Shown piece by piece: positions 1 through 64,000 of a stretch of 64,000 nt of DNA. Below the pieces are notes generated by a model. That model did no database searches and was not told where the DNA came from. It worked only from the letters and a program-made list of their open reading frames with translations. The DNA comes from Chondrosia reniformis (Eukaryota; Porifera; Demospongiae; Chondrillida; Chondrillidae): assembly GCA_947172415.1 (NCBI GenBank), contig OX359191.1:7611130-7675129 (forward strand). Direction: 5' to 3'. The position numbers were made by a program, and so were the translations under genes. How positions within the stretch are numbered: position 1 is the stretch's first letter; each line of letters opens with the position of its first letter.

Positions 1-1655
1 ATACATGTCTGTGAATGATGACATCAAGTATTAGCTTCACATCTTGCTGTTTGATGGAGTTACGGCCCTTAATGTACATTAAAATCTACCATACAAAGTT
101 AATGTATGGTGAGAGATAGGGCAAATATGAACAAAAATTGAAACTTCTAAAACTGTTTGGAAATGTTTCATACATGTCTGTGAATGCTGATATTAAGTAT
201 TAGCTTCACATCTTGCTGTTTGATGGAGTTACGATCCTTAATGTACTTTAAAATCTGCCTTAATAAGTTAATGTATGGTGAGAGATATATAGGGCAAATA
301 TGAACAAAAATTGAAACTTCTAAAATTGTTTGGAAATGTTTCATACATGTCTGTGAATGGTGACATCAAGTATTAGCTTCACATCTTGCTGTTTGATGGA
401 GTTACGGCCCTTAATGTACTTTAAAATCTACCATACAAAGTTAATGTATGGTGAGAGATAGGGAAAATATGAACAAAAATTGAAACTTCTAAAACTGTTT
501 GGAAATGTTTCATACATGTCTGTGAATGGTGACATCAAGTATTAGCTTCACATCTTGCTGTTTGATGGAGTTACGGCCCTTAATGTACTTTAAAATCTAC
601 TATACAAAGTTAATGTATGGTGAGAGATATATAGGGCAAATATGAACAAAAATTGAAACTTCTAAAACTGTTTGGAAATGTTTCATACATGTCTGTGAAT
701 GATGACATCAAGTATTAGCTTCACATCTTCCTGTTTGATGGAGTTACGGCCCTTAATGTACATTAAAATCTACCATACAAAGTTAATGTATGGTGAGAGA
801 TAGGGCAAATATGAACAAAAATTGAAACTCCTAAAATTGTTTGGAAATGTTTCATACATGTCTGTGAATGCTGATATTAAGTATTAGCTTCACATCTTGC
901 TGTTTGATGGAGTTACGATCCTTAATGTACTTTAAAATCTGCCCTAATAAGTTAATGTATGGTGAGAGATATATAGGGCAAATATGAACAAAAATTGAAA
1001 CTTCTAAAATTGTTTGGAAATGTTTCATACATGTCTGTAAATGCTAAATCAAGTATTAGCTTCACATCTTGCTGTTTGATGGAGTTACGGCCCTTAATGT
1101 ACTTTAAAATCTACTATACAAAGTTAATGTATGGTGAGAGATAGGGCAAATATGAACAAAAATTGAAACTTCTAAAATTGTTTGGAAATATTTCATACAT
1201 GTCTGTGAATGATGACATCAAGTATTAGCTTCACATCTTGCTGTTTGATGGAGTTATGGCCCTTAATGTACATTAAAATCTACCATACAAAGTTAATGTA
1301 TGGTGAGAGATAGGGCAAATATGAACAAAAATTGAAACTTCTAAAATTGTTTGGAAATGTTTCATACATGTCTGTGAATGCTGATATTAAGTATTAGCTT
1401 CACATCTTGCTGTTTGATGGAGTTACGATCCTTAATGTACATTAAAATCTGCCCTAATAAGTTAATGTATGGTGAGAGATAGGGCAAATATGAACAAAAA
1501 TTGAAACTTCTAAAATTGTTTGGAAATGTTTCATACATGTCTGTGAATGCTGATATTAAGTATTAACTTCATATCTTGCTGTTTGATGGAGTTACGATCC
1601 TTAATGTACGTTAAAATCTGCCCTAATAAGTTAATATATGGTGAGAGATAGGGCA
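1..1655. repeat. Satellite array, subfamily A (about 169-173 bp monomer)
   Basis: Head-to-tail monomers are seen directly: the phrase atacatgtctgtgaatg recurs at 1, 170 and onward at about 169 bp, or 173 bp where a TATA insertion precedes the agggcaaatatg segment. Monomers differ mainly in a few positions (acggcc or acgatc, taccata or tgcccta). The array runs off the left edge. The short ORFs on both strands are the monomer read through and are not genes. Confidence 0.97.
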
Positions 1656-2631
1656 AATTTTAAATTTCATTAAAATTTCAAAAACTCATCGGACATGTTC
1701 TATAGATGTCTCTGAATGCTGACACAAAGGTTTAGCTTCATATCTTTCCATTTGATAGAGTGACAGCCCTCAATGTACATTAATTTCTGGTATACAAAGT
1801 TAATATATGGTGAGAGATAGGGCAAATTTTAAATTTCATCAAAATTTCAAAAACCCATTGGACATGTTCTATAGATGTCTGTGAATGCTGACGCAAAGGT
1901 TTAGCTTCATATCTCTCCATTTGATAGAGTGACAGCCCTCAATGTACATTAAATTCTGGTATACAAAGTTAATGTATGGTGAGAGATAGGGCAAATTTTA
2001 AATTTCATCAAAATTTCAAAAACCCATTGGACATGTTCTATAGATGTCTGTGAATGCTGACGCAAAGGTTTAGCTTCATATCTCTCCATTTGATAGAGTG
2101 ACAGCCCTCAATGTACATTAAATTCTGGTATACAAAGTTAATGTATGGTGAGAGATAGGGCAAATTTTAAATTTCATCAAAATTTCAAAAACCCGTTGGA
2201 CATGTTCTATAGATGTCTGTGAATGCTGACGCAAAGGTTTAGCTTCATATCTCTCCATTTGATAGAGTGACAGCCCTCAATGTACATTAAATTCTGGTAT
2301 ACAAAGTTAATGTATAGTGAGAGATAGGGCAAATTTTAAATTTCATCAGAATTTCAAAAACCCGTTGGACATGTTCTATAGATGTCTGTGAATGCTGACG
2401 CAAAGGTTTAGCTTCATATCTCTCCATTTGATAGAGTGACAGCCCTCAATGTACATTAAATTCTGGTATACAAAGTTAATGTATGGTGAGAGATAGGGAA
2501 AATTTTAAATTTCATCAAAATTTCAAAAACCCGTTGGACATGTTCTATGGATGTCTGTGAATGCTGACGCAAAGGTTTAGCTTCATATCTCACCATTTGA
2601 TAGAGTTACAGAACTACAGTTAATGTACTGT
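1656..2631. repeat. Satellite array, subfamily B
   Basis: Same monomer length and same anchor phrase (gtgagagatagggcaaat) as subfamily A, but with a different half: aaattttaaatttcatc, cccattggacatgttctat, gacgcaaaggtttagc. Neighbouring units are almost identical to each other, which suggests recent local amplification. Subfamily B always lies next to the 1.1-kb interspersed block. Confidence 0.95.
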
Positions 2632-3796
2632 TTTGTTTGAGAAAATTGCGTAATACTATAAATGGCCGACCGTTAGAAGGTATAATATTATAATAAAGAC
2701 AAAATTCCATACTATATCTGAAAATCTAGAATACTTTCCAATTTTTTATACATAGGGATATGCACTGTGTAGTACTTGATTGTTATTGAAGTACTATCTA
2801 TCCATATATTTTATATGGATGTCGTTAAAGTGAAATTTCGTCAATCGACAGCCAACGAAACTCCAAAGAAAAAAAGTTGGACCATACCGAACGCTACCAT
2901 CCACGACGCTCAGAGGCCGGGATCGGTGGTAACGCTCTGCCGAGTTGAGCTTTGGGTGTCACTTGCGTGAGAAGAACCAGTTCTTCTCGATATGGCCGAC
3001 TCATATGAATCCTAAGATATCAGATGCCAATCCCACATTACGTGGAACCCCCCCGAAATCCGGATTATTGGTGAGCACGTCTCTATGGCACCAACCGATT
3101 AGGAGACAGCTTCAGAGTCTAAGCGCTACCAACCTCTATGGGAACCGCAACCACCATAGAGATGTGTCCAGGTAGGCCTACTATATAAGGTTTTCGCTTC
3201 TATTTATATGAAGTTTTGTCCAAAGAAAACGGTTGTGGTTGGGACCTTTTTTTATATATTTCTCGTTATTTCCAGATCAGTGAATTGTTTCAAGCAAGTT
3301 TAAAGACATAGACAGTATTTGTGGTTCATCTGAAAACTGGGGAAAGCGGCAAAAATCCTGAAAGTGCCTTGATGGACCGAGGAGAACGACTTTTCTGATC
3401 CCAATTATTTTCGAGAAATCGTCAATTTATTACACTTTAATTCCAGACCAGTGAGTCGTTCCAAGCAATTTACAGACATACGCCGTATTTCCAATACATC
3501 CTAAAACTGTGGCAAATGGATAAAAGCCATTATGTATCTTGATGGAGGGAGGAAAGCGACTTTTCTTGATGCCGAAAATTAAATATATTGCGAGGACTGA
3601 TATCTATCGCCTCTTCGATATTAATGGCTATGATCGATATTGCAACTAGGCCGGCTGTATGAATTATTCAATTCCTAACTTAAAATTTTAGAATTAACAG
3701 AGTGATGTACCGATAAATATAGATTCTAATTACTAGGCTAAATAATGTTTTGAAAGCAACTGTAGCTCCAATAATATATTGTAGGATATACTCATA
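2632..3796. repeat. Satellite-embedded 1.1-kb block, copy 1
   Basis: Non-satellite sequence replacing part of a monomer. From left to right it has an AT-rich leader, a GC-richer core (about 2850-3190), and two diverged direct repeats of about 150 bp (about 3255-3405 and 3410-3575). Each direct repeat contains ttccaga(t/c)cagtga and ends in a cttgatgga...cgacttttc phrase. Further copies lie at about 11,239-12,403 (nearly identical), 13,904-14,943 (diverged outside the core) and 15,521-15,648 (cut off). No transposase or terminal inverted repeat was found. Confidence 0.85.
2850..3190. ncRNA. Candidate structured RNA: invariant GC-rich core of block copy 1
   Basis: This stretch is clearly more GC-rich than its surroundings. 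It reads the same in all three long copies except for a C-run of 7, 7 and 11 and a two-base insertion in copy 3. Those length changes break the two short ORFs across it (2776-2970 and 2945-3175), so protein coding is unlikely. Two perfect hairpins are present: gagaagaac/gttcttctc at 2969-2988 and ctctatgg/ccatagag at 3134-3161. I match it to no known RNA. Gene conversion between copies is the main alternative explanation. Confidence 0.35.
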
Positions 3797-6700
3797 CGTA
3801 TGTATGTATGGTGAGAGATAAGGCAAATATGAACAAAAATTGGAATTTGGAAATGTTTCATACATGTCTGTGAATGCTGACATCAAGTAGTCGCTTCATA
3901 TGTTAGTGTTTGAAAGAGTTTCAGCAATAAATGTACATTAAAATCTACTATACAAAGTTAATGTATGGTGAGAGATATATAGGGCAAATATGAACAAAAA
4001 TTGAAATTTCTAAAACTGTTTGGAAATGATTCATACATGTCTGTGAATGGTGACATCAAGTATTAGCTTCACATCTTGCTGTTTGATGGAGTTGCGGCCC
4101 TTAATGTACTTTAAAATCTACCATACAAAGTTAATGTATTGTGAGAGATAGGGCAAATATGAACAAAAATTGAAACTTCTAAAACTGTTTGTAAATGTTT
4201 CATACATGTCTGTGAATGCTAAAATCAAGTATTAGCTTCACATCTTGCTGTTTGATGGAGTTACGGCCCTTAATGTACTTTAAAATCTACTATACAAAGT
4301 TAATGTATGGTGAGAGATAGGGCAAATATGAACAAAAATTGAAATTTCTAAAACTCTTTGGAAATGATTCATACATGTCTGTGAATGGTGACATCAAGTA
4401 TTAGCTTCACATCTTGCTGTTTGATGGAGTTACGGCCCTTAATGTACTTTAAAATCTACCATACAAAGTTAATGTATGGTGAGAGATAAGGCAAATATGA
4501 ACAAAAATTGAAACTTCTAAAACTGTTTGTAAATGTTTCATACATGTCTGTGAATGGTGACATCAAGTATTAGCTTCACATCTTTCTGTTTGATGGAGTT
4601 ACGGCCCTTAATGTACTTTAAAATCTGCCATACAAAGTTAATGTATGGTGAGAGATAGGGCAAATATGTACAAAAATTGAAACTTCTAAAACTGTTTGGA
4701 AATGTTTCATACATGTCTGTGAATGCTAAAATCAAGTATTAGCTTCACATCTTGCTGTTTGATGGAGTTACAGCCCTTAATGTACTTTAAAATCTACTAT
4801 ACAAAGTTAATGTATGGTGAGAGATAGGGCAAATATGAACAAAAATTGAAATTTCTAAAACTCTTTGGAAATGATTCATACATGTCTGTGAATGATGACA
4901 TCAAGTATTAGCTTCACATCTTGCTGTTTGATGGAGTTACAATCCTTAATGTACATTAAAATCTGCCCTAATAAGTTAATGTATGGTGAGAGAGATAGGG
5001 CAAATATAAACAAAAATTGAAACTTTTTAAACTCATTGGAAATGTTTCATACATGTCTGTAAATGCTAAAATCAAGTATTAGCTTCACATCTTTCTGTTT
5101 GATGGAGTTACGGCCCTTAATGTACTTTAAAATATACTATACAAAGTTAATGTATGGTGAGAGATAGGGCAAATATGAACAAAAATTGAAACTTCTAAAA
5201 CTGTTTGGAAATGTTTCATACATGTCTGTGAATGCTAAAATCAAGTATTAGCTTCACATCTTGCTGTTTGATGGAGTTACAGCCCTTAATGTACTTTAAA
5301 ATCTACTATACAAAGTTAATGTATGGTGAGAGATAGGGCAAATATGAACAAAAATTGAAATTTCTAAAACTCTTTGGAAATGATTCATACATGTCTGTGA
5401 ATGATGACATCAAGTATTAGCTTCACATCTTGCTGTTTGATGGAGTTACAATCCTTAATGTACATTAAAATCTGCCCTAATAAGTTAATGTATGGTGAGA
5501 GAGATAGGGCAAATATAAACAAAAATTGAAACTTTTTAAACTCATTGGAAATGTTTCATACATGTCTGTAAATGCTAAAATCAAGTATTAGCTTCACATC
5601 TTTCTGTTTGATGGAGTTACGGCCCTTAATGTACTTTAAAATATACTATACAAAGTTAATGTATGGTGAGAGATAGGGCAAATATGAACAAAAATTGAAA
5701 CTTCTAAAACTGTTTGGAAATGTTTCATACATGTCTGTGAATGCTAAAATCAAGTATTAGCTTCACATCTTGCTGTTTGATGGAGTTACAGCCCTTAATG
5801 TACTTTAAAATCTACTATACAAAGTTAATGTATGGTGAGAGATAGGGCAAATATGAACAAAAATTGAAATTTCTAAAACTCTTTGGAAATGATTCATACA
5901 TGTCTGTGAATGATGACATCAAGTATTAGCTTCACATCTTGCTGTTTGATGGAGTTACAATCCTTATTATACATTAAAATCTGCCCTAATAAGTTAATGT
6001 ATGGTGAGAGAGATAGGGCAAATATAAACAAAAATTGAAACTTTTTAAACTCATTGGAAATGTTTCATACATGTCTGTAAATGCTAAAATCAAGTATTAG
6101 CTTCACATCTTTCTGTTTGATGGAGTTACGGTCCTTAATGTACTTTAAAATATACTATACAAAGTTAATGTATGGTGAGAGATAGGGCAAATATGAACAA
6201 AAATTGAAATTTCTAAAACTCTTTGGAAATGATTCATACATGTCTGTGAATGATGACATCAAGTATTAGCTTCACATCTTGCTGTTTGATGGAGTTACGA
6301 TCCTTAATGTACATTAAAATCTGCCCTAATAAGTTAATGTATGGTGAGAGAGATAGGGCAAATATAAACAAAAATTGAAACTTTTTAAACTCATTGGAAA
6401 TGTTTCATACATGTCTGTAAATGCTAAAATCAAGTATTAGCTTCACATCTTTCTGTTTGATGGAGTTACGGCCCTTAATGTACTTTAAAATATACTATAC
6501 AAAGTTAATGTATGGTGAGAGATAGGGCAAATATGAACAAAAATTGAAATTTCTAAAACTCTTTGGAAATGATTCATACATGTCTGTGAATGGTGACATC
6601 AAGTATTAGCTTCACATCTTGCTGTTTGATGGAGTTACGGCCCTTAATGTACTTTAAAATCTACCATACAAAGTTAATGTATGGTGAGAGATAAGGCAAA

Positions 6701-9700
6701 TATGAACAAAAATTGAAACTTCTAAAACTGTTTGTAAATGTTTCATACATGTCTGTGAATGGTGACATCAAGTATTAGCTTCACATCTTGCTGTTTGATG
6801 GAGTTACGGCCCTTAATGTACTTTAAAATCTGCCATACAAAGTTAATGTATGGTGAGAGATAGGGCAAATATGTACAAAAATTGAAACTTCTAAAACTCT
6901 TTGGAAATGATTCATACATGTCTGTGAATGATGACATCAAGTATTAGCTTCACATCTTGCTGTTTGATGGAGTTACAATCCTTAATGTACATTAAAATCT
7001 GCCCTAATAAGTTAATGTATGGTGAGAGAGATAGGGCAAATATAAACAAAAATTGAAACTTTTTAAACTCATTGGAAATGTTTCATACATGTCTGTAAAT
7101 GCTAAAATCAAGTATTAGCTTCACATCTTTCTGTTTGATGGAGTTACGGCCCTTAATGTACTTTAAAATATACTATACAAAGTTAATGTATGGTGAGAGA
7201 TAGGGCAAATATGAACAAAAATTGAAACCTCTAAAACTGTTTGGAAATGTTTCATACATGTCTGTGAATGCTAAAATCAAGTATTAGCTTCACATCTTGC
7301 TGTTTGATGGAGTTACAGCCCTTAATGTACTTTAAAATCTACTATACAAAGTTAATGTATGGTGAGAGATAGGGCAAATATGAACAAAAATTGAAATTTC
7401 TAAAACTCTTTGGAAATGATTCATACATGTCTGTGAATGATGACATCAAGTATTAGCTTCACATCTTGCTGTTTGATGGAGTTACAATCCTTAATGTACA
7501 TTAAAATCTGCCCTAATAAGTTAATGTATGGTGAGAGAGATAGGGCAAATATAAACAAAAATTGAAACTTTTTAAACTCATTGGAAATGTTTCATACATG
7601 TCTGTAAATGCTAAAATCAAGTATTAGCTTCACATCTTTCTGTTTGATGGAGTTACGGCCCTTAATGTACTTTAAAATATACTATACAAAGTTAATGTAT
7701 GGTGAGAGATAGGGCAAATATGAACAAAAATTGAAACTTCTAAAACTGTTTGGAAATGTTTCATACATGTCTGTGAATGCTAAAATCAAGTATTAGCTTC
7801 ACATCTTGCTGTTTGATGGAGTTACAGCCCTTAATGTACTTTAAAATCTACTATACAAAGTTAATGTATGGTGAGAGATAGGGCAAATATGAACAAAAAT
7901 TGAAATTTCTAAAACTCTTTGGAAATGATTCATACATGTCTGTGAATGATGACATCAAGTATTAGCTTCACATCTTGCTGTTTGATGGAGTTACAATCCT
8001 TAATATACATTAAAATCTGCCCTAATAAGTTAATGTATGGTGAGAGAGATAGGGCAAATATAAACAAAAATTGAAACTTTTTAAACTCATTGGAAATGTT
8101 TCATACATGTCTGTAAATGCTAAAATCAAGTATTAGCTTCACATCTTTCTGTTTGATGGAGTTACGGTCCTTAATGTACTTTAAAATATACTATACAAAG
8201 TTAATGTATGGTGAGAGATAAGGCAAATATGGACAAAAATTGAAATTTCTAAAACTCTTTGGAAATGATTCATACATGTCTGTGAATGATGACATCAAGT
8301 ATTAGCTTCACATCTTGCTGTTTGATGGAGTTACGATCCTTAATGTACTTTAAAATCTACCATACAAAGTTAATGTATGGTGAGAGATAGGGCAAATATG
8401 AACAAAAATTGAAATTTCTAAAACTCTTTGGAAATGATTCATACATGTCTGTGAATGATGACATCAAGTATTAGCTTCACATCTTGCTGTTTGATGGAGT
8501 TACGATCCTTAATGTACATTAAAATCTGCCCTAATAAGTTAATGTATGGTGAGAGAGATAGGGCAAATATAAACAAAAATTGAAACTTTTTAAACTCATT
8601 GGAAATGTTTCATACATGTCTGTAAATGCTAAAATCAAGTATTAGCTTCACATCTTTCTGTTTGATGGAGTTACGGCCCTTAATGTACTTTAAAATATAC
8701 TATACAAAGTTAATGTATGGTGAGAGATAGGGCAAATATGAACAAAAATTGAAATTTCTAAAACTCTTTGGAAATGATTCATACATGTCTGTGAATGATG
8801 ACATCAAGTATTAGCTTCACATCTTGCTGTTTGATGGAGTTACGATCCTTAATGTACTTTAAAATCTACTATACAAAGTTAATGTATGGTGAGAGATAGG
8901 GCAAATATGAACAAAAATTGAAACTTCTAAAACTCTTTGGAAATGATTCATACATGTCTGTGAATGATGACATCAAGTATTAGCTTCACATCTTGCTGTT
9001 TGATGGAGTTACGATCCTTAATGTACTTTAAAATCTACCATACAAAGTTAATGTATGGTGAGAGATAAGGCAAATATGAACAAAAATTGAAATTTCTAAA
9101 ACTCTTTGGAAATGATTCATACATGTCTGTGAATGGTGACATCAAGTATTAGCTTCACATCTTGCTGTTTGATGGAGTTACGGCCCTTAATGTACTTTAA
9201 AATCTACCATACAAAGTTAATGTATGGTGAGAGATAGGGCAAACATGAACAAAAATTGAAACTTCTAAAACTGTTTGTAAATGTTTCATACATGTCTGTG
9301 AATGGTGACATCAAGTATTAGCTTCACATCTTGCTGTTTGATGGAGTTACGGCCCTTAATGTACTTTAAAATCTACCATACAAAGTTAATGTATGGTGAG
9401 AGATAGGGCAAATATGAACAAAAATTGAAATTTCTAAAACTCTTTGGAAATGATTCATACATGTCTGTGAATGATGACATCAAGTATTAGCTTCACATCT
9501 TGCTGTTTGATGGAGTTACGATCCTTAATGTACTTTAAAATCTACCATACAAAGTTAATGTATGGTGAGAGAAAGGGCAAATATGAACAAAAATTGAAAC
9601 TTCTAAAATTGTTTGTAAATGTTTCATACATGTCTGTGAATGCTATAATCAAGTATTAGCTTCACATCTTGCTGTTTGATGGAGTTACGGCCGTTAATGT

Positions 9701-10755
9701 ACTTTAAAATCTACTATACAAAGTTAATGTATGGTGAGAGATAGGGCAAATATGAACAAAAATTGAAATTTCTAAAACTCTTTGGAAATGATTCATACAT
9801 GTCTGTGAATGGTGACATCAAGTATTAGCTTCACATCTTGCTGTTTGATGGAGTTACGGCCCTTAATGTACTTTAAAATCTACCATACAAAGTTAATGTA
9901 TGATGAGAGATAGGGCAAATATGAACAAAAATTGAAACTTCTAAAACTGTTTGTAAATGTTTCATACATGTCTGTGAATGATGACATCAAGTATTAGCTT
10001 CACATCTTGCTGTTTGATGGAGTTACGGCCCTTAATGTACTTTAAAATCTACCATACAAAGTTAATGTATGGTGAGAGATAGGGCAAATATGAACAAAAA
10101 TTGAAACTTCTAAAATTGTTTGGAAATGTTTCATACATGTCTGTGAATGCTGATATTAAGTATTAGCTTCACATCTTGCTGTTTGATGGAGTTACGATCC
10201 TTAATGTACTTTAAAATCTGCCCTAATAAGTTAATGTATGGTGAGAGATATATAGGGCAAATATGACAAAAATTGAAACTTCTAAAATTGTTTGGAAATG
10301 TTTCATACATGTCTGTAAATGCTAAAATCAAGTATTAGCTTCACATCTTGCTGTTTGATGGAGTTACGGCCCTTAATGTACATTAAAATCTACCATACAA
10401 AGTTAATGTATGGTGAGAGATAGGGCAAATATGAACAAAAATTGAAACTTCTAAAATTGTTTGGAAATGTTTCATACATGTCTGTGAATGCTGATATTAA
10501 GTATTAGCTTCACATCTTGCTGTTTGATGGAGTTACGATCCTTAATGTACTTTAAAATCTGCCCTAATAAGTTAATGTATGGTGAGAGATATATAGGGCA
10601 AATATGAACAAAAATTGAAACTTCTAAAATTGTTTGGAAATGTTTCATACATGTCTGTAAATGCTAAAATCAAGTATTAGCTTCACATCTTGCTGTTTGA
10701 TGGAGTTACGGCCCTTAATGTACTTTAAAATCTACTATACAAAGATAATGTATGA
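3797..10755. repeat. Satellite array, subfamily A, with trimeric higher-order repeat
   Basis: About 41 monomers. A marker variant (gtgagagagatagggc followed by aaatataaac) starts at 4986, 5495, 6004, 6344, 7022, 7531, 8040 and 8549. The spacings are 509, 509, 340, 678, 509, 509 and 509 bp, that is three monomers with one two-monomer and one four-monomer variant. This is higher-order repeat structure as seen in centromeric satellites. Outside about 4850-8700 the monomers are not so ordered. Confidence 0.95.
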
Positions 10756-11238
10756 TGAGAGATAGGGCAAATTTTAAATTTCATTAAAATTTCAAAAACC
10801 CATCGGACATGTTCTATAGATGTCTGTGAATGCTGACACAAAGGTTTAGCTTCATATCTTTCCATTTGATAGAGTGACAGCCCTCAATGTACATTAATTT
10901 CTGGTATACAAAGTTAATATATGGTGAGAGATAGGGCAAATTTTAAATTTCATCAGAATTTCAAAAACCCGTTGGACATGTTCTATAGATGTCTGTGAAT
11001 GCTGACGCAAAGGTTTAGCTTCATATCTCTCCATTTGATAGAGTGACAGCCCTCAATGTACATTAAATTCTGGTATACAAAGTTAATGTATAGTGAGAGA
11101 TAGGGAAAATTTTAAATTTCATCAAAATTTCAAAAACCCGTTGGACATGTTCTATGGATGTCTGTGAATGCTGACGCAAAGGTTTAGCTTCATATCTCAC
11201 CATTTGATAGAGTTACAGAACTACAGTTAATGTACTGT
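10756..11238. repeat. Satellite array, subfamily B (second block)
   Basis: Three subfamily B monomers between subfamily A and block copy 2. They share small variants (catcagaatttc, cccgttgg, ttctatggatg) with the B monomers just left of copy 1, so the duplicated segment includes part of the flanking satellite. Confidence 0.93.
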
Positions 11239-12403
11239 TTTGTTTGAGAAAATTGCGTAATACTATAAATGGCCGACCGTTAGAAGGTATAATATTATAA
11301 TAAAGACAAAATTCCATACTATATCTGAAAATCTAGAATACTTTCCAATTTTTTATACATAGGGATATGCACTGTGTAGTACTTGATTGTTATTGAAGTA
11401 CTATCTATCCATATATTTTATATGGATGTCGTTAAAGTGAAATTTCGTCAATCGACAGCCAACGAAACTCCAAAGAAAAAAAGTTGGACCATACCGAACG
11501 CTACCATCCACGACGCTCAGAGGCCGGGATCGGTGGTAACGCTCTGCCGAGTTGAGCTTTGGGTGTCACTTGCGTGAGAAGAACCAGTTCTTCTCGATAT
11601 GGCCGACTCATATGAATCCTAAGATATCAGATGCCAATCCCACATTACGTGGAACCCCCCCGAAATCCGGATTATTGGTGAGCACGTCTCTATGGCACCA
11701 ACCGATTAGGAGACAGCTTCAGAGTCTAAGCGCTACCAACCTCTATGGGAACCGCAACCACCATAGAGATGTGTCCAGGTAGGCCTACTATATAAGGTTT
11801 TTCGCTTCTATTTATATGAAGTTTTGTCCAAAGAAAACGGTTGTGGTTGGGACCTTTTTAATATATTTCTCGTTATTTCCAGATCAGTGAATTGTTTCAA
11901 GCAAGTTTAAAGACATAGGCAGTATTTGTGGTTCATCTGAAAACTGGGGAAAGCGGCAAAAATCCTGAAAGTGCCTTGATGGACCGAGGAGAACGACTTT
12001 TCTGATCCCAATTATTTTCGAGAAATCGTCAATTTATTACACTTTAATTCCAGACCAGTGAGTCGTTCCAAGCAATTTACAGACATACGCCGTATTTCCA
12101 ATACATCCTAAAACTGTGGCAAATGGATAAAAGCCATTATGTATCTTGATGGAGGGAGGAAAGCGACTTTTCTTGATGCCGAAAATTAAATATATTGCGA
12201 GGACTGATATCTATCGCCTCTTCGATATTAATGGCTATGATCGATATTGCAACTAGGCCGGCTGTATGAATTACTCAATTCCTAACTTAAAATTTTAGAA
12301 TTAACAGAGTGATGTACCGATAAATATAGATTCTAATTACTAGGCTAAATAATGTTTTGAAAGCAACTGTAGCTCCAATAATATATTGTAGGATATACTC
12401 ATA
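11239..12403. repeat. Satellite-embedded block, copy 2
   Basis: Almost identical to copy 1 at an offset of 8607 bp. I saw only a handful of differences, mostly in homopolymers (for example gttttcgc versus gtttttcgc) plus single substitutions such as gacatagacag versus gacataggcag. It arose by recent segmental duplication inside the array. The GC-rich core lies at about 11,457-11,797. Confidence 0.9.
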
Positions 12404-13903
12404 CGTATGTATGTATGGTGAGAGATAAGGCAAATATGAACAAAAATTGGAATTTGGAAATGTTTCATACATGTCTGTGAATGCTGACATCAAGTAGTCG
12501 CTTCATATGTTGGTGTTTGAAAGAGTTACAGCCCTTAATGTACTTTAAAATATACTATACAAAGTTAATGTATGGTGAGAGATAAGGCAAATATGAACAA
12601 ACATTGAAACTTCTAAAACTGTTTGGAAATGTTTCATACATGTCTGTGAATGATGACATCAAGTATTAGCTTCACATCTTGCTGTTTGATGGAGTTACGG
12701 CCCTTAATGTACTTTAAAATCTACCATACAAAGTTAATGTATGGTGAGAGATAGGGCAAATATGAACAAAAATTGAAACTTCTAAAATTGTTTGGAAATG
12801 TTTCATACATGTCTGTGAATGCTGATATTAAGTATTAGCTTCACATCTTGCTGTTTGATGGAGTTACGATCCTTAATGTACATTAAAATCTGCCCTAATA
12901 AGTTAATGTATGGTGAGAGATAGGGCAAATATGTACAAAAATTGAAACTTCTAAAATTGTTTGGAAATGTTTCATACATGTCTGTGAATGATGACATCAA
13001 GTATTAGCTTCACATCTTGCTGTTTGATGGAGTTACGGCCCTTAATGTACTTTAAAATCTACCATACAAAGTTAATGTATGGTGAGAGATAGGGCAAATA
13101 TGAACAAAAATTGAAACTTCTAAAATTGTTTGGAAATGTTTCATACATGTCTGTGAATGCTGATATTAAGTATTAGCTTCACATCTTGCTGTTTGATGGA
13201 GTTACAATCCTTAATGTACATTAAAATCTGCCCTAATAAGTTAATGTATGGTGAGAGATATATAGGGCAAATATGAACAAAAATTGAAACTTCTAAAATT
13301 GTTTGGAAATGTTTCATACATGTCTGTAAATGCTAAAATCAAGTATTAGCTTCACATCTTGCTGTTTGATGGAGTTACGGCCCTTAATGTACTTTAAAAT
13401 CTACTATGCAAAGTTAATGTATGGTGAGAGATAGGGCAAATATGAACTATGAACAAAAATTGAAATTTCTAAAACTCTTTGGAAATGATTCATACATGTC
13501 TGTGAATGGTGACATCAAGTATTAGCTTCACATCTTGCTGTTTGATAGAGTTACAGCCCTTAATGTACTTTAAAATCTACCATACAAAGTTAATGTATGG
13601 TGAGAGATAGGGCAAATATGAACAAAAATTGAAACTTCTAAAATTGTTTGTAAATGTTTCATACATGTCTGTGAATGCTGAAATCAAGTATTAGCTTCAC
13701 ATCTTGCTGTTTGATGGAGTTACGGCCCTTAATGTACATTAAAATCTACCATACAAAGTTAATGTATGGTGAGAGATAAGGCAAATATAAACAAAAATTG
13801 AAACTTTTTAAACTCATTGGAAATGTTTCATACATGTCTGTGAATGCTGACATCAAGTATTAGCTTCACATCTTGCTGTTTGATGGAGTTATGACCCTTA
13901 TAC
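12404..13903. repeat. Satellite array, subfamily A (third stretch)
   Basis: About nine monomers between block copies 2 and 3. One monomer carries a local 8-bp duplication (atgaactatgaac near 13,442). The stretch ends at a perfect 24-bp palindrome at 13,904-13,927. Confidence 0.95.
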
Positions 13904-14943
13904 CATAGATCTTATATAAGATCTATGCTTATACGATAATTGTACAATAATATAAATGGCCGACCGTGAGAAGGTACCAAATGCGATACTATAATATATG
14001 TATATCCGAATAACTAGAGCGCTTCCAAAGATTTCTTATACACATGGATATGCACTGTGTAGTACTTGATTGTTGTTGAAGCAGTATTTATCCACATATA
14101 TTATATGGATGTCGTTAAAGTGAAATTTTGCCGATCGACGGCCAACGAAACTCCAAAGAAAAAAAGTTGGACCATACCGAACGCTACCATCCACGACGCT
14201 CAGAGGCCGGGATCGGTGGTAACGCTCTGCCGAGTTGAGCTTTGGGTGTCACTTGCGTGAGAAGAACCAGTTCTTCTCGATATGGCCGACTCATATGAAT
14301 CCTTAAAGATATCAGATGCCAATCCCACATTACGTGGAACCCCCCCCCCCGAAATCCGGATTATTGGTGAGCACGTCTCTATGGCACCAACCGATTAGGA
14401 GACAGCTTCAGAGTCTAAGCGCTACCAACCTCTATGGGAACCGCAACCACCATAGAGATGTGTCCAGGTAGGCCTACTATATAAGGTTTTTCGCTTCTAT
14501 TTATATGAAGTTTTGTCCAAAGAAAACGGTTGTGGTTGGGACCTTTTTTATATATTTCCAGATCAGTGAATTGTTTCAAGCAAGTTTAAAGATATAGGCA
14601 GTATTAGTGGTTCACCTGAAAACTGGGAAAAGCCTGTAAGTGTCTTGATGGGCCGAGGAGAACGACTTTTCTGATCCCAATTATTTTCGAGAAATCGTCA
14701 ATTTATTCCACTTTCATTCCAAACCAGTGAGTCGTTCCAAGCAATTTTACACACATACGCAGTATTTACAATACATCTCAAAACTTTGGCCAATGGATAA
14801 AAGCCATTATGTGTCTTGGTGGAGGGAGGAGAGCGACTTTTCATGATACAGAAAACTAGATAGTGAGAGGTCCGATATTTATCGCCTGTACGATATAAAT
14901 GTCTATGATCGATATTTTAACTCGGCCGTTTTATTAGATGTCT
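13904..14943. repeat. Satellite-embedded block, copy 3 (diverged flanks, conserved core)
   Basis: It starts at the palindrome catagatcttatataagatctatg. The leader (13,930-14,100) and the 3' direct repeats (14,550-14,930) differ from copies 1 and 2 at many positions. The core at about 14,130-14,485 is unchanged apart from a C-run of 11 and a two-base insertion (ccttaaagat). Confidence 0.85.
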
Positions 14944-15520
14944 GTGTTAATGTATGGTGAGAGATAAGGCAAATTTTAAATTTCATCAAAATTTCGAAAA
15001 CCCATTGGACATATAGATGTCTGTGAATGCTGACGCAAAGGTTTAGCTTCATATCTCACCATTTGATTGAGTGACAGCCCTCAATGTACATTAATTTCTG
15101 GTATACACAGTTAATGTATGGTGAGAGATAGGGCAAATTTTAAGTTTAATCAAAATTTCAAAAACCCATTGGACATGTTCTATAGATGTCTGTGAATGCT
15201 GACAGAAAGAGTTAGCTTCATATCTCACCATTTTACAAAGTTAATGTATGGTGAGAGATAGGGCAAATTTTAAGTTTAATCAAAATTTCAAAAACCCATT
15301 GGACAGATGTCTGTGAATGCTGACAGAAAGAGTTAGCTTCATATCTCACCATTTTACAAAGTTAATGTATGGTGCGAGATAGGGCAAATTTTAAGTTTCA
15401 TCAAAATTTCAAAACCCCATTGGACATGCTCTATGGATTTCTGTGAATGCTGACACAAAGGTTTAGCTTCATATCTCGCCATTTGATAGAGTTACAGAGC
15501 TACAGTTAATGTACTCTTTT
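14944..15520. repeat. Satellite array, subfamily B (last units, some shortened)
   Basis: Subfamily B monomers, including units shortened by internal deletion (cattttacaaagttaatg at about 15,230 and 15,350). This is the right end of the satellite array. Confidence 0.92.
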
Positions 15521-15648
15521 GTTAGAGAGAATTGTATAATACTATATATGGCCGACCGTTAGAAGGTATAATATTATAATAAAGACATACTATATCTGAA
15601 AATCTAGAATACTTTCCAATTTTTTACATATGGATATGCACTGTGTAA
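15521..15648. repeat. Satellite-embedded block, copy 4, cut off
   Basis: It matches the first 130 bp or so of the block (ggccgaccgttagaaggta, then aatctagaatactttcc) and stops at gcactgtgtaatac, where a TA microsatellite begins. The breakpoint marks the right edge of the satellite domain. Confidence 0.85.
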
Positions 15649-15676
15649 TACTATATATATATATATATATATATAT
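15647..15676. repeat. (TA)n microsatellite
   Basis: An uninterrupted TA run at the junction between the truncated block and unique sequence. A related (AT)n tract followed by the same cagtatattgtaacttg-type flank occurs at about 18,020-18,070, so both may be ends of one small repeat family. Confidence 0.85.
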
Positions 15677-16070
15677 TATTAGATTACCTTAGTATATTGT
15701 AACTTGTACTATATATATTGTACTGTATATATTTAGAGATCCAAGTGACCCCTAGGATAATCAGTATTTTAAATAGTACGTATAGTTGCAGGCTTTGAAA
15801 TGCTCAACTACTGCATAGAGAGTATAGTAGTTGATACAGTGGCTAGTTTATTATTAAAACTATGCTGTATGTAGCTACATTGTATGTGTATATAAGACAA
15901 GTCCAGACCAGCTAGTTATAATTTTCCTTCAAGTCAGACTGGAATCATTTGTTAGAGTTATCTATCTCAGTCCAGGCCAATGAAAGTACATATTTTCAGC
16001 CATTTCCATTCTTAGGATCTAGCTATAAGGGAGGAATTTATGGTATATAGTCAAAGGAATCCTGAAAGTG
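15677..16070. other. Gene-free stretch
   Basis: AT-rich sequence between the satellite domain and a hairpin repeat. I see no coding exon, RNA gene or regulatory motif in it. Confidence 0.6.
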
Positions 16071-16640
16071 TTTCATACAGTTTGCCCGTAGTATAGCCAC
16101 TACAAACTGTATGAAAACATAGCATGACCGCCCTATTCAATGTATTTTCATTACATAAATCAGCAACAAATTTAAAGCAATTTTGCAGTCATTTATCCAT
16201 GATTTTCTAGATGTAAAAGTGTGTTTCAATGTCCTCAACCTTTGCATTACAATGGCTAATAATTTCTGAAATTGTTTTCTTCTTTATATATTTCAAATGA
16301 ATAGTACTAGCATGTGGACTTATGCAAGTTCTAAATTGTGAATAATTTTTACTAACTAGGAATAGGCTACCCAAAGTTTGAATAAATTTCTGCCAATTTT
16401 GAAACCTATACCATCCCTGCTTCATGCAGCTATCAAAGCCTATCATTCTTGGTGAGCCCAAACACAGAAGTGATGTGTATGATTAATGTCTTAGTAGCAT
16501 GCCACTTCTGTATTGTTAGACATACCACAGGATCAATGTCTTGTTTTGTTAAGTGTTTTGTACCAGTCTATCTTGCAGCACTGCCATACCTATACTTCTA
16601 GATTCAGTTTTTAATGTTTACTTGTTTTTTTTGTTTATGA
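16071..16640 (-). mobile_element. Non-autonomous hairpin-type DNA element, decayed
   Basis: The left end has a perfect 14-bp inverted repeat (tttcatacagtttg at 16,071-16,084 against 16,103-16,116). The following sequence (gaccgccctattcaatgtatt, later ggaataggctaccc) matches the reverse complement of 27,800-28,180. The part from cccaaacacagaagtgatgtg to cctatacttct matches the element half at 27,367-27,480 and the small copy at 33,736-33,886. It has no protein-coding capacity. The ORF at 16,207-16,461 (minus) lies inside this repeat and is not credible as a gene. Confidence 0.65.
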
Positions 16641-17127
16641 TTGCCTACCCTGTTAAAAAGAAAGTGAGATATTCACACTATGTATGGTAAAAGTGATGAA
16701 TACTGCCACAATAAGTTGATCTAGTTGAGAATATCTCATTATTTTTAACAGAGTACAGTTAGATAGAGATAAAATGTTCCAGTTGGCATTGTTTTAGGAC
16801 AAGCTCAGCACAAGTCATGCCATATTTATATAATTAGCAGTTCATTTTCAGAATAACAGCCAAGCGGCACCATTAGAATTGGAATAGCAGTCATGCAAGC
16901 ATTTGCTGTGAAAACAATAGGTTTTTCCAGTGCCATTCTTGTTGTACTACATTTTCTAGCTGAATGGAACCGGGGTTGGTGCTGCAGGGTAGCATTTGAT
17001 GCTAAAGGAGTTGATGGTGTAAAGGAGTTGACTGTTTGTTGTAAAGTAAAAATTCCTGACACTGTCTTCAATTGTGTATGTACCATCCAAAGCATTTGTT
17101 GTCTCCTTTGTTTTCTCCATTAAAGAA

Positions 17128-17380
17128 GGAATTAAGAAGAGAGGAAAATAAAGGAAGAAGAGGAGAGGAAAGAGAAGGAAGAAGAGGAGAGGAAAGAGAA
17201 GGAAGAAGAGAGGAAAATGAAGGAAGAAGAGGAGACTCTCTGAGGAAAATGGGAAGAAGAGGAGAGGGAAAAGAAGGAAGAAGAGGAAAAGAAGATGAAG
17301 GAAGAAGAGGAGAGTAAAGGGAAGAAACAAGAGCAGAGGAAAATGAAGGAAAAGGAGGAGAGGAAGGAAGAAGAGAAGAA
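17128..17380. repeat. Purine-rich GA minisatellite
   Basis: Imperfect repeats of gaagaagaggagaggaaagaga on the plus strand. It produces a long Glu/Arg/Lys-rich reading frame on plus and a Leu/Phe-rich one on minus, both compositional. Confidence 0.9.
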
Positions 17381-17738
17381 CAGGCACAGTCCTACATTGC
17401 TGAAAAGAAGTGAGCTTATACACTCTCATATTATGTTAATAGTTATGGACAACATCTACATTTCAGAATCCAAAAAGAGGAAGATCAGATTGCCTGATGA
17501 TGCTGTAATATCATCGAAAAGGCCGACCAGAAGCAACACTACAGTACCAGGGTTTAGAGTAACTTTATGCCCTACAGGGAATATTTTGGATGATGATGTA
17601 TATAGAACAGTGATCATGAACTACAAACTACGTTCATGCTGTTCATTGTTAGAACTAAATATATGTGATGTACATGATGGTCACACTATAACAGGTGGTA
17701 TGAATTATTTGTATTTATGGGCACATTGTGTATGCTAA
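17295..17738 (+). CDS. Doubtful ORF, low-complexity start with a unique C-terminal part
   Basis: The first 35 or so codons are the GA minisatellite. The rest (from about 17,467) is ordinary sequence with a basic patch (SKKRKIRLPDD) and a Cys-containing tail (LRSCCSLLELNICDVHDG). A possible acceptor (acatttcag at about 17,466) and a possible donor at about 17,696 would make 17,467-17,695 a plausible internal exon of an unrecognised gene. No family is recognised, no clear promoter or partner exons are seen, and a chance ORF remains possible. Confidence 0.2.
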   Translation: MKEEEESKGKKQEQRKMKEKEERKEEEKNRHSPTLLKRSELIHSHIMLIVMDNIYISESKKRKIRLPDDAVISSKRPTRSNTTVPGFRVTLCPTGNILDDDVYRTVIMNYKLRSCCSLLELNICDVHDGHTITGGMNYLYLWAHCVC

Positions 17739-18494
17739 TTTTGTTCATAGAGTCAAAGTGAAAGGGTAAGACAAAGAAGAACTTGAAAAAGATCAAAAGC
17801 GGAGGAAGGACACACTGTGCATGAATATTCTATTAAATATTAACGTTAACATTTTCGAAAATTTGCTTCATAATAATTACTAAACAAGTTTCTATAGATT
17901 TATTAAAAATTGTATGCTACAGTCACTTTCAGCTACTGTATACAACTGCTATGCTACTGCTATAGATACTACCAATACTACGTACATGCTACTATACTGC
18001 TGATAGTGATATGTACAGCTATATATATATATATATATATACAGTATATTGTAACTTGCACTGTATATATGATGTATTTATACACACAGAAAATATGAAA
18101 CTGCCTATGAAAGGTTTTGTAAACCACCAAACTAAAGTATAAGCCTTTCATGAGGTTTGAAAGTAAAATGTTATAAAGTACCAGTGATGCTGAAATTGTA
18201 ATGTATATATGCAATAGTTAAAGTTGAACTGTATGACATTATTAATTATTGATGGGTACATACTCTCATGTTTCATAAAAACAGCTCAAATAACCTTCAA
18301 AACAGAAAAGTAGGTGGGTCTAATTAAGAGATTTAACAATGTGTGGTTGGAAGCTCATGCAGGCATCTTTCAGCGGACATCAAATTGTATATTCAGGCCA
18401 AAGACAGTTTGCTATGTTAACCTCAATATTATTATGGTAGCAATTTAATACCAAAATTAGAATATTGAATCCTAATATTACAGTTAAATGAATA
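17739..18494. other. Gene-free stretch downstream of FARSB
   Basis: AT-rich sequence with an (AT)n tract at about 18,020-18,040. An ATTAAA-type motif on the minus strand near 18,441 could serve as the FARSB poly(A) signal. No exon is supported here. Confidence 0.5.
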
Positions 18495-21400
18495 TTAAAG
18501 AAATTCCTCTAGGTCAATTTCGAGTGCAGCAGCTGGTAGATTGAGATCAAATGCTGAGAGAACGTTAGGATGTAGAGTACCAAGATGGCCGACCTGCTTG
18601 CCTCTTGAAAACACCTCAGCATATCTCCCAGGAAAGAAGGCAGAATCTATTGAGAGAGATACACACCCATTAACTTTGTAATGTTGTAGTCACCTGACCA
18701 TCACATGACATACCTTCAGCAGCTTTGATGTAGTAACCTTCCTTTCCTTGAGACTCAGAGAATGGTACTTCAAGTAGTTGCATCACTCTGTCTAAGAGTC
18801 CGTGGATCACCTGTGTACACGGAACACTCTTTAAAATACATACTCAGGGAGAATTTCAGAATGGTTCATCTCCTTAATTATCTGCTTAAAATGTTTATAA
18901 TACTATTAAACAAGACTAAAGGGGTTTGCACACACACTTCCAAGAGTACATACCTCAAATCCTGGGGACTTATTGTAGTTAACTGCACAAAAGTATCGTC
19001 TATTTCCAGCACCCACATCTGAGACATAAACAACAAAGAACAAGATATTATAGGTGGTGACACACATAACACTGGAAATATGTATTTTATGTACCTTTGG
19101 ATGTATTCTTAAAGATTACATCAGAAATTTCAAAGAGCTTAATTGGGAGTGGCATGTTCTTGTTACAGCTTACAGTTTTAAGTACACCAGGCAGTAGGGA
19201 TGTACGAGCGATCTACAGGCAAGGGGAAGTGGTACAGAGGTAGATGGGCAGAGGAACAGAGAAGAGGATGAGCAGAGGAACAGAGAAGAGGATGGGCAGA
19301 GGAACAGAGAAGAGGATGAGCAGTGGAACAGAGAAGAGGATGGGCAGTGGAACAGAGAAGAGGATGGGCAGAGGAACAGAGAAGAGGATGGGCAATGGTA
19401 CAGAGAAGAGGATGGGCAGAGGAACAGAGAAGAGGATGAGCAGAGGAACAGAGAAGAGGGTGGGCAGAGGAACAGAGAAGAGGATGAGCAGAGGAACAGA
19501 GAAGAGGATGAGCAGAGGAACAGAGAAGAGGATGGGCAGAGGAACAGAGAAGAGGATGGGTAGAGAAATATACAGTAGAGGAGGATTAACAGTAGAATAG
19601 AAAGGTTAATGGACTATTGAGAGGTGAATTGACAATGAACTAGAGACCTGAAACTCAAGTGTCTTTGGATTGCTGATATGAACAGCAGGTATATCTTCAA
19701 TCTTCTTTCCCATCTTAGCAGCTACATCATCCCTGGAGCACTGTAAAGAACACAAAATAAAACATGCCATCTGCTCTTCAACAAACAGATAAAATGGCTG
19801 TTTTGCACAATATGGGAACACTGCACAGGTATTGATACTCACAAGAGCAAAAGTTAAACATTCTGTGAAGCCTGCTTGTGCAACCTCATTCCGTAGCAAA
19901 TCCGATAGCTTGTTGATTGGCAGCTAATGTGAGGTTAAAGGTTAAAGGTTCAAGTAAAAACTGCTAAGTGAATCTTTACCTGCTTAGCTGTGGTAGATGT
20001 AGGAGGCATCCTCTTGACAATGTTATTATAACCATAGGCAATAGCCACATCCTCCACAATATCACATGCATGGATAATGTCTACGTTGAGGCAGAGCAGG
20101 AGAGGAGTGTGCGTGAGGAGGGAGGGGAGTGCGTCGGGAGGGAGGGAGTGCGTGGAGAGGGAGGGAGTGCGTGGGGAGGGAGGGAGTGCGTGGGGAGGGA
20201 GGGAAGTGCGTGGGGAGGGAGGGGAGTGCATTGGGAGGGAGGAGAGTGTGTGAGGAGAACAATGACTGTTAAAGGAAGATAATAGCAAAATTCTAAGTGA
20301 ATGAGTAGCACTGCCATGGTAACTGACCAGCCCTAGTGGGTGGTATCTCTATTTCAACTGCCTTTCCTTCTTGTACAACTTCACTCTTCAAACACATTTT
20401 GTTTAGAATTTTGCTAATATTTTCTGCTGACTCATCAATTCCAACACCTTTGTTAACAACATCAACTGAAACTGTCTCCTTCCTGTAAGGTAGCTTCTGC
20501 AGGAGGTACCAAACACTTACAATTTGATAAGCTACACTTGCACAACCTGACACAGTGTATGATACCACAGTTTATATGTAATGCATGCATACCGGATACA
20601 GTGTATGGTACCACAGTTTATATGTAATGCATGCATACCGGATACAGTTCAATGGAGCCATCTGGGTTCACCACTTCCACTGGTTCTACGCTGCAGTGGA
20701 CAATCAGAATAGAAATGAACTTAATAAAACAGATGGAACACCAATGAGGGCTTTCATTTCTAATATACAGTGACACCTGTCTAATGCAGTCAGTCCCCTT
20801 GGGGCCAGCTGAACTTGGCCTTATTAGAGAGGCGGCTACATTATAGAAAGCTTTATGTACAGCCTATTTATATGTATATTTTTGATTATTTGCTGAACTT
20901 GAAGATCACAGACAATAGCCACATCCTCCACAATCAAACCCTCAGCCGGCTACATTAGGAGACGACTGCTTATACTGCGTATTATTGTACGTATGGAGTT
21001 GGACAAAATATGACTTCTATCAACTAGCATGCTTATTCTGAGCCAACTGGGTCTTGTAGACCAGACCCTAATTAAGCCTCCATTTTACCTCACCTGAAAG
21101 GCTGTTTGCAATAGCAGCTGAACATGGTAACCAAAGTGTCTAGAACTATCTTTGCCTGGAGATTGAAATGTGAGAGATTAGTTACTCACACCAATGACAG
21201 ATACGCAAGTTGGTGATACATACCTTTGTTAGATCAGTAGCAGTGATATCGATAAAGACATTCCTCGTGCTCAGTGTAATCTTAGTGTGATTGCCTACAC
21301 GCATATGGGTATAGATATGTAAGCAAATGCTGAAAGGTTCATATAGACAAAGATTCACAATTTTATCAAAAAGAGCAATATTACTACAGTACTTTTTGGG

Positions 21401-24138
21401 TCGGTTGTCCAAACCAGACATTGCAATAGGTAATCGATTAGCACTCACGACTATCATTTGAACAAACTTTCCCACTAGAATGACATCACCATGCAGCGAT
21501 AACCTTTAACTGATTACCGATTGCAACATCTGGTCTGGACAACTGATCCAAATAGTACTGCATCTTTAGACTTCAAAGGACTAAAGATGATCCATCTCAA
21601 AAATAAGTTTGACACAATTAGAGGATATCCCTATCATCTAAGAGCAGTATTGACTAGAATAAAAATTTGTTTAAAAGCTTTTAAAAATAACTTAAACTAT
21701 AGCTTAAATAAATGGAATTGCAATTTCTTTAATCTTATAGTCTATGAATCTGAAAGTGACCATTAGTAAGGTCGTGAGGTTAGATTCTTTCTTCTTAACA
21801 GTAATTGCTTTAAAAGCCACCACTATTGTAAATCACTGTACACAATATCTAATGATGAGAACAATTTCCCCTGACCTAGAAACGGCTGTAACAACAATTT
21901 CAAGTCTCAATGAAACACAAATCAGCTACCACTTGCCATTTATGATTGGAGGGAGGGAAAGGACAACCTTGTTCTTGTCATAGATCAGAGGGTAGACCGG
22001 CTTGTCTCGGATTATTGGGAGATAGTGACGGAGGTGGCTGTCACCCTAATGACATACACAGGGACACAAATGTCAACAAAGTGACATGTCACTGGATACA
22101 GTAGACATCTGGGCTTACTTCATAAAGTGTCATGATTTCAGGAGCTGTGTACTGCTTGGTCTAAATTACACAGAAAATGGAAGCTCAACACAATCTTATC
22201 CACAGTTATATGTGTACATATATCTAATTATATAGTATAAATGCAACTACTGATATTGGACAGAGCAACATACTGCTTAAATAGCAGACTTTACTGTACA
22301 TTACATGAGGATGTAGGGGCCATCAGTTACAGAAAATGGCCACAGATATTTATTAAGAAAATGGCTTTCAAATTTTTCTAAACCTAGTAATATATGTATA
22401 TGGTATGGTATTTTCAATTTGATAGATAAAAGATCAAATTCACTTCAGACTTTGCACACACATTCTCTATATATAAATATAAGGTCCATGTATACATTTA
22501 ATGGAAAGAAACTCAATTTTAGATGTGGGGCCATTTTCTGCACTAGCTTTCTGCTGTGAACACTGCCCCATATGTACGTAGTTAAAATTTATATATGTAT
22601 ATATACGAAGCTCTCCCTGTAACATACATCACTACTGTCATGTACATGTATAGGAGGTCTAACCTGATTGAGTGGTACAAACTTGATTGACTCGGGAGGG
22701 AGGGCATCGTAGACAAACGGACCTTTAACTGTGTCCATATCATGTGTTCCTATGGAAACCAAACTCCTCCTCCTACAGGTCAAAGGTTACACACAACAAT
22801 AGAAAGTAATAAGATTGGAGAGCTACTCTTTAAAGTATTACCTCCCGATGTTCTGGTGAAGCTTGTCTTGCAAATCTAAAAAACTGTTGTAGCTGGTCTG
22901 AAAAAGATGGTTTTTATGTCACTTCCTTTCAGATAATTCTTGTCAACTTACTTTACTGAAACTGATTCCCCTAAGCACAGCTGCCAACCCAAAAGGCCGC
23001 ACACCAGACGTCTACAGGACCACACATACACACGAGAAGCATACATTCAATTGAGTACATATACGTACATACGTACATGCACCATCTCAATAAAGATGTG
23101 TGCATATCGTGTCAATTAATTATTTTAGCATAACAGTTGGTTGAAGGTGACAGTTGAAGGAGACGTACTGCAGGTGTAACAGTCATTCTTTGAAACTTTC
23201 CATTTGGCGGATCCAGAAACTGGTACCTTGGTAACTCCATCCTTCCCGTTTGTTGAAAGAGACATGAAATGAAAGAAGAACATTATTAAAGCAAGAACAC
23301 TGCTGAAAGAATATCATTTCAACTCACTTATTCAAAAATACAAGAAGAGCCATATTAAGACCTTCAAGACACAGCAGGTCATACCTGAGAGAGAAATCAG
23401 AGTTATAGTATTACGAAATGTCTCTTGATTACAATTGATACTTATCGTTGAACACTTATGTGAGTGAACTCTATCAGTAAGTCCTGTAAGGGAAGGAGAT
23501 GGGAGTACTTCTCCAGTGTTAAAGGAAAAGTATTTTCGCAACAGATCCGCAGAAGGATTTCTTGTTTAATTTAATTAATAGGATCCTCCCCACTTCCATC
23601 TCCCAATATTCCTATTTACACAGGCCACTGAGATGAATAGTCCAATGTATCCAAATGGCCAGTGAATGTATAACATTATATATTACTGTATCAATATGCA
23701 TTGAACAGTAGAGTCAATGTGATAAAACAAACCTGTTTGCTGGAATATCAATCCGATAGATAACTTTCTCTTCTTCACTGGACCCAGATCCTTCCAACAC
23801 TTTCTCTCTTCCTTGGATTGCTCTCTCTGTAGTCTAAACACAAAATGGGATCAATCATCACCATACACCAGGAAGCAATACACTTTTACACACCACTTCG
23901 TCAAGTTCGATTCCAAAATCAAAGCACAATTCATCAAACTCTTCATCACCTTTGCATACAGAAACAAGTGATATGATTGCATGGATCAACAACAACATGA
24001 TGTAGTTAGTTGGCTTTAATAACACTATGACTAACATATATATATAAACTTATATATGTATAATTCGTAAAGTCACTTACTATACTTCTTTCCCAGTGCT
24101 GTAAACAGCTCGTCTCGTGGTATACTAACTGTCGGCAT
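18495..24138 (-). CDS. FARSB: Phenylalanyl-tRNA synthetase beta subunit, cytosolic (complete, 21 exons)
   Basis: Beta subunit of the cytosolic (alpha-beta)2 enzyme that charges tRNA-Phe. The start is ATG at 24,138 ([19 protein letters not shown], close to human MPTVSVKRDLLFQALG). Exons, low to high: 18495-18646, 18714-18810, 18954-19018, 19095-19212, 19648-19740, 19843-19923, 19980-20080, 20328-20496, 20639-20690, 21094-21155, 21224-21294, 21937-22045, 22119-22160, 22664-22772, 22842-22897, 22952-23011, 23169-23241, 23328-23384, 23733-23833, 23894-23949, 24081-24138. These join in frame to 593 codons plus stop, against 589 residues in human. Landmarks are [33 protein letters not shown], the B5-type segment with [41 protein letters not shown] and the end [10 protein letters not shown]. 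Introns are short GT-AG except one GC-AG intron (donor at 21,937). Three introns carry minisatellites, a hairpin repeat or a tandem duplication. Confidence 0.97.
19237..19565. repeat. 24-bp minisatellite in a FARSB intron
   Basis: About 13 copies of aggatgggcagaggaacagagaag with g/a variants. A 24-bp unit stays in frame, so both strands show an 8-residue periodic ORF (MGRGTEKR on plus). It lies wholly in the intron 19,213-19,647 and is not coding. Confidence 0.95.
20098..20262. repeat. G-rich minisatellite in a FARSB intron
   Basis: Imperfect 18-20 bp units (ggagggagtgcgtggggag) in the intron 20,081-20,327. The plus-strand Gly/Glu ORFs and minus-strand Pro/Ser ORFs across it are compositional. 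Confidence 0.93.
20552..20643. repeat. 46-bp tandem duplication over a FARSB splice donor
   Basis: Two 46-bp units (20,552-20,597 and 20,598-20,643) differ at one position (gatacc/ggtacc). On the minus strand the second unit holds the last five exon bases and the true donor ATCCG|GTATGC at 20,639/20,638. The first unit repeats this context 46 bp downstream as a potential decoy donor. Confidence 0.93.
21365..21565. repeat. Imperfect long inverted repeat in the GC-AG intron of FARSB
   Basis: The left arm, read as its reverse complement (taatcgattacctattgcaa and onward), matches the right arm starting taactgattaccgattgcaa at about 21,509. Both contain c(c/t)ggacaac, a GA-CCaaa stretch and a(t/a)agtactg. 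The arms are about 60-70 bp with about 70 bp between them. It looks like a non-autonomous foldback element. Confidence 0.6.
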
Positions 24139-24620
24139 TTTATCGCTTGGACACGCCTACATCTATTGCAAAGATTTCACTCATCCGGTTTCTCGCTGTC
24201 TAGACTAGAGTGACACTCTGTCCTTTTATGGTGGTGTGTGTTTTCACCAAAAATACATGTTCGTTTTCATCCGTGATGGTTATTAGGTCGCAGTCGGGAT
24301 CTTTAAGGATAAATTTTAGATTAAAAACCAATTAATGGATTAGGTCCTTCACTAAATATTACAATACAAGTTTGCCTATACTGGGCACTTCTCCTGGACC
24401 TGCGAATGGGTGCATGTTAGTGAAAGGGGCAGCTTAAGTTAAACTATACATGTAAAATCACTTATAGCTATTTATTTCGTAGCTATAGCCTTTAATTTGA
24501 TATATATTAAGTTTCAATACCATTATGGTGTCATTGAATGTATATAGCTTAGAATGATTGATTTTACTAAATTTAAATCCAGATCTACTGTGTATCATGT
24601 ACGTATGTATCATAGTTAAG
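24139..24620. other. Upstream region of FARSB
   Basis: Immediate 5' side of FARSB. The first 150 bp or so upstream are less AT-rich, as expected for a promoter region, but I see no TATA box or other motif I can name. Confidence 0.4.
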
Positions 24621-24623
24621 TAT

Positions 24624-24710
24624 ATTGAAAGCCAATTTCACCTGGAAATTGGCTTTCAATCACATTAAAACTGGTGTGCACATCAGACACCAGTTTTAAT
24701 AATGTGATTG
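24624..24710. repeat. Two adjacent hairpins (twin stem-loops)
   Basis: Hairpin 1 (24,624-24,660) has a perfect 16-bp stem, attgaaagccaatttc against gaaattggctttcaat, with a 5-nt loop. Hairpin 2 (24,657-24,710) has a 21-bp stem interrupted by a 3-nt bulge (caatcacatt/aaaactggtgt). They share the bases caat. Confidence 0.85.
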
Positions 24711-25526
24711 ACTAAAACTTGCAATTGATTATGAGGCTTTTCAAACACTGCAATTTTGTCTCCAACAGATAGGCTATATAGTGTATATATATATTCTTCA
24801 ATATTAGCAATATAACAATGTGCCATGCAAGGGTACAGTTTATATACCTATATACAGTTTAACTATTTATGTACCTATAAAGTAATATGTATGATGTTGC
24901 TTAATTAATGTGTTGGCACATTGGTAACAAATTGATGGTCTAAAAATGTATGAGTGTGAATGTATAATCATGCAAAATTATGAACCTATATATCCATTAA
25001 AAATATAAGGAACATCAAATTTGCCATGATTGTTAACTGAGGCCCATTTCGGAATTAATGTAACATATATCTACATAGGTCCTACAGTCTACTAGGTGTA
25101 AAAATGTAATTGATATGTCATGTGATCTACATCTAGGTTACAATCTGTAATTAGCTATATTGCTCTCTGCATGAGGGTAACGATCTCAATGTCGAAAGTT
25201 GAAATATGTTAAGGTATTGTATTTGTCCAAATAGAGGCCCTTGCTTATATTTTGGTCCAGTCATTTTGACCAAGTCTCAATTTGAACCCAGCTTCTATTT
25301 ACAATTAGCCTAGCTGACCCTGCATGGCCTCTAAGCAAGACCTGCATGGCTTCATAAATGGACAAATACATGTACAGCATAATATAGATGTGTCACATAT
25401 ATATACTTATTTGTTAGTATTCCCAATAATATTTTATGCACCATCTGAAACTTGCAATTGCAATGTACGCATATACGTATTCTCATGATTCAAATAATTG
25501 AGCATGAATTATTTGTTTTATATATA

Positions 25527-26160
25527 AGTTATACATTGAACCCTGTATAATGTGGACATCTTGGGATCTAGATAAAGTGTACATGTCCTGATTATATAAA
25601 GGACTAGATGCGTTACATATATACACCATTCTGTGAGAAAAACATTTGCGATCTTAAAAGTAGTCTGTTTATAGTCCAAAAACATTTTCCAGGATCTGCA
25701 AAACAGGTTTCCCTGTATATACCTCATGCACCATCAGGTTTATAGTAAATAGGTTTATATGTATAATTGGTGTTAATGTGAAACCAATTACATTACAGAC
25801 TAGAAATTCATGGGTTTAGTTAATAAGTTAAGTTGAAAAAGGCTTCTAGAAGACAATTAACCCAGTCACAGATCTAGATCTAGAGTGATAGTTACTTGAT
25901 TGAGGTTATAACCTTGAATGTGAAACCATTCTAGAGTGATAGTTACTTGATTGAGGTTATGACCTTTTGATTATAGGTATATGAACTACTCAAATGTATA
26001 TAGTGAATCCTGCATGGGAGAACCACAATCAATTTAATACTATTAGCAGTCCTAATTAACTGGCTCCTCATATGTGCATTATAAAGCACTAGCTGCCATC
26101 TCCACTTTTTATAGTGTTTTAGCTATTACTTATTTCACTCCCTTTTACCTTCATCAACTC
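25527..26160. repeat. Diverged tandem segmental duplication, left copy
   Basis: It shares with 26,455-27,005, in the same order, ccatcaggtttatagtaaat, aatgtgaaaccaattacat, ttacttgattgaggttataacc, gggagaaccacaa, ctggctcctc...atgtgcat and ctgccatctccacttttta. The offset is about 845 bp. Inside it a 50-bp piece (agagtgatagttacttgatt) is itself duplicated at about 25,882 and 25,933. No coding frame. Confidence 0.75.
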
Positions 26161-26454
26161 TCAGTTCTGTAAGTATTACAAAATCTGAAAAAAAAACTAG
26201 GAGATCGAGAGCGTGTAAAAAGCAGTAATCATGACTCCTATAAACATAAATGGAAGTCATAAGTTTCATGTATGTATATTTTATCCAAAACATTTTAAAA
26301 AAAGAAAGTTGGTTGCTTTTTATAACCTCTATAGGATATTTAGACATCATGCACCTTAGTCAGAAAACAATAGATTTTTGCTTAATAAATGGAATGGGCT
26401 TGTGACATTCTCATCACCTTCAAGATGTTGTACACTAGCTACCTAAAATCCCAC

Positions 26455-27005
26455 CAAAAGTAATACTGTGGCTAAAAATCCATTCACTATTTAACTCTAT
26501 AAAGTGACTAGACATTTGAGACCTCAGGTATCTGCATTTTCCTGGGTCCACAAAAGCAGGTTTCACAGCACCATCAGGTTTACAGTAAATAGATAAATTG
26601 TTTACATATGTTGAAATTAGTTTAATGTGAACCAATTACATCACAGTCTATAGAAATCCATTAGTCTCTTTAATTAGTGTTGAAAAGGCTTCTCAAGTCT
26701 CACAGATCTAGAGCGATTTTCAATCAAATTGAGATTCACTTTCATGGCACATATTAGCTACTTGATTGAGGTTATAACCTTTAAATTGATTAGTTATAAT
26801 AAAGTACTACACACTAAATTACAATAATATGTATAGTGCATGACTCCTGGGGAGAACCACAAATAATTTGTATATGCATGTCATAATAAATTGGCTCCTC
26901 CCATGTGCATGAAAGCACACTAGCTGTCATCTCCACTTTTTAATTATTCCAAATGTTTCAGATGTATAACTTGTTTCACTTGGGTCACTCCCTTTTTTCA
27001 GTTAT
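26455..27005. repeat. Diverged tandem segmental duplication, right copy
   Basis: Partner of 25,527-26,160 (see that entry for the shared blocks). Small indels are frequent, and the short ORFs on both strands are not conserved between the copies. Confidence 0.75.
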
Positions 27006-27165
27006 ATGGTTGAGAATCCATTTGCTTTTATCTCTAAAGTGACTATATAGATATGATGCATTGAATAAATGATACACCATATGCTATTCATTTAAAATAC
27101 AGTGGATCCTGCATACAATGCGCAGGAATCTTGGGACCTGGAAGAAGTGTCCTGATTAAATATAT

Positions 27166-27502
27166 AAGTTAAATAAAAACATTCAAAAATGAAGTTAAAA
27201 GTAGGGATGGTACTATAACAGTGATTGACACATCTAGAAAAAGTAACGAAACAAGAAAGTGATCATATGGTAAGGCTAACATTGCAAAAGTGGCATACTG
27301 AAACTTAACTATACACATCACTTCTATGTTTGGGTACATCATGGATATACTAGAAGTAGGGATCGATGCGCCCAAACATAGAAGTGATGTGTATAGTTAA
27401 GTTTCAGTATGCCACTTCTACAATGTTAGCCTTACCATATGATCACTTTCTTGTTTCGTTACTTTTCCATCCCTACTTTTAAACAATGTTTTTATTTAAC
27501 TT
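27166..27502. mobile_element. Foldback (snap-back) element
   Basis: The outer ends are aagttaaataaaaacatt (27,166-27,183) and its exact reverse complement (27,485-27,502). Arms run inward to about 27,334 and from about 27,371 with very high identity (aagtaacgaaacaagaaagt, ggtaaggctaacattg, aacttaactatacacatcac). The left arm has two small insertions. The centre contains gaagtagggatcgatgcgcc, which is the terminus of a related smaller element. No coding capacity. Confidence 0.85.
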
Positions 27503-28200
27503 GTATTGCCCCTTTTTCTTGTTAATATTTGTTTTGAAAGTTTTCTTGGCGAAAACTCGAAATAAAGTAGCAATATATAATAGAGAGCTCTAAATTAAAA
27601 AAATGGCGTCCGAAAAGATCCCAAATTTGTCAAGTATGTTTTCTACCGTTCTTTAACATTCAGTTTAGGATATTAAAGGGTCCATAATCGTTAAGAATAC
27701 GACTGTATATAGGCCCTGCAAAGTGACTAAGAAATTCGATCGCGGGTGGCGGCAGTACCACAAATATTACTCATTCGAGTTACTTATTTTATATACAGAG
27801 AATTTGAAACTTAATTAAAAAATGGCGTTCAAAGAGGCCCAAATTTGCCTAAATTTGGCACTTTCAAAAGTAACACGCTTCGGATGGAGCGCGTTGAAAT
27901 CTAGGGTAGCCTATTCCCTAGTTTGGAAACATTCATGACGATTTAGTATTTGTATGTTTGCGCTAGCTCATTTGAAAAAAGAAGAAAAAAATGAGGAATT
28001 TCAGAAGTTGGCCTATTTCGGGTTTACCACTTTGCGAAGATTGTAGAGCATCGAAACATGTTTGGTGTTTTAGAAAAGCATGCAAAAACGACTGCAAACA
28101 CTCGAATACAACCGAAAATCCCATCGTTGTTGATTTATGAGGTGTTAATTGATAATACATTGAATAGGGCGGCCATGTTTATTTTCGGTCATCCCTAACT
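27352..28200 (+). mobile_element. Longer non-autonomous relative overlapping the foldback
   Basis: It starts at agtagggatcg and ends near cggtcatccctaactta, giving inverted termini of the same family. The internal part (27,800-28,180) is homologous to 16,100-16,400 in the opposite orientation. The foldback at 27,166-27,502 may be a nested or rearranged copy. The internal sequence contains atggcgtccgaaaag-type starts but no sustained ORF. Confidence 0.55.
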
Positions 28201-29068
28201 TAGTAGAGGTGTCTGGTCTTGCATAGCCAGACCACTATCTTGTCTCTATATTCATTTATGCAATCTAAAATGGCTTGAAGGGAAGAAGTGTCCTGATTAT
28301 AATAGCCATGCAATATCATGATTGCATCATCATGACAGTTACGTTGCATGTAGTAAAACTGCAAGAATTTAGATAAAGTATTTACCAGTGGCGAATAAAG
28401 GCAATACTAGTGCAATGTACACTAACATTAGGTTTTGACATTGTTTTTGTGTGTAATACATGCAGATATTGATATACCTCGCTAGCTATATAGCGTGCTA
28501 TGCAGGAAAATAAGCGAAGCATTATTCGAGTATATCGGTCGGCGTATATTACGGCATACACTAGTAAGGAGCTTAATCGAGGTGTCCGCATTTTTTCCAG
28601 GCCGCAAAAGCAGGTTTATTCCTCTCCGTTATAGTAATAGCGCGCCTTCCTGGCTAATGTTAACGTTATAGCACCACTGCGCTATCTTTAATTACACTTA
28701 CTGTAAGGATTTAAACCGCAAAGCTACACATTTATATGATAATTGAAAAATGAAAATATATATAGATGCATGGAGAGAAGCAATTCCACAGGCAGTCACA
28801 GTGCATGTCAGAAGGAACAGGTACGCGGACTCCTTATAAAAATGTATAATATCTGGCATGACAATAATTTGCTTTATGTATATGATGTCATAGAATACCT
28901 GTACAGTTATAATATGTAATTCTTGTAAGTTTAAAATATTAACTCTATTATACATTCTTTCATTGTAATACCAAAATTTAAGTGGTTAACTATAACATGT
29001 CAGTCTACAGCCATCCATATCCTTTATGAATTAGGTTCGTATATAGTTCAGTGACAGTCTATATAAAG
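28201..29068. other. Gene-free stretch upstream of the FN3/EGF/vWA gene
   Basis: It contains decayed small-repeat sequence related to 25,527 and 27,103 (gaagaagtgtcctgatta at about 28,282; gaggtgtccgcattttttccagg at about 28,580). No exon is supported. The last 100 bp or so should hold the promoter of the gene starting at 29,069, but no motif stands out. Confidence 0.45.
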
Positions 29069-32000
29069 ATGGCATTGGCTGCCAAAATCCTGATTGGGTA
29101 CTTTTGTATTCTTTTCTGTTCAAAACTTGGAGCAATTGGTAAGAAGTGTCACAAATCCACGTTTCTTTTAGTCAGTAAGCTAGACATGTGGTTGTAATGA
29201 ATTTTGTGGTGCATGTGCTTTGCATGTAGAGTGGAAACTGCATGTAGTCACCATTGGGAATGTAGCTGCCTATGAAAATGTATCAATTCTTTCAATCAAT
29301 TCCATTCTTCACTTCAAAACTATATATCAGAATTAACTCAGAGAGAGGAACACATCTCCAGATATAATTTTCACCACACACACACATACCTCCTCTGTAC
29401 ACCTTGTCCATGGTTGGATGTTGGGTGACATCAACATTAAATATCGTTGAGCAATCTTGGACAGGTTCCTGTTGACAGTATCCATGCAGTGGAGTGAGCA
29501 GGGTTCAATCTACTGGGGGAACTTCTCCCCCAAACACTCCAGCTTAAATCCCCCCCCCCCAAATTTACCCAATTGCAATTTAAAAATGGCATAGAGAAAG
29601 TTCTCACCCAGCTGCTAGTATAGCTATATAAGAAGCATAGATTACCTTTATAAACCATTAATGTTGCACTTTTTGTTTTGTGTCTAGAGTATCACACTCC
29701 TGAATAAGACTACATATACCTATCTCTGAATTAATTATATCATATAATTGCTGACAAAATGAGTGCATGAAAAACATTATGGTTAATGTTCCAGAAATGT
29801 GATTTTTACCTCTCAGATCATGTCAGAATCAATCTCAGAGGGCATAAAATCCTAAATTTTCCTAGGGGGCATGCCCCCAGACCCCCTAGCTCTCACGCTT
29901 TCCTTAATACCTTCTTCCCTCCAAAATTTGTATCCTAGATAGAACCCTGGTGAGGTTCCTCCAGCCTTCTTCTTCTTGCTCTGTGGCTGGCATTTCAACA
30001 CACACACGTGCACACACATGAAAACTTGCAAGTTCCAAAAGAATAATGTACTACTGTGTTTACTAGAATTGTATTGAATGCACAGGCATATAAATAAACA
30101 AATGCATGCATGTATATATTTATTATATGTGTACCTGAATAAAGTGATACAATTTCCTTGATGTATGTAGGAGCTCGACCATTGAAACCTCCAGTAAACT
30201 TGAGAATTATATCCATCAACAAGGAAATTAACTCTGTTACAGTAGCATGGGATCCACCTCGTGTGACATCTCGTGGTCATACTAATTACTACTTGCAATT
30301 GCAGTTTAGGGCAACAGTTGCAGTTCAGAGTATATTACCCTTAAGTACTACTACATATACTTTTTTTGGACTAATACCAGATGCTGAGTATATACTTGAT
30401 GTGTATTCAACTGATTCATCAACTACAATTCTAAGTAAAGATACACCAAGAATGACATTTAGTGTAAATCTAGGTAAGTATATATAAAAATGATAATGAT
30501 GATCTTTTACATTTGTCACATGCAAAACTGAAATCAGTTAGATGGCCAAGATGTTTAAGTTAAAACTTAAAGTCACATTTTCATTTTCATAGGTTGTTTA
30601 TGTTCTATATACGTACATACTTAATATTGTATATTGTATAGGCTACTAGACCTGTATATAAATTAATTTTCCAAATTTATTGGCTAAACATATTTAGGTC
30701 TATAAGGTCTCTCTGTATCAATCTATTCCACCACACTGATCCCCTAAGGTCATAAGCCAATAGGGTGTCCTAGCTGGTAAAGTTTCATTGCAATCTGTCG
30801 GCTTTTTCAGGAGGGGTTAGCAAACATATAAATATCTCAGTTGCCTGGTGAACTTCTCTTTCTACGTATATATAGAATATAGCTCTTAACATTTAGCTAT
30901 ATAGACAACACCTGGTCCATAGATTTAAGAGAATATTGAGATCCATAGCACTGTGCATATGTATGTATGTAAACACAAATTACAGTGAAAACTCTTAATT
31001 GTGCAATCCTAGGGGCCTAAAAATTTCTTATTATAAGAGTTTAACTATATAGAGCTAGACTAGGCAATATGGTCTACTAATTTGGATATCAAACCATGCA
31101 TATGTATATATTTGCTCTATACTTTTTCTTATATAGGTGTTGATGAATGTAAGAGTAGCAGTAATGATTGTTCTCAAGTGTGCACTAACACTCCTATTTC
31201 TTATATTTGCTCTTGTCACCACGGATACCAAATGGAGGGAAACGAATGCATTGGTAAGGTAGTATATACGTACATGTATGTATAGTGCTTTAATTACACC
31301 TTGTAGAGCTATATTTTATTATATCTCATTGCCACGGCAACAAACTGAATGGGATGCAATATATATGTACTATAAAGCATGAATTATTGATTAATAGGAT
31401 ATACAGCATGAACAAGTTTATACAGGAAATGCAGTAAATCTTTTTTATCGGCACTCATTGAAAGAAATCCCTCACATTTTAGCCCTTTCAATCCCGGGCT
31501 GCCAAAATACCTTGGCAATGGGGTTTAAATCAGTTGAAACCCTTGCCTCCAACTTCTGCCAAAATATATATAATTACTTGGCTTTGTCTCCATACCCCTT
31601 GGCCTCGCATGTACATTTTGGCTATAGTCCTTGCCCCTAGGCTATAACTATTACAGCATAACTGTTTTGGCAAAATTGATTGTATTTCCCAATACAATAT
31701 TTCTTACAGCAGCTATATTTCAATGTCAGTGAAGTTCATAACATAAAGCAAGCACATGCCTGCATGGTGTACTTCCCTTTATACATACACTGTATATAGT
31801 TCACAATGACAGTAACTATTTACACTGTATATATGAGAATCCACATATAAAGTAGATCACTAGTATATGAATCACTGAACTAACTAGCTGATCATATATA
31901 TATGTTAAAATAGATATTGATGAATGTAAAGTTGGTCACAATTGTTCTCAAGTGTGCACTAACACTCCTGGTTCTTATAACTGCTCTTGCTCTGAAGGAT

Positions 32001-35000
32001 ATCAAATGGAAGGAAATGAATGCATTGGTGAGTTCAATTTATATTACAGATACAAATTATCCATTGTCTTAATTTCTAAGTAACAAAAAATACATATATT
32101 ATATATATTCATATCTGTACACTTGTATATAGATATTGATGAATGTAAAGTTGGTCACAATTGTTTTCAAGTGTGCACTAACGCTCCTGGTTCTTATGAC
32201 TGCTCTTGTTACGAAGGATATCAAATGGAAGTAGATGGATGTGTTGGTGAGTCCAATGCATGTTTAAATGTGTAAGCATATTAACATATTTACGTATTAT
32301 TGTTTGAGAAATTTAAATACACGTTGTCTTAATTGATAAAGCAACAAAACCAAATATGTATATTATTCATATCTGTATACTTGAATGCATGCGCAGATAT
32401 TGATGAATGTAAAATTGGTCACAATTGTTCTCAAGTGTGCACTAACGCTCCTGGTTCTTATGACTGCTCTTGTTATGAAGGATATCAAATGGAAGGAAAT
32501 GAATGCATTGGTGAGTCCAAATTATTACGTACATACCTACATGATTAAAATGTATAAACATATAACTTGCACTGTATATACCCCCGGTTGCTAGGGCAAC
32601 CAAGGCAAATTATATCCCGCAACTGTTGTACATATACATAACTATAATAAGAGGCACTTTGGCCTCTTATTTTAGTTATATATACGATATCCCACCGATA
32701 ACTCAGTAAACACCGAAAAGCCTATAGCTAGGGGCGGAGTGTATAACTATTCCATATATTTTGATTAACCTTGAGAAATTTTATGTTACACATACAAATT
32801 TTCCATTGTCTTAAGTAGCAAAACCAATACATACCTTATATTCATATCTGTATACTTAAATGCAGATATTGATGAATGTAAAGGTGATCACAACTACGTA
32901 TAATGTTTAATAATATAATGTACGTAAGAGTCTATTATGTATATAGATGTGAAAATGTAGTTGATATATAATATATATATGCCATGTGCATACATGGTCT
33001 ACGAAAGCTATTTATCTATCTATATATACATAAGCATGATGATCTCAATGTCTCAATACAAGTTAGCAGTAGTATTATGATACCCACCTAATACTGTGTA
33101 GAGTTACTCATTTAAAATATTTTACAGATATTTAACTTGATTATAGTCACCCCATATAGGAGTCAGTGCAGTTTGTATAAACTTGCACTGTGTAGGTTAT
33201 ATTAATTGATCATGAGCTACGTATATTAAATACATGTCGCAGCAATTATGGAATGAATCTGATCATATATAAATATATTTATTAGACATCGTTGAATGTA
33301 ATTCTGGTGACCACAATTGTTCTCAAGTGTGCACTAACACTCCTGGTTCTTATATCTGCTCTTGTTATGAAGGATATCAAATGGAAGCAGATGAATGTAT
33401 TGGTGCGTCCAAATATACATGTTTAAATGTGCAAACATATTAACATATACGTAGGTATGTATCATTATTTGATTAATCTTGAAAATAATATTTCCATTGC
33501 ATGCCTTAATTGACAAAGCAGCAAAAACAAATAAGTATATTATATTCATATCTACATACTTGAATGCAGATATTGATGAATGTAAAGGTGACAATAATTG
33601 TTCTGAACTGTGCACTAACACTCCTGGTTCTTATGACTGCTCTTGTTATGAAGGATATCAAATGGAAGTAGATGAATGCATTGGTGAGGCGCGGCAGTGC
33701 ATGTCTTTCCATTATACATGCTTAATTTGATGTTAGAAGTATAGGAATGGCAGTGTTCACTAATACATCTGCAAAAAGTATCAAAACAAGACAGTGATTA
33801 ATCATACAGAAGTTGCATATATGCATACTGAAATTTAGGTAAATTAACCATATACACTTCTGTGTTTGGGCGCCCATTCCTACTTCAGCGCAAATTTTGT
33901 GTTTATATAGTAACATTTCAATTAATCAAACATATAAAGAGAGAAGATATATAATATTTTCCCTAATATGTTTCAGATATTAATGAATGTAAAGTTGGTC
34001 ACAATTGTTCTCAAGTGTGCACTAACACTCCTGGTTCTTATAACTGCTCTTGTCGTAAAGGATATCAAATGAAAGGACATGAATGCATTGGTAAGGCTTG
34101 TAAATGAATATATACGTATGTATATATTGAGTGCATGCATTCATCTACCTACAGATATTGATGAATGTAAAGGTGGTCATAATTGTTCTCAACTATGCAC
34201 TAATACTCCTGGTTCTTATAATTGCACATGCTATGAAGGATATGAAATGGAATCCTGTTATGGTAGGTCTAAAACTATATATATATGCAAACTCACATTC
34301 ATATGTGTATACTGTATGTACATATGTTTACATTAGTAATTTGAAAGGCATATATTATATAAAATGCATTATATTATAACAGGAATCATACATACCTATA
34401 TATATGTATATACATTTAATAAATAATATGTGTACCTGTTATATATAACACTTTTTATTTCTCAATAACACGGTGTCACCAATAATCAATTACCTTTTTC
34501 TACTTGTCTGAGAGAACATATAGTATACTCTTAAAGTATAGGAATGGTGCAAAAGAGATGTTCTATATGTACACCCAATTAAAATAGGATTTCAACTCTC
34601 TAGTCCCCTACATGTATGCAGTGTTTCTTTCTTGCACAATTTATTCCAGTATTTTTAGAGACACAGAGTATTATTTATTTACAGTTGCTATGTGGTTGCT
34701 GCTTATTGAGTGAGTATAAAATTGCTATTTGTTGTGAGAGGTGACACTTTTGCTTCAGACGGCTATTGGAGAGTGATTATATCTTATATTTTATTGGAGA
34801 GCGACTATAATCTTATTGGAGAGCAATTATATCTTACGTATATCACATACAATTTAGCAACACTATAGCAAAATCAATTGTTACACCTTTCCCACCCTTT
34901 GATCCACAAATAGATCACTTAAAACATCCCCATTTCGGGATGTCACTGATTGATAAACACTCCCCACTCAGGCACCAAGATGGGGGTGTTATAGCTAATA

Positions 35001-37595
35001 CATATAGCTGAACATTTATCTATTGTACTGTATAGACGGTATTTTTTAATTTTCATACAGCCGATGCAGTAGAAGATATCTGTTCTCTTCAACCCAATTT
35101 TGCCAAGAACAGGCATGTAAATGTTGGCCTAGTAGTCAATAAGGTCATTCAGCAGGCAACCCGTCTGGTTGGATCTGTGGCTGGAGGAGCACCAACCATT
35201 GAACAGGCTTACAGGAGTGTACTGAGGATCACTGGGACTGAAGATACAGTTGAGAACAAGGCTGATTTTCTGGAGGCTGTAGAAGAAATAGCTGCTGCTG
35301 CTGCAAAAGCATGCAACAGTGACAAACCAGTCACCATGTCTGACTTCTCTAGACTTGTGAGCGACTATAATTTAGCTTTTGAGAGGAAAATGCTCAACAA
35401 CATGAGAGAAGCATTTGGATCCCTTCTGTGTCTAAACTCTACAACTGCCTCTCTTAGTAAAAAGAGATCAGTAACGGCTCCAGCAGATTTAGAAGATTTC
35501 TTTGATTGCCTAGATGCTAAGCACTATGGGCCACTTTTTGCTTTGATTTCTCCTGATGATGGGTACTCAGTAGCATTTGTAATAGATGATACTGGTAGTA
35601 TGGGTGGTGAGATTAATGCTGTAAAATGTCTTGCTCGCACATTTATCAAAGCAGAACGTAGCATTCCAAGCAAGTATATCCTTGGAACATTTAATGACCC
35701 AGGTACATATGCAATATATATGTTACATTTTTGTATAATAGTTATGTATGTACGTACATGCATGGATTATCCTATATATAGAGAATTAAAATTCAGTACT
35801 AAAGAAACTACATACTAAAGATTTGCTTCACTTCCTGTATAAATTTATGCTCCTTAATTCACTATATATGTTGCATAATGCCCCCATTATCAGCCCTTTG
35901 CCATGGCAATTATGTTGCATGCATGACTTAAAATGACATAATTATTAATGTCATGCAATCACTGTATGTGTCTGGAATTTATTACAGATGATGTATCTTC
36001 CACATTGTATTTTGCACCAAGAAGCTACAGGACATCTAGTCTGACTGAAATGGTGAAATTTCTGAATGATCTCAATGGCATTACAGCTCATGGAGGTGGA
36101 GACGGTCCAGAGTATTCTATTAGTGGAATAGAAAGGGCTATCAGAGTCTCTGAACGTAAACCAGATCTTGTCAGTCATATACTTGTGTTTACTGATGCAC
36201 CACCCAAGCTTACTAATCCTAACCAGTGTGATGCAGTAGCCTATAAACTTTCCAATCCTAGTCCTCCTAACCTGATAACACATTTTTTCCTCAATTCACA
36301 TCTATCTGCTACTGCATGCTACCAGCAAATTGCCATGGCCAGTAGTGGATCCGGAGATGGCGCCGGCTTAATAATCAATTCATTGTCTTCTGGGAGTAGC
36401 TATACTGAGTTTGTTGAAGAAATTATTGGTTCCAGTGGAGTGGTACCAGATGGATGTGATTCATCTAGAAAGAGGAGATCCTCAACTGAAATGTTTACTG
36501 TTTCTGAGCTGACAGTTAAGCTTACTGTTTTTATTCAAACAAGTGAACCTACATCCACAATACAAATTACTGATCCCAAAGGAAGTGTACAGTTTTCTGA
36601 TAATGGAAATACCATTTATGGTTTTGCTAGGAATCACCCTTTAGCTGGAACATGGGTTGTACAGGGAAGCTTTCAAAGTGTTGAATATAGAATTGAAGTA
36701 GACTTTAGCTTTGACATTGTGTTACTATCAAACACAGATGACCCTGTATACACTCTCACTCCTCCTGGCTGCACACAAAGAATAGCACTGTTCTCCAATC
36801 AGTTTGGCAACTTGTCTACTTCAGGTGATCAATACCTTAACATTCTTGACAAAAATGGAACACTAGTAGTGCAGAGACTGCCTCTAAAGAGAGATTCCTG
36901 TTCCTTCTACCGAGCCAATTTCACTACTCCTAGTAGACCATTCCGTTTCCAATTTGAAGGAACCACCAAAAGAGGCTATCCAGTTCACTTCATAAGAGAA
37001 ACAGTGCGAAGGCCAGCTCCTGTTCTTATAGCTTGTAGCACTGGTTCATCTGTTAAACCTGGCGGCAAAGTTGATTTCTACTGTAATGCCTCCATGTCAT
37101 ATGAAGGAAGGGACTGTCCATACAACATTAGACTTACAGCTAATTCATCCTTCCCATCTGGAGTAGGTCTGTCTGTCAGTCCAGATAGTGTAGCTTTAAA
37201 AGGCTCAACTCCAGTTCCATTTCAAGTAACAGCCACTGTTGCTTCTTCTGTCATTGCAAGAGCCGGCCAACTTTATGTTGATGCTAGTGATCTCAGTGGT
37301 AACCACCTCTACAGAGAAACACAACCACTCAAAGTAGTAGTAAGTACCTATTTGCTATATATAGTAGCTGCTTGATACAGTCAAAATTAAGCATTCATGA
37401 ATTTTATATACATTGGAATATACATACTATACAACTAATAATTATTTCATACTTTTTGATCAATTGTAGACAGCAACATGTAGTGAATGCCTTAATGGAG
37501 GGACATGTGCTGAGAGAACAAGATTTGGTAGAGTTTTCCAAGTATGCTTGTGCCTCCCAGGATATCTTGGAAGACGCTGTGAAACACCAGCTTGA
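29069..37595 (+). CDS. Secreted FN3 / 8x EGF / hemicentin-like vWA / C-terminal EGF protein (complete, 13 exons)
   Basis: Exons: 29069-29138, 30171-30473, 31137-31253, 31914-32027, 32133-32246, 32397-32510, 33286-33402, 33570-33683, 33977-34090, 34155-34262, 35061-35702, 35988-37339, 37470-37595. They join in frame to 1134 residues. Order: signal peptide ([14 protein letters not shown]); one fibronectin III domain (about 25-124, [11 protein letters not shown]...VAWDPP); eight EGF domains, most starting DIDEC with the C-x-N-x4-Y-x-C hydroxylation motif typical of calcium-binding EGFs; a 140-residue unrecognised segment; a vWA domain with MIDAS-like DDTGSMGG and FTDAPPK; a following module ending in GTWVVQGSF as in hemicentin; and a last EGF with [11 protein letters not shown]. 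All EGF exons are phase 1-1. The likely role is extracellular matrix or cell surface. The vWA and next module are known from hemicentin and VWA7; the precise function is not known. Confidence 0.9.
29499..29949. mobile_element. 451-bp MITE in intron 1 of the FN3/EGF/vWA gene
   Basis: Termini cagggttcaatcta and the reverse complement of tagatagaaccctg, flanked by a 5-bp direct repeat GTGAG (29,494-29,498 and 29,950-29,954). The interior has the C-rich phrases gggggcatgcccccagacccc and ctcccccaaacactcc, common in such elements. No ORF. The 5-bp target length does not fit hAT (8 bp), so the superfamily is left open. Confidence 0.65.
32638..32679. repeat. 18-bp stem-loop in an EGF-gene intron
   Basis: ataactataataagaggc pairs with gcctcttattttagttat with one mismatch and a 6-nt loop. 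A small GC hairpin (ggttgctagggcaacc) lies 50 bp upstream. It may be the core of a tiny foldback repeat. Confidence 0.6.
32866..32899 (+). pseudogene. Relic EGF exon
   Basis: After an acceptor (aaatgcag) it reads [10 protein letters not shown] like its neighbours, then breaks off into unrelated AT-rich sequence at about 32,898. The upstream intron sequence (ttcatatctgtatacttaaatgcag) matches that in front of the intact EGF exons at 32,397 and 33,570, so this is a truncated duplicate exon, not an exon in use. Confidence 0.8.
33736..33886. mobile_element. Small MITE (about 150 bp) in an EGF-gene intron
   Basis: Inverted termini gaagtataggaatgg and ccattcctacttc. The interior (cagtgattaatcatacagaag, catactgaaatttagg, acttctgtgtttgggcgcc) matches the foldback at 27,166-27,502 and the repeats at 16,450 and 39,717. 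Confidence 0.75.
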
Positions 37596-37954
37596 GAGAA
37601 ATGCAAATCTTCAGTGTGTCTGCAGTAGAGTATATACGTACATTAGACATATACACTATAGACCATTTATATAGTTCATTAGAGCTATACTTAAAAACTC
37701 TTGCATCATTCATTTTTGTGTGAAACTTAGCAGATTGATAATGAAATATAATTTTGTGAATCATTTAATGGTGATCGATGTACGATGTCAATTGAAGGAA
37801 AGTTGTTTTGAAGAGCGCATAAAGGCTTGAAGTTGGTAAAACAGTTGCAGGTCTACTTTCATTTTCTTCTTCCTTTTATTTTACATCAGTGTGCACAAAA
37901 CACATCACTAACCTTTATTAGTACATACATAGATGTATATATAGTGGATAGGTA

Positions 37955-38424
37955 GTGGTAGTGGTAGTAGATAGGGCGAAGGCAGGGAACAGAGCTTTGG
38001 GAACTTGGCTGAGAAGATGTCGGCAGTACTGCGTGGCTCTGAAAGGTGGTGCCTATAGAAAGTTGATGGGAATGCTGGTGGAATCAGTGTTGCTGTATGG
38101 GGCTGAGGTATGGGGTGCTGTAGGCAGATTCAAGCAGTGGAGCAAGTACAACTGAAGGGTTTCAGGATATTTCTGGGAGCCAACAGACTTCATCCTAGAA
38201 CATCTTTGGAGATGGAGATGGATCTGCTACCTGTGGTTTGGGTAGCTAAGAAAAGATGCATGGGCTTCTGGTTTAAGGTGCTACAGATGAAGCCAGAGAG
38301 ACTCATCAGGTCCATTGCTGAGGAAGTTCTGGAGAAAGGAAGTAAAATCAAATGGTTAGCTGACCTGAGGAAGACTCTAAAGGAACTGGGATGGGGAAAT
38401 GTAGTAGGGATACCTAAATATTAA
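37955..38424 (+). mobile_element. LINE ORF2 C-terminal fragment (broken non-LTR retrotransposon)
   Basis: A reverse-transcriptase tail is readable in two frames: 37,955-38,155 (ending ESVLLYGAEVWG) and 38,110-38,424 (EQVQLKGFRIFLGANRLHP, then a basic tail). The motif LLYGAEVWG followed by R-ILG-N-P is typical of the region behind the RT fingers in non-LTR elements. A one-frame shift near 38,110-38,150 and loss of everything 5' show it is a dead 5'-truncated copy. Clade not assigned. Confidence 0.85.
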
Positions 38425-38760
38425 TGTTGTAAGTATTATATTATATCATCACACTCTAGATCTGTAAATCACCCTTCACCCTTTTTTCACTTGAACTAAA
38501 TAATGCACCACCTCTGAACTGTTTGGGAAGTGCGGCCTGGTAGCCTTAAGTGGCGAGGGCTTAATGCACCCAGGCAGTCGGGCTATGTACCTGGGTGGAC
38601 GGCCTAGTAGCCTTAAGTGGCGATGGTATATACATGTCCAGGTATAGCCCTGTGCCCCTTAGCCAGAACTGGTTGGCATTTATCTACATCTCAATGTATG
38701 TACATGCATGGGCACTTCAATAATAATAATAATAATAATATATAATAATATATTATTCAT
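38425..38760 (+). mobile_element. LINE 3' UTR and AAT tail
   Basis: Contains an internal direct repeat (cctggtagccttaagtggcgagg at about 38,537 and cctagtagccttaagtggcgatgg at about 38,603). It ends in (aat)n at about 38,719-38,755, a tail type seen in several LINE clades. No poly(A) is seen. Confidence 0.6.
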
Positions 38761-38887
38761 GAAATATAGATCCAGAGCAATATATATATACATGCATGGT
38801 TCTCTCCATCCATTGCATGTATAGAGTTATATGTGTATGTCTTTATACTTTATCTAATGTCAATTATATATTTTTTAAATCTGACAG

Positions 38888-39374
38888 CTGATTAGTAAGT
38901 GGTACGGCTCCCTCAGCTCACAGCTACCTGGAGTATATCCGTATGTCAGTCAACCTAGTGTAGCATTGAGAGGGTCCACTCCAGTTCCATTTCTAGTCAC
39001 GATTGTTGTTCATTCTTCTGTTATAGCCAGTACAGGTCAACTGTATGTTGATGCTAGTGATCTCAGTGGTAACCACCTCCACAGGGAGACACAGCCACTC
39101 AATATAATAGTAAGTGCTTGTTTGCTGTAGTAGCTGTAACAGTTTAAAAAATTAAAACACTAGTATTCATGAATGTTATATAGTATTAATTTCATGGAAA
39201 ATACGTATAACATTTTGTATTTATAACTTCTTAATTAATTTGTAGACGGCAACATGTGATGGCAAATGCCAAAATGGAGGGTCGTGTGTCGAGAGAACAA
39301 TATTTGACAGAGTTTTCCAAATCTGCTTGTGTCCTCCAGGATATCTTGGAAAGTTTTGTGAAAGATCAGCTTGA
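38888..39374 (+). pseudogene. Partial duplicate of the 3' end of the FN3/EGF/vWA gene
   Basis: Two exons, 38,888-39,109 and 39,246-39,374, match the last part of exon 12 and exon 13 of the upstream gene (STPVPF..., [14 protein letters not shown]; final EGF ending CPPGYLGKFCE). Splice sites, frame and stop codon are kept. The first 45 bases or so do not align, and no upstream exons exist before the LINE remnant. A non-functional partial duplicate is most likely. A 3' alternative terminal exon set for the upstream gene is possible. Confidence 0.75.
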
Positions 39375-39716
39375 GATTTATAAAACTCTAAAGTACGTGT
39401 GTCTCATTAGGAATAGATATACGTAGAATGCATTTAGACATATACAATAGACCACATAGCTAACTAGAGCTTCCTAAAAACTCTCAGCTGAAGCATGCAG
39501 CTTCATTTTTGTGTGATACTAAGTTGATTGATGATGTAATTCATTGGCGGTGACAATACGCAATATGTACATGCACTGTACATATCATACATGTACAGTG
39601 TATATACGTATATGTACTGGCATATTGAGGTTTCTGAACATGTATGCATTACATCAGGGAGGTGATTTTAGGTTCAGAATACATGCAAGTAATTTTTTTT
39701 TAAAATGAAGTCAAAC

Positions 39717-39850
39717 TTAGGATGCGCAGTGCTGGAACAGTGACTAGCACGTCTACTTATGAAGCAAGACTGGGATCATGTGCACAAGGGACTAACCATA
39801 CAGAAATGGCATACTGAAATTTAAGTGATATATACTTGAGCAGTGAAGAG
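39717..39850. mobile_element. Decayed small MITE
   Basis: Same family as 33,736-33,886 by cagtgactagcacgtcta, accatacagaaatggcatac and ctgaaatttaagtgatata. Its termini are eroded. Confidence 0.55.
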
Positions 39851-40113
39851 AATGGATACAAATAACTCAATAGCAGTCCATGTCTAAAAGACTTTGCATG
39901 CCATCGATTGGGGTCAAGTTGAAGAAGAGAGTCACACAATAATATAAATGGCTTGCATTACTGTATCGATACACTTCAAAATTCCTTTTTTTGTAATTTT
40001 AATATACATACGTACTACAGACAATTACATGCATGTACAGCAATGCATGTTAATTATGAAAATATATACTATTTTTAAATCAGACAGTGATTACTATGAC
40101 CTGCAAGTGTCAA

Positions 40114-43100
40114 TTATTTCCAGTTGGCAACATTCTCTAGTACAGCAATCATCACCAGAGACAGAATATATAGAGCACCAATGAAGATCCCAAGGAACAG
40201 CTAATAAAGAAGAGAGTGCAGGTGAACAATGGTGGACAAAACCTGGGTAGCAGTACTAGTATAAAAATCATACTCATAAGGGAAGACTCACCATATAAGT
40301 GTGTTTATAGAGGAAACCAGCAAAAATAGCTGTTAATCCAACAGCAAACTCAATCAGTATAATCACCGTAACCTCTGTAAAGACAATGAACAGACTATAA
40401 TATATAAATACATTAGTACAGTAGCCCCCACTTAATATAAAAGTAAAGTATTATGGTTAAAAGAATGCAAGATGAAGCTATATATGGATTAGTATATGGA
40501 ATTTCTGAGGTACGTACATACGTAGATACATATATTACAGGATGACATTCCCTACCAGCTGAGTATTCCCAGTTCAACTCTCTTGCATAAACCAAAATGG
40601 CAAAGATACCGAGACACAATGTATTATTCATTGTAGCAGCTCCATATAGCTACAACATATGTAAATAGATATGTATGTATTCTGTGATGTCATATGATAA
40701 GCTATTGTAACAGTACTTAATGTAATGGTCATGTAGCTATTGGTTCCACATTGACAGGTATGATCATGTGACCAGTCATGTGACAGGAATAGCAGGTATT
40801 TTCCCTCTAGTTCCAATTCAATATTATACAAGCAATAAATTGAAAGCTATACATTCAATGAACAAAGGATAATAGAGGATGCATAGTTTTCCATATTTTG
40901 TGTTATGACTTAGAAATTTTAAATTTTTAACTTATTTGAGTTTCACTAAAAGTTGGTAGAACTATTGATAAGATGATTTGACCTCAAGGGTCTTCTTCAG
41001 CAGTAGTAGGCACTCAAAGATAAACAAACTGTTTTGCTCAAAAAGAACCCCAATTATAAAAGTGTTGTCTGCAGAGGGTCAATAATAGGTCGCCACAAGA
41101 GCAATTATGTCAACTTTTCAAACACCATTTTAAAACTGCACTCTTCCACACATGCATACACTAACTAGCTAATTAATTAGAGATATATAGCCAAAGGACA
41201 GTTTTTAATGCACTTAAAATTCAAACTTCCTAGGGATTTCTATAAATTGGTTCATTTTAAGACTCATACTCCAGTATCATAAGTAAAAAGATAACAGAAA
41301 TACAACCAACCTGAGAATATGTCATTGAAGAGTTAATTTTCTTCTTTTTGGCAGCAAACATGAGAGAAGAGATTAGCTCAGAAGCGTTCGAGCAAATTGG
41401 AGTCACCACAAAGGAGACATAAAATGCTAAGGAATCAACACACCTGATAAATCACAAACACTTATACTTACAACCCTTATAGCATATACGTACTTAGCAG
41501 AGCAATATAATTTGAATTTACAGGTTGTTTGATGCATATGTGTGTATACATATGTATGCGGTTTAATTTGTTTGATATACTAAACAATTTGGTAAAAAAT
41601 ATTCAAACCAATTTTGTACTCTTGTATAAGAAGGTTGATTTCTAAGAATGATCACTGTAACTGCCATGGACTTGGGACTATCATAGTATATTGTTGCCAT
41701 GCCAACTCACTGCCAATAGGTATGTAGTTTCCATAGTAACCAGTATGTGTCTTGTCAGTAATAGCTGTCAAGGCTCCTGCCATAGGATCAGAAAACAGAG
41801 TCACCTAATAAGACAAGCGAAGATCACATTTATTTGGCAGTCCAATGGTTCGGTTACCAGTTCAACACACGTACCAAAACAACTCCAATGATCATTTGTA
41901 GAAAACTCTTTAATGCAATCTTCCACTTCCGCTCATTCTAATTGAGAGAAAACCACTTTTTAGTTATAAGCAATATTTGACCAGACTTTTCACCTTTTCT
42001 TCTTCTTGTTCTGCCTTCTTCTCCTCTTCTTCCTCTTCTTTCTTCTTACTAAGACCTTTTGAAACCTTCCAAGTCTTGAAGTACTTGTTCTCCAAGTGCT
42101 CTAAGAGTATTGCATAAACCTATGTATCACATGACTCTCACATGACTGTCACATGACTTGCTTTGTCCCTCTTCACTATTCAGCAATGGCTTTGTCTCAG
42201 AGTCATCGTTAGTGGAGGTTTTAGCAAACATTTTCTGCTGGGTAAGGTAAAACTGCCGGATGACTCTCCTCTTTATTCTAAATCAAGAGATCAACAGGGA
42301 TAGACACAATATGGCATGCAACATACATACGAATGAATAACTGACAATTCTTTTTGTTTTTCTGCTGCTTTACGCTTTGAAGAGACACTGTCAAGTATCT
42401 ATGTACAGTATAATGGAAGCAGTGGCAGTATAGTGTGCTGCAGGAGGTGGTACATACGTATGTATAATGGAAGCAGTGGCAGTATAGTGTGCTGCATGAG
42501 GTGGTACATACGTATGTATAATGGAAGCAGTGGCAGTATAGTGTGCTGCATGAGGTGGTACATACGTATGTATAATGGAAGCAGTGGCAGTATAGTGTGC
42601 TGCATGAGGTGGTACATATGTATATATATAACATATGCAGGGTATTCTATACCAGACCAATGGTGAAAATAACTGTAATTTTCAGCATTGATACAGTGTG
42701 CTGCAACACGTTCTGTACCAACCTGATAGACGAGGTATGCGATGAAGAAGACAAAGGCCAGGACTGCTGTGGCCAGGGAAGTGTACCTCATATAGTTGGG
42801 AGGATTGGGTACAGTACCATTGACAGTAGCTGGAAACGGTTTAGTAGGTCCAAAATGCCAGTCAGCTCCTTGAACAATACTAACAGTAGGAATAATAGGT
42901 GAATGGGTGGAGGGGTGGGTGGATGGGTGGAGGGGTGGGTGGATGGGTGGAGGGGTGGGTGGATGGGTGAATGGGTGGACGGGTGGAGGGGTGGAGGGGT
43001 GGAGGGGTGGAGGGGTGGAGAAGTGGAGGGGTGGGTGGATCAAAGGGACACTTACAAGTATGGTATGGTAGTGATGAGCATTACAATAGCACTTCTTGTG

Positions 43101-44842
43101 ACATCAGGACAGACGGTGATGCCCTGTTTCCAGAGGCTCTTGATGGAAAACTTGCTACATTTGTTATCAATTCCTTCCCCATTTACAATGTCAACACGTC
43201 CAATAATGAGACTGGCCAACCATGGGATGGTTAGCAGCATTATGGTGCTACCAGCAAGTGTACTGAGAGCAAGAGGGAGCAGAAAGAAGATGCTGTTACT
43301 AGTAAAAGAGCAAGCAATCAAAATATCAAAATCACATTTGAAACAGGAGGGAACACAAGGTTAATAGGTAGTTCAAAGAAACAAGCATCCTTTGATTCGG
43401 CAACTGGCTCAATAGTGACATAGAATGTATAGGAAATACACACTTAACCTTCTCTGCTCCGAAAGACAGGAAAATGGCAAAGTTTAGAACTACATGATAA
43501 GTAACAGTTCAAACCTAACCCCATTCCGACATTGATCTCCTTCTGAGCATCATCTCTATCTCCTCCGATCCCTGAAGCGACAATCATTGCTGAGTCAGGC
43601 ACTGCTCCCAGAAGTGGGAGGACCACACCCCCTAAAGGAAGACCAGAGAACAAGACCTGAAATAGGGCTATTCAAGGGACACACCCACTCTCATCATAAA
43701 TAATCAACCATATAAATAGTCATTCTTGAATATCATGAAGAGAGAAATAAGGAAGAAGCAGTTGCTGGAATCAAACTCAGGATGACCACCAGTGCTCTGC
43801 CACTGATCTACAACTGCCATAGCAATGCTCCATCCATGTTTCCCCTCTTATGCTAACTACAAAGTTGGTAATCAGTTGTCATTCACACTGATTCCCATTT
43901 ATCAGAATGAGCTGATATCAGTCTCCCTTAAGACACACCCACCCACATAGTCATGCATATATTTCAGCTGTTTCTTGTACAAATTTGTACCCTTTCAATA
44001 CACTTGTACAAGAAACAGCTGCAAATTCTGAATAGCTCCTATTTAAGATTTTAAGGGTACATACCAGATTGTGTTATATCATTTCTCTAGCACACCTACC
44101 AATGATGGCTGCAGGTAGCCCAAGGTCCAGCAACAACTCAGCTCCATCTAAAAAGAGGAATACATAGTTTTGAGGTTGGTCAATATCTAAGAATACTGCA
44201 ATCAACAGCCTACCAAACACTTACCAGAAATCAGCTTTGCAGAATAACCCAGAACAACTCCATAGAGAAGAACAAGAATGAGATTTCCAACTATCTACAG
44301 GGAGAAAGAGACAGGTGGCAGTAGTTTAGCGAGAGGATAACCAAACTAGGTATTGTACTACATGTCTGTACTGTAGCTTATTATCAGAGAGCTTCAACCT
44401 TTAAATTATAATCAGGGGAACACGCAAAGTTGCTGCCAGCTTACGGCGCAATGAAAGATCACAAACATGTAGGAATCAGAATCCCACAAAATACAGCCCA
44501 TGCCAAGTGGAAGAAACGTACTAGCTGGCTTAATCCACATGCAATTGGAAAACGAAAGAATAAAGTGATTTGTTATTCAGTTCATCACGTACCGTGAAGG
44601 AGCAGGGCTGCCAGCCTGTAACACATTCCTACGTGGAAAGAAGAGAGATAGTGCAACAAGTACATATCTCAAGATATATTCGAATGATCAATGCGAACTT
44701 TCATTTCTTGAAACATCGCCAAGTTAAATGTTGAATTTTCTAAGGTTTCATTAACGGCAAAGTTATATTCAGACATGACAGTCCTTCCCAGGGCTACCAG
44801 AGCAAGAATAAATACAAACGTTGAAACATTGCCTCTCATCAT
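40114..44842 (-). CDS. NCL-type cation/Ca2+ exchanger (multi-exon membrane protein)
   Basis: Member of the Na+/Ca2+ exchanger superfamily. The start is ATG at 44,842 with a signal peptide (VSTFVFILALVALG); a more 5' TTG is not used. Well-supported exons: 44592-44629, about 44230-44292, about 44107-44155, 43520-43656, 43053-43262, about 42724-42900, about 42327-42390, about 42160-42278, about 41994-42119, 41875-41937, 41711-41804, 41311-41426, 40556-40649, 40292-40374, 40114-40200. The first alpha repeat reads VVLPLLGAVPDSAMIVASG then TLAGSTIMLLTIPW. The second reads FYVSFVVTPICSNASELISS then YGAATMNNTLCLGIF. Between them is a charged cytosolic loop (KKKEEEEEEKKAEQEEEK). Both repeats resemble plant and invertebrate NCL proteins. 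I did not find convincing EF hands. The first donor (about 44,699) and the junction near 42,110-42,160 are uncertain. Before the Kolobok insertion the gene lay about 150 bp from TAF10. Confidence 0.85.
42407..42620. repeat. 54-bp minisatellite in an exchanger-gene intron
   Basis: Four copies of a 54-bp unit starting gtataatggaagcagtggca, nearly identical. Since 54 is divisible by three, several frames stay open on both strands. These ORFs are not genes. Confidence 0.93.
42903..43042. repeat. G-rich minisatellite in an exchanger-gene intron
   Basis: Units of ggtggaggggtgggtggatg and shorter ggaggggt repeats on plus, so the transcribed (minus) strand is C-rich. Dense G-runs could form quadruplexes on the plus strand. 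Confidence 0.9.
43758..43817 (-). other. tRNA-like remnant, possibly a SINE head
   Basis: On the minus strand a 7-bp outer stem gcagttg/caactgc encloses tagatcagtggcagagca (A-box-like) and gagtttgattcc (B-box-like). It is only about 60 nt long and its anticodon arm does not pair properly, so it is not a working tRNA gene. A tRNA-derived SINE head or a decayed tRNA are both possible. Confidence 0.3.
43965..44021. repeat. Perfect 18-bp inverted repeat in an exchanger-gene intron
   Basis: cagctgtttcttgtacaa (43,965-43,982) and its exact reverse complement (44,004-44,021) are separated by 21 nt. It extends by a few bases with one insertion (attt / caaat). Confidence 0.85.
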
Positions 44843-44989
44843 GGATTGCCCGAGTTTGTCTCTTTTCTTCAAAACCCGCGTTCACGCCTAACTTCGTATA
44901 ACCCCGTACATTAGTTAGCTAATGTTTCCGTATGTATTACATTAGGTAATTTCAATGTTTAGGTAAAACAGTTGAATAGTGGGAGCATC
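44843..44989. promoter_or_regulatory. Compact region between the exchanger start and the original TAF10 end
   Basis: About 150 bp that before the transposon insertion would have been both the TAF10 3' flank and the exchanger promoter or 5' UTR (both genes on minus). I see no canonical AATAAA on the minus strand and no TATA box here. Confidence 0.4.
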
Positions 44990-44993
44990 TTAA
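44990..44993. repeat. TTAA target site duplication, left
   Basis: TTAA immediately outside the left TIR of the Kolobok element, matching 48,425-48,428. Kolobok elements are known to duplicate TTAA. Confidence 0.9.
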
Positions 44994-45143
44994 AGGGGAA
45001 CTGACATCAAAAAACAAGTTGGCTTTAAAAGTTAGGGTTTGATACATAACAAATAGAAATGGGTGTCTTTTTTGCAACTGGTGCTTGGTTGGGCAGAAAT
45101 CGTTCATGTAAGAGGTCAAAAACACCCTTTTACGTCATCAAAA

Positions 45144-45194
45144 GGGCAGGCATGTTTTTTTGTGGTTAGGCATCATATTACGTCACTGGTAGGC
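45144..45194 (+). promoter_or_regulatory. Left subterminal inverted repeat and transposase promoter
   Basis: gggcaggcatgttttttt...ttacgtcactggtaggctt lies 50-100 bp upstream of the transposase ATG and is mirrored at 48,232-48,281. It contains the CRE-like core TTACGTCA, with another tttacgtcatc at 45,130. This is the likely promoter or a transposase-binding site; the function is inferred from position and symmetry only. Confidence 0.55.
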
Positions 45195-45242
45195 TTCGTA
45201 TATACCTAATGTATTAGAAAAATCATATTTCGGACGATAACT

Positions 45243-47532
45243 ATGCCGTACTGTATCGCATTCAATTGCTACAACAGCACAGATAAGCAATGCCCAGGTG
45301 TAAGCTTCCACAGACTTCCTGTGAAGAATAAACCATTGTGGAAGCGTTGGGAGGCAGCTCTTAAATTGAAGGACATTCCAATCCAGGATCAAAATGCTAG
45401 GGTGTGTTCAGAACACTTCCCAGAGAGTTGCTATACCCCAAATTTACAGCAAAGGTTGCTGGGCATAGCTTCTAAGAGGACCTTGCTTCCAGATGCTGTT
45501 CCCAGCATTTTTGATTTCCCAAGGCAACAACATGCTAAAAGACGTCCCTTGAGTGAGGGTAGAGCTCTTACTAAGAGATCCAGAGAAGAACTGGACAGCT
45601 CTGTTGATGATACAGAGCAATTGCTTGAGCAGGCAAATGAGGATACTCTTCAGTTAGATGAATATGAAGGCATAGCATGCTCTGTGGAGGTACAAACAGG
45701 TAAAGGTCAAGCATCCTTTGTTATTGCACCAAAGGTGTCACTATTTCATTTGTAATGATTATGAAGAGTGGATACCTTCTAACCCAGTGGTGTCACACAA
45801 ATTTGTACAAACAGACCCCTGGCCAAGCATGACCTTAAGAAGTGTTAGTACTCAGACTGACCCAAACATGGATGATTTCGAATTCCCTGTTCCTAAGGTC
45901 AATTATGAGGTAGTTGATGATCAGGATGATGAAAGGTACATACATGAATGAAGACCTCTTCTGCCACATACATGTAAAATCTCTAACTGCTTTTCTATAA
46001 TTAAATGCAGAATGGACGATGACCCTCTAAATTCTACCTTAGATGATACGTTTGAAGAAGACCCAGAGTTGATTGACTGTGAAGGGTCTCATGAGTGTTC
46101 ATCTAAAGAAGGAAAGTTCATTGTATTCGAATCAGCCTTGCTCCCTTTATTTAGATATTGTAGATCATGTGGGCAGCATACCACTTTGAGCACTTCTTTG
46201 TGTGGTACACTACTGGTTATCAAGGGAAATTGTCCTGATGACCATACATTCTATTGGCAGTCTCAACCTCTTGTAGGTAAGGCACCTGCAGGTAATTTAT
46301 TGTTAGCAGGTGCCATACTGTTCTCTGGGCTAACATATACCAAATTTGCCACTATAGCCAACTTACTGAATCTTAAAATATTTACTGAACGTACTTTTTA
46401 TAGAATACAAGAGGCACGATTATTCCCAATAGTAAATTCATACTACAAAGAGACCCAGATAGTAATAACTGAAATACTAAAAGATAAGGGTACTCTCAAT
46501 TTATCTGGTGATGGCCGCTGTGATAGTCCTGGATATTGTGCAAAGTATTGTACATATTCTTTGATGGACAATTCATCAGGTCTCATCTTAGATTACAGTA
46601 TGGTACAGGTCACTGACACTGGCAGCTCAGGGACTATGGAGAAAGAGGGCTTGAGACGATGCCTTAACAAGGTTCTTAATGAATTTAATTTAAATGTTGG
46701 CACCCTTGCTACTGATAGACACAAACAAATATCTGCCTTTCTAAGAGTAGATTACCCAAATATCAACCATCAATTTGATGTTTGGCATGTTAGCAAAAGT
46801 GTCACAAAGAAGTTGACCAAAGAGGGCATTAAAAATGGCCACGGTAGTCTGCTACCTTGGATTCAGTCCATATCAAACCACTTGTGGTGGTCGGCACAGA
46901 GCTGCAACTTGAACCCTGATGTTCTTGTTGCCAAGTGGAGTTCTATTGTGCACCATGTTGTCAATGTTCATAGTTGGCAAGATAGACATTTTCAATCATG
47001 CGAGCATGGACCTCTTGACGATGCACAGTGCCGGAAAAAATGGCTGAAGCCAAATGGTCGTGCCCATCTTGCTCTTAAAAATGTTGTTCTTAACAATGCT
47101 TTGTTAAGAGATATACCAAAGCTAAGCAGCTTTTGTCATACAGGCATGCTTGAAGTGTTCCATTCCCTGCTGACTAAGTATTGCCCTAAACGTCAGCATT
47201 TTAGCTTCATGGGAATGTGTGTGCGTACAGAATTAGCCATACTTGATCATAATTACAATATCGAAAGGGAGCAGGCAACAACTAGCGAGGGCATCCTCCA
47301 ATACAAACTGGAATTTTCAAAGGCAACAAAGAGATGGGTAGCAAAACCAGTTAAGGAAGCCAAATCCTATGCTTATTTGCATGATATGCTAGAGTTATTA
47401 GTTGATCTTACATTTCAAGAACAGCAAGATTTAGACATATCCGAACTTAATCTACCTTCAAACATAGCTAAAGTTCCACGCCCTAACAAGCAAGATGTAA
47501 TTAATCAACAAATGACACGTTTTGGAAGTTAA
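45243..47532 (+). CDS. Kolobok transposase with N-terminal THAP domain
   Basis: Predicted cut-and-paste transposase. Exons 45243-45699, 45767-45935 and 46011-47532 join to 715 residues; the second junction is clear, the first (67-nt intron with a weak acceptor) less so. Residues 1-90 form a C2CH THAP zinc finger (MPYCIAFNC, VSFHRLP, W-RWEAAL, ARVCSEHF, LLPDAVPSIF) that should bind the element ends. The catalytic region has GDGRCDSPGYC (about residue 375) with a first Asp, LATDRHKQI with a second Asp and nearby His, then the late block TGMLEVFHSLLTKYCPKRQH with a Glu and RTELAILDHN. These blocks recur in THAP-bearing Kolobok-like proteins of fish, corals and sponges. No stop or frameshift is seen. 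Its ATG is about 50 bp from the left subterminal repeat. Confidence 0.9.
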
Positions 47533-47597
47533 TTTATTGTAATGTTTATTGCATACATCATGCACAAAGTACATACTTGCTTATAACTTGTTTATAA

Positions 47598-48227
47598 CTA
47601 CCATGGATATTCTAGATTGGCTAAATGTTCTCTAAATCCTACATATACTCCTGATTGCTCTGGAAAGGAATTCCTAATGGCTAGTACAGCGCAAGATGGT
47701 ATTACTCTACGGACTCTTCTCCCCAGCTTGGAATGTGTGTACCATGTAAACTGTCTGTATGCTGCAAGTCGGTAGGATCTGAAAGGCATTGAAGAAACAG
47801 CACTTGTGGGTATGGGCATTGAAGAAGAAAATTCAATCAGTTAAACGCCTATACGTAATTATATGAATATTTACCTATTCTGTATAGGATCAGGTAATGG
47901 GGCAAATCCAACGTCCATCATACCCACAAGTGCTGTTTCAAGAACAGCTACATTCAAAACGACTGCGCTAAAAGCCTCCCCATCCGTAATACATCTGTGC
48001 GTGGCTTCCACTTTAGCTTGTACTCTTGGAATCGCTTGGCAACAAACGTTTTCTATTTGCCGTTCCATTCTCGAACATTTGCCGCAAGAGCACCATGTCG
48101 AAACATCATCTTCACTCCCGTTCGGTTCTGTCGATGTTTCGTTCCCAGAAGAAGTCGATTCTGAGTCTTCTTCGGCCTCGCTGCCACTATAAGTCGGCTC
48201 GAACTGATATGGCCTAACGACGGCCAT
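47598..48227 (-). CDS. P2X7-type ballast-domain protein carried by the Kolobok element
   Basis: Two exons, 48227-47875 and 47778-47598, with consensus splice sites (AATAG|GTAAAT, CTTTCAG|A) join in frame to 177 residues. The N-terminus (MAVVRPYQFEP, then an acidic Ser/Glu stretch) is followed by TWCSCGKC (Cys 46, 48, 51), ENVCCQ (62, 63) and Cys 79. Exon 2 gives YRLAAYRQFTWY, RRVRRVIPSCAV, then IRNSFPEQSGVYVGF. These align in order with the human P2X7 cytosolic ballast: WCRCGSC, LCCRKKP, CAYRCYATW, ILPSCC, RIRKEFPKSEGQYSGF. In P2X7 this domain binds zinc and guanine nucleotide; here there is no channel part, so it is a stand-alone soluble protein. It starts next to the right subterminal repeat and converges on the transposase. 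Its role for the transposon is unknown. Confidence 0.88.
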
Positions 48228-48231
48228 AACT

Positions 48232-48281
48232 CAAGGCTACCAGTGACGTTTTTTGACGTGCAACCGCAAAAAAACATGCCT
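48232..48281 (-). promoter_or_regulatory. Right subterminal inverted repeat and ballast-gene promoter
   Basis: Mirror of 45,144-45,194: on minus it reads ggcaggcatgtttttttgcgg, then cacgtcaaaaaacgtcactggtagcctt. Two CGTCA motifs match those on the left. It ends five bases from the ballast-gene ATG. Confidence 0.55.
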
Positions 48282-48424
48282 GCCATGATGGGCGATTTAA
48301 ACGCTTCCGTATTCTACTTCCAGGTAAGTAATTTCGTTACTGACACTACTATTCCTTGTTACTAATAGACCCCTGTCGATTTATGCAAAAAAATAGTAAC
48401 AAAAAATTTGATGTCAGTTCCCCT

Positions 48425-48428
48425 TTAA
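48425..48428. repeat. TTAA target site duplication, right, containing the TAF10 stop codon
   Basis: TTAA directly outside the right TIR. On the minus strand its complement supplies the TAA (48,425-48,427) that ends TAF10. Confidence 0.9.
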
Positions 48429-49252
48429 GTAAAATAGTAAGGTTTCTTCACATTGACACCAAATTCAGCCAAAGCTGGAGCCAAATCTTCTACAGTTAGA
48501 GTATACTGCTTCTCCTGAAATTGAAAGGAAGAAAAGGCATCATTACACTAGTACATACACATACATACATACATTACTACAGTATAATATATGAAGAGAT
48601 AAGCATAGCTGTAAATTCTAATGTAATTAAATTTCATCTTTTTATACATTTTTGTCATATATTGGTACTGGTTGTATGATGCTGGTAGAAATGGTTTCAC
48701 TAGAAATACGTAATACAGCTAGAGAGCATGGACTTGTACAGGGAGACTTTAAATCTGTTGACATAAAATAGAAGTTGAATTTAATTTTGACATTGTGTAT
48801 CTCTCAGCTACAGATGACCCTGTATACACTCTCCCTCCTCCTGGCTGCACTCAGAGAGTAGTAATATTCTCTAGTTGCTATGGTGACCTGTCTACCTCAA
48901 GGAGCCATGACGTAGCACACTGGTGGTCATATGTGTGTTCTTTATTATGGTGCAACAATATGTTTCAATGCTTACTCTTATCTTTATATTATTAACACAC
49001 AATTTATTAAACGTCTGTCTATATTAAATACACTGACCAGGGTCACCAAAGACTATTATATTTCATTGAGCTAATGAGATTTCCCAGTCTAAATACAATT
49101 AAAGTATTAAAATTGGGTTCATTTGAAGTCAGTTACCTACCTTGCTTCCCTTCTTCACAGTCTGTGCACCACCTCTTAGTTTACAGTGCTGGTAGGCATC
49201 ATTAAGAGCGTCTGATATAAACTTTTGTGTTGCCAAGGATACCAGCCTTACA
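48425..49252 (-). CDS. TAF10: TAF10, C-terminal part (partial)
   Basis: Subunit of TFIID and SAGA with a histone fold. Exon 49252-49141 reads VRLVSLATQKFISDALNDAY then QHCKLRGG, like human IRLISLAAQKFISDIANDAL then QHCK. Exon 48514-48425 reads EKQYTLTVEDLAPALAEFG then VNVKKPYYFT and stop, like human LTMEDLTPALSEYGINVKKP then HYFT. The two join in frame (112 + 90 nt) and end at the residue where human TAF10 ends. The upstream exon(s) coding the first helix of the fold should lie above 49,252 on minus; I searched 49,253-57,800 by eye and could not find them. This may therefore be a complete gene with a distant 5' part or a 3' remnant. A Kolobok element abuts the stop codon. Confidence 0.85.
48690..48930 (+). 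pseudogene. Fragment of the FN3/EGF/vWA gene in a TAF10 intron
   Basis: Matches exon 12 of the gene at 29,069-37,595 around 36,650-36,850. LVQGDFKSVD resembles [10 protein letters not shown], and [16 protein letters not shown] resembles [16 protein letters not shown]. It carries an in-frame stop after the first block and has no flanking exons. It lies antisense to TAF10. A dispersed dead gene fragment. Confidence 0.85.
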
Positions 49253-52200
49253 CTAAGTCAGGAAATAACAAGTCAGTACATACAATAACATTTCATCTTT
49301 TTGATTGGCCTAATGGTGGTTGGAATTTTCATTAAGAAGTGATATTGATAGAGCTACATGTTTACCAGCTACTTTCTGTGGTAACTTAAGGTACGTAGAT
49401 CATTATAACATCACCCATAATTGTATTTTGACAAAGAAAAAGAAGAAAGAGAAAAAGACTGTGTCCAAAGTTCATTAGCTAGTGTGCGCATTAGCGTCAT
49501 AGTCACAGGAAAAGGAAGGAGTTGCTAATACGTACTTACACGAACAAAGACGTTTCTATAATTTTAATAACAAGCCTTCTAATGCTATTTCACAGCAATA
49601 CATACGTACATCTTTTCAGCAACACCGTTCAAAATCTGTAGTTCTGACATATTTTTGAATGATCTCTAAAGTCATGCAAACAGTCTCAAACAACATATTC
49701 TAAAAGCAGCAATAGTATCAATCACTTTGCTGTGTATCAAATATATACCTATGACATTAATAACCAGCAAAACAACAACAACATCTATTCATTTTCAAAA
49801 GCAAAGGTAACAGAATCACTGCATTTTCACAAACTGTTTTTAAGATTCAGTTTCTAACCATCTCTCAAGGGACTATGCTACTGATGACATGGAACTGAAG
49901 CTTGGATCAGGAAAAAAAGATTCAAAGAACTTCCAAAAAGATTAAGTGGCTGCAGGGGAGATGGGTATGGACACTAAAAGTACATTTACTATAAGCTTGA
50001 ATGGACAACAGGTCCAAATTGAAGCCAGGTCAAAAATGACTGGATGAAATAGAGGCCTGGGCCCTTATTCAGACAAACACACAGTACATGCTGATAGTAG
50101 AAGGTGATTATTTTGTGAGTATCTTAAATGTTAAGACCTGTAGATCTTATTTATATTATGAACGTAACAAATACTCCTTGACATCTTTTGACTCTTTGAG
50201 CATCTAAGACAGTTTGGTTAAATCTTTTGGATGAACATTTGACCATGAGGAAAGATGTATCATTAAAAGAAAAATTTGAAGGAATAGAAGAAATTCTTAT
50301 TTAATTATTCCTTTACCATAATTTATACACATGTATGCACATAGGTATCAATTACAGTATGTAGTCTCCTAGATAGAGAATGATTGGTCTGTTTGTGTAC
50401 ATACCTACATGGACCCAACCACCATGAGCTCATTTAAAGCAAAGTACATCTTACATCATTGTAAAGCTTTACCTATCGTTATATACGTACAATTCGTAGG
50501 AGGAATTGGAGAGTGTATCTGGTTAGTTTCAATGTATAGTCAAATAATGTTTCTACAATAACCAACTAAATGTATCTGTCAAAGCTATCATGAGAATATT
50601 GCTATCACAATTACAATGCTGTGGCTCCGGAAAACATTTTTGTAGATTGAGATAATTATGTGCCAATTTGTGCAAAGATAACCACGCATTTCCCATACAT
50701 AAACTGCTTTCATAAAAACACAGAAATTACAATCTTTTGATAATTATTATCCATATGTAATATAATAGTTTTACCTTCTTATAGTACAATTACATCATTC
50801 CCAATTTACCCTCAGCTAACAATGTGGCTAAGGGCAACAAATACGTAATTATCACCAGGCTGAAACGTCCTTAAATAATTAAGTAATTGTTTCGTACTGC
50901 TACAGAAAGTTCATCTATATTGTCATATAAGGAACGTAGTAATGAACCTTCATTCTATCAATTAATTATTAGCATCAGATTTTGGTAGTAGTATATCAGT
51001 CTAGATCTCACCAAGACAGAATGTAATAGCGGTTGTTTAAGCCACTGATTGAAACATGAACTGTGTACGTTTATAACTTGGACAAAACTATTACACACAC
51101 ATACGTATGTACATATGTACATTTTATGATTGCATCCGATTCCAGTTCAAATATGAAATATGTGTAAAGACACCAGTGCAAGATCAAAAAGAAGACAAAG
51201 ATTCCCAGGTTCACCGATGAAGGGTGAAATTTCCCAGAAACAGCTGTCTGGCCCAGTGGAGAAGAAGAGTAAAAGTTCATGTGCCAAAATTATCTAGACA
51301 TATCTGTTGTTAAACACTTGCCTCATGGTACTCACAGAGACTGCACCAGTTTTGCACCTGATTAGGTACTCCTACACATAAGCACTCGTTAATGTAAATA
51401 ATACATAAACAAACAAAATATTGGCATTGCAATACAGGCATTGATTAATAAATGCTGCACACATGACTCAAAAAGTACTGTAACTGGGCTACAGAATAAT
51501 ATAAGGAAGACATTTCACCACTTTCCTTATAGCGATATTACTTGATGAGAAGAAGACACCTCAAGAAAGCAAAAGATTAACAATTAACAATATGCAATTC
51601 TTAATGGCTAGCTGTGGAGAGGCATCAACAGTGGAATGGTCCAGTTTAAGAAATGGCATGAAAAGTGTTAGGCATGTTGAGTTGATAGCTGAGTTATGTT
51701 TGCCTGATAGCCTGTGAGAGGCAAAACGTTGTATTAAATTGTTAGGAAGTGACTTTGCTGGTGTGTTTGATCATCCAAAAAATGTAACTCAACTATTTGA
51801 TGAAGGTTTTACAAAATCTATACTCGCTTCATTTAGCTTAAACATGCCTCTCATAATCACCTTAACCTCTCAAACAAATGGGTTTTAATGATCCCTTTTC
51901 AAAATAGTACACTCTAACCCAGCCACAACTGTTACTATAAATAGCTTTATACCATGTGACATTTGTGAGTGCTGGTGTCCCTTTTGAAATGCAACATTAA
52001 TACTTTAGTGTGGCCACCAATAAAACATCTGTGTATGTGTTATTGAAGAAAACATCTTGCAAGATCACTAGGAAAAGAGAACAAGGCTGTTACAAGGAAC
52101 AAGGAAAATCTCTTCAACTAACAAGCTGTGGCCTATTTACCAAACACGACTCACAAAAGACTAAGAAGTAGGGAGAGATTCTCAGGGTCACTCATGAATG

Positions 52201-52600
52201 GTAGAATTCCCAGAAACAGCTATCTGCCCCCTGATGGAGAAAGGAAGACAAGAAGCCCAACTATATCTTTCATGCTAAGCTCTATAGGTTGCCCTTAGTC
52301 ATTAGTTTGCATATTTCTATGCTTCATACGAATAATAACCATAGTTTTTGGAATATAGTGTTTTAGATAATTCATGGCAGTATCTACTTCAGCATTACTG
52401 AACCTTACACATCAGCCATTTCCTATAGATATGGTTTGTCTTCCTACACTTATTACTGATAGGGAAAATCCATAGACCACACACAGAATACATATTCAAC
52501 GGTTGCCCAGTTTCTTAGGAATACATACTACAGAGAGGAAGTATAATTGGACCGCCACTTCACCCCATAAGTACTTCCTATGGGTTGCAGGGTGATAACA
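49253..52600. other. Gene-free stretch, right of TAF10
   Basis: I find no supported exon. A short open stretch on minus at 49,605-49,651 (MSELQILNGVAEKM before a GTACGT donor) could be a small 5' exon, but nothing ties it to TAF10. Related short repeats with ttcccagaaacagctatctg lie at about 51,190-51,270 and 52,170-52,250. Confidence 0.4.
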
Positions 52601-55600
52601 GTCACCACAGAAGAGACTTCCCTCCAAAATTAGTAGCAGAGATTCACTTAATGATATTCATGAACCAAGGCCAGCTAAGTAAACTTATTGGGGGATAATC
52701 AGCCATTGGTGGTACAGGATAAAACAGCTGGGTATAGAGCAATTTGATTTGTAACCCCCATATCTGTTAACATGAAGGTGACAACCATAATCAATGAACA
52801 ATCAAGCCCTCCAATATACAGTATGGAATCCTTACAGGACTATGATCATATGATTAGGTGCAGGTGAGAAACCCAATGGAATATAATATCAATCTCTTAA
52901 CCTTTCATCTTGGATAGTTGTCCAGTGTACTCTACTTCATACACAGTATACAAGGTGTTTGGGTCAAGTACTCAAGTATTCCAACCTGGGTGTAGACTGT
53001 CACTATGTCTAACCACGTCTCAATTAGTCTCATTTGTAGACCTGTTTTATTTAATAGTTTGTCAATCAAATTAAATGGCAAGTTACCCTGGATGGACGAG
53101 TGAGCTAAACCTCAGACGCTATATGTATACTGGTAATCACTGTCAGACAGACTAAGTCAAGTCAAGTCAAGTATCTTATTTAGACTAAGAGAAGTATCAC
53201 TCCATATTTATTAGTGGAACTATGATTGGATTAGGTGCAGGTGCGAAACCCAATGGAATATAATAATATCAATCAATCAAACAAGTTCACCTCTCCATAC
53301 CCAATGTCAGACTGCACCACAAACATTTTAGATGTGTATCCATGACAACAGTACTTGCCACACTAAATAAAAAGTAGGAGCATAGGCTTAATTAATTGGA
53401 AAAGTCATGTAATTATAATTGGAAAAGACTATTCAGTAAAGTCTCCACACCATTTGAAACAGATTATATATCTGAACGTTATCGAGATATGTAAACCGAT
53501 CATTGTTCTTTGTCTAAAAATGAAGAGAAATAGTTGAAGTTTGTTACTTTTTTTGGTATCACTATATATTAATGTATAAAGTGAATTCATTCTAGAAATA
53601 TGGTACACCTGTCCCATTAATATATTGAGTATAAAGTACTAGAGCTGACAGACCATTAGGGAGTGTGTTCCGAGGACCGGATATTGTTGATAAGGAGGAG
53701 AGATTCCGACTACATGTAATAAGATCACTTGATTGTGCCACCACAGACAGATGACTTGAATGCAACGTGGAACTGTCCACCTCTCAAATGTGCCCTCTCA
53801 GCTTCTCTTGTTACATGTCTAACTAGTGGAGCACACCTCCTAGAGAAATTAAATTATCTCCACTAAGTCATTAGGGCATGCTTCTGAATCGTAAATGAAT
53901 TCTCAACGAATTCCTCTACAAATTTGAACACCGACACCTGGGGCCATTTTGTGTGTGCCTTAGACCAACCACAGTAATTTGATCATGCTAAGGTTCAACT
54001 GTACCTACTCATCACACCACAATGTACTATATCTACAAGAGGACATTCCGAAGCAATGATACAAAGCTATGACATGTAAGGGATCATACTAGTTAACTGT
54101 AGTCAATAATGATAATATTTTAATAATAATCACATAAGCAATGGAGAGACTACAAATTGGTATAACAAGAGCATTAAACTAAACATTTAAAAAGAATTAA
54201 ATGTTTTGAATTCAAAACATGATCTTTAGAATATTGTGTTCTTTGACTGCATATGTCAAGCAAATCTGTTGATAGTTCCTCTTGGAAGAGTTTGAATAGC
54301 TAAGATGAAGTAATTTGATTTAAATATTCTTTATTGAATATGTACTAATCAGTGAGACTGCATAATTGCCTTCAGAAAGAACCACCTTTAAAAAACTTTG
54401 GTGAATTTAAAAAAAGCCAATTACGTACTGTATATGTTCATTCACTTCTTCTACATTTCACTCAGAAACAGAATATCCATTGGAAGAGACGATTCAATAA
54501 ACAAATATTTACTACTTAAGGTATTAAAACATATTGTAATAAATTGTACAATCTAGATTGACACATACGTATACATATGGATACATATGTATAAGGCTAT
54601 CATGTAATTACAAAATTAGTGCTTCTCTCATACCTCCACACTACATGTAATAGCTCACATGACTCCTTCAGACAGTATGGAGAGGAGTTTGGATGTCTAT
54701 TGGTCATGAAGCCAATTAAGGAGCCCTCTCCATACTACCACTGGCCATCACCAACCATATGTGTCCAGCTACTAATGGAGTTAGCAGGCATCAATTCAGT
54801 GTTGCCCATCCAAGTAGGTGAGCAGTTAGTGCAGAGTAGCCAGATACTTGATATTTGATTAAACACTCCATAACCGCAGCAAGGTGGGAGAGACCCTAAT
54901 ATAACTGTCCCATCTCAACTCTACATGCACCATTACATTGTGGGGCGTCATATATCTCAAAACACAGAGTACCTTACCTGTACAAGTGGTACCACTAAGT
55001 GTGCCATTAATGTGTGAATGCAAAGATTCAATATTCTAACACAATAGATGCAATTGTTAGCAAATCAACTTAATTAAGTTGTTTAATAACTTTGAGGATT
55101 CATCCCAGAGTTGTGTCAATCCTTCTTCACTGTGTATAATACTAGACCCATGTTAATGTAAACTTTGTTACATTATCATATTATTTTTAACTCAAGGGTG
55201 ATCAAGTTTAATCTATGCTTCTACTAGTTTAGAAAATATCAAGTACACAGACATCATCAGATTAATAAATTAAATCTTGAGGTATATACGTATGTCTGAC
55301 AATACAGTGGTAGAGAATAATAGGGGAAACTTGGGAATTATGGTCACTCAATGTGTTGTGCTTTATGTTTCTAATAGAAGCACCCTCAATGTGTTGTGCT
55401 TTATGTTTCTAATATAAAGGTATCATTCATACTGTATATACGTATACAGTACATAATTACAATATATAGAGAGTTTGAGTTGGGGAATTTCTGGTCCCTA
55501 ACTATAGGCTTGCATTATGTAATCTGGGCCTATGTACACAATGTAGGCCAGCGACAATGGAAGAAAGGAGCTATGAATCTTGTTAGCTATAAATACTAGA

Positions 55601-55757
55601 TGAGGTTAATGACATTCATGGCTGCATATATTCTGTGAGTTGGCAGATGTCAGTGGTAAAGGTAAGAATTGGGCCTCACAAGATGAGGCAGGTCTGCCAC
55701 CTTACATTACCCTAGCAAGGCGGGTCAACCAGCTAGCAATGCAGCCACAGAGTACAT
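52601..55757. other. Gene-free stretch with small duplications
   Basis: Contains a repeated phrase gattaggtgcaggtg(a/c)gaaacccaatgg (about 52,853 and 53,228). A 38-bp tandem duplication (ctcaatgtgttgtgctttat) starts at about 55,347 and 55,385. An inverted pair agtatggagag/ctctccatact sits at about 54,675 and 54,726. No coding exon is recognised. Confidence 0.45.
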
Positions 55758-55962
55758 GGCAACAGCAAGCCTTAGCAACAGCAAGCCTTAGCAACAGCAA
55801 GCCTTAGCAACAGCAAGCCTTAGCAACAGCAAGCCTTAGCAACAGCAAGCCTTAGCAACAGCAAGTCTTAGCAACAGCAAGTTTTAGCAACAGCAAGCCT
55901 TAGCAACAGCAAGCCTTAGCAACAGCAAGTCTTAGCAACAGCAAGTTTTAGCAACAGCAACA
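55758..55962. repeat. 16-bp minisatellite
   Basis: About 12 copies of agcaacagcaagcctt with variants tctt and tttt. The variant order cctt, cctt, tctt, tttt repeats once, indicating a 64-bp higher-order duplication. Confidence 0.95.
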
Positions 55963-56226
55963 GAGATGGGCACTTATATCTGGAGATGGGCACTTATGTC
56001 TGGAGATGGGCACTTATATCTGGAGATGGGCACTTATATCTGGAGATGGGCACTTATGTCTGGTGATGGGCACTTATATCTGGAGATGGGCACTTATATC
56101 TGGAGATGGGCACTTATATCTGGAGATGGGCACTTATATCTGGAGATGGGCACTTATATCTGGAGATGGGCACTTATATCTGGAGATGGGCACTTATATC
56201 TGGAGTGGGCACTTATATCTGGAGAT
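55963..56226. repeat. 20-bp minisatellite
   Basis: About 13 copies of ggagatgggcacttatatct directly abutting the 16-bp minisatellite. It generates a periodic ORF (MGTYIWRWALISGDGHLYLE) in more than one frame, which I do not regard as a gene. Confidence 0.95.
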
Positions 56227-57803
56227 GTGTCATTTGGTAGGACTGCATGTGCTGAGAGCGTACATCGGTCATAAAAAGATTATGTTACTGTTTCCAATAG
56301 ACAGTTGCTGAAGGGATGCCGGCCTACATTCTACTGTTCCCTTTCCCAAGGAACTATACACTGCTTACATGAGAGATATACCAATTGTCCAAACATAGGA
56401 AATAGTAGAAGATTACACCTGGCTAGAAGACAATATTTACAAAGGTATCGGCTTACTACTGCTAGGAGCAAAGAGCACTGTCCATTGTTCTCTGTGCTAA
56501 CACAACACCATACCTGAGACATAACTAGAGGATTGGGAACTTGTTACATTCCAACTGAGCATGTTCATGTACGTAGCGTGTACCTTGAAATATAGCACAT
56601 ATCGTGTGATAAAATCCGCAGTCAAATGATAATGTTGCAGGATAAGATTTAGATCCTATTTATATTTTTCAAGTATACTTGAAGATGGAGAAAAGCTCCC
56701 CTCTTTTGGCATTCTTTCCAATCATTCCAATAATTAATCATTAACAAGATGGGAATTTTACTGGCCCTTCTATACCTACGTACATACAATGCTAGTTTTG
56801 TGTAGCATATAAGATTGCATGATATGGGAAGAGTACATGAATGGACCAGTCCTCAAATTCGTGTTATAATAATGTATATATGCATGATATTACACAGATA
56901 TTTCAGAAAGATGAATGTAGATAGACAACAAAACCACAAATTTGTGAAGGCTTCTCGCTTCTCCCTCTAAAGATCTCATTGAAAATCCTTCAGACTTTTC
57001 CAAAAATAGGAATGATGTAATTGCCATTTTTAGTCTAAAGATTACTTACACTATTAATACTCTCAAATATTGTGTTGCAGTGAGATGTACTAGATGACAA
57101 ATTATAGCCTGCTAAACCATCTGAAGCTATTCAAATATTAATATTTCTTAGATTGGTATGCATTCCCAGATGATAAAAAGGATACAATATACCAGATGAC
57201 ATTCCTTACTAATTACTTTTTAAGACAACTTTTAAACATAGAAATGAATACAGCAAAACATAGATTATATTTCGATGCAAAATGGCATATTTCAAATGAG
57301 ATTGTAGCCATGACACGTCGTGAGGTTGTGCTGATTTTTGTTACAAACGGCGTGCCATACGAACGCGATATGAGAACTTACACTCTGGGGTCTTTGGTGT
57401 GAAAGCCAGCCTTTTGAAGATAAAATAATGTCACTGCATCCGGGATCTACGGAGCCAAATGAAAGAGAATATTTCAAAGTAGAATTGGGTCCAGAAATAG
57501 AAATCTTACAAAGCTATTTATTTAGAGCTATTAGGGACAACTTTACACTTACAGTTGGCGTGTAGTCTTCCAATTGTGAACAAAACCTTGCCAGACTTTG
57601 ACCAGGCGTTTCGGCGGACATTTTTTTAGAGTAACAATTACGTATTCATGATATTCATCTATAGGCGAGACCGCCGACACAAGGGAGAGATCACCGAGCT
57701 CCCAAGAGAAGTGTTAATTAGAATCATGACCTGGGAGTAAAACCGCAGCCTGTTAACACTTTGCTTTATCAGGGTTGAATTTTAGTTGAGCGCTATTTTG
57801 TGA
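56227..57803. other. Gene-free stretch upstream of the single-exon gene
   Basis: AT-rich until about 57,300, then less so. The last 400 bp or so probably include the promoter and 5' UTR of the gene at 57,804. No exon or named motif is supported. Confidence 0.4.
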
Positions 57804-59291
57804 ATGTGTGCTAAAGAGACCTGCGTTGCAGAAACTATGGCGCAGTGCATGCGAGAGAACCGGTCCAAGTTGTGTCATACGCGACTGGGTAGATTTCTTT
57901 GGCATACCCAGACTGAACCTGAGATGGAGACAGCTCCAAATACTGAAAGTGTCCCATCAGTAAAGGAATCTCAATGGAGCATAATCCTGAGTCACGGGAG
58001 AGTGGAGACTTTTGCCCCGCTTAAGGTGGAGACGCTGAGTAAGGAGGAAGAGAGGCCACAACTGGTTATACGACCGTATTTCGGTAGCTTTGCTGGTCAC
58101 AAGGTAACATTCGACCTGAAAAGGACCAATCTTATTCGTGTCAAAGTGGAAGGGTACGCCCAGCGACTCACCCTGTACCACCGCAACGACTCAAAGTTAC
58201 TAGAAGTACACGACCGCTGCTTGAGGTTTGCGCACGACGTGTCCTCTCATCAACTTATTCACTGTCGTAATTCGACGTCTTTGGCATCCTCCCGACCAAC
58301 CTTACGTCGCAAACCGCTCTCTTTAAGTTTCATGTGTGAACAAACAATTTTATTGAACCTTCACAAGCTTCCAATAGGAAAACTACCCGCAGAATATCGA
58401 AACTTTCTCACGAGTAGTTCATATCAAGACGTTACCATCAATGTGTGGCCGCGATCAGCTTGCCCTACTCCGACCCTGTTAATGAGAGTGAAGAACAAGC
58501 TATCGACCAGCGAGCTGGAGTGGATGATCTGCCATCGCCTCTCGATTCCCGATCCGTCCCTTTTGAAGCTTTATCACAAAGATTTCCTCTCTTCACTTGA
58601 CAGTGACTCGACCATATCTGTTTCGCACCTCGAGTGCATTCTGGAACCATCATTCCCCAAGCTCAAAGAGTTACATGCGACACAGCCAGTGTTGGTGTCA
58701 GTGATAGGACTGGGCATTAAGGAATTCCTGTTGGAGGAAGATTGCAGCTACAGAGAGTTTGAACAGATTGTAAGAGACGCTTTCCACCTTCAGCAAGACA
58801 GCTTTTTGTACATACCTCAGATCATGCGATCACAAAAAGACTGTCCTGTATTCAAACCCATTGATCAAAATCATGTTGAACGTAGCTTTTCTACCAGTTA
58901 TACAAGAGGAATAGATTCTCACCTTTTCAAGGAGACTCTAAAAGATTTGGACGTCTTCTCTATCAACCTCTTGGTTGTGTTTGAGGTAACCGGCCCCAGC
59001 ATTCCAGTTTATCTCAAAACTTTTGTCTGCATGAGTAATGGCTTGAGCCATGATGACAATTTTGCCCAGGTTGTTATCAGACCATATGCTGTCCACGTTA
59101 GCCCTCACTGGTCCACTGATATCTTTCTCAAATACATTGAGTGTATCAGTGGATTTCCGTGCAAGGAGTTGAGTTACAACAAAAAGAAAGTTACTGATAA
59201 TATGAGCAAACTAGCTGGGAGGAAGTGGATAAAGAGACAACAAGGTCTTTTTGTTTTAAAGAGTGACATTCCACTGATAAAATATATGTAA
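57804..59291 (+). CDS. Unrecognised single-exon protein, 495 aa, possible ubiquitin-like repeats
   Basis: One uninterrupted frame with clearly coding composition, unlike its AT-rich flanks. The start at 57,804 is the first ATG; MAQCMRENRSK at 57,837 is an alternative. No signal peptide or membrane segment. I recognise no family. Three stretches look like beta-grasp (ubiquitin-like) folds: about residues 205-285 (VTINVWPRSACPTPTLLMRV, then LKLYHKDFLSSLDSDSTI), about 295-350 (PVLVSVIGLGIKEFLLEEDC) and about 395-490 (PVYLKTFVCMSNGLSHDDNF). This is inference from pattern only. The absence of introns in an intron-rich region could mean an old retrocopy or a lineage-specific gene. Confidence 0.75.
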   Translation: MCAKETCVAETMAQCMRENRSKLCHTRLGRFLWHTQTEPEMETAPNTESVPSVKESQWSIILSHGRVETFAPLKVETLSKEEERPQLVIRPYFGSFAGHKVTFDLKRTNLIRVKVEGYAQRLTLYHRNDSKLLEVHDRCLRFAHDVSSHQLIHCRNSTSLASSRPTLRRKPLSLSFMCEQTILLNLHKLPIGKLPAEYRNFLTSSSYQDVTINVWPRSACPTPTLLMRVKNKLSTSELEWMICHRLSIPDPSLLKLYHKDFLSSLDSDSTISVSHLECILEPSFPKLKELHATQPVLVSVIGLGIKEFLLEEDCSYREFEQIVRDAFHLQQDSFLYIPQIMRSQKDCPVFKPIDQNHVERSFSTSYTRGIDSHLFKETLKDLDVFSINLLVVFEVTGPSIPVYLKTFVCMSNGLSHDDNFAQVVIRPYAVHVSPHWSTDIFLKYIECISGFPCKELSYNKKKVTDNMSKLAGRKWIKRQQGLFVLKSDIPLIKYM

Positions 59292-60207
59292 TCAGAACAA
59301 TTTTAACTGCATTTGTGGCGTGTGTGTTTGTAACAACCTTTTACTGTTTGTATTTTTGTATTCTTTGTTTTTGTATTATTTTGAAACTCAGTATTTTGAG
59401 AGAAAAGCCTTTTTCATCAGAAAATTTATTATACATTATGATTTAATCATATTCTGGTTATTGTACTCTGATTAATTGAGTTACAGGATAATGGTATTAC
59501 TAATTACACAACTTCATTGTGCAGTATTGCTATAATACATATTGCACTAACTCTCAATTACCATATTTTATATTGATTTGTGATACATAATTGAGCAACA
59601 ATCACATGACTTTGTTCCCATGACAATAGCATACATAAAATGTCTGCAGTATAACAATTGGTATCTGGCAGCTGGTATTGAGCTCCAGCTATAGGGATAA
59701 TTAAGTTGGTACTTGTGTTAGATGACCAAGTGCATGTGTAGGCGGGCACTAAATGGTGGAGAATTCTTTGAATGTGTATCTTGTTACGATTCCCTGGACC
59801 ATGTATATACAAAACCAACTGTGCTTAAAAATATGACAGCTTCATTATTAGTTAGTATAACTGACTATTTCACAAGCATTCTTTATATTAAGTAATCTTG
59901 TCTTAACTATGTGCATATGACAATCTGAATAACCCTAAAATTAGGGTCATTTTAAATGATCAAGAATCATTTATTTTATAATGTGTTAGGTTACAATTCC
60001 CTCGAGTATGAAAGTCAATATGAACAGAAAGGTACTGACAGATCGTTATGTTACACATACAATACAAACCATCAGATTACACCATTGAGAAAAGTAATAT
60101 ATGTAAAACTATCCAGCTTACAATTATGAAAGCTAGGCTAATTAGAATTCTTTAAACAAAAATGCACTACACAGTTTGCATATAACTTTGACTATTGACT
60201 TTCCATT
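59292..60207. other. Gene-free stretch between two convergent genes
   Basis: 3' flanks of the single-exon gene (plus) and the M13 peptidase gene (minus). AT-rich, no exon, no RNA gene. A small accctaaaattagggt inverted repeat lies at about 59,935 and is probably chance. Confidence 0.5.
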
Positions 60208-63200
60208 CTACCATAGTTCACATTTGTTAGATGGATTATAACGACTTGTTGTTGAACAGGAGAATGCTTCTGAAAACTCCTTTGAGTTGGAAAGCGTTCC
60301 TAGTACTCTAAACAGTTGAGAGACATGCACACTACATCAAAGTACTCTCTATAAGTCACCTCATCCTAAATGAATCCCTATCTTCTATACCTCCATAACT
60401 ACAACGAGTAAACTGCTGAGTGATTGGCATAATTGATTGGTATAGAAAGTGCAGTGTATTCTGTATGAACAATCAACCGTCTAGGACAGTCATATACTTT
60501 AAGTGCATGGCAACTTCAGTCGATTCCCAAAAATCACATTACATACATTAAAATCCTGCTAATCTGGTCACCTGTCTAACGTAGGCAGATACACATATTA
60601 GGTCCCATAGGTGACCACTAAATCATGGTGACATCATCCATGGCAACATTCTCCACAGGAGGATAATTGGCATGGTATATCAAATGTATGGTTAGATGAC
60701 ATACCTTATGGGTCCAGGGCTGTGTGGATCTGTTTTTACTGAGGAGGCCAGATAGGCAGGTGTGTACAGTGTGCACCAGGCCTAGGAGAGGAGTTACCAT
60801 GGTAACACAGGTAATAATACATGATAGTTAACTTGTATTGTACAATGACAAAGCAAAAGTTAAAGTATATCCTATTTAAGTTTTCTGACACCAGGGAGAC
60901 CAGAATTGCTCATAACTTGTCTTAGTTTCAGATAAAATACCAAATTACTACAAGATTTCTAGTTCATTTAAGTGTTAAGCTTGGAAACTTGTATAATTGC
61001 CATGCACAACTCACCTGTCCAAATGCCAAAAAGAACAGCTGGTCACTAGTGTATTTCTGACCAATACCTGGCAGCGCTTGATTATCACCACCAGGTGTAG
61101 ACTTGTATGCCTTTAGGATCAGAAGAAAAATAATCTGTTACTATTAATAGCTGCATCTACATTGAGGCTAAAGGACTTTATTAATTTATAATATAGCTTG
61201 ATTATCAGTATTCAGGAGGGATCTGCCAGTATGCATTCCATGTACAGAAGACCCTCTAATACATAGGATGTGTGTCTACAAACAATACCTCATGGTTAGA
61301 GTGGAATTGCTATATAATAAACACTGTAGGGACACCTCAGTATAAGTAAACCACTGGATTTATGTGATTGTTACAATAGCAGTGTTTGCCCATTTAACAT
61401 CTAATGAAATTCATAGAGACAATCTCAAATTGTTGCTATAAGTACTGACATAACTGACTGATGTGATGATCAACTTAATGCAAGAAAACACATGGTAGTT
61501 AAACAGACTGAGCAACCAGATGGGTAAAGGTCCACTGTATATCTACGAATATTTGATCATGGAAAATTCTTAGCTTACCTGATAGCTCGTAATGAGGCCC
61601 CCATTATCTGCAATATTCTCACCCAATGTTAGCTCTCCATTCACCTATTGAGTGAGATCCCAGGCTGATCAATGGCCCTTAATTAACTGTGTGGGTGGCC
61701 TTATGTGTACCTTGTTATCATTGATGCTGTAATTACCATACTGATCCACATAACAAGTTGTTCTCTTTTTAAATGCCTCTTCAGAGGCCTGGCTCCACCA
61801 CTGAACATAGTTACCGTCAGCATTGTATTTTTGACCTGTGTGGGCAGATCAAAGGGAACATTAAAGGGAGTCCTTTGTAATATCATCAAATTGTATACCT
61901 TGATCATCAAACCCATGGCTCAGCTCATGTCCTATGACAACACCCATTGCGCCATATAGAAAGTAACTTTGTGTATGGACAGAGAGACAATGTCACATAT
62001 ATAGTGGTCATACGTATACTGGTCATATATACTGGTCATACATATATACTGGTAGCTCTGTTCAACTCACTCTGGCCATAGTGGGTCAAAGAAAGGAGGA
62101 TGGAGTATACCTTCTAGGAATACTACAGAAATAAGAGAGTGGATAGACAGATGGATGGATGGATGGATGGGTGAATGGGTGGATGGATGAATGAGTGGAT
62201 AAAGGAGCTTACCAAATTGGTTAAAAGAAGGTGAGTAATAAGCATTGACAGCTGTTGGCGGTAGCTCCCATCTAGAGATTGAACAATTAAAATGGTACAT
62301 ATGATATACAGTACGTAGATGTAAGACACCTCAACAGACCTGGTCTTATCTGTCGGCTTTCCATATTGTTTCAAGCGATCAATAACTATGAATCTACTTG
62401 CAGCAACACTATTCTCAAAGTAGCCATTGCTGTCATTCACATCCATCTGATGATATGTAAACAAATAAATAAATATCTATCAACAAGATGCTACAAGAAT
62501 CAGTAACTGACACTCATCAACTACTAACCGTTGCATAGTAAGTGTCAAGATAGGTGATGTTGTTCACATATGATGGATAAGCAATAAGCCTTGAGATGGC
62601 ATCAACCTATCAGTAACACAGTATTACAGTAAACCCAGTCATCACCTGCACTCCCAACCAATTGTACCTTCTCCTCACAACGTTTTTCAGTTTCGGCATC
62701 TAACCAACCCCTGGTCTTCAGCCGGGCTTTGAAGGATTCTTCAATTGCATCAATCATAGCATTCATCTAATCAAAGTTTATAAGATTAGAGGCTTAGTAA
62801 GTTAGTATATGTATGTATAAATGTATGTTTTTAGTGAATGAAAGCAGTCACATGACCTTAAGCTTAAGAGATAGATACTTCCAATTAGTTAAATATTTCT
62901 ATCTATTGCGCCATATTCTTATCCATCAACCCTATTTCTACCCATCAACCCTATTTCTACACATCAACCCTATTTCTACACATCAACCCTATTTCTACCC
63001 ACCAACCCTATTTCTACCCACCAACCCTATTTCTACCCACCAACCCTATTTCTACCCACCAATCCTAGCTCTATCCACCACACCTTATTTCTGGTTCCAC
63101 CTTGTATGTTGGACTGTGTGTAGAGGCGGGATACAGTGTACTGCATCCTGGAGGTGACAATAGCTGTGCAGGTCTCATATCTTGGCTTTGCTCCATTACC

Positions 63201-64000
63201 CGTCAGCAAGGTGTTGAAAGAATCGTACAATCCCTTCAACCGAGAATCCAGCAGCGGAAGGTATTTGTATACCAGTAGCCATTTGACATAATTTTCTACT
63301 TCACTAAATAGTTAACAACATGGTATATTTAATGTGAATACTATATTGTAGATGTTAATATTAGGTGTGAATGCTATTATCACTAATGCAGACAAAATAG
63401 GAGGTCCTTTGTTCAATTCAAGAGATTACTATTTCACATTTCTCTTCACAATTACGTAAATGTTTGACATATTGAATGCACATACAGCTAGTCTCATGCA
63501 TGTAACAACAGCTGGATCTCACTCTTCCTTGAAATCTGATAATTGACTGGGCAGGTCCTTGAAATAGTCCTGTGTTTCCACTATCACAACAGTTTCATTG
63601 GTAATCTGATCCTCCAACCCTGCTTCCTTGAAAGACTGTTTGAAATATTGTAGCCAATCAAACTACAGAAAATATTACATTATCAAAATGCATATTAACT
63701 CTCCTGAACATAATTGGCATATGTACATATAGAAAACTCACTCCATCAAGGAACGGGTACTGAGCTGTGATATTAGCTATTGGCATTGGGTTGTATACAA
63801 GTGAGATATTCCGCAGTTGGACTCGAGAGTAAAATATCTGTATACAAGGGAAACATACAGCAAATGTACCTATAAATACACACATATACACAGTAGACTA
63901 ATATGCTCTAAGAAACTCAAAAAATAGCTCACATGCACACCCCAACTCATTTGTGGCTCCAATTGTCAGGATACTCAGTAAGAACTGTTTAACTAACAAC
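60208..64000 (-). CDS. M13 metallopeptidase (neprilysin/ECE type), C-terminal part, cut by the window edge
   Basis: Zinc ectopeptidase of the neprilysin/endothelin-converting enzyme family, normally a type II membrane protein. Exons from 3' to 5': 60208-60307, 60705-60781, 61015-61110, 61579-61644, 61711-61835, 61899-61966, 62071-62122, 62213-62271, 62340-62446, 62529-62606, 62668-62766, 63084-63303, 63523-63662, 63742-63837. They join in frame to 460 residues, with a probable further exon near 63,933-63,994. Motifs in order: NAYYSPSFNQ, LEGILHPPFFDPLWP, VVIGHELSHGFDDQ (HExxH zinc site), LGENIADNGG (third ligand Glu), QLFFLAFGQAWC, VKTDPHSPGPIR and the C-terminal CELW (usual form C-x-x-W). 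All catalytic residues are present, so it is probably active. The membrane anchor and first half lie beyond 64,000. The 63,084 donor was chosen because only it keeps phase and family length. Confidence 0.93.
62141..62200. repeat. (GATG)n-type minisatellite in an M13-gene intron
   Basis: ggatggatggatgggtgaatg units between the exons at 62,071-62,122 and 62,213-62,271. It causes the His/Pro/Ser-rich minus ORFs there. Confidence 0.9.
62919..63070. repeat. 19-bp minisatellite in an M13-gene intron
   Basis: About eight copies of cccatcaaccctatttcta, changing gradually from catcaa to caccaa, in the intron 62,767-63,083. It is the source of the plus-strand ORF with PTNPISTHQ repeats. Confidence 0.93.

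Follow-up and report, generated by a model that had tools for sequence, protein, structure and literature searches.

A recently moved Kolobok transposon in the sponge Chondrosia reniformis and the probable accessory role of its P2X7 ballast-like protein, KolX

Why does a cut-and-paste transposon carry a gene for the ballast domain of the P2X7 receptor? The question is posed by a 3,431-bp element within a 64,000-nucleotide stretch of the Chondrosia reniformis genome (the window), where an earlier note had described a P2X7-type ballast gene beside a THAP transposase and had read it as either cargo or an accessory transposition factor. The occurrence of the domain in such elements is not new, nor is its connection to P2X7. 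Kojima & Bao 2022 (PMC9587614) described Kol0-lineage Kolobok elements, with sponges among their hosts, that encode a transposase and a second protein, KolX; in their account KolX resembles the P2X7 ballast, P2X7 arose by KolX fusion, and zebrafish Nanor is probably a domesticated KolX. Across the literature searched, KolX is named nowhere besides that paper, which is also the only one to link P2X7 with Kolobok, the two words otherwise co-occurring in one review, in unrelated places. Our additions to PMC9587614 are the two families found here, the co-divergence of KolX with the transposase, and constraint. Overall, we put a probability of about 0.75 on the reading that the window holds a recently moved, two-gene Kolobok of the Kol0 kind whose KolX is most likely an accessory transposition factor.

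The element is an intact DNA transposon of the cut-and-paste type (Table 1). Its terminal inverted repeats (TIRs) are perfect over 18 bp with TTAA on both sides, which bears out the boundaries first proposed at 44994 and 48424, and chance TIRs can be dismissed, as the window, with 613 TTAA sites, contains no other perfect 18-bp TTAA-flanked inverted pair at 300-6,000 bp spacing. Scored on the flanks, a TTAA target-site duplication accompanies the two identical copies of the element and three copies of a second family (family B, below). The termini read AG...CT, in keeping with the 5'-RR...YY-3' ends given as a Kolobok feature by Kojima & Bao 2022 (PMC9587614). By its second protein, KolX, the element is assigned to the Kol0 kind, a known sort already described in PMC9587614; with Kol0 elements such as Kolobok-1_XT it shares TTAA, RR/YY ends, a transposase and a ballast-like KolX, and the excerpts of that paper point to no essential difference.

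Table 1. Features of the transposon and its flanks, in window coordinates.
Feature	Position	Strand	Evidence
TTAA target-site copy, left	44990..44993		
Whole Kolobok element, family A, 3,431 bp	44994..48424	+	TIRs, TTAA, second 100% identical copy at C1
Left TIR, AGGGGAACTGACATCAAA	44994..45011	+	
Transposase exon 1, THAP domain	45243..45699	+	PF05485 E 2.4e-15; splice model
Transposase exon 2 (inferred)	45767..45935	+	Open-frame splice model
Transposase exon 3, putative DDE catalytic part, DVWH (C/DxxH)	46011..47532	+	PF20700 below cut-off; motif
KolX exon 2: AAYRQFTW, LGxxxRRVIPSC, IRxxFP	47598..47778	-	PF20478 E 4.1e-8
KolX intron, 96 nt, GT-AG	47779..47874	-	Position and phase identical in family B
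21-bp perfect inverted repeat, KolX intron arm	47794..47814	-	
21-bp perfect inverted repeat, KolX exon 1 arm	47919-47939		
KolX exon 1: PYQFEP, acidic tail, CxCxxC...CC...C	47875..48227	-	PF20478 E 4e-10
Right TIR, reverse complement of left TIR	48407..48424	-	
TTAA target-site copy, right; contains TAA stop codon of host TAF10	48425..48428		

The insertion point coincides with the stop codon of the host gene TAF10 (48425-48514, minus strand, ending ...VKKPYYFT and stop), whose last 64 residues match PF03540 at E 4.9e-21. Because the TAA lies within the TTAA target, target duplication preserved the stop; the former downstream sequence of TAF10 is now 3.4 kb off, beyond the KolX gene on the same strand. 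About 150 bp outside the left end of the element, an open frame on the minus strand (44669-44881) has a start that by eye resembles a signal peptide (MRGNVSTFVFILALVAL...).

The element has moved recently. The host-genome search for further copies suggested in the earlier note gave eight places in 117 Mb that match the first 307 bases, own site included, and one of them on C1 (L009) is a 3,431-bp copy with different flanks that is 100% identical, without a single difference. The other places are a whole copy interrupted by an insert of ~0.9 kb and with stops in its transposase (L011), three copies with internal deletions (L010, L012 and L014), and two partial, diverged copies on C11 near 0.65 Mb (L013).

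The transposase model, predicted from sequence alone, has two small introns and 715 aa, and is one of 92 frame-keeping splice combinations, picked for a consensus-like donor. The THAP match (Pfam) spans the full domain length and includes the C2CH, P-W-F and AVPTIF-box features described for Xenopus Kolobok (XKol) elements, with the box here reading AVPSIF. On the main exon the Mutator profile PF20700 (Pfam) scores below its cut-off at E 2.4e-5, and 600 proteins match exon 3 at E <= 0.001 (120 of the 600 listed). Catalytic residues placed by motif would follow a DDD/E arrangement with C/DxxH between the second D and the E, in the order GDGRCD, TDRH, DVWH, LEVFH. XKol elements share THAP plus DDE, TTAA and AG ends, and the TIR of their subfamily A5, AGGGGAACTATCATGA, is close to that of the window element; in contrast, they span about 7-14 kb, and the excerpted descriptions name no second protein. 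KolobokP likewise pairs its transposase with an accessory gene that lies downstream on the opposite strand, but its accessory is a His-Me finger nuclease and its ends are long terminal direct repeats.

KolX is encoded convergently to the transposase, the two stop codons lying 65 bp apart. The splice junction proposed earlier, 47,875/47,778, coincides exactly with the GT-AG intron and gives a predicted 177-aa protein. Its identification as a P2X7-type ballast, which the earlier note had staked on a profile match, holds: both exons score above the curated cut-off of P2RX7_C (PF20478; 40.4 and 33.8 bits versus 23.5), and in the PDB the spliced protein finds P2X7 as its sole match (6u9v, E 7e-9; 4/4 distinct sequences at E <= 0.001). 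The seven zinc-site cysteines, C46, C48, C51, C62, C63, C79 and C147, correspond to rat 477, 479, 482, 498, 499, 506 and 572, and a VIA-align comparison recovers the ballast fold in the predicted structure of a KolX relative, P0002, standing in for the window protein. KolX and the P2X7 ballast (PF20478) thus have in common the seven-cysteine zinc motif, the helical fold, IRxxFP and YxGF, whereas KolX is a separate short protein and has LGxxxRR. Nanor is also a free ballast protein but is described, in the excerpts available, as a host gene.

The 21-bp inverted repeat of the KolX gene encloses the donor site, and the pre-mRNA stretch folds with z -6.3 against shuffles. The family A relatives L041, L011, L044 and L014 have it in altered form, with the repeat region of L044 and L014 missing the stretch around the donor, and it is absent from the family B copies, so that the hairpin was dropped as part of any mechanism. 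A protein joining RVT_1 to a ballast (P0016) looks like a gene-model join, and among 11 pattern matches to KolX in viral contigs none was confirmed. At L015 (C12), KolX is without its intron, with profile positions 1-173 in one frame, so that a ballast encoded by one exon, as in exon 13 of P2X7, could be captured directly.

In many animals, ballast genes appear in annotations as ordinary genes, which would suit a host gene carried as cargo. The distribution of the gene argues strongly against this. Genome searches scored only the best candidates, so their counts are lower bounds: at least 35 matches to PF20478 in 26 clusters, hence no ballast gene unique to this locus, and at least 68 matches to the window transposase in 34 clusters. 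For 20 of the 26 ballast clusters the nearest transposase cluster is no more than 2 kb away, and all 20 linked pairs are ordered tail to tail. The remaining six have no nearby match to the window transposase; three on C9 and one on C11 are small THAP+KolX elements or relics, and two are on C2. Conversely, 14 transposase clusters were left over, seven of which were inspected with a KolX profile. KolX turns up at C11:2.712 Mb and C13:3.801 Mb, C8:2.234 Mb yields a weak piece, and the other four have none within 1.5 kb; those four and the remaining seven clusters each match fewer than 900 of 1,578 query bases.

Distances between KolX genes also track those between transposases. Across 21 hand-listed loci, all used (208 of 210 pairs), the Mantel r was 0.775, and it was 0.763 for 12 non-redundant loci (p 0.0001, the lowest value that the test can return), any locus whose transposase distance to a retained one was within 0.15 having been dropped; many copies being broken, the distances use remaining columns only. 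Repeated capture of a host gene is not expected to produce such co-variation. The pattern indicates that KolX and the transposase were inherited and kept as a pair over deep divergence, with no passenger, and KolX appears as a Kol0 gene in the earlier description (PMC9587614, in part). With linkage, uniform convergent order and co-divergence all opposed to it, we regard cargo as scarcely credible. The genome search found one P2X gene (two matches on C5), with no ballast match among the 35 inside 2.6 Mb of that gene.

Family B comprises three TTAA-flanked copies of 3,421-3,428 bp, two on C5 and one on C4, that are 97-98% alike and have TIRs similar to those of family A. The start, intron position and stop of its KolX align with those of family A, and one of its three KolX genes (B3) is frameshifted. 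Synonymous sites between the families are near saturation (KolX pS 0.63-0.65), so the ratios are rough: KolX gave dN/dS of 0.22-0.23 and pN/pS of 0.41 (bootstrap 0.31-0.53), against 0.20 and 0.31 (bootstrap 0.25-0.38) for the transposase exon. By these estimates KolX is constrained between families, a little less tightly than the transposase when judged by pN/pS, and the second family indicates that the ballast gene has been maintained. The dN/dS proposed in the earlier note as a check gave about 0.22 between A and B, and no sign of constraint is seen between B1 and B2, whose KolX genes differ by 2 synonymous and 6 non-synonymous changes. Between-family constraint is evidence of use and is silent on which use.

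Of the two roles first suggested, then, cargo falls away; the ballast gene belongs to the transposon, and an accessory role fits its linkage, co-divergence and purifying selection. Weighing against that role are the changes within family B, the frameshifted B3 gene, and the transposase and ballast clusters that stand without a nearby partner. We infer that KolX acts in transposition. The THAP-DDE transposase would bind both termini and carry out cut-and-paste transposition at TTAA, and KolX, a free zinc protein of ballast fold, was already its partner when the families split. Its compact, zinc-held core would dock on the transposase-DNA complex through a conserved arginine face made of LGxxxRR and two further Arg, and the N-terminal PYxFEP and acidic tail perhaps also dock. 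PYxFEP or PFxFEP occurs in full in 57 of 102 conservation rows, which comprise the window and B2 proteins and, out of 132 KolX-type proteins, the 100 measuring 140-310 aa; the protein search listed the best 120 of 378 matches. "KolX-type" here denotes a ballast protein of KolX length irrespective of genomic neighbours, and the rows include some named P2X7-like and one 170-aa Xenopus protein named P2X7.

Identical linkage and constraint would be predicted if KolX stood outside the cut-and-paste reaction and helped the element survive as a regulator or host-defence antagonist, for instance as a repressor or by acting on chromatin or silencing. The small C9 and C11 elements, which retain THAP and KolX with no match to the catalytic part of the transposase, would suit such a function, and truncated P-element repressors offer a parallel. 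On C9, however, KolX has a pN/pS of about 0.8-1.2 between L024 and the other two copies (19 changes per pair, both exons), and those two differ by 0 synonymous and 6 non-synonymous changes. With no clear constraint on their KolX, the C9 elements may be ordinary deletion derivatives, and we consider a regulatory KolX unlikely. The three (L024, L034 and L037) share the TIR AGGTCCACTGTC. L024 measures 1,875 bp with clean TTAA; L034 and L037, ~14 kb apart with flanks in common, look like a single insertion later duplicated, and one TTAA of L034 is short of a base. In the small TTAA element on C11 (L023:1124-2438), which has a THAP domain, the C-terminal exon of KolX is inverted onto the THAP strand and could splice into a THAP-KolX fusion, such as Rump et al. 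2020 mention for Ixodes, where a ballast protein begins with a domain given as "TAHP" (presumably THAP). According to the same paper, two neighbour genes recur beside the ballast gene across a range from sponge to sea urchin. These neighbours may be transposon genes.

The P2X7 ballast binds guanine nucleotide, and P-element transposase combines THAP with GTP. KolX might likewise bind guanine nucleotide and make transposition GTP-dependent, as the retention of Arg at P2X7 positions 546 (96/101) and 578 (92/95) in KolX-type rows would allow. Among the GDP-site residues R546, H547, R574, R578 and K583, though, only R546 and R578 are present in the window protein, which is also the rule across the 102 rows (H547 in 2/102, R574 in 0/94, K583 in 0/95). 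At A567, a GDP contact in P2X7 according to a published passage, 89 of 95 rows have Arg or Lys. Compared with three P2X7 chains, all mammalian and aligned from residue 472 on, KolX is thus without their H547, R574, K583 and A567, and we hold a GTP-binding KolX to be very improbable. Rump et al. 2020 report that R546 and R578 alone are kept beyond deuterostomes and that even the P2X7 of other vertebrates does not retain all five residues, yet they consider GDP binding at the site still possible.

LGxxxRR is conserved in KolX-type proteins and absent from the three mammalian P2X7 chains, and its second Arg occupies the position of the GDP-contacting Ala, so the guanine pocket of P2X7 may have arisen after capture. 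A tentative and rather doubtful extension is that the Arg pocket of KolX (P2X7 positions 546, 566, 567 and 578) holds DNA or transposase during TTAA transposition and that, upon capture by a P2X gene, loss of Arg at 566 and 567 made the guanine site of P2X7. If true, the signalling pocket of P2X7 would be a remodelled transposition surface, and the proposal predicts, residue by residue, how the ballast was altered once a receptor had captured it. Overall, two identical, apparently intact copies and related families in the same genome provide a system for testing the role of KolX in cells, and with it the role that the P2X7 ballast would have had ancestrally.
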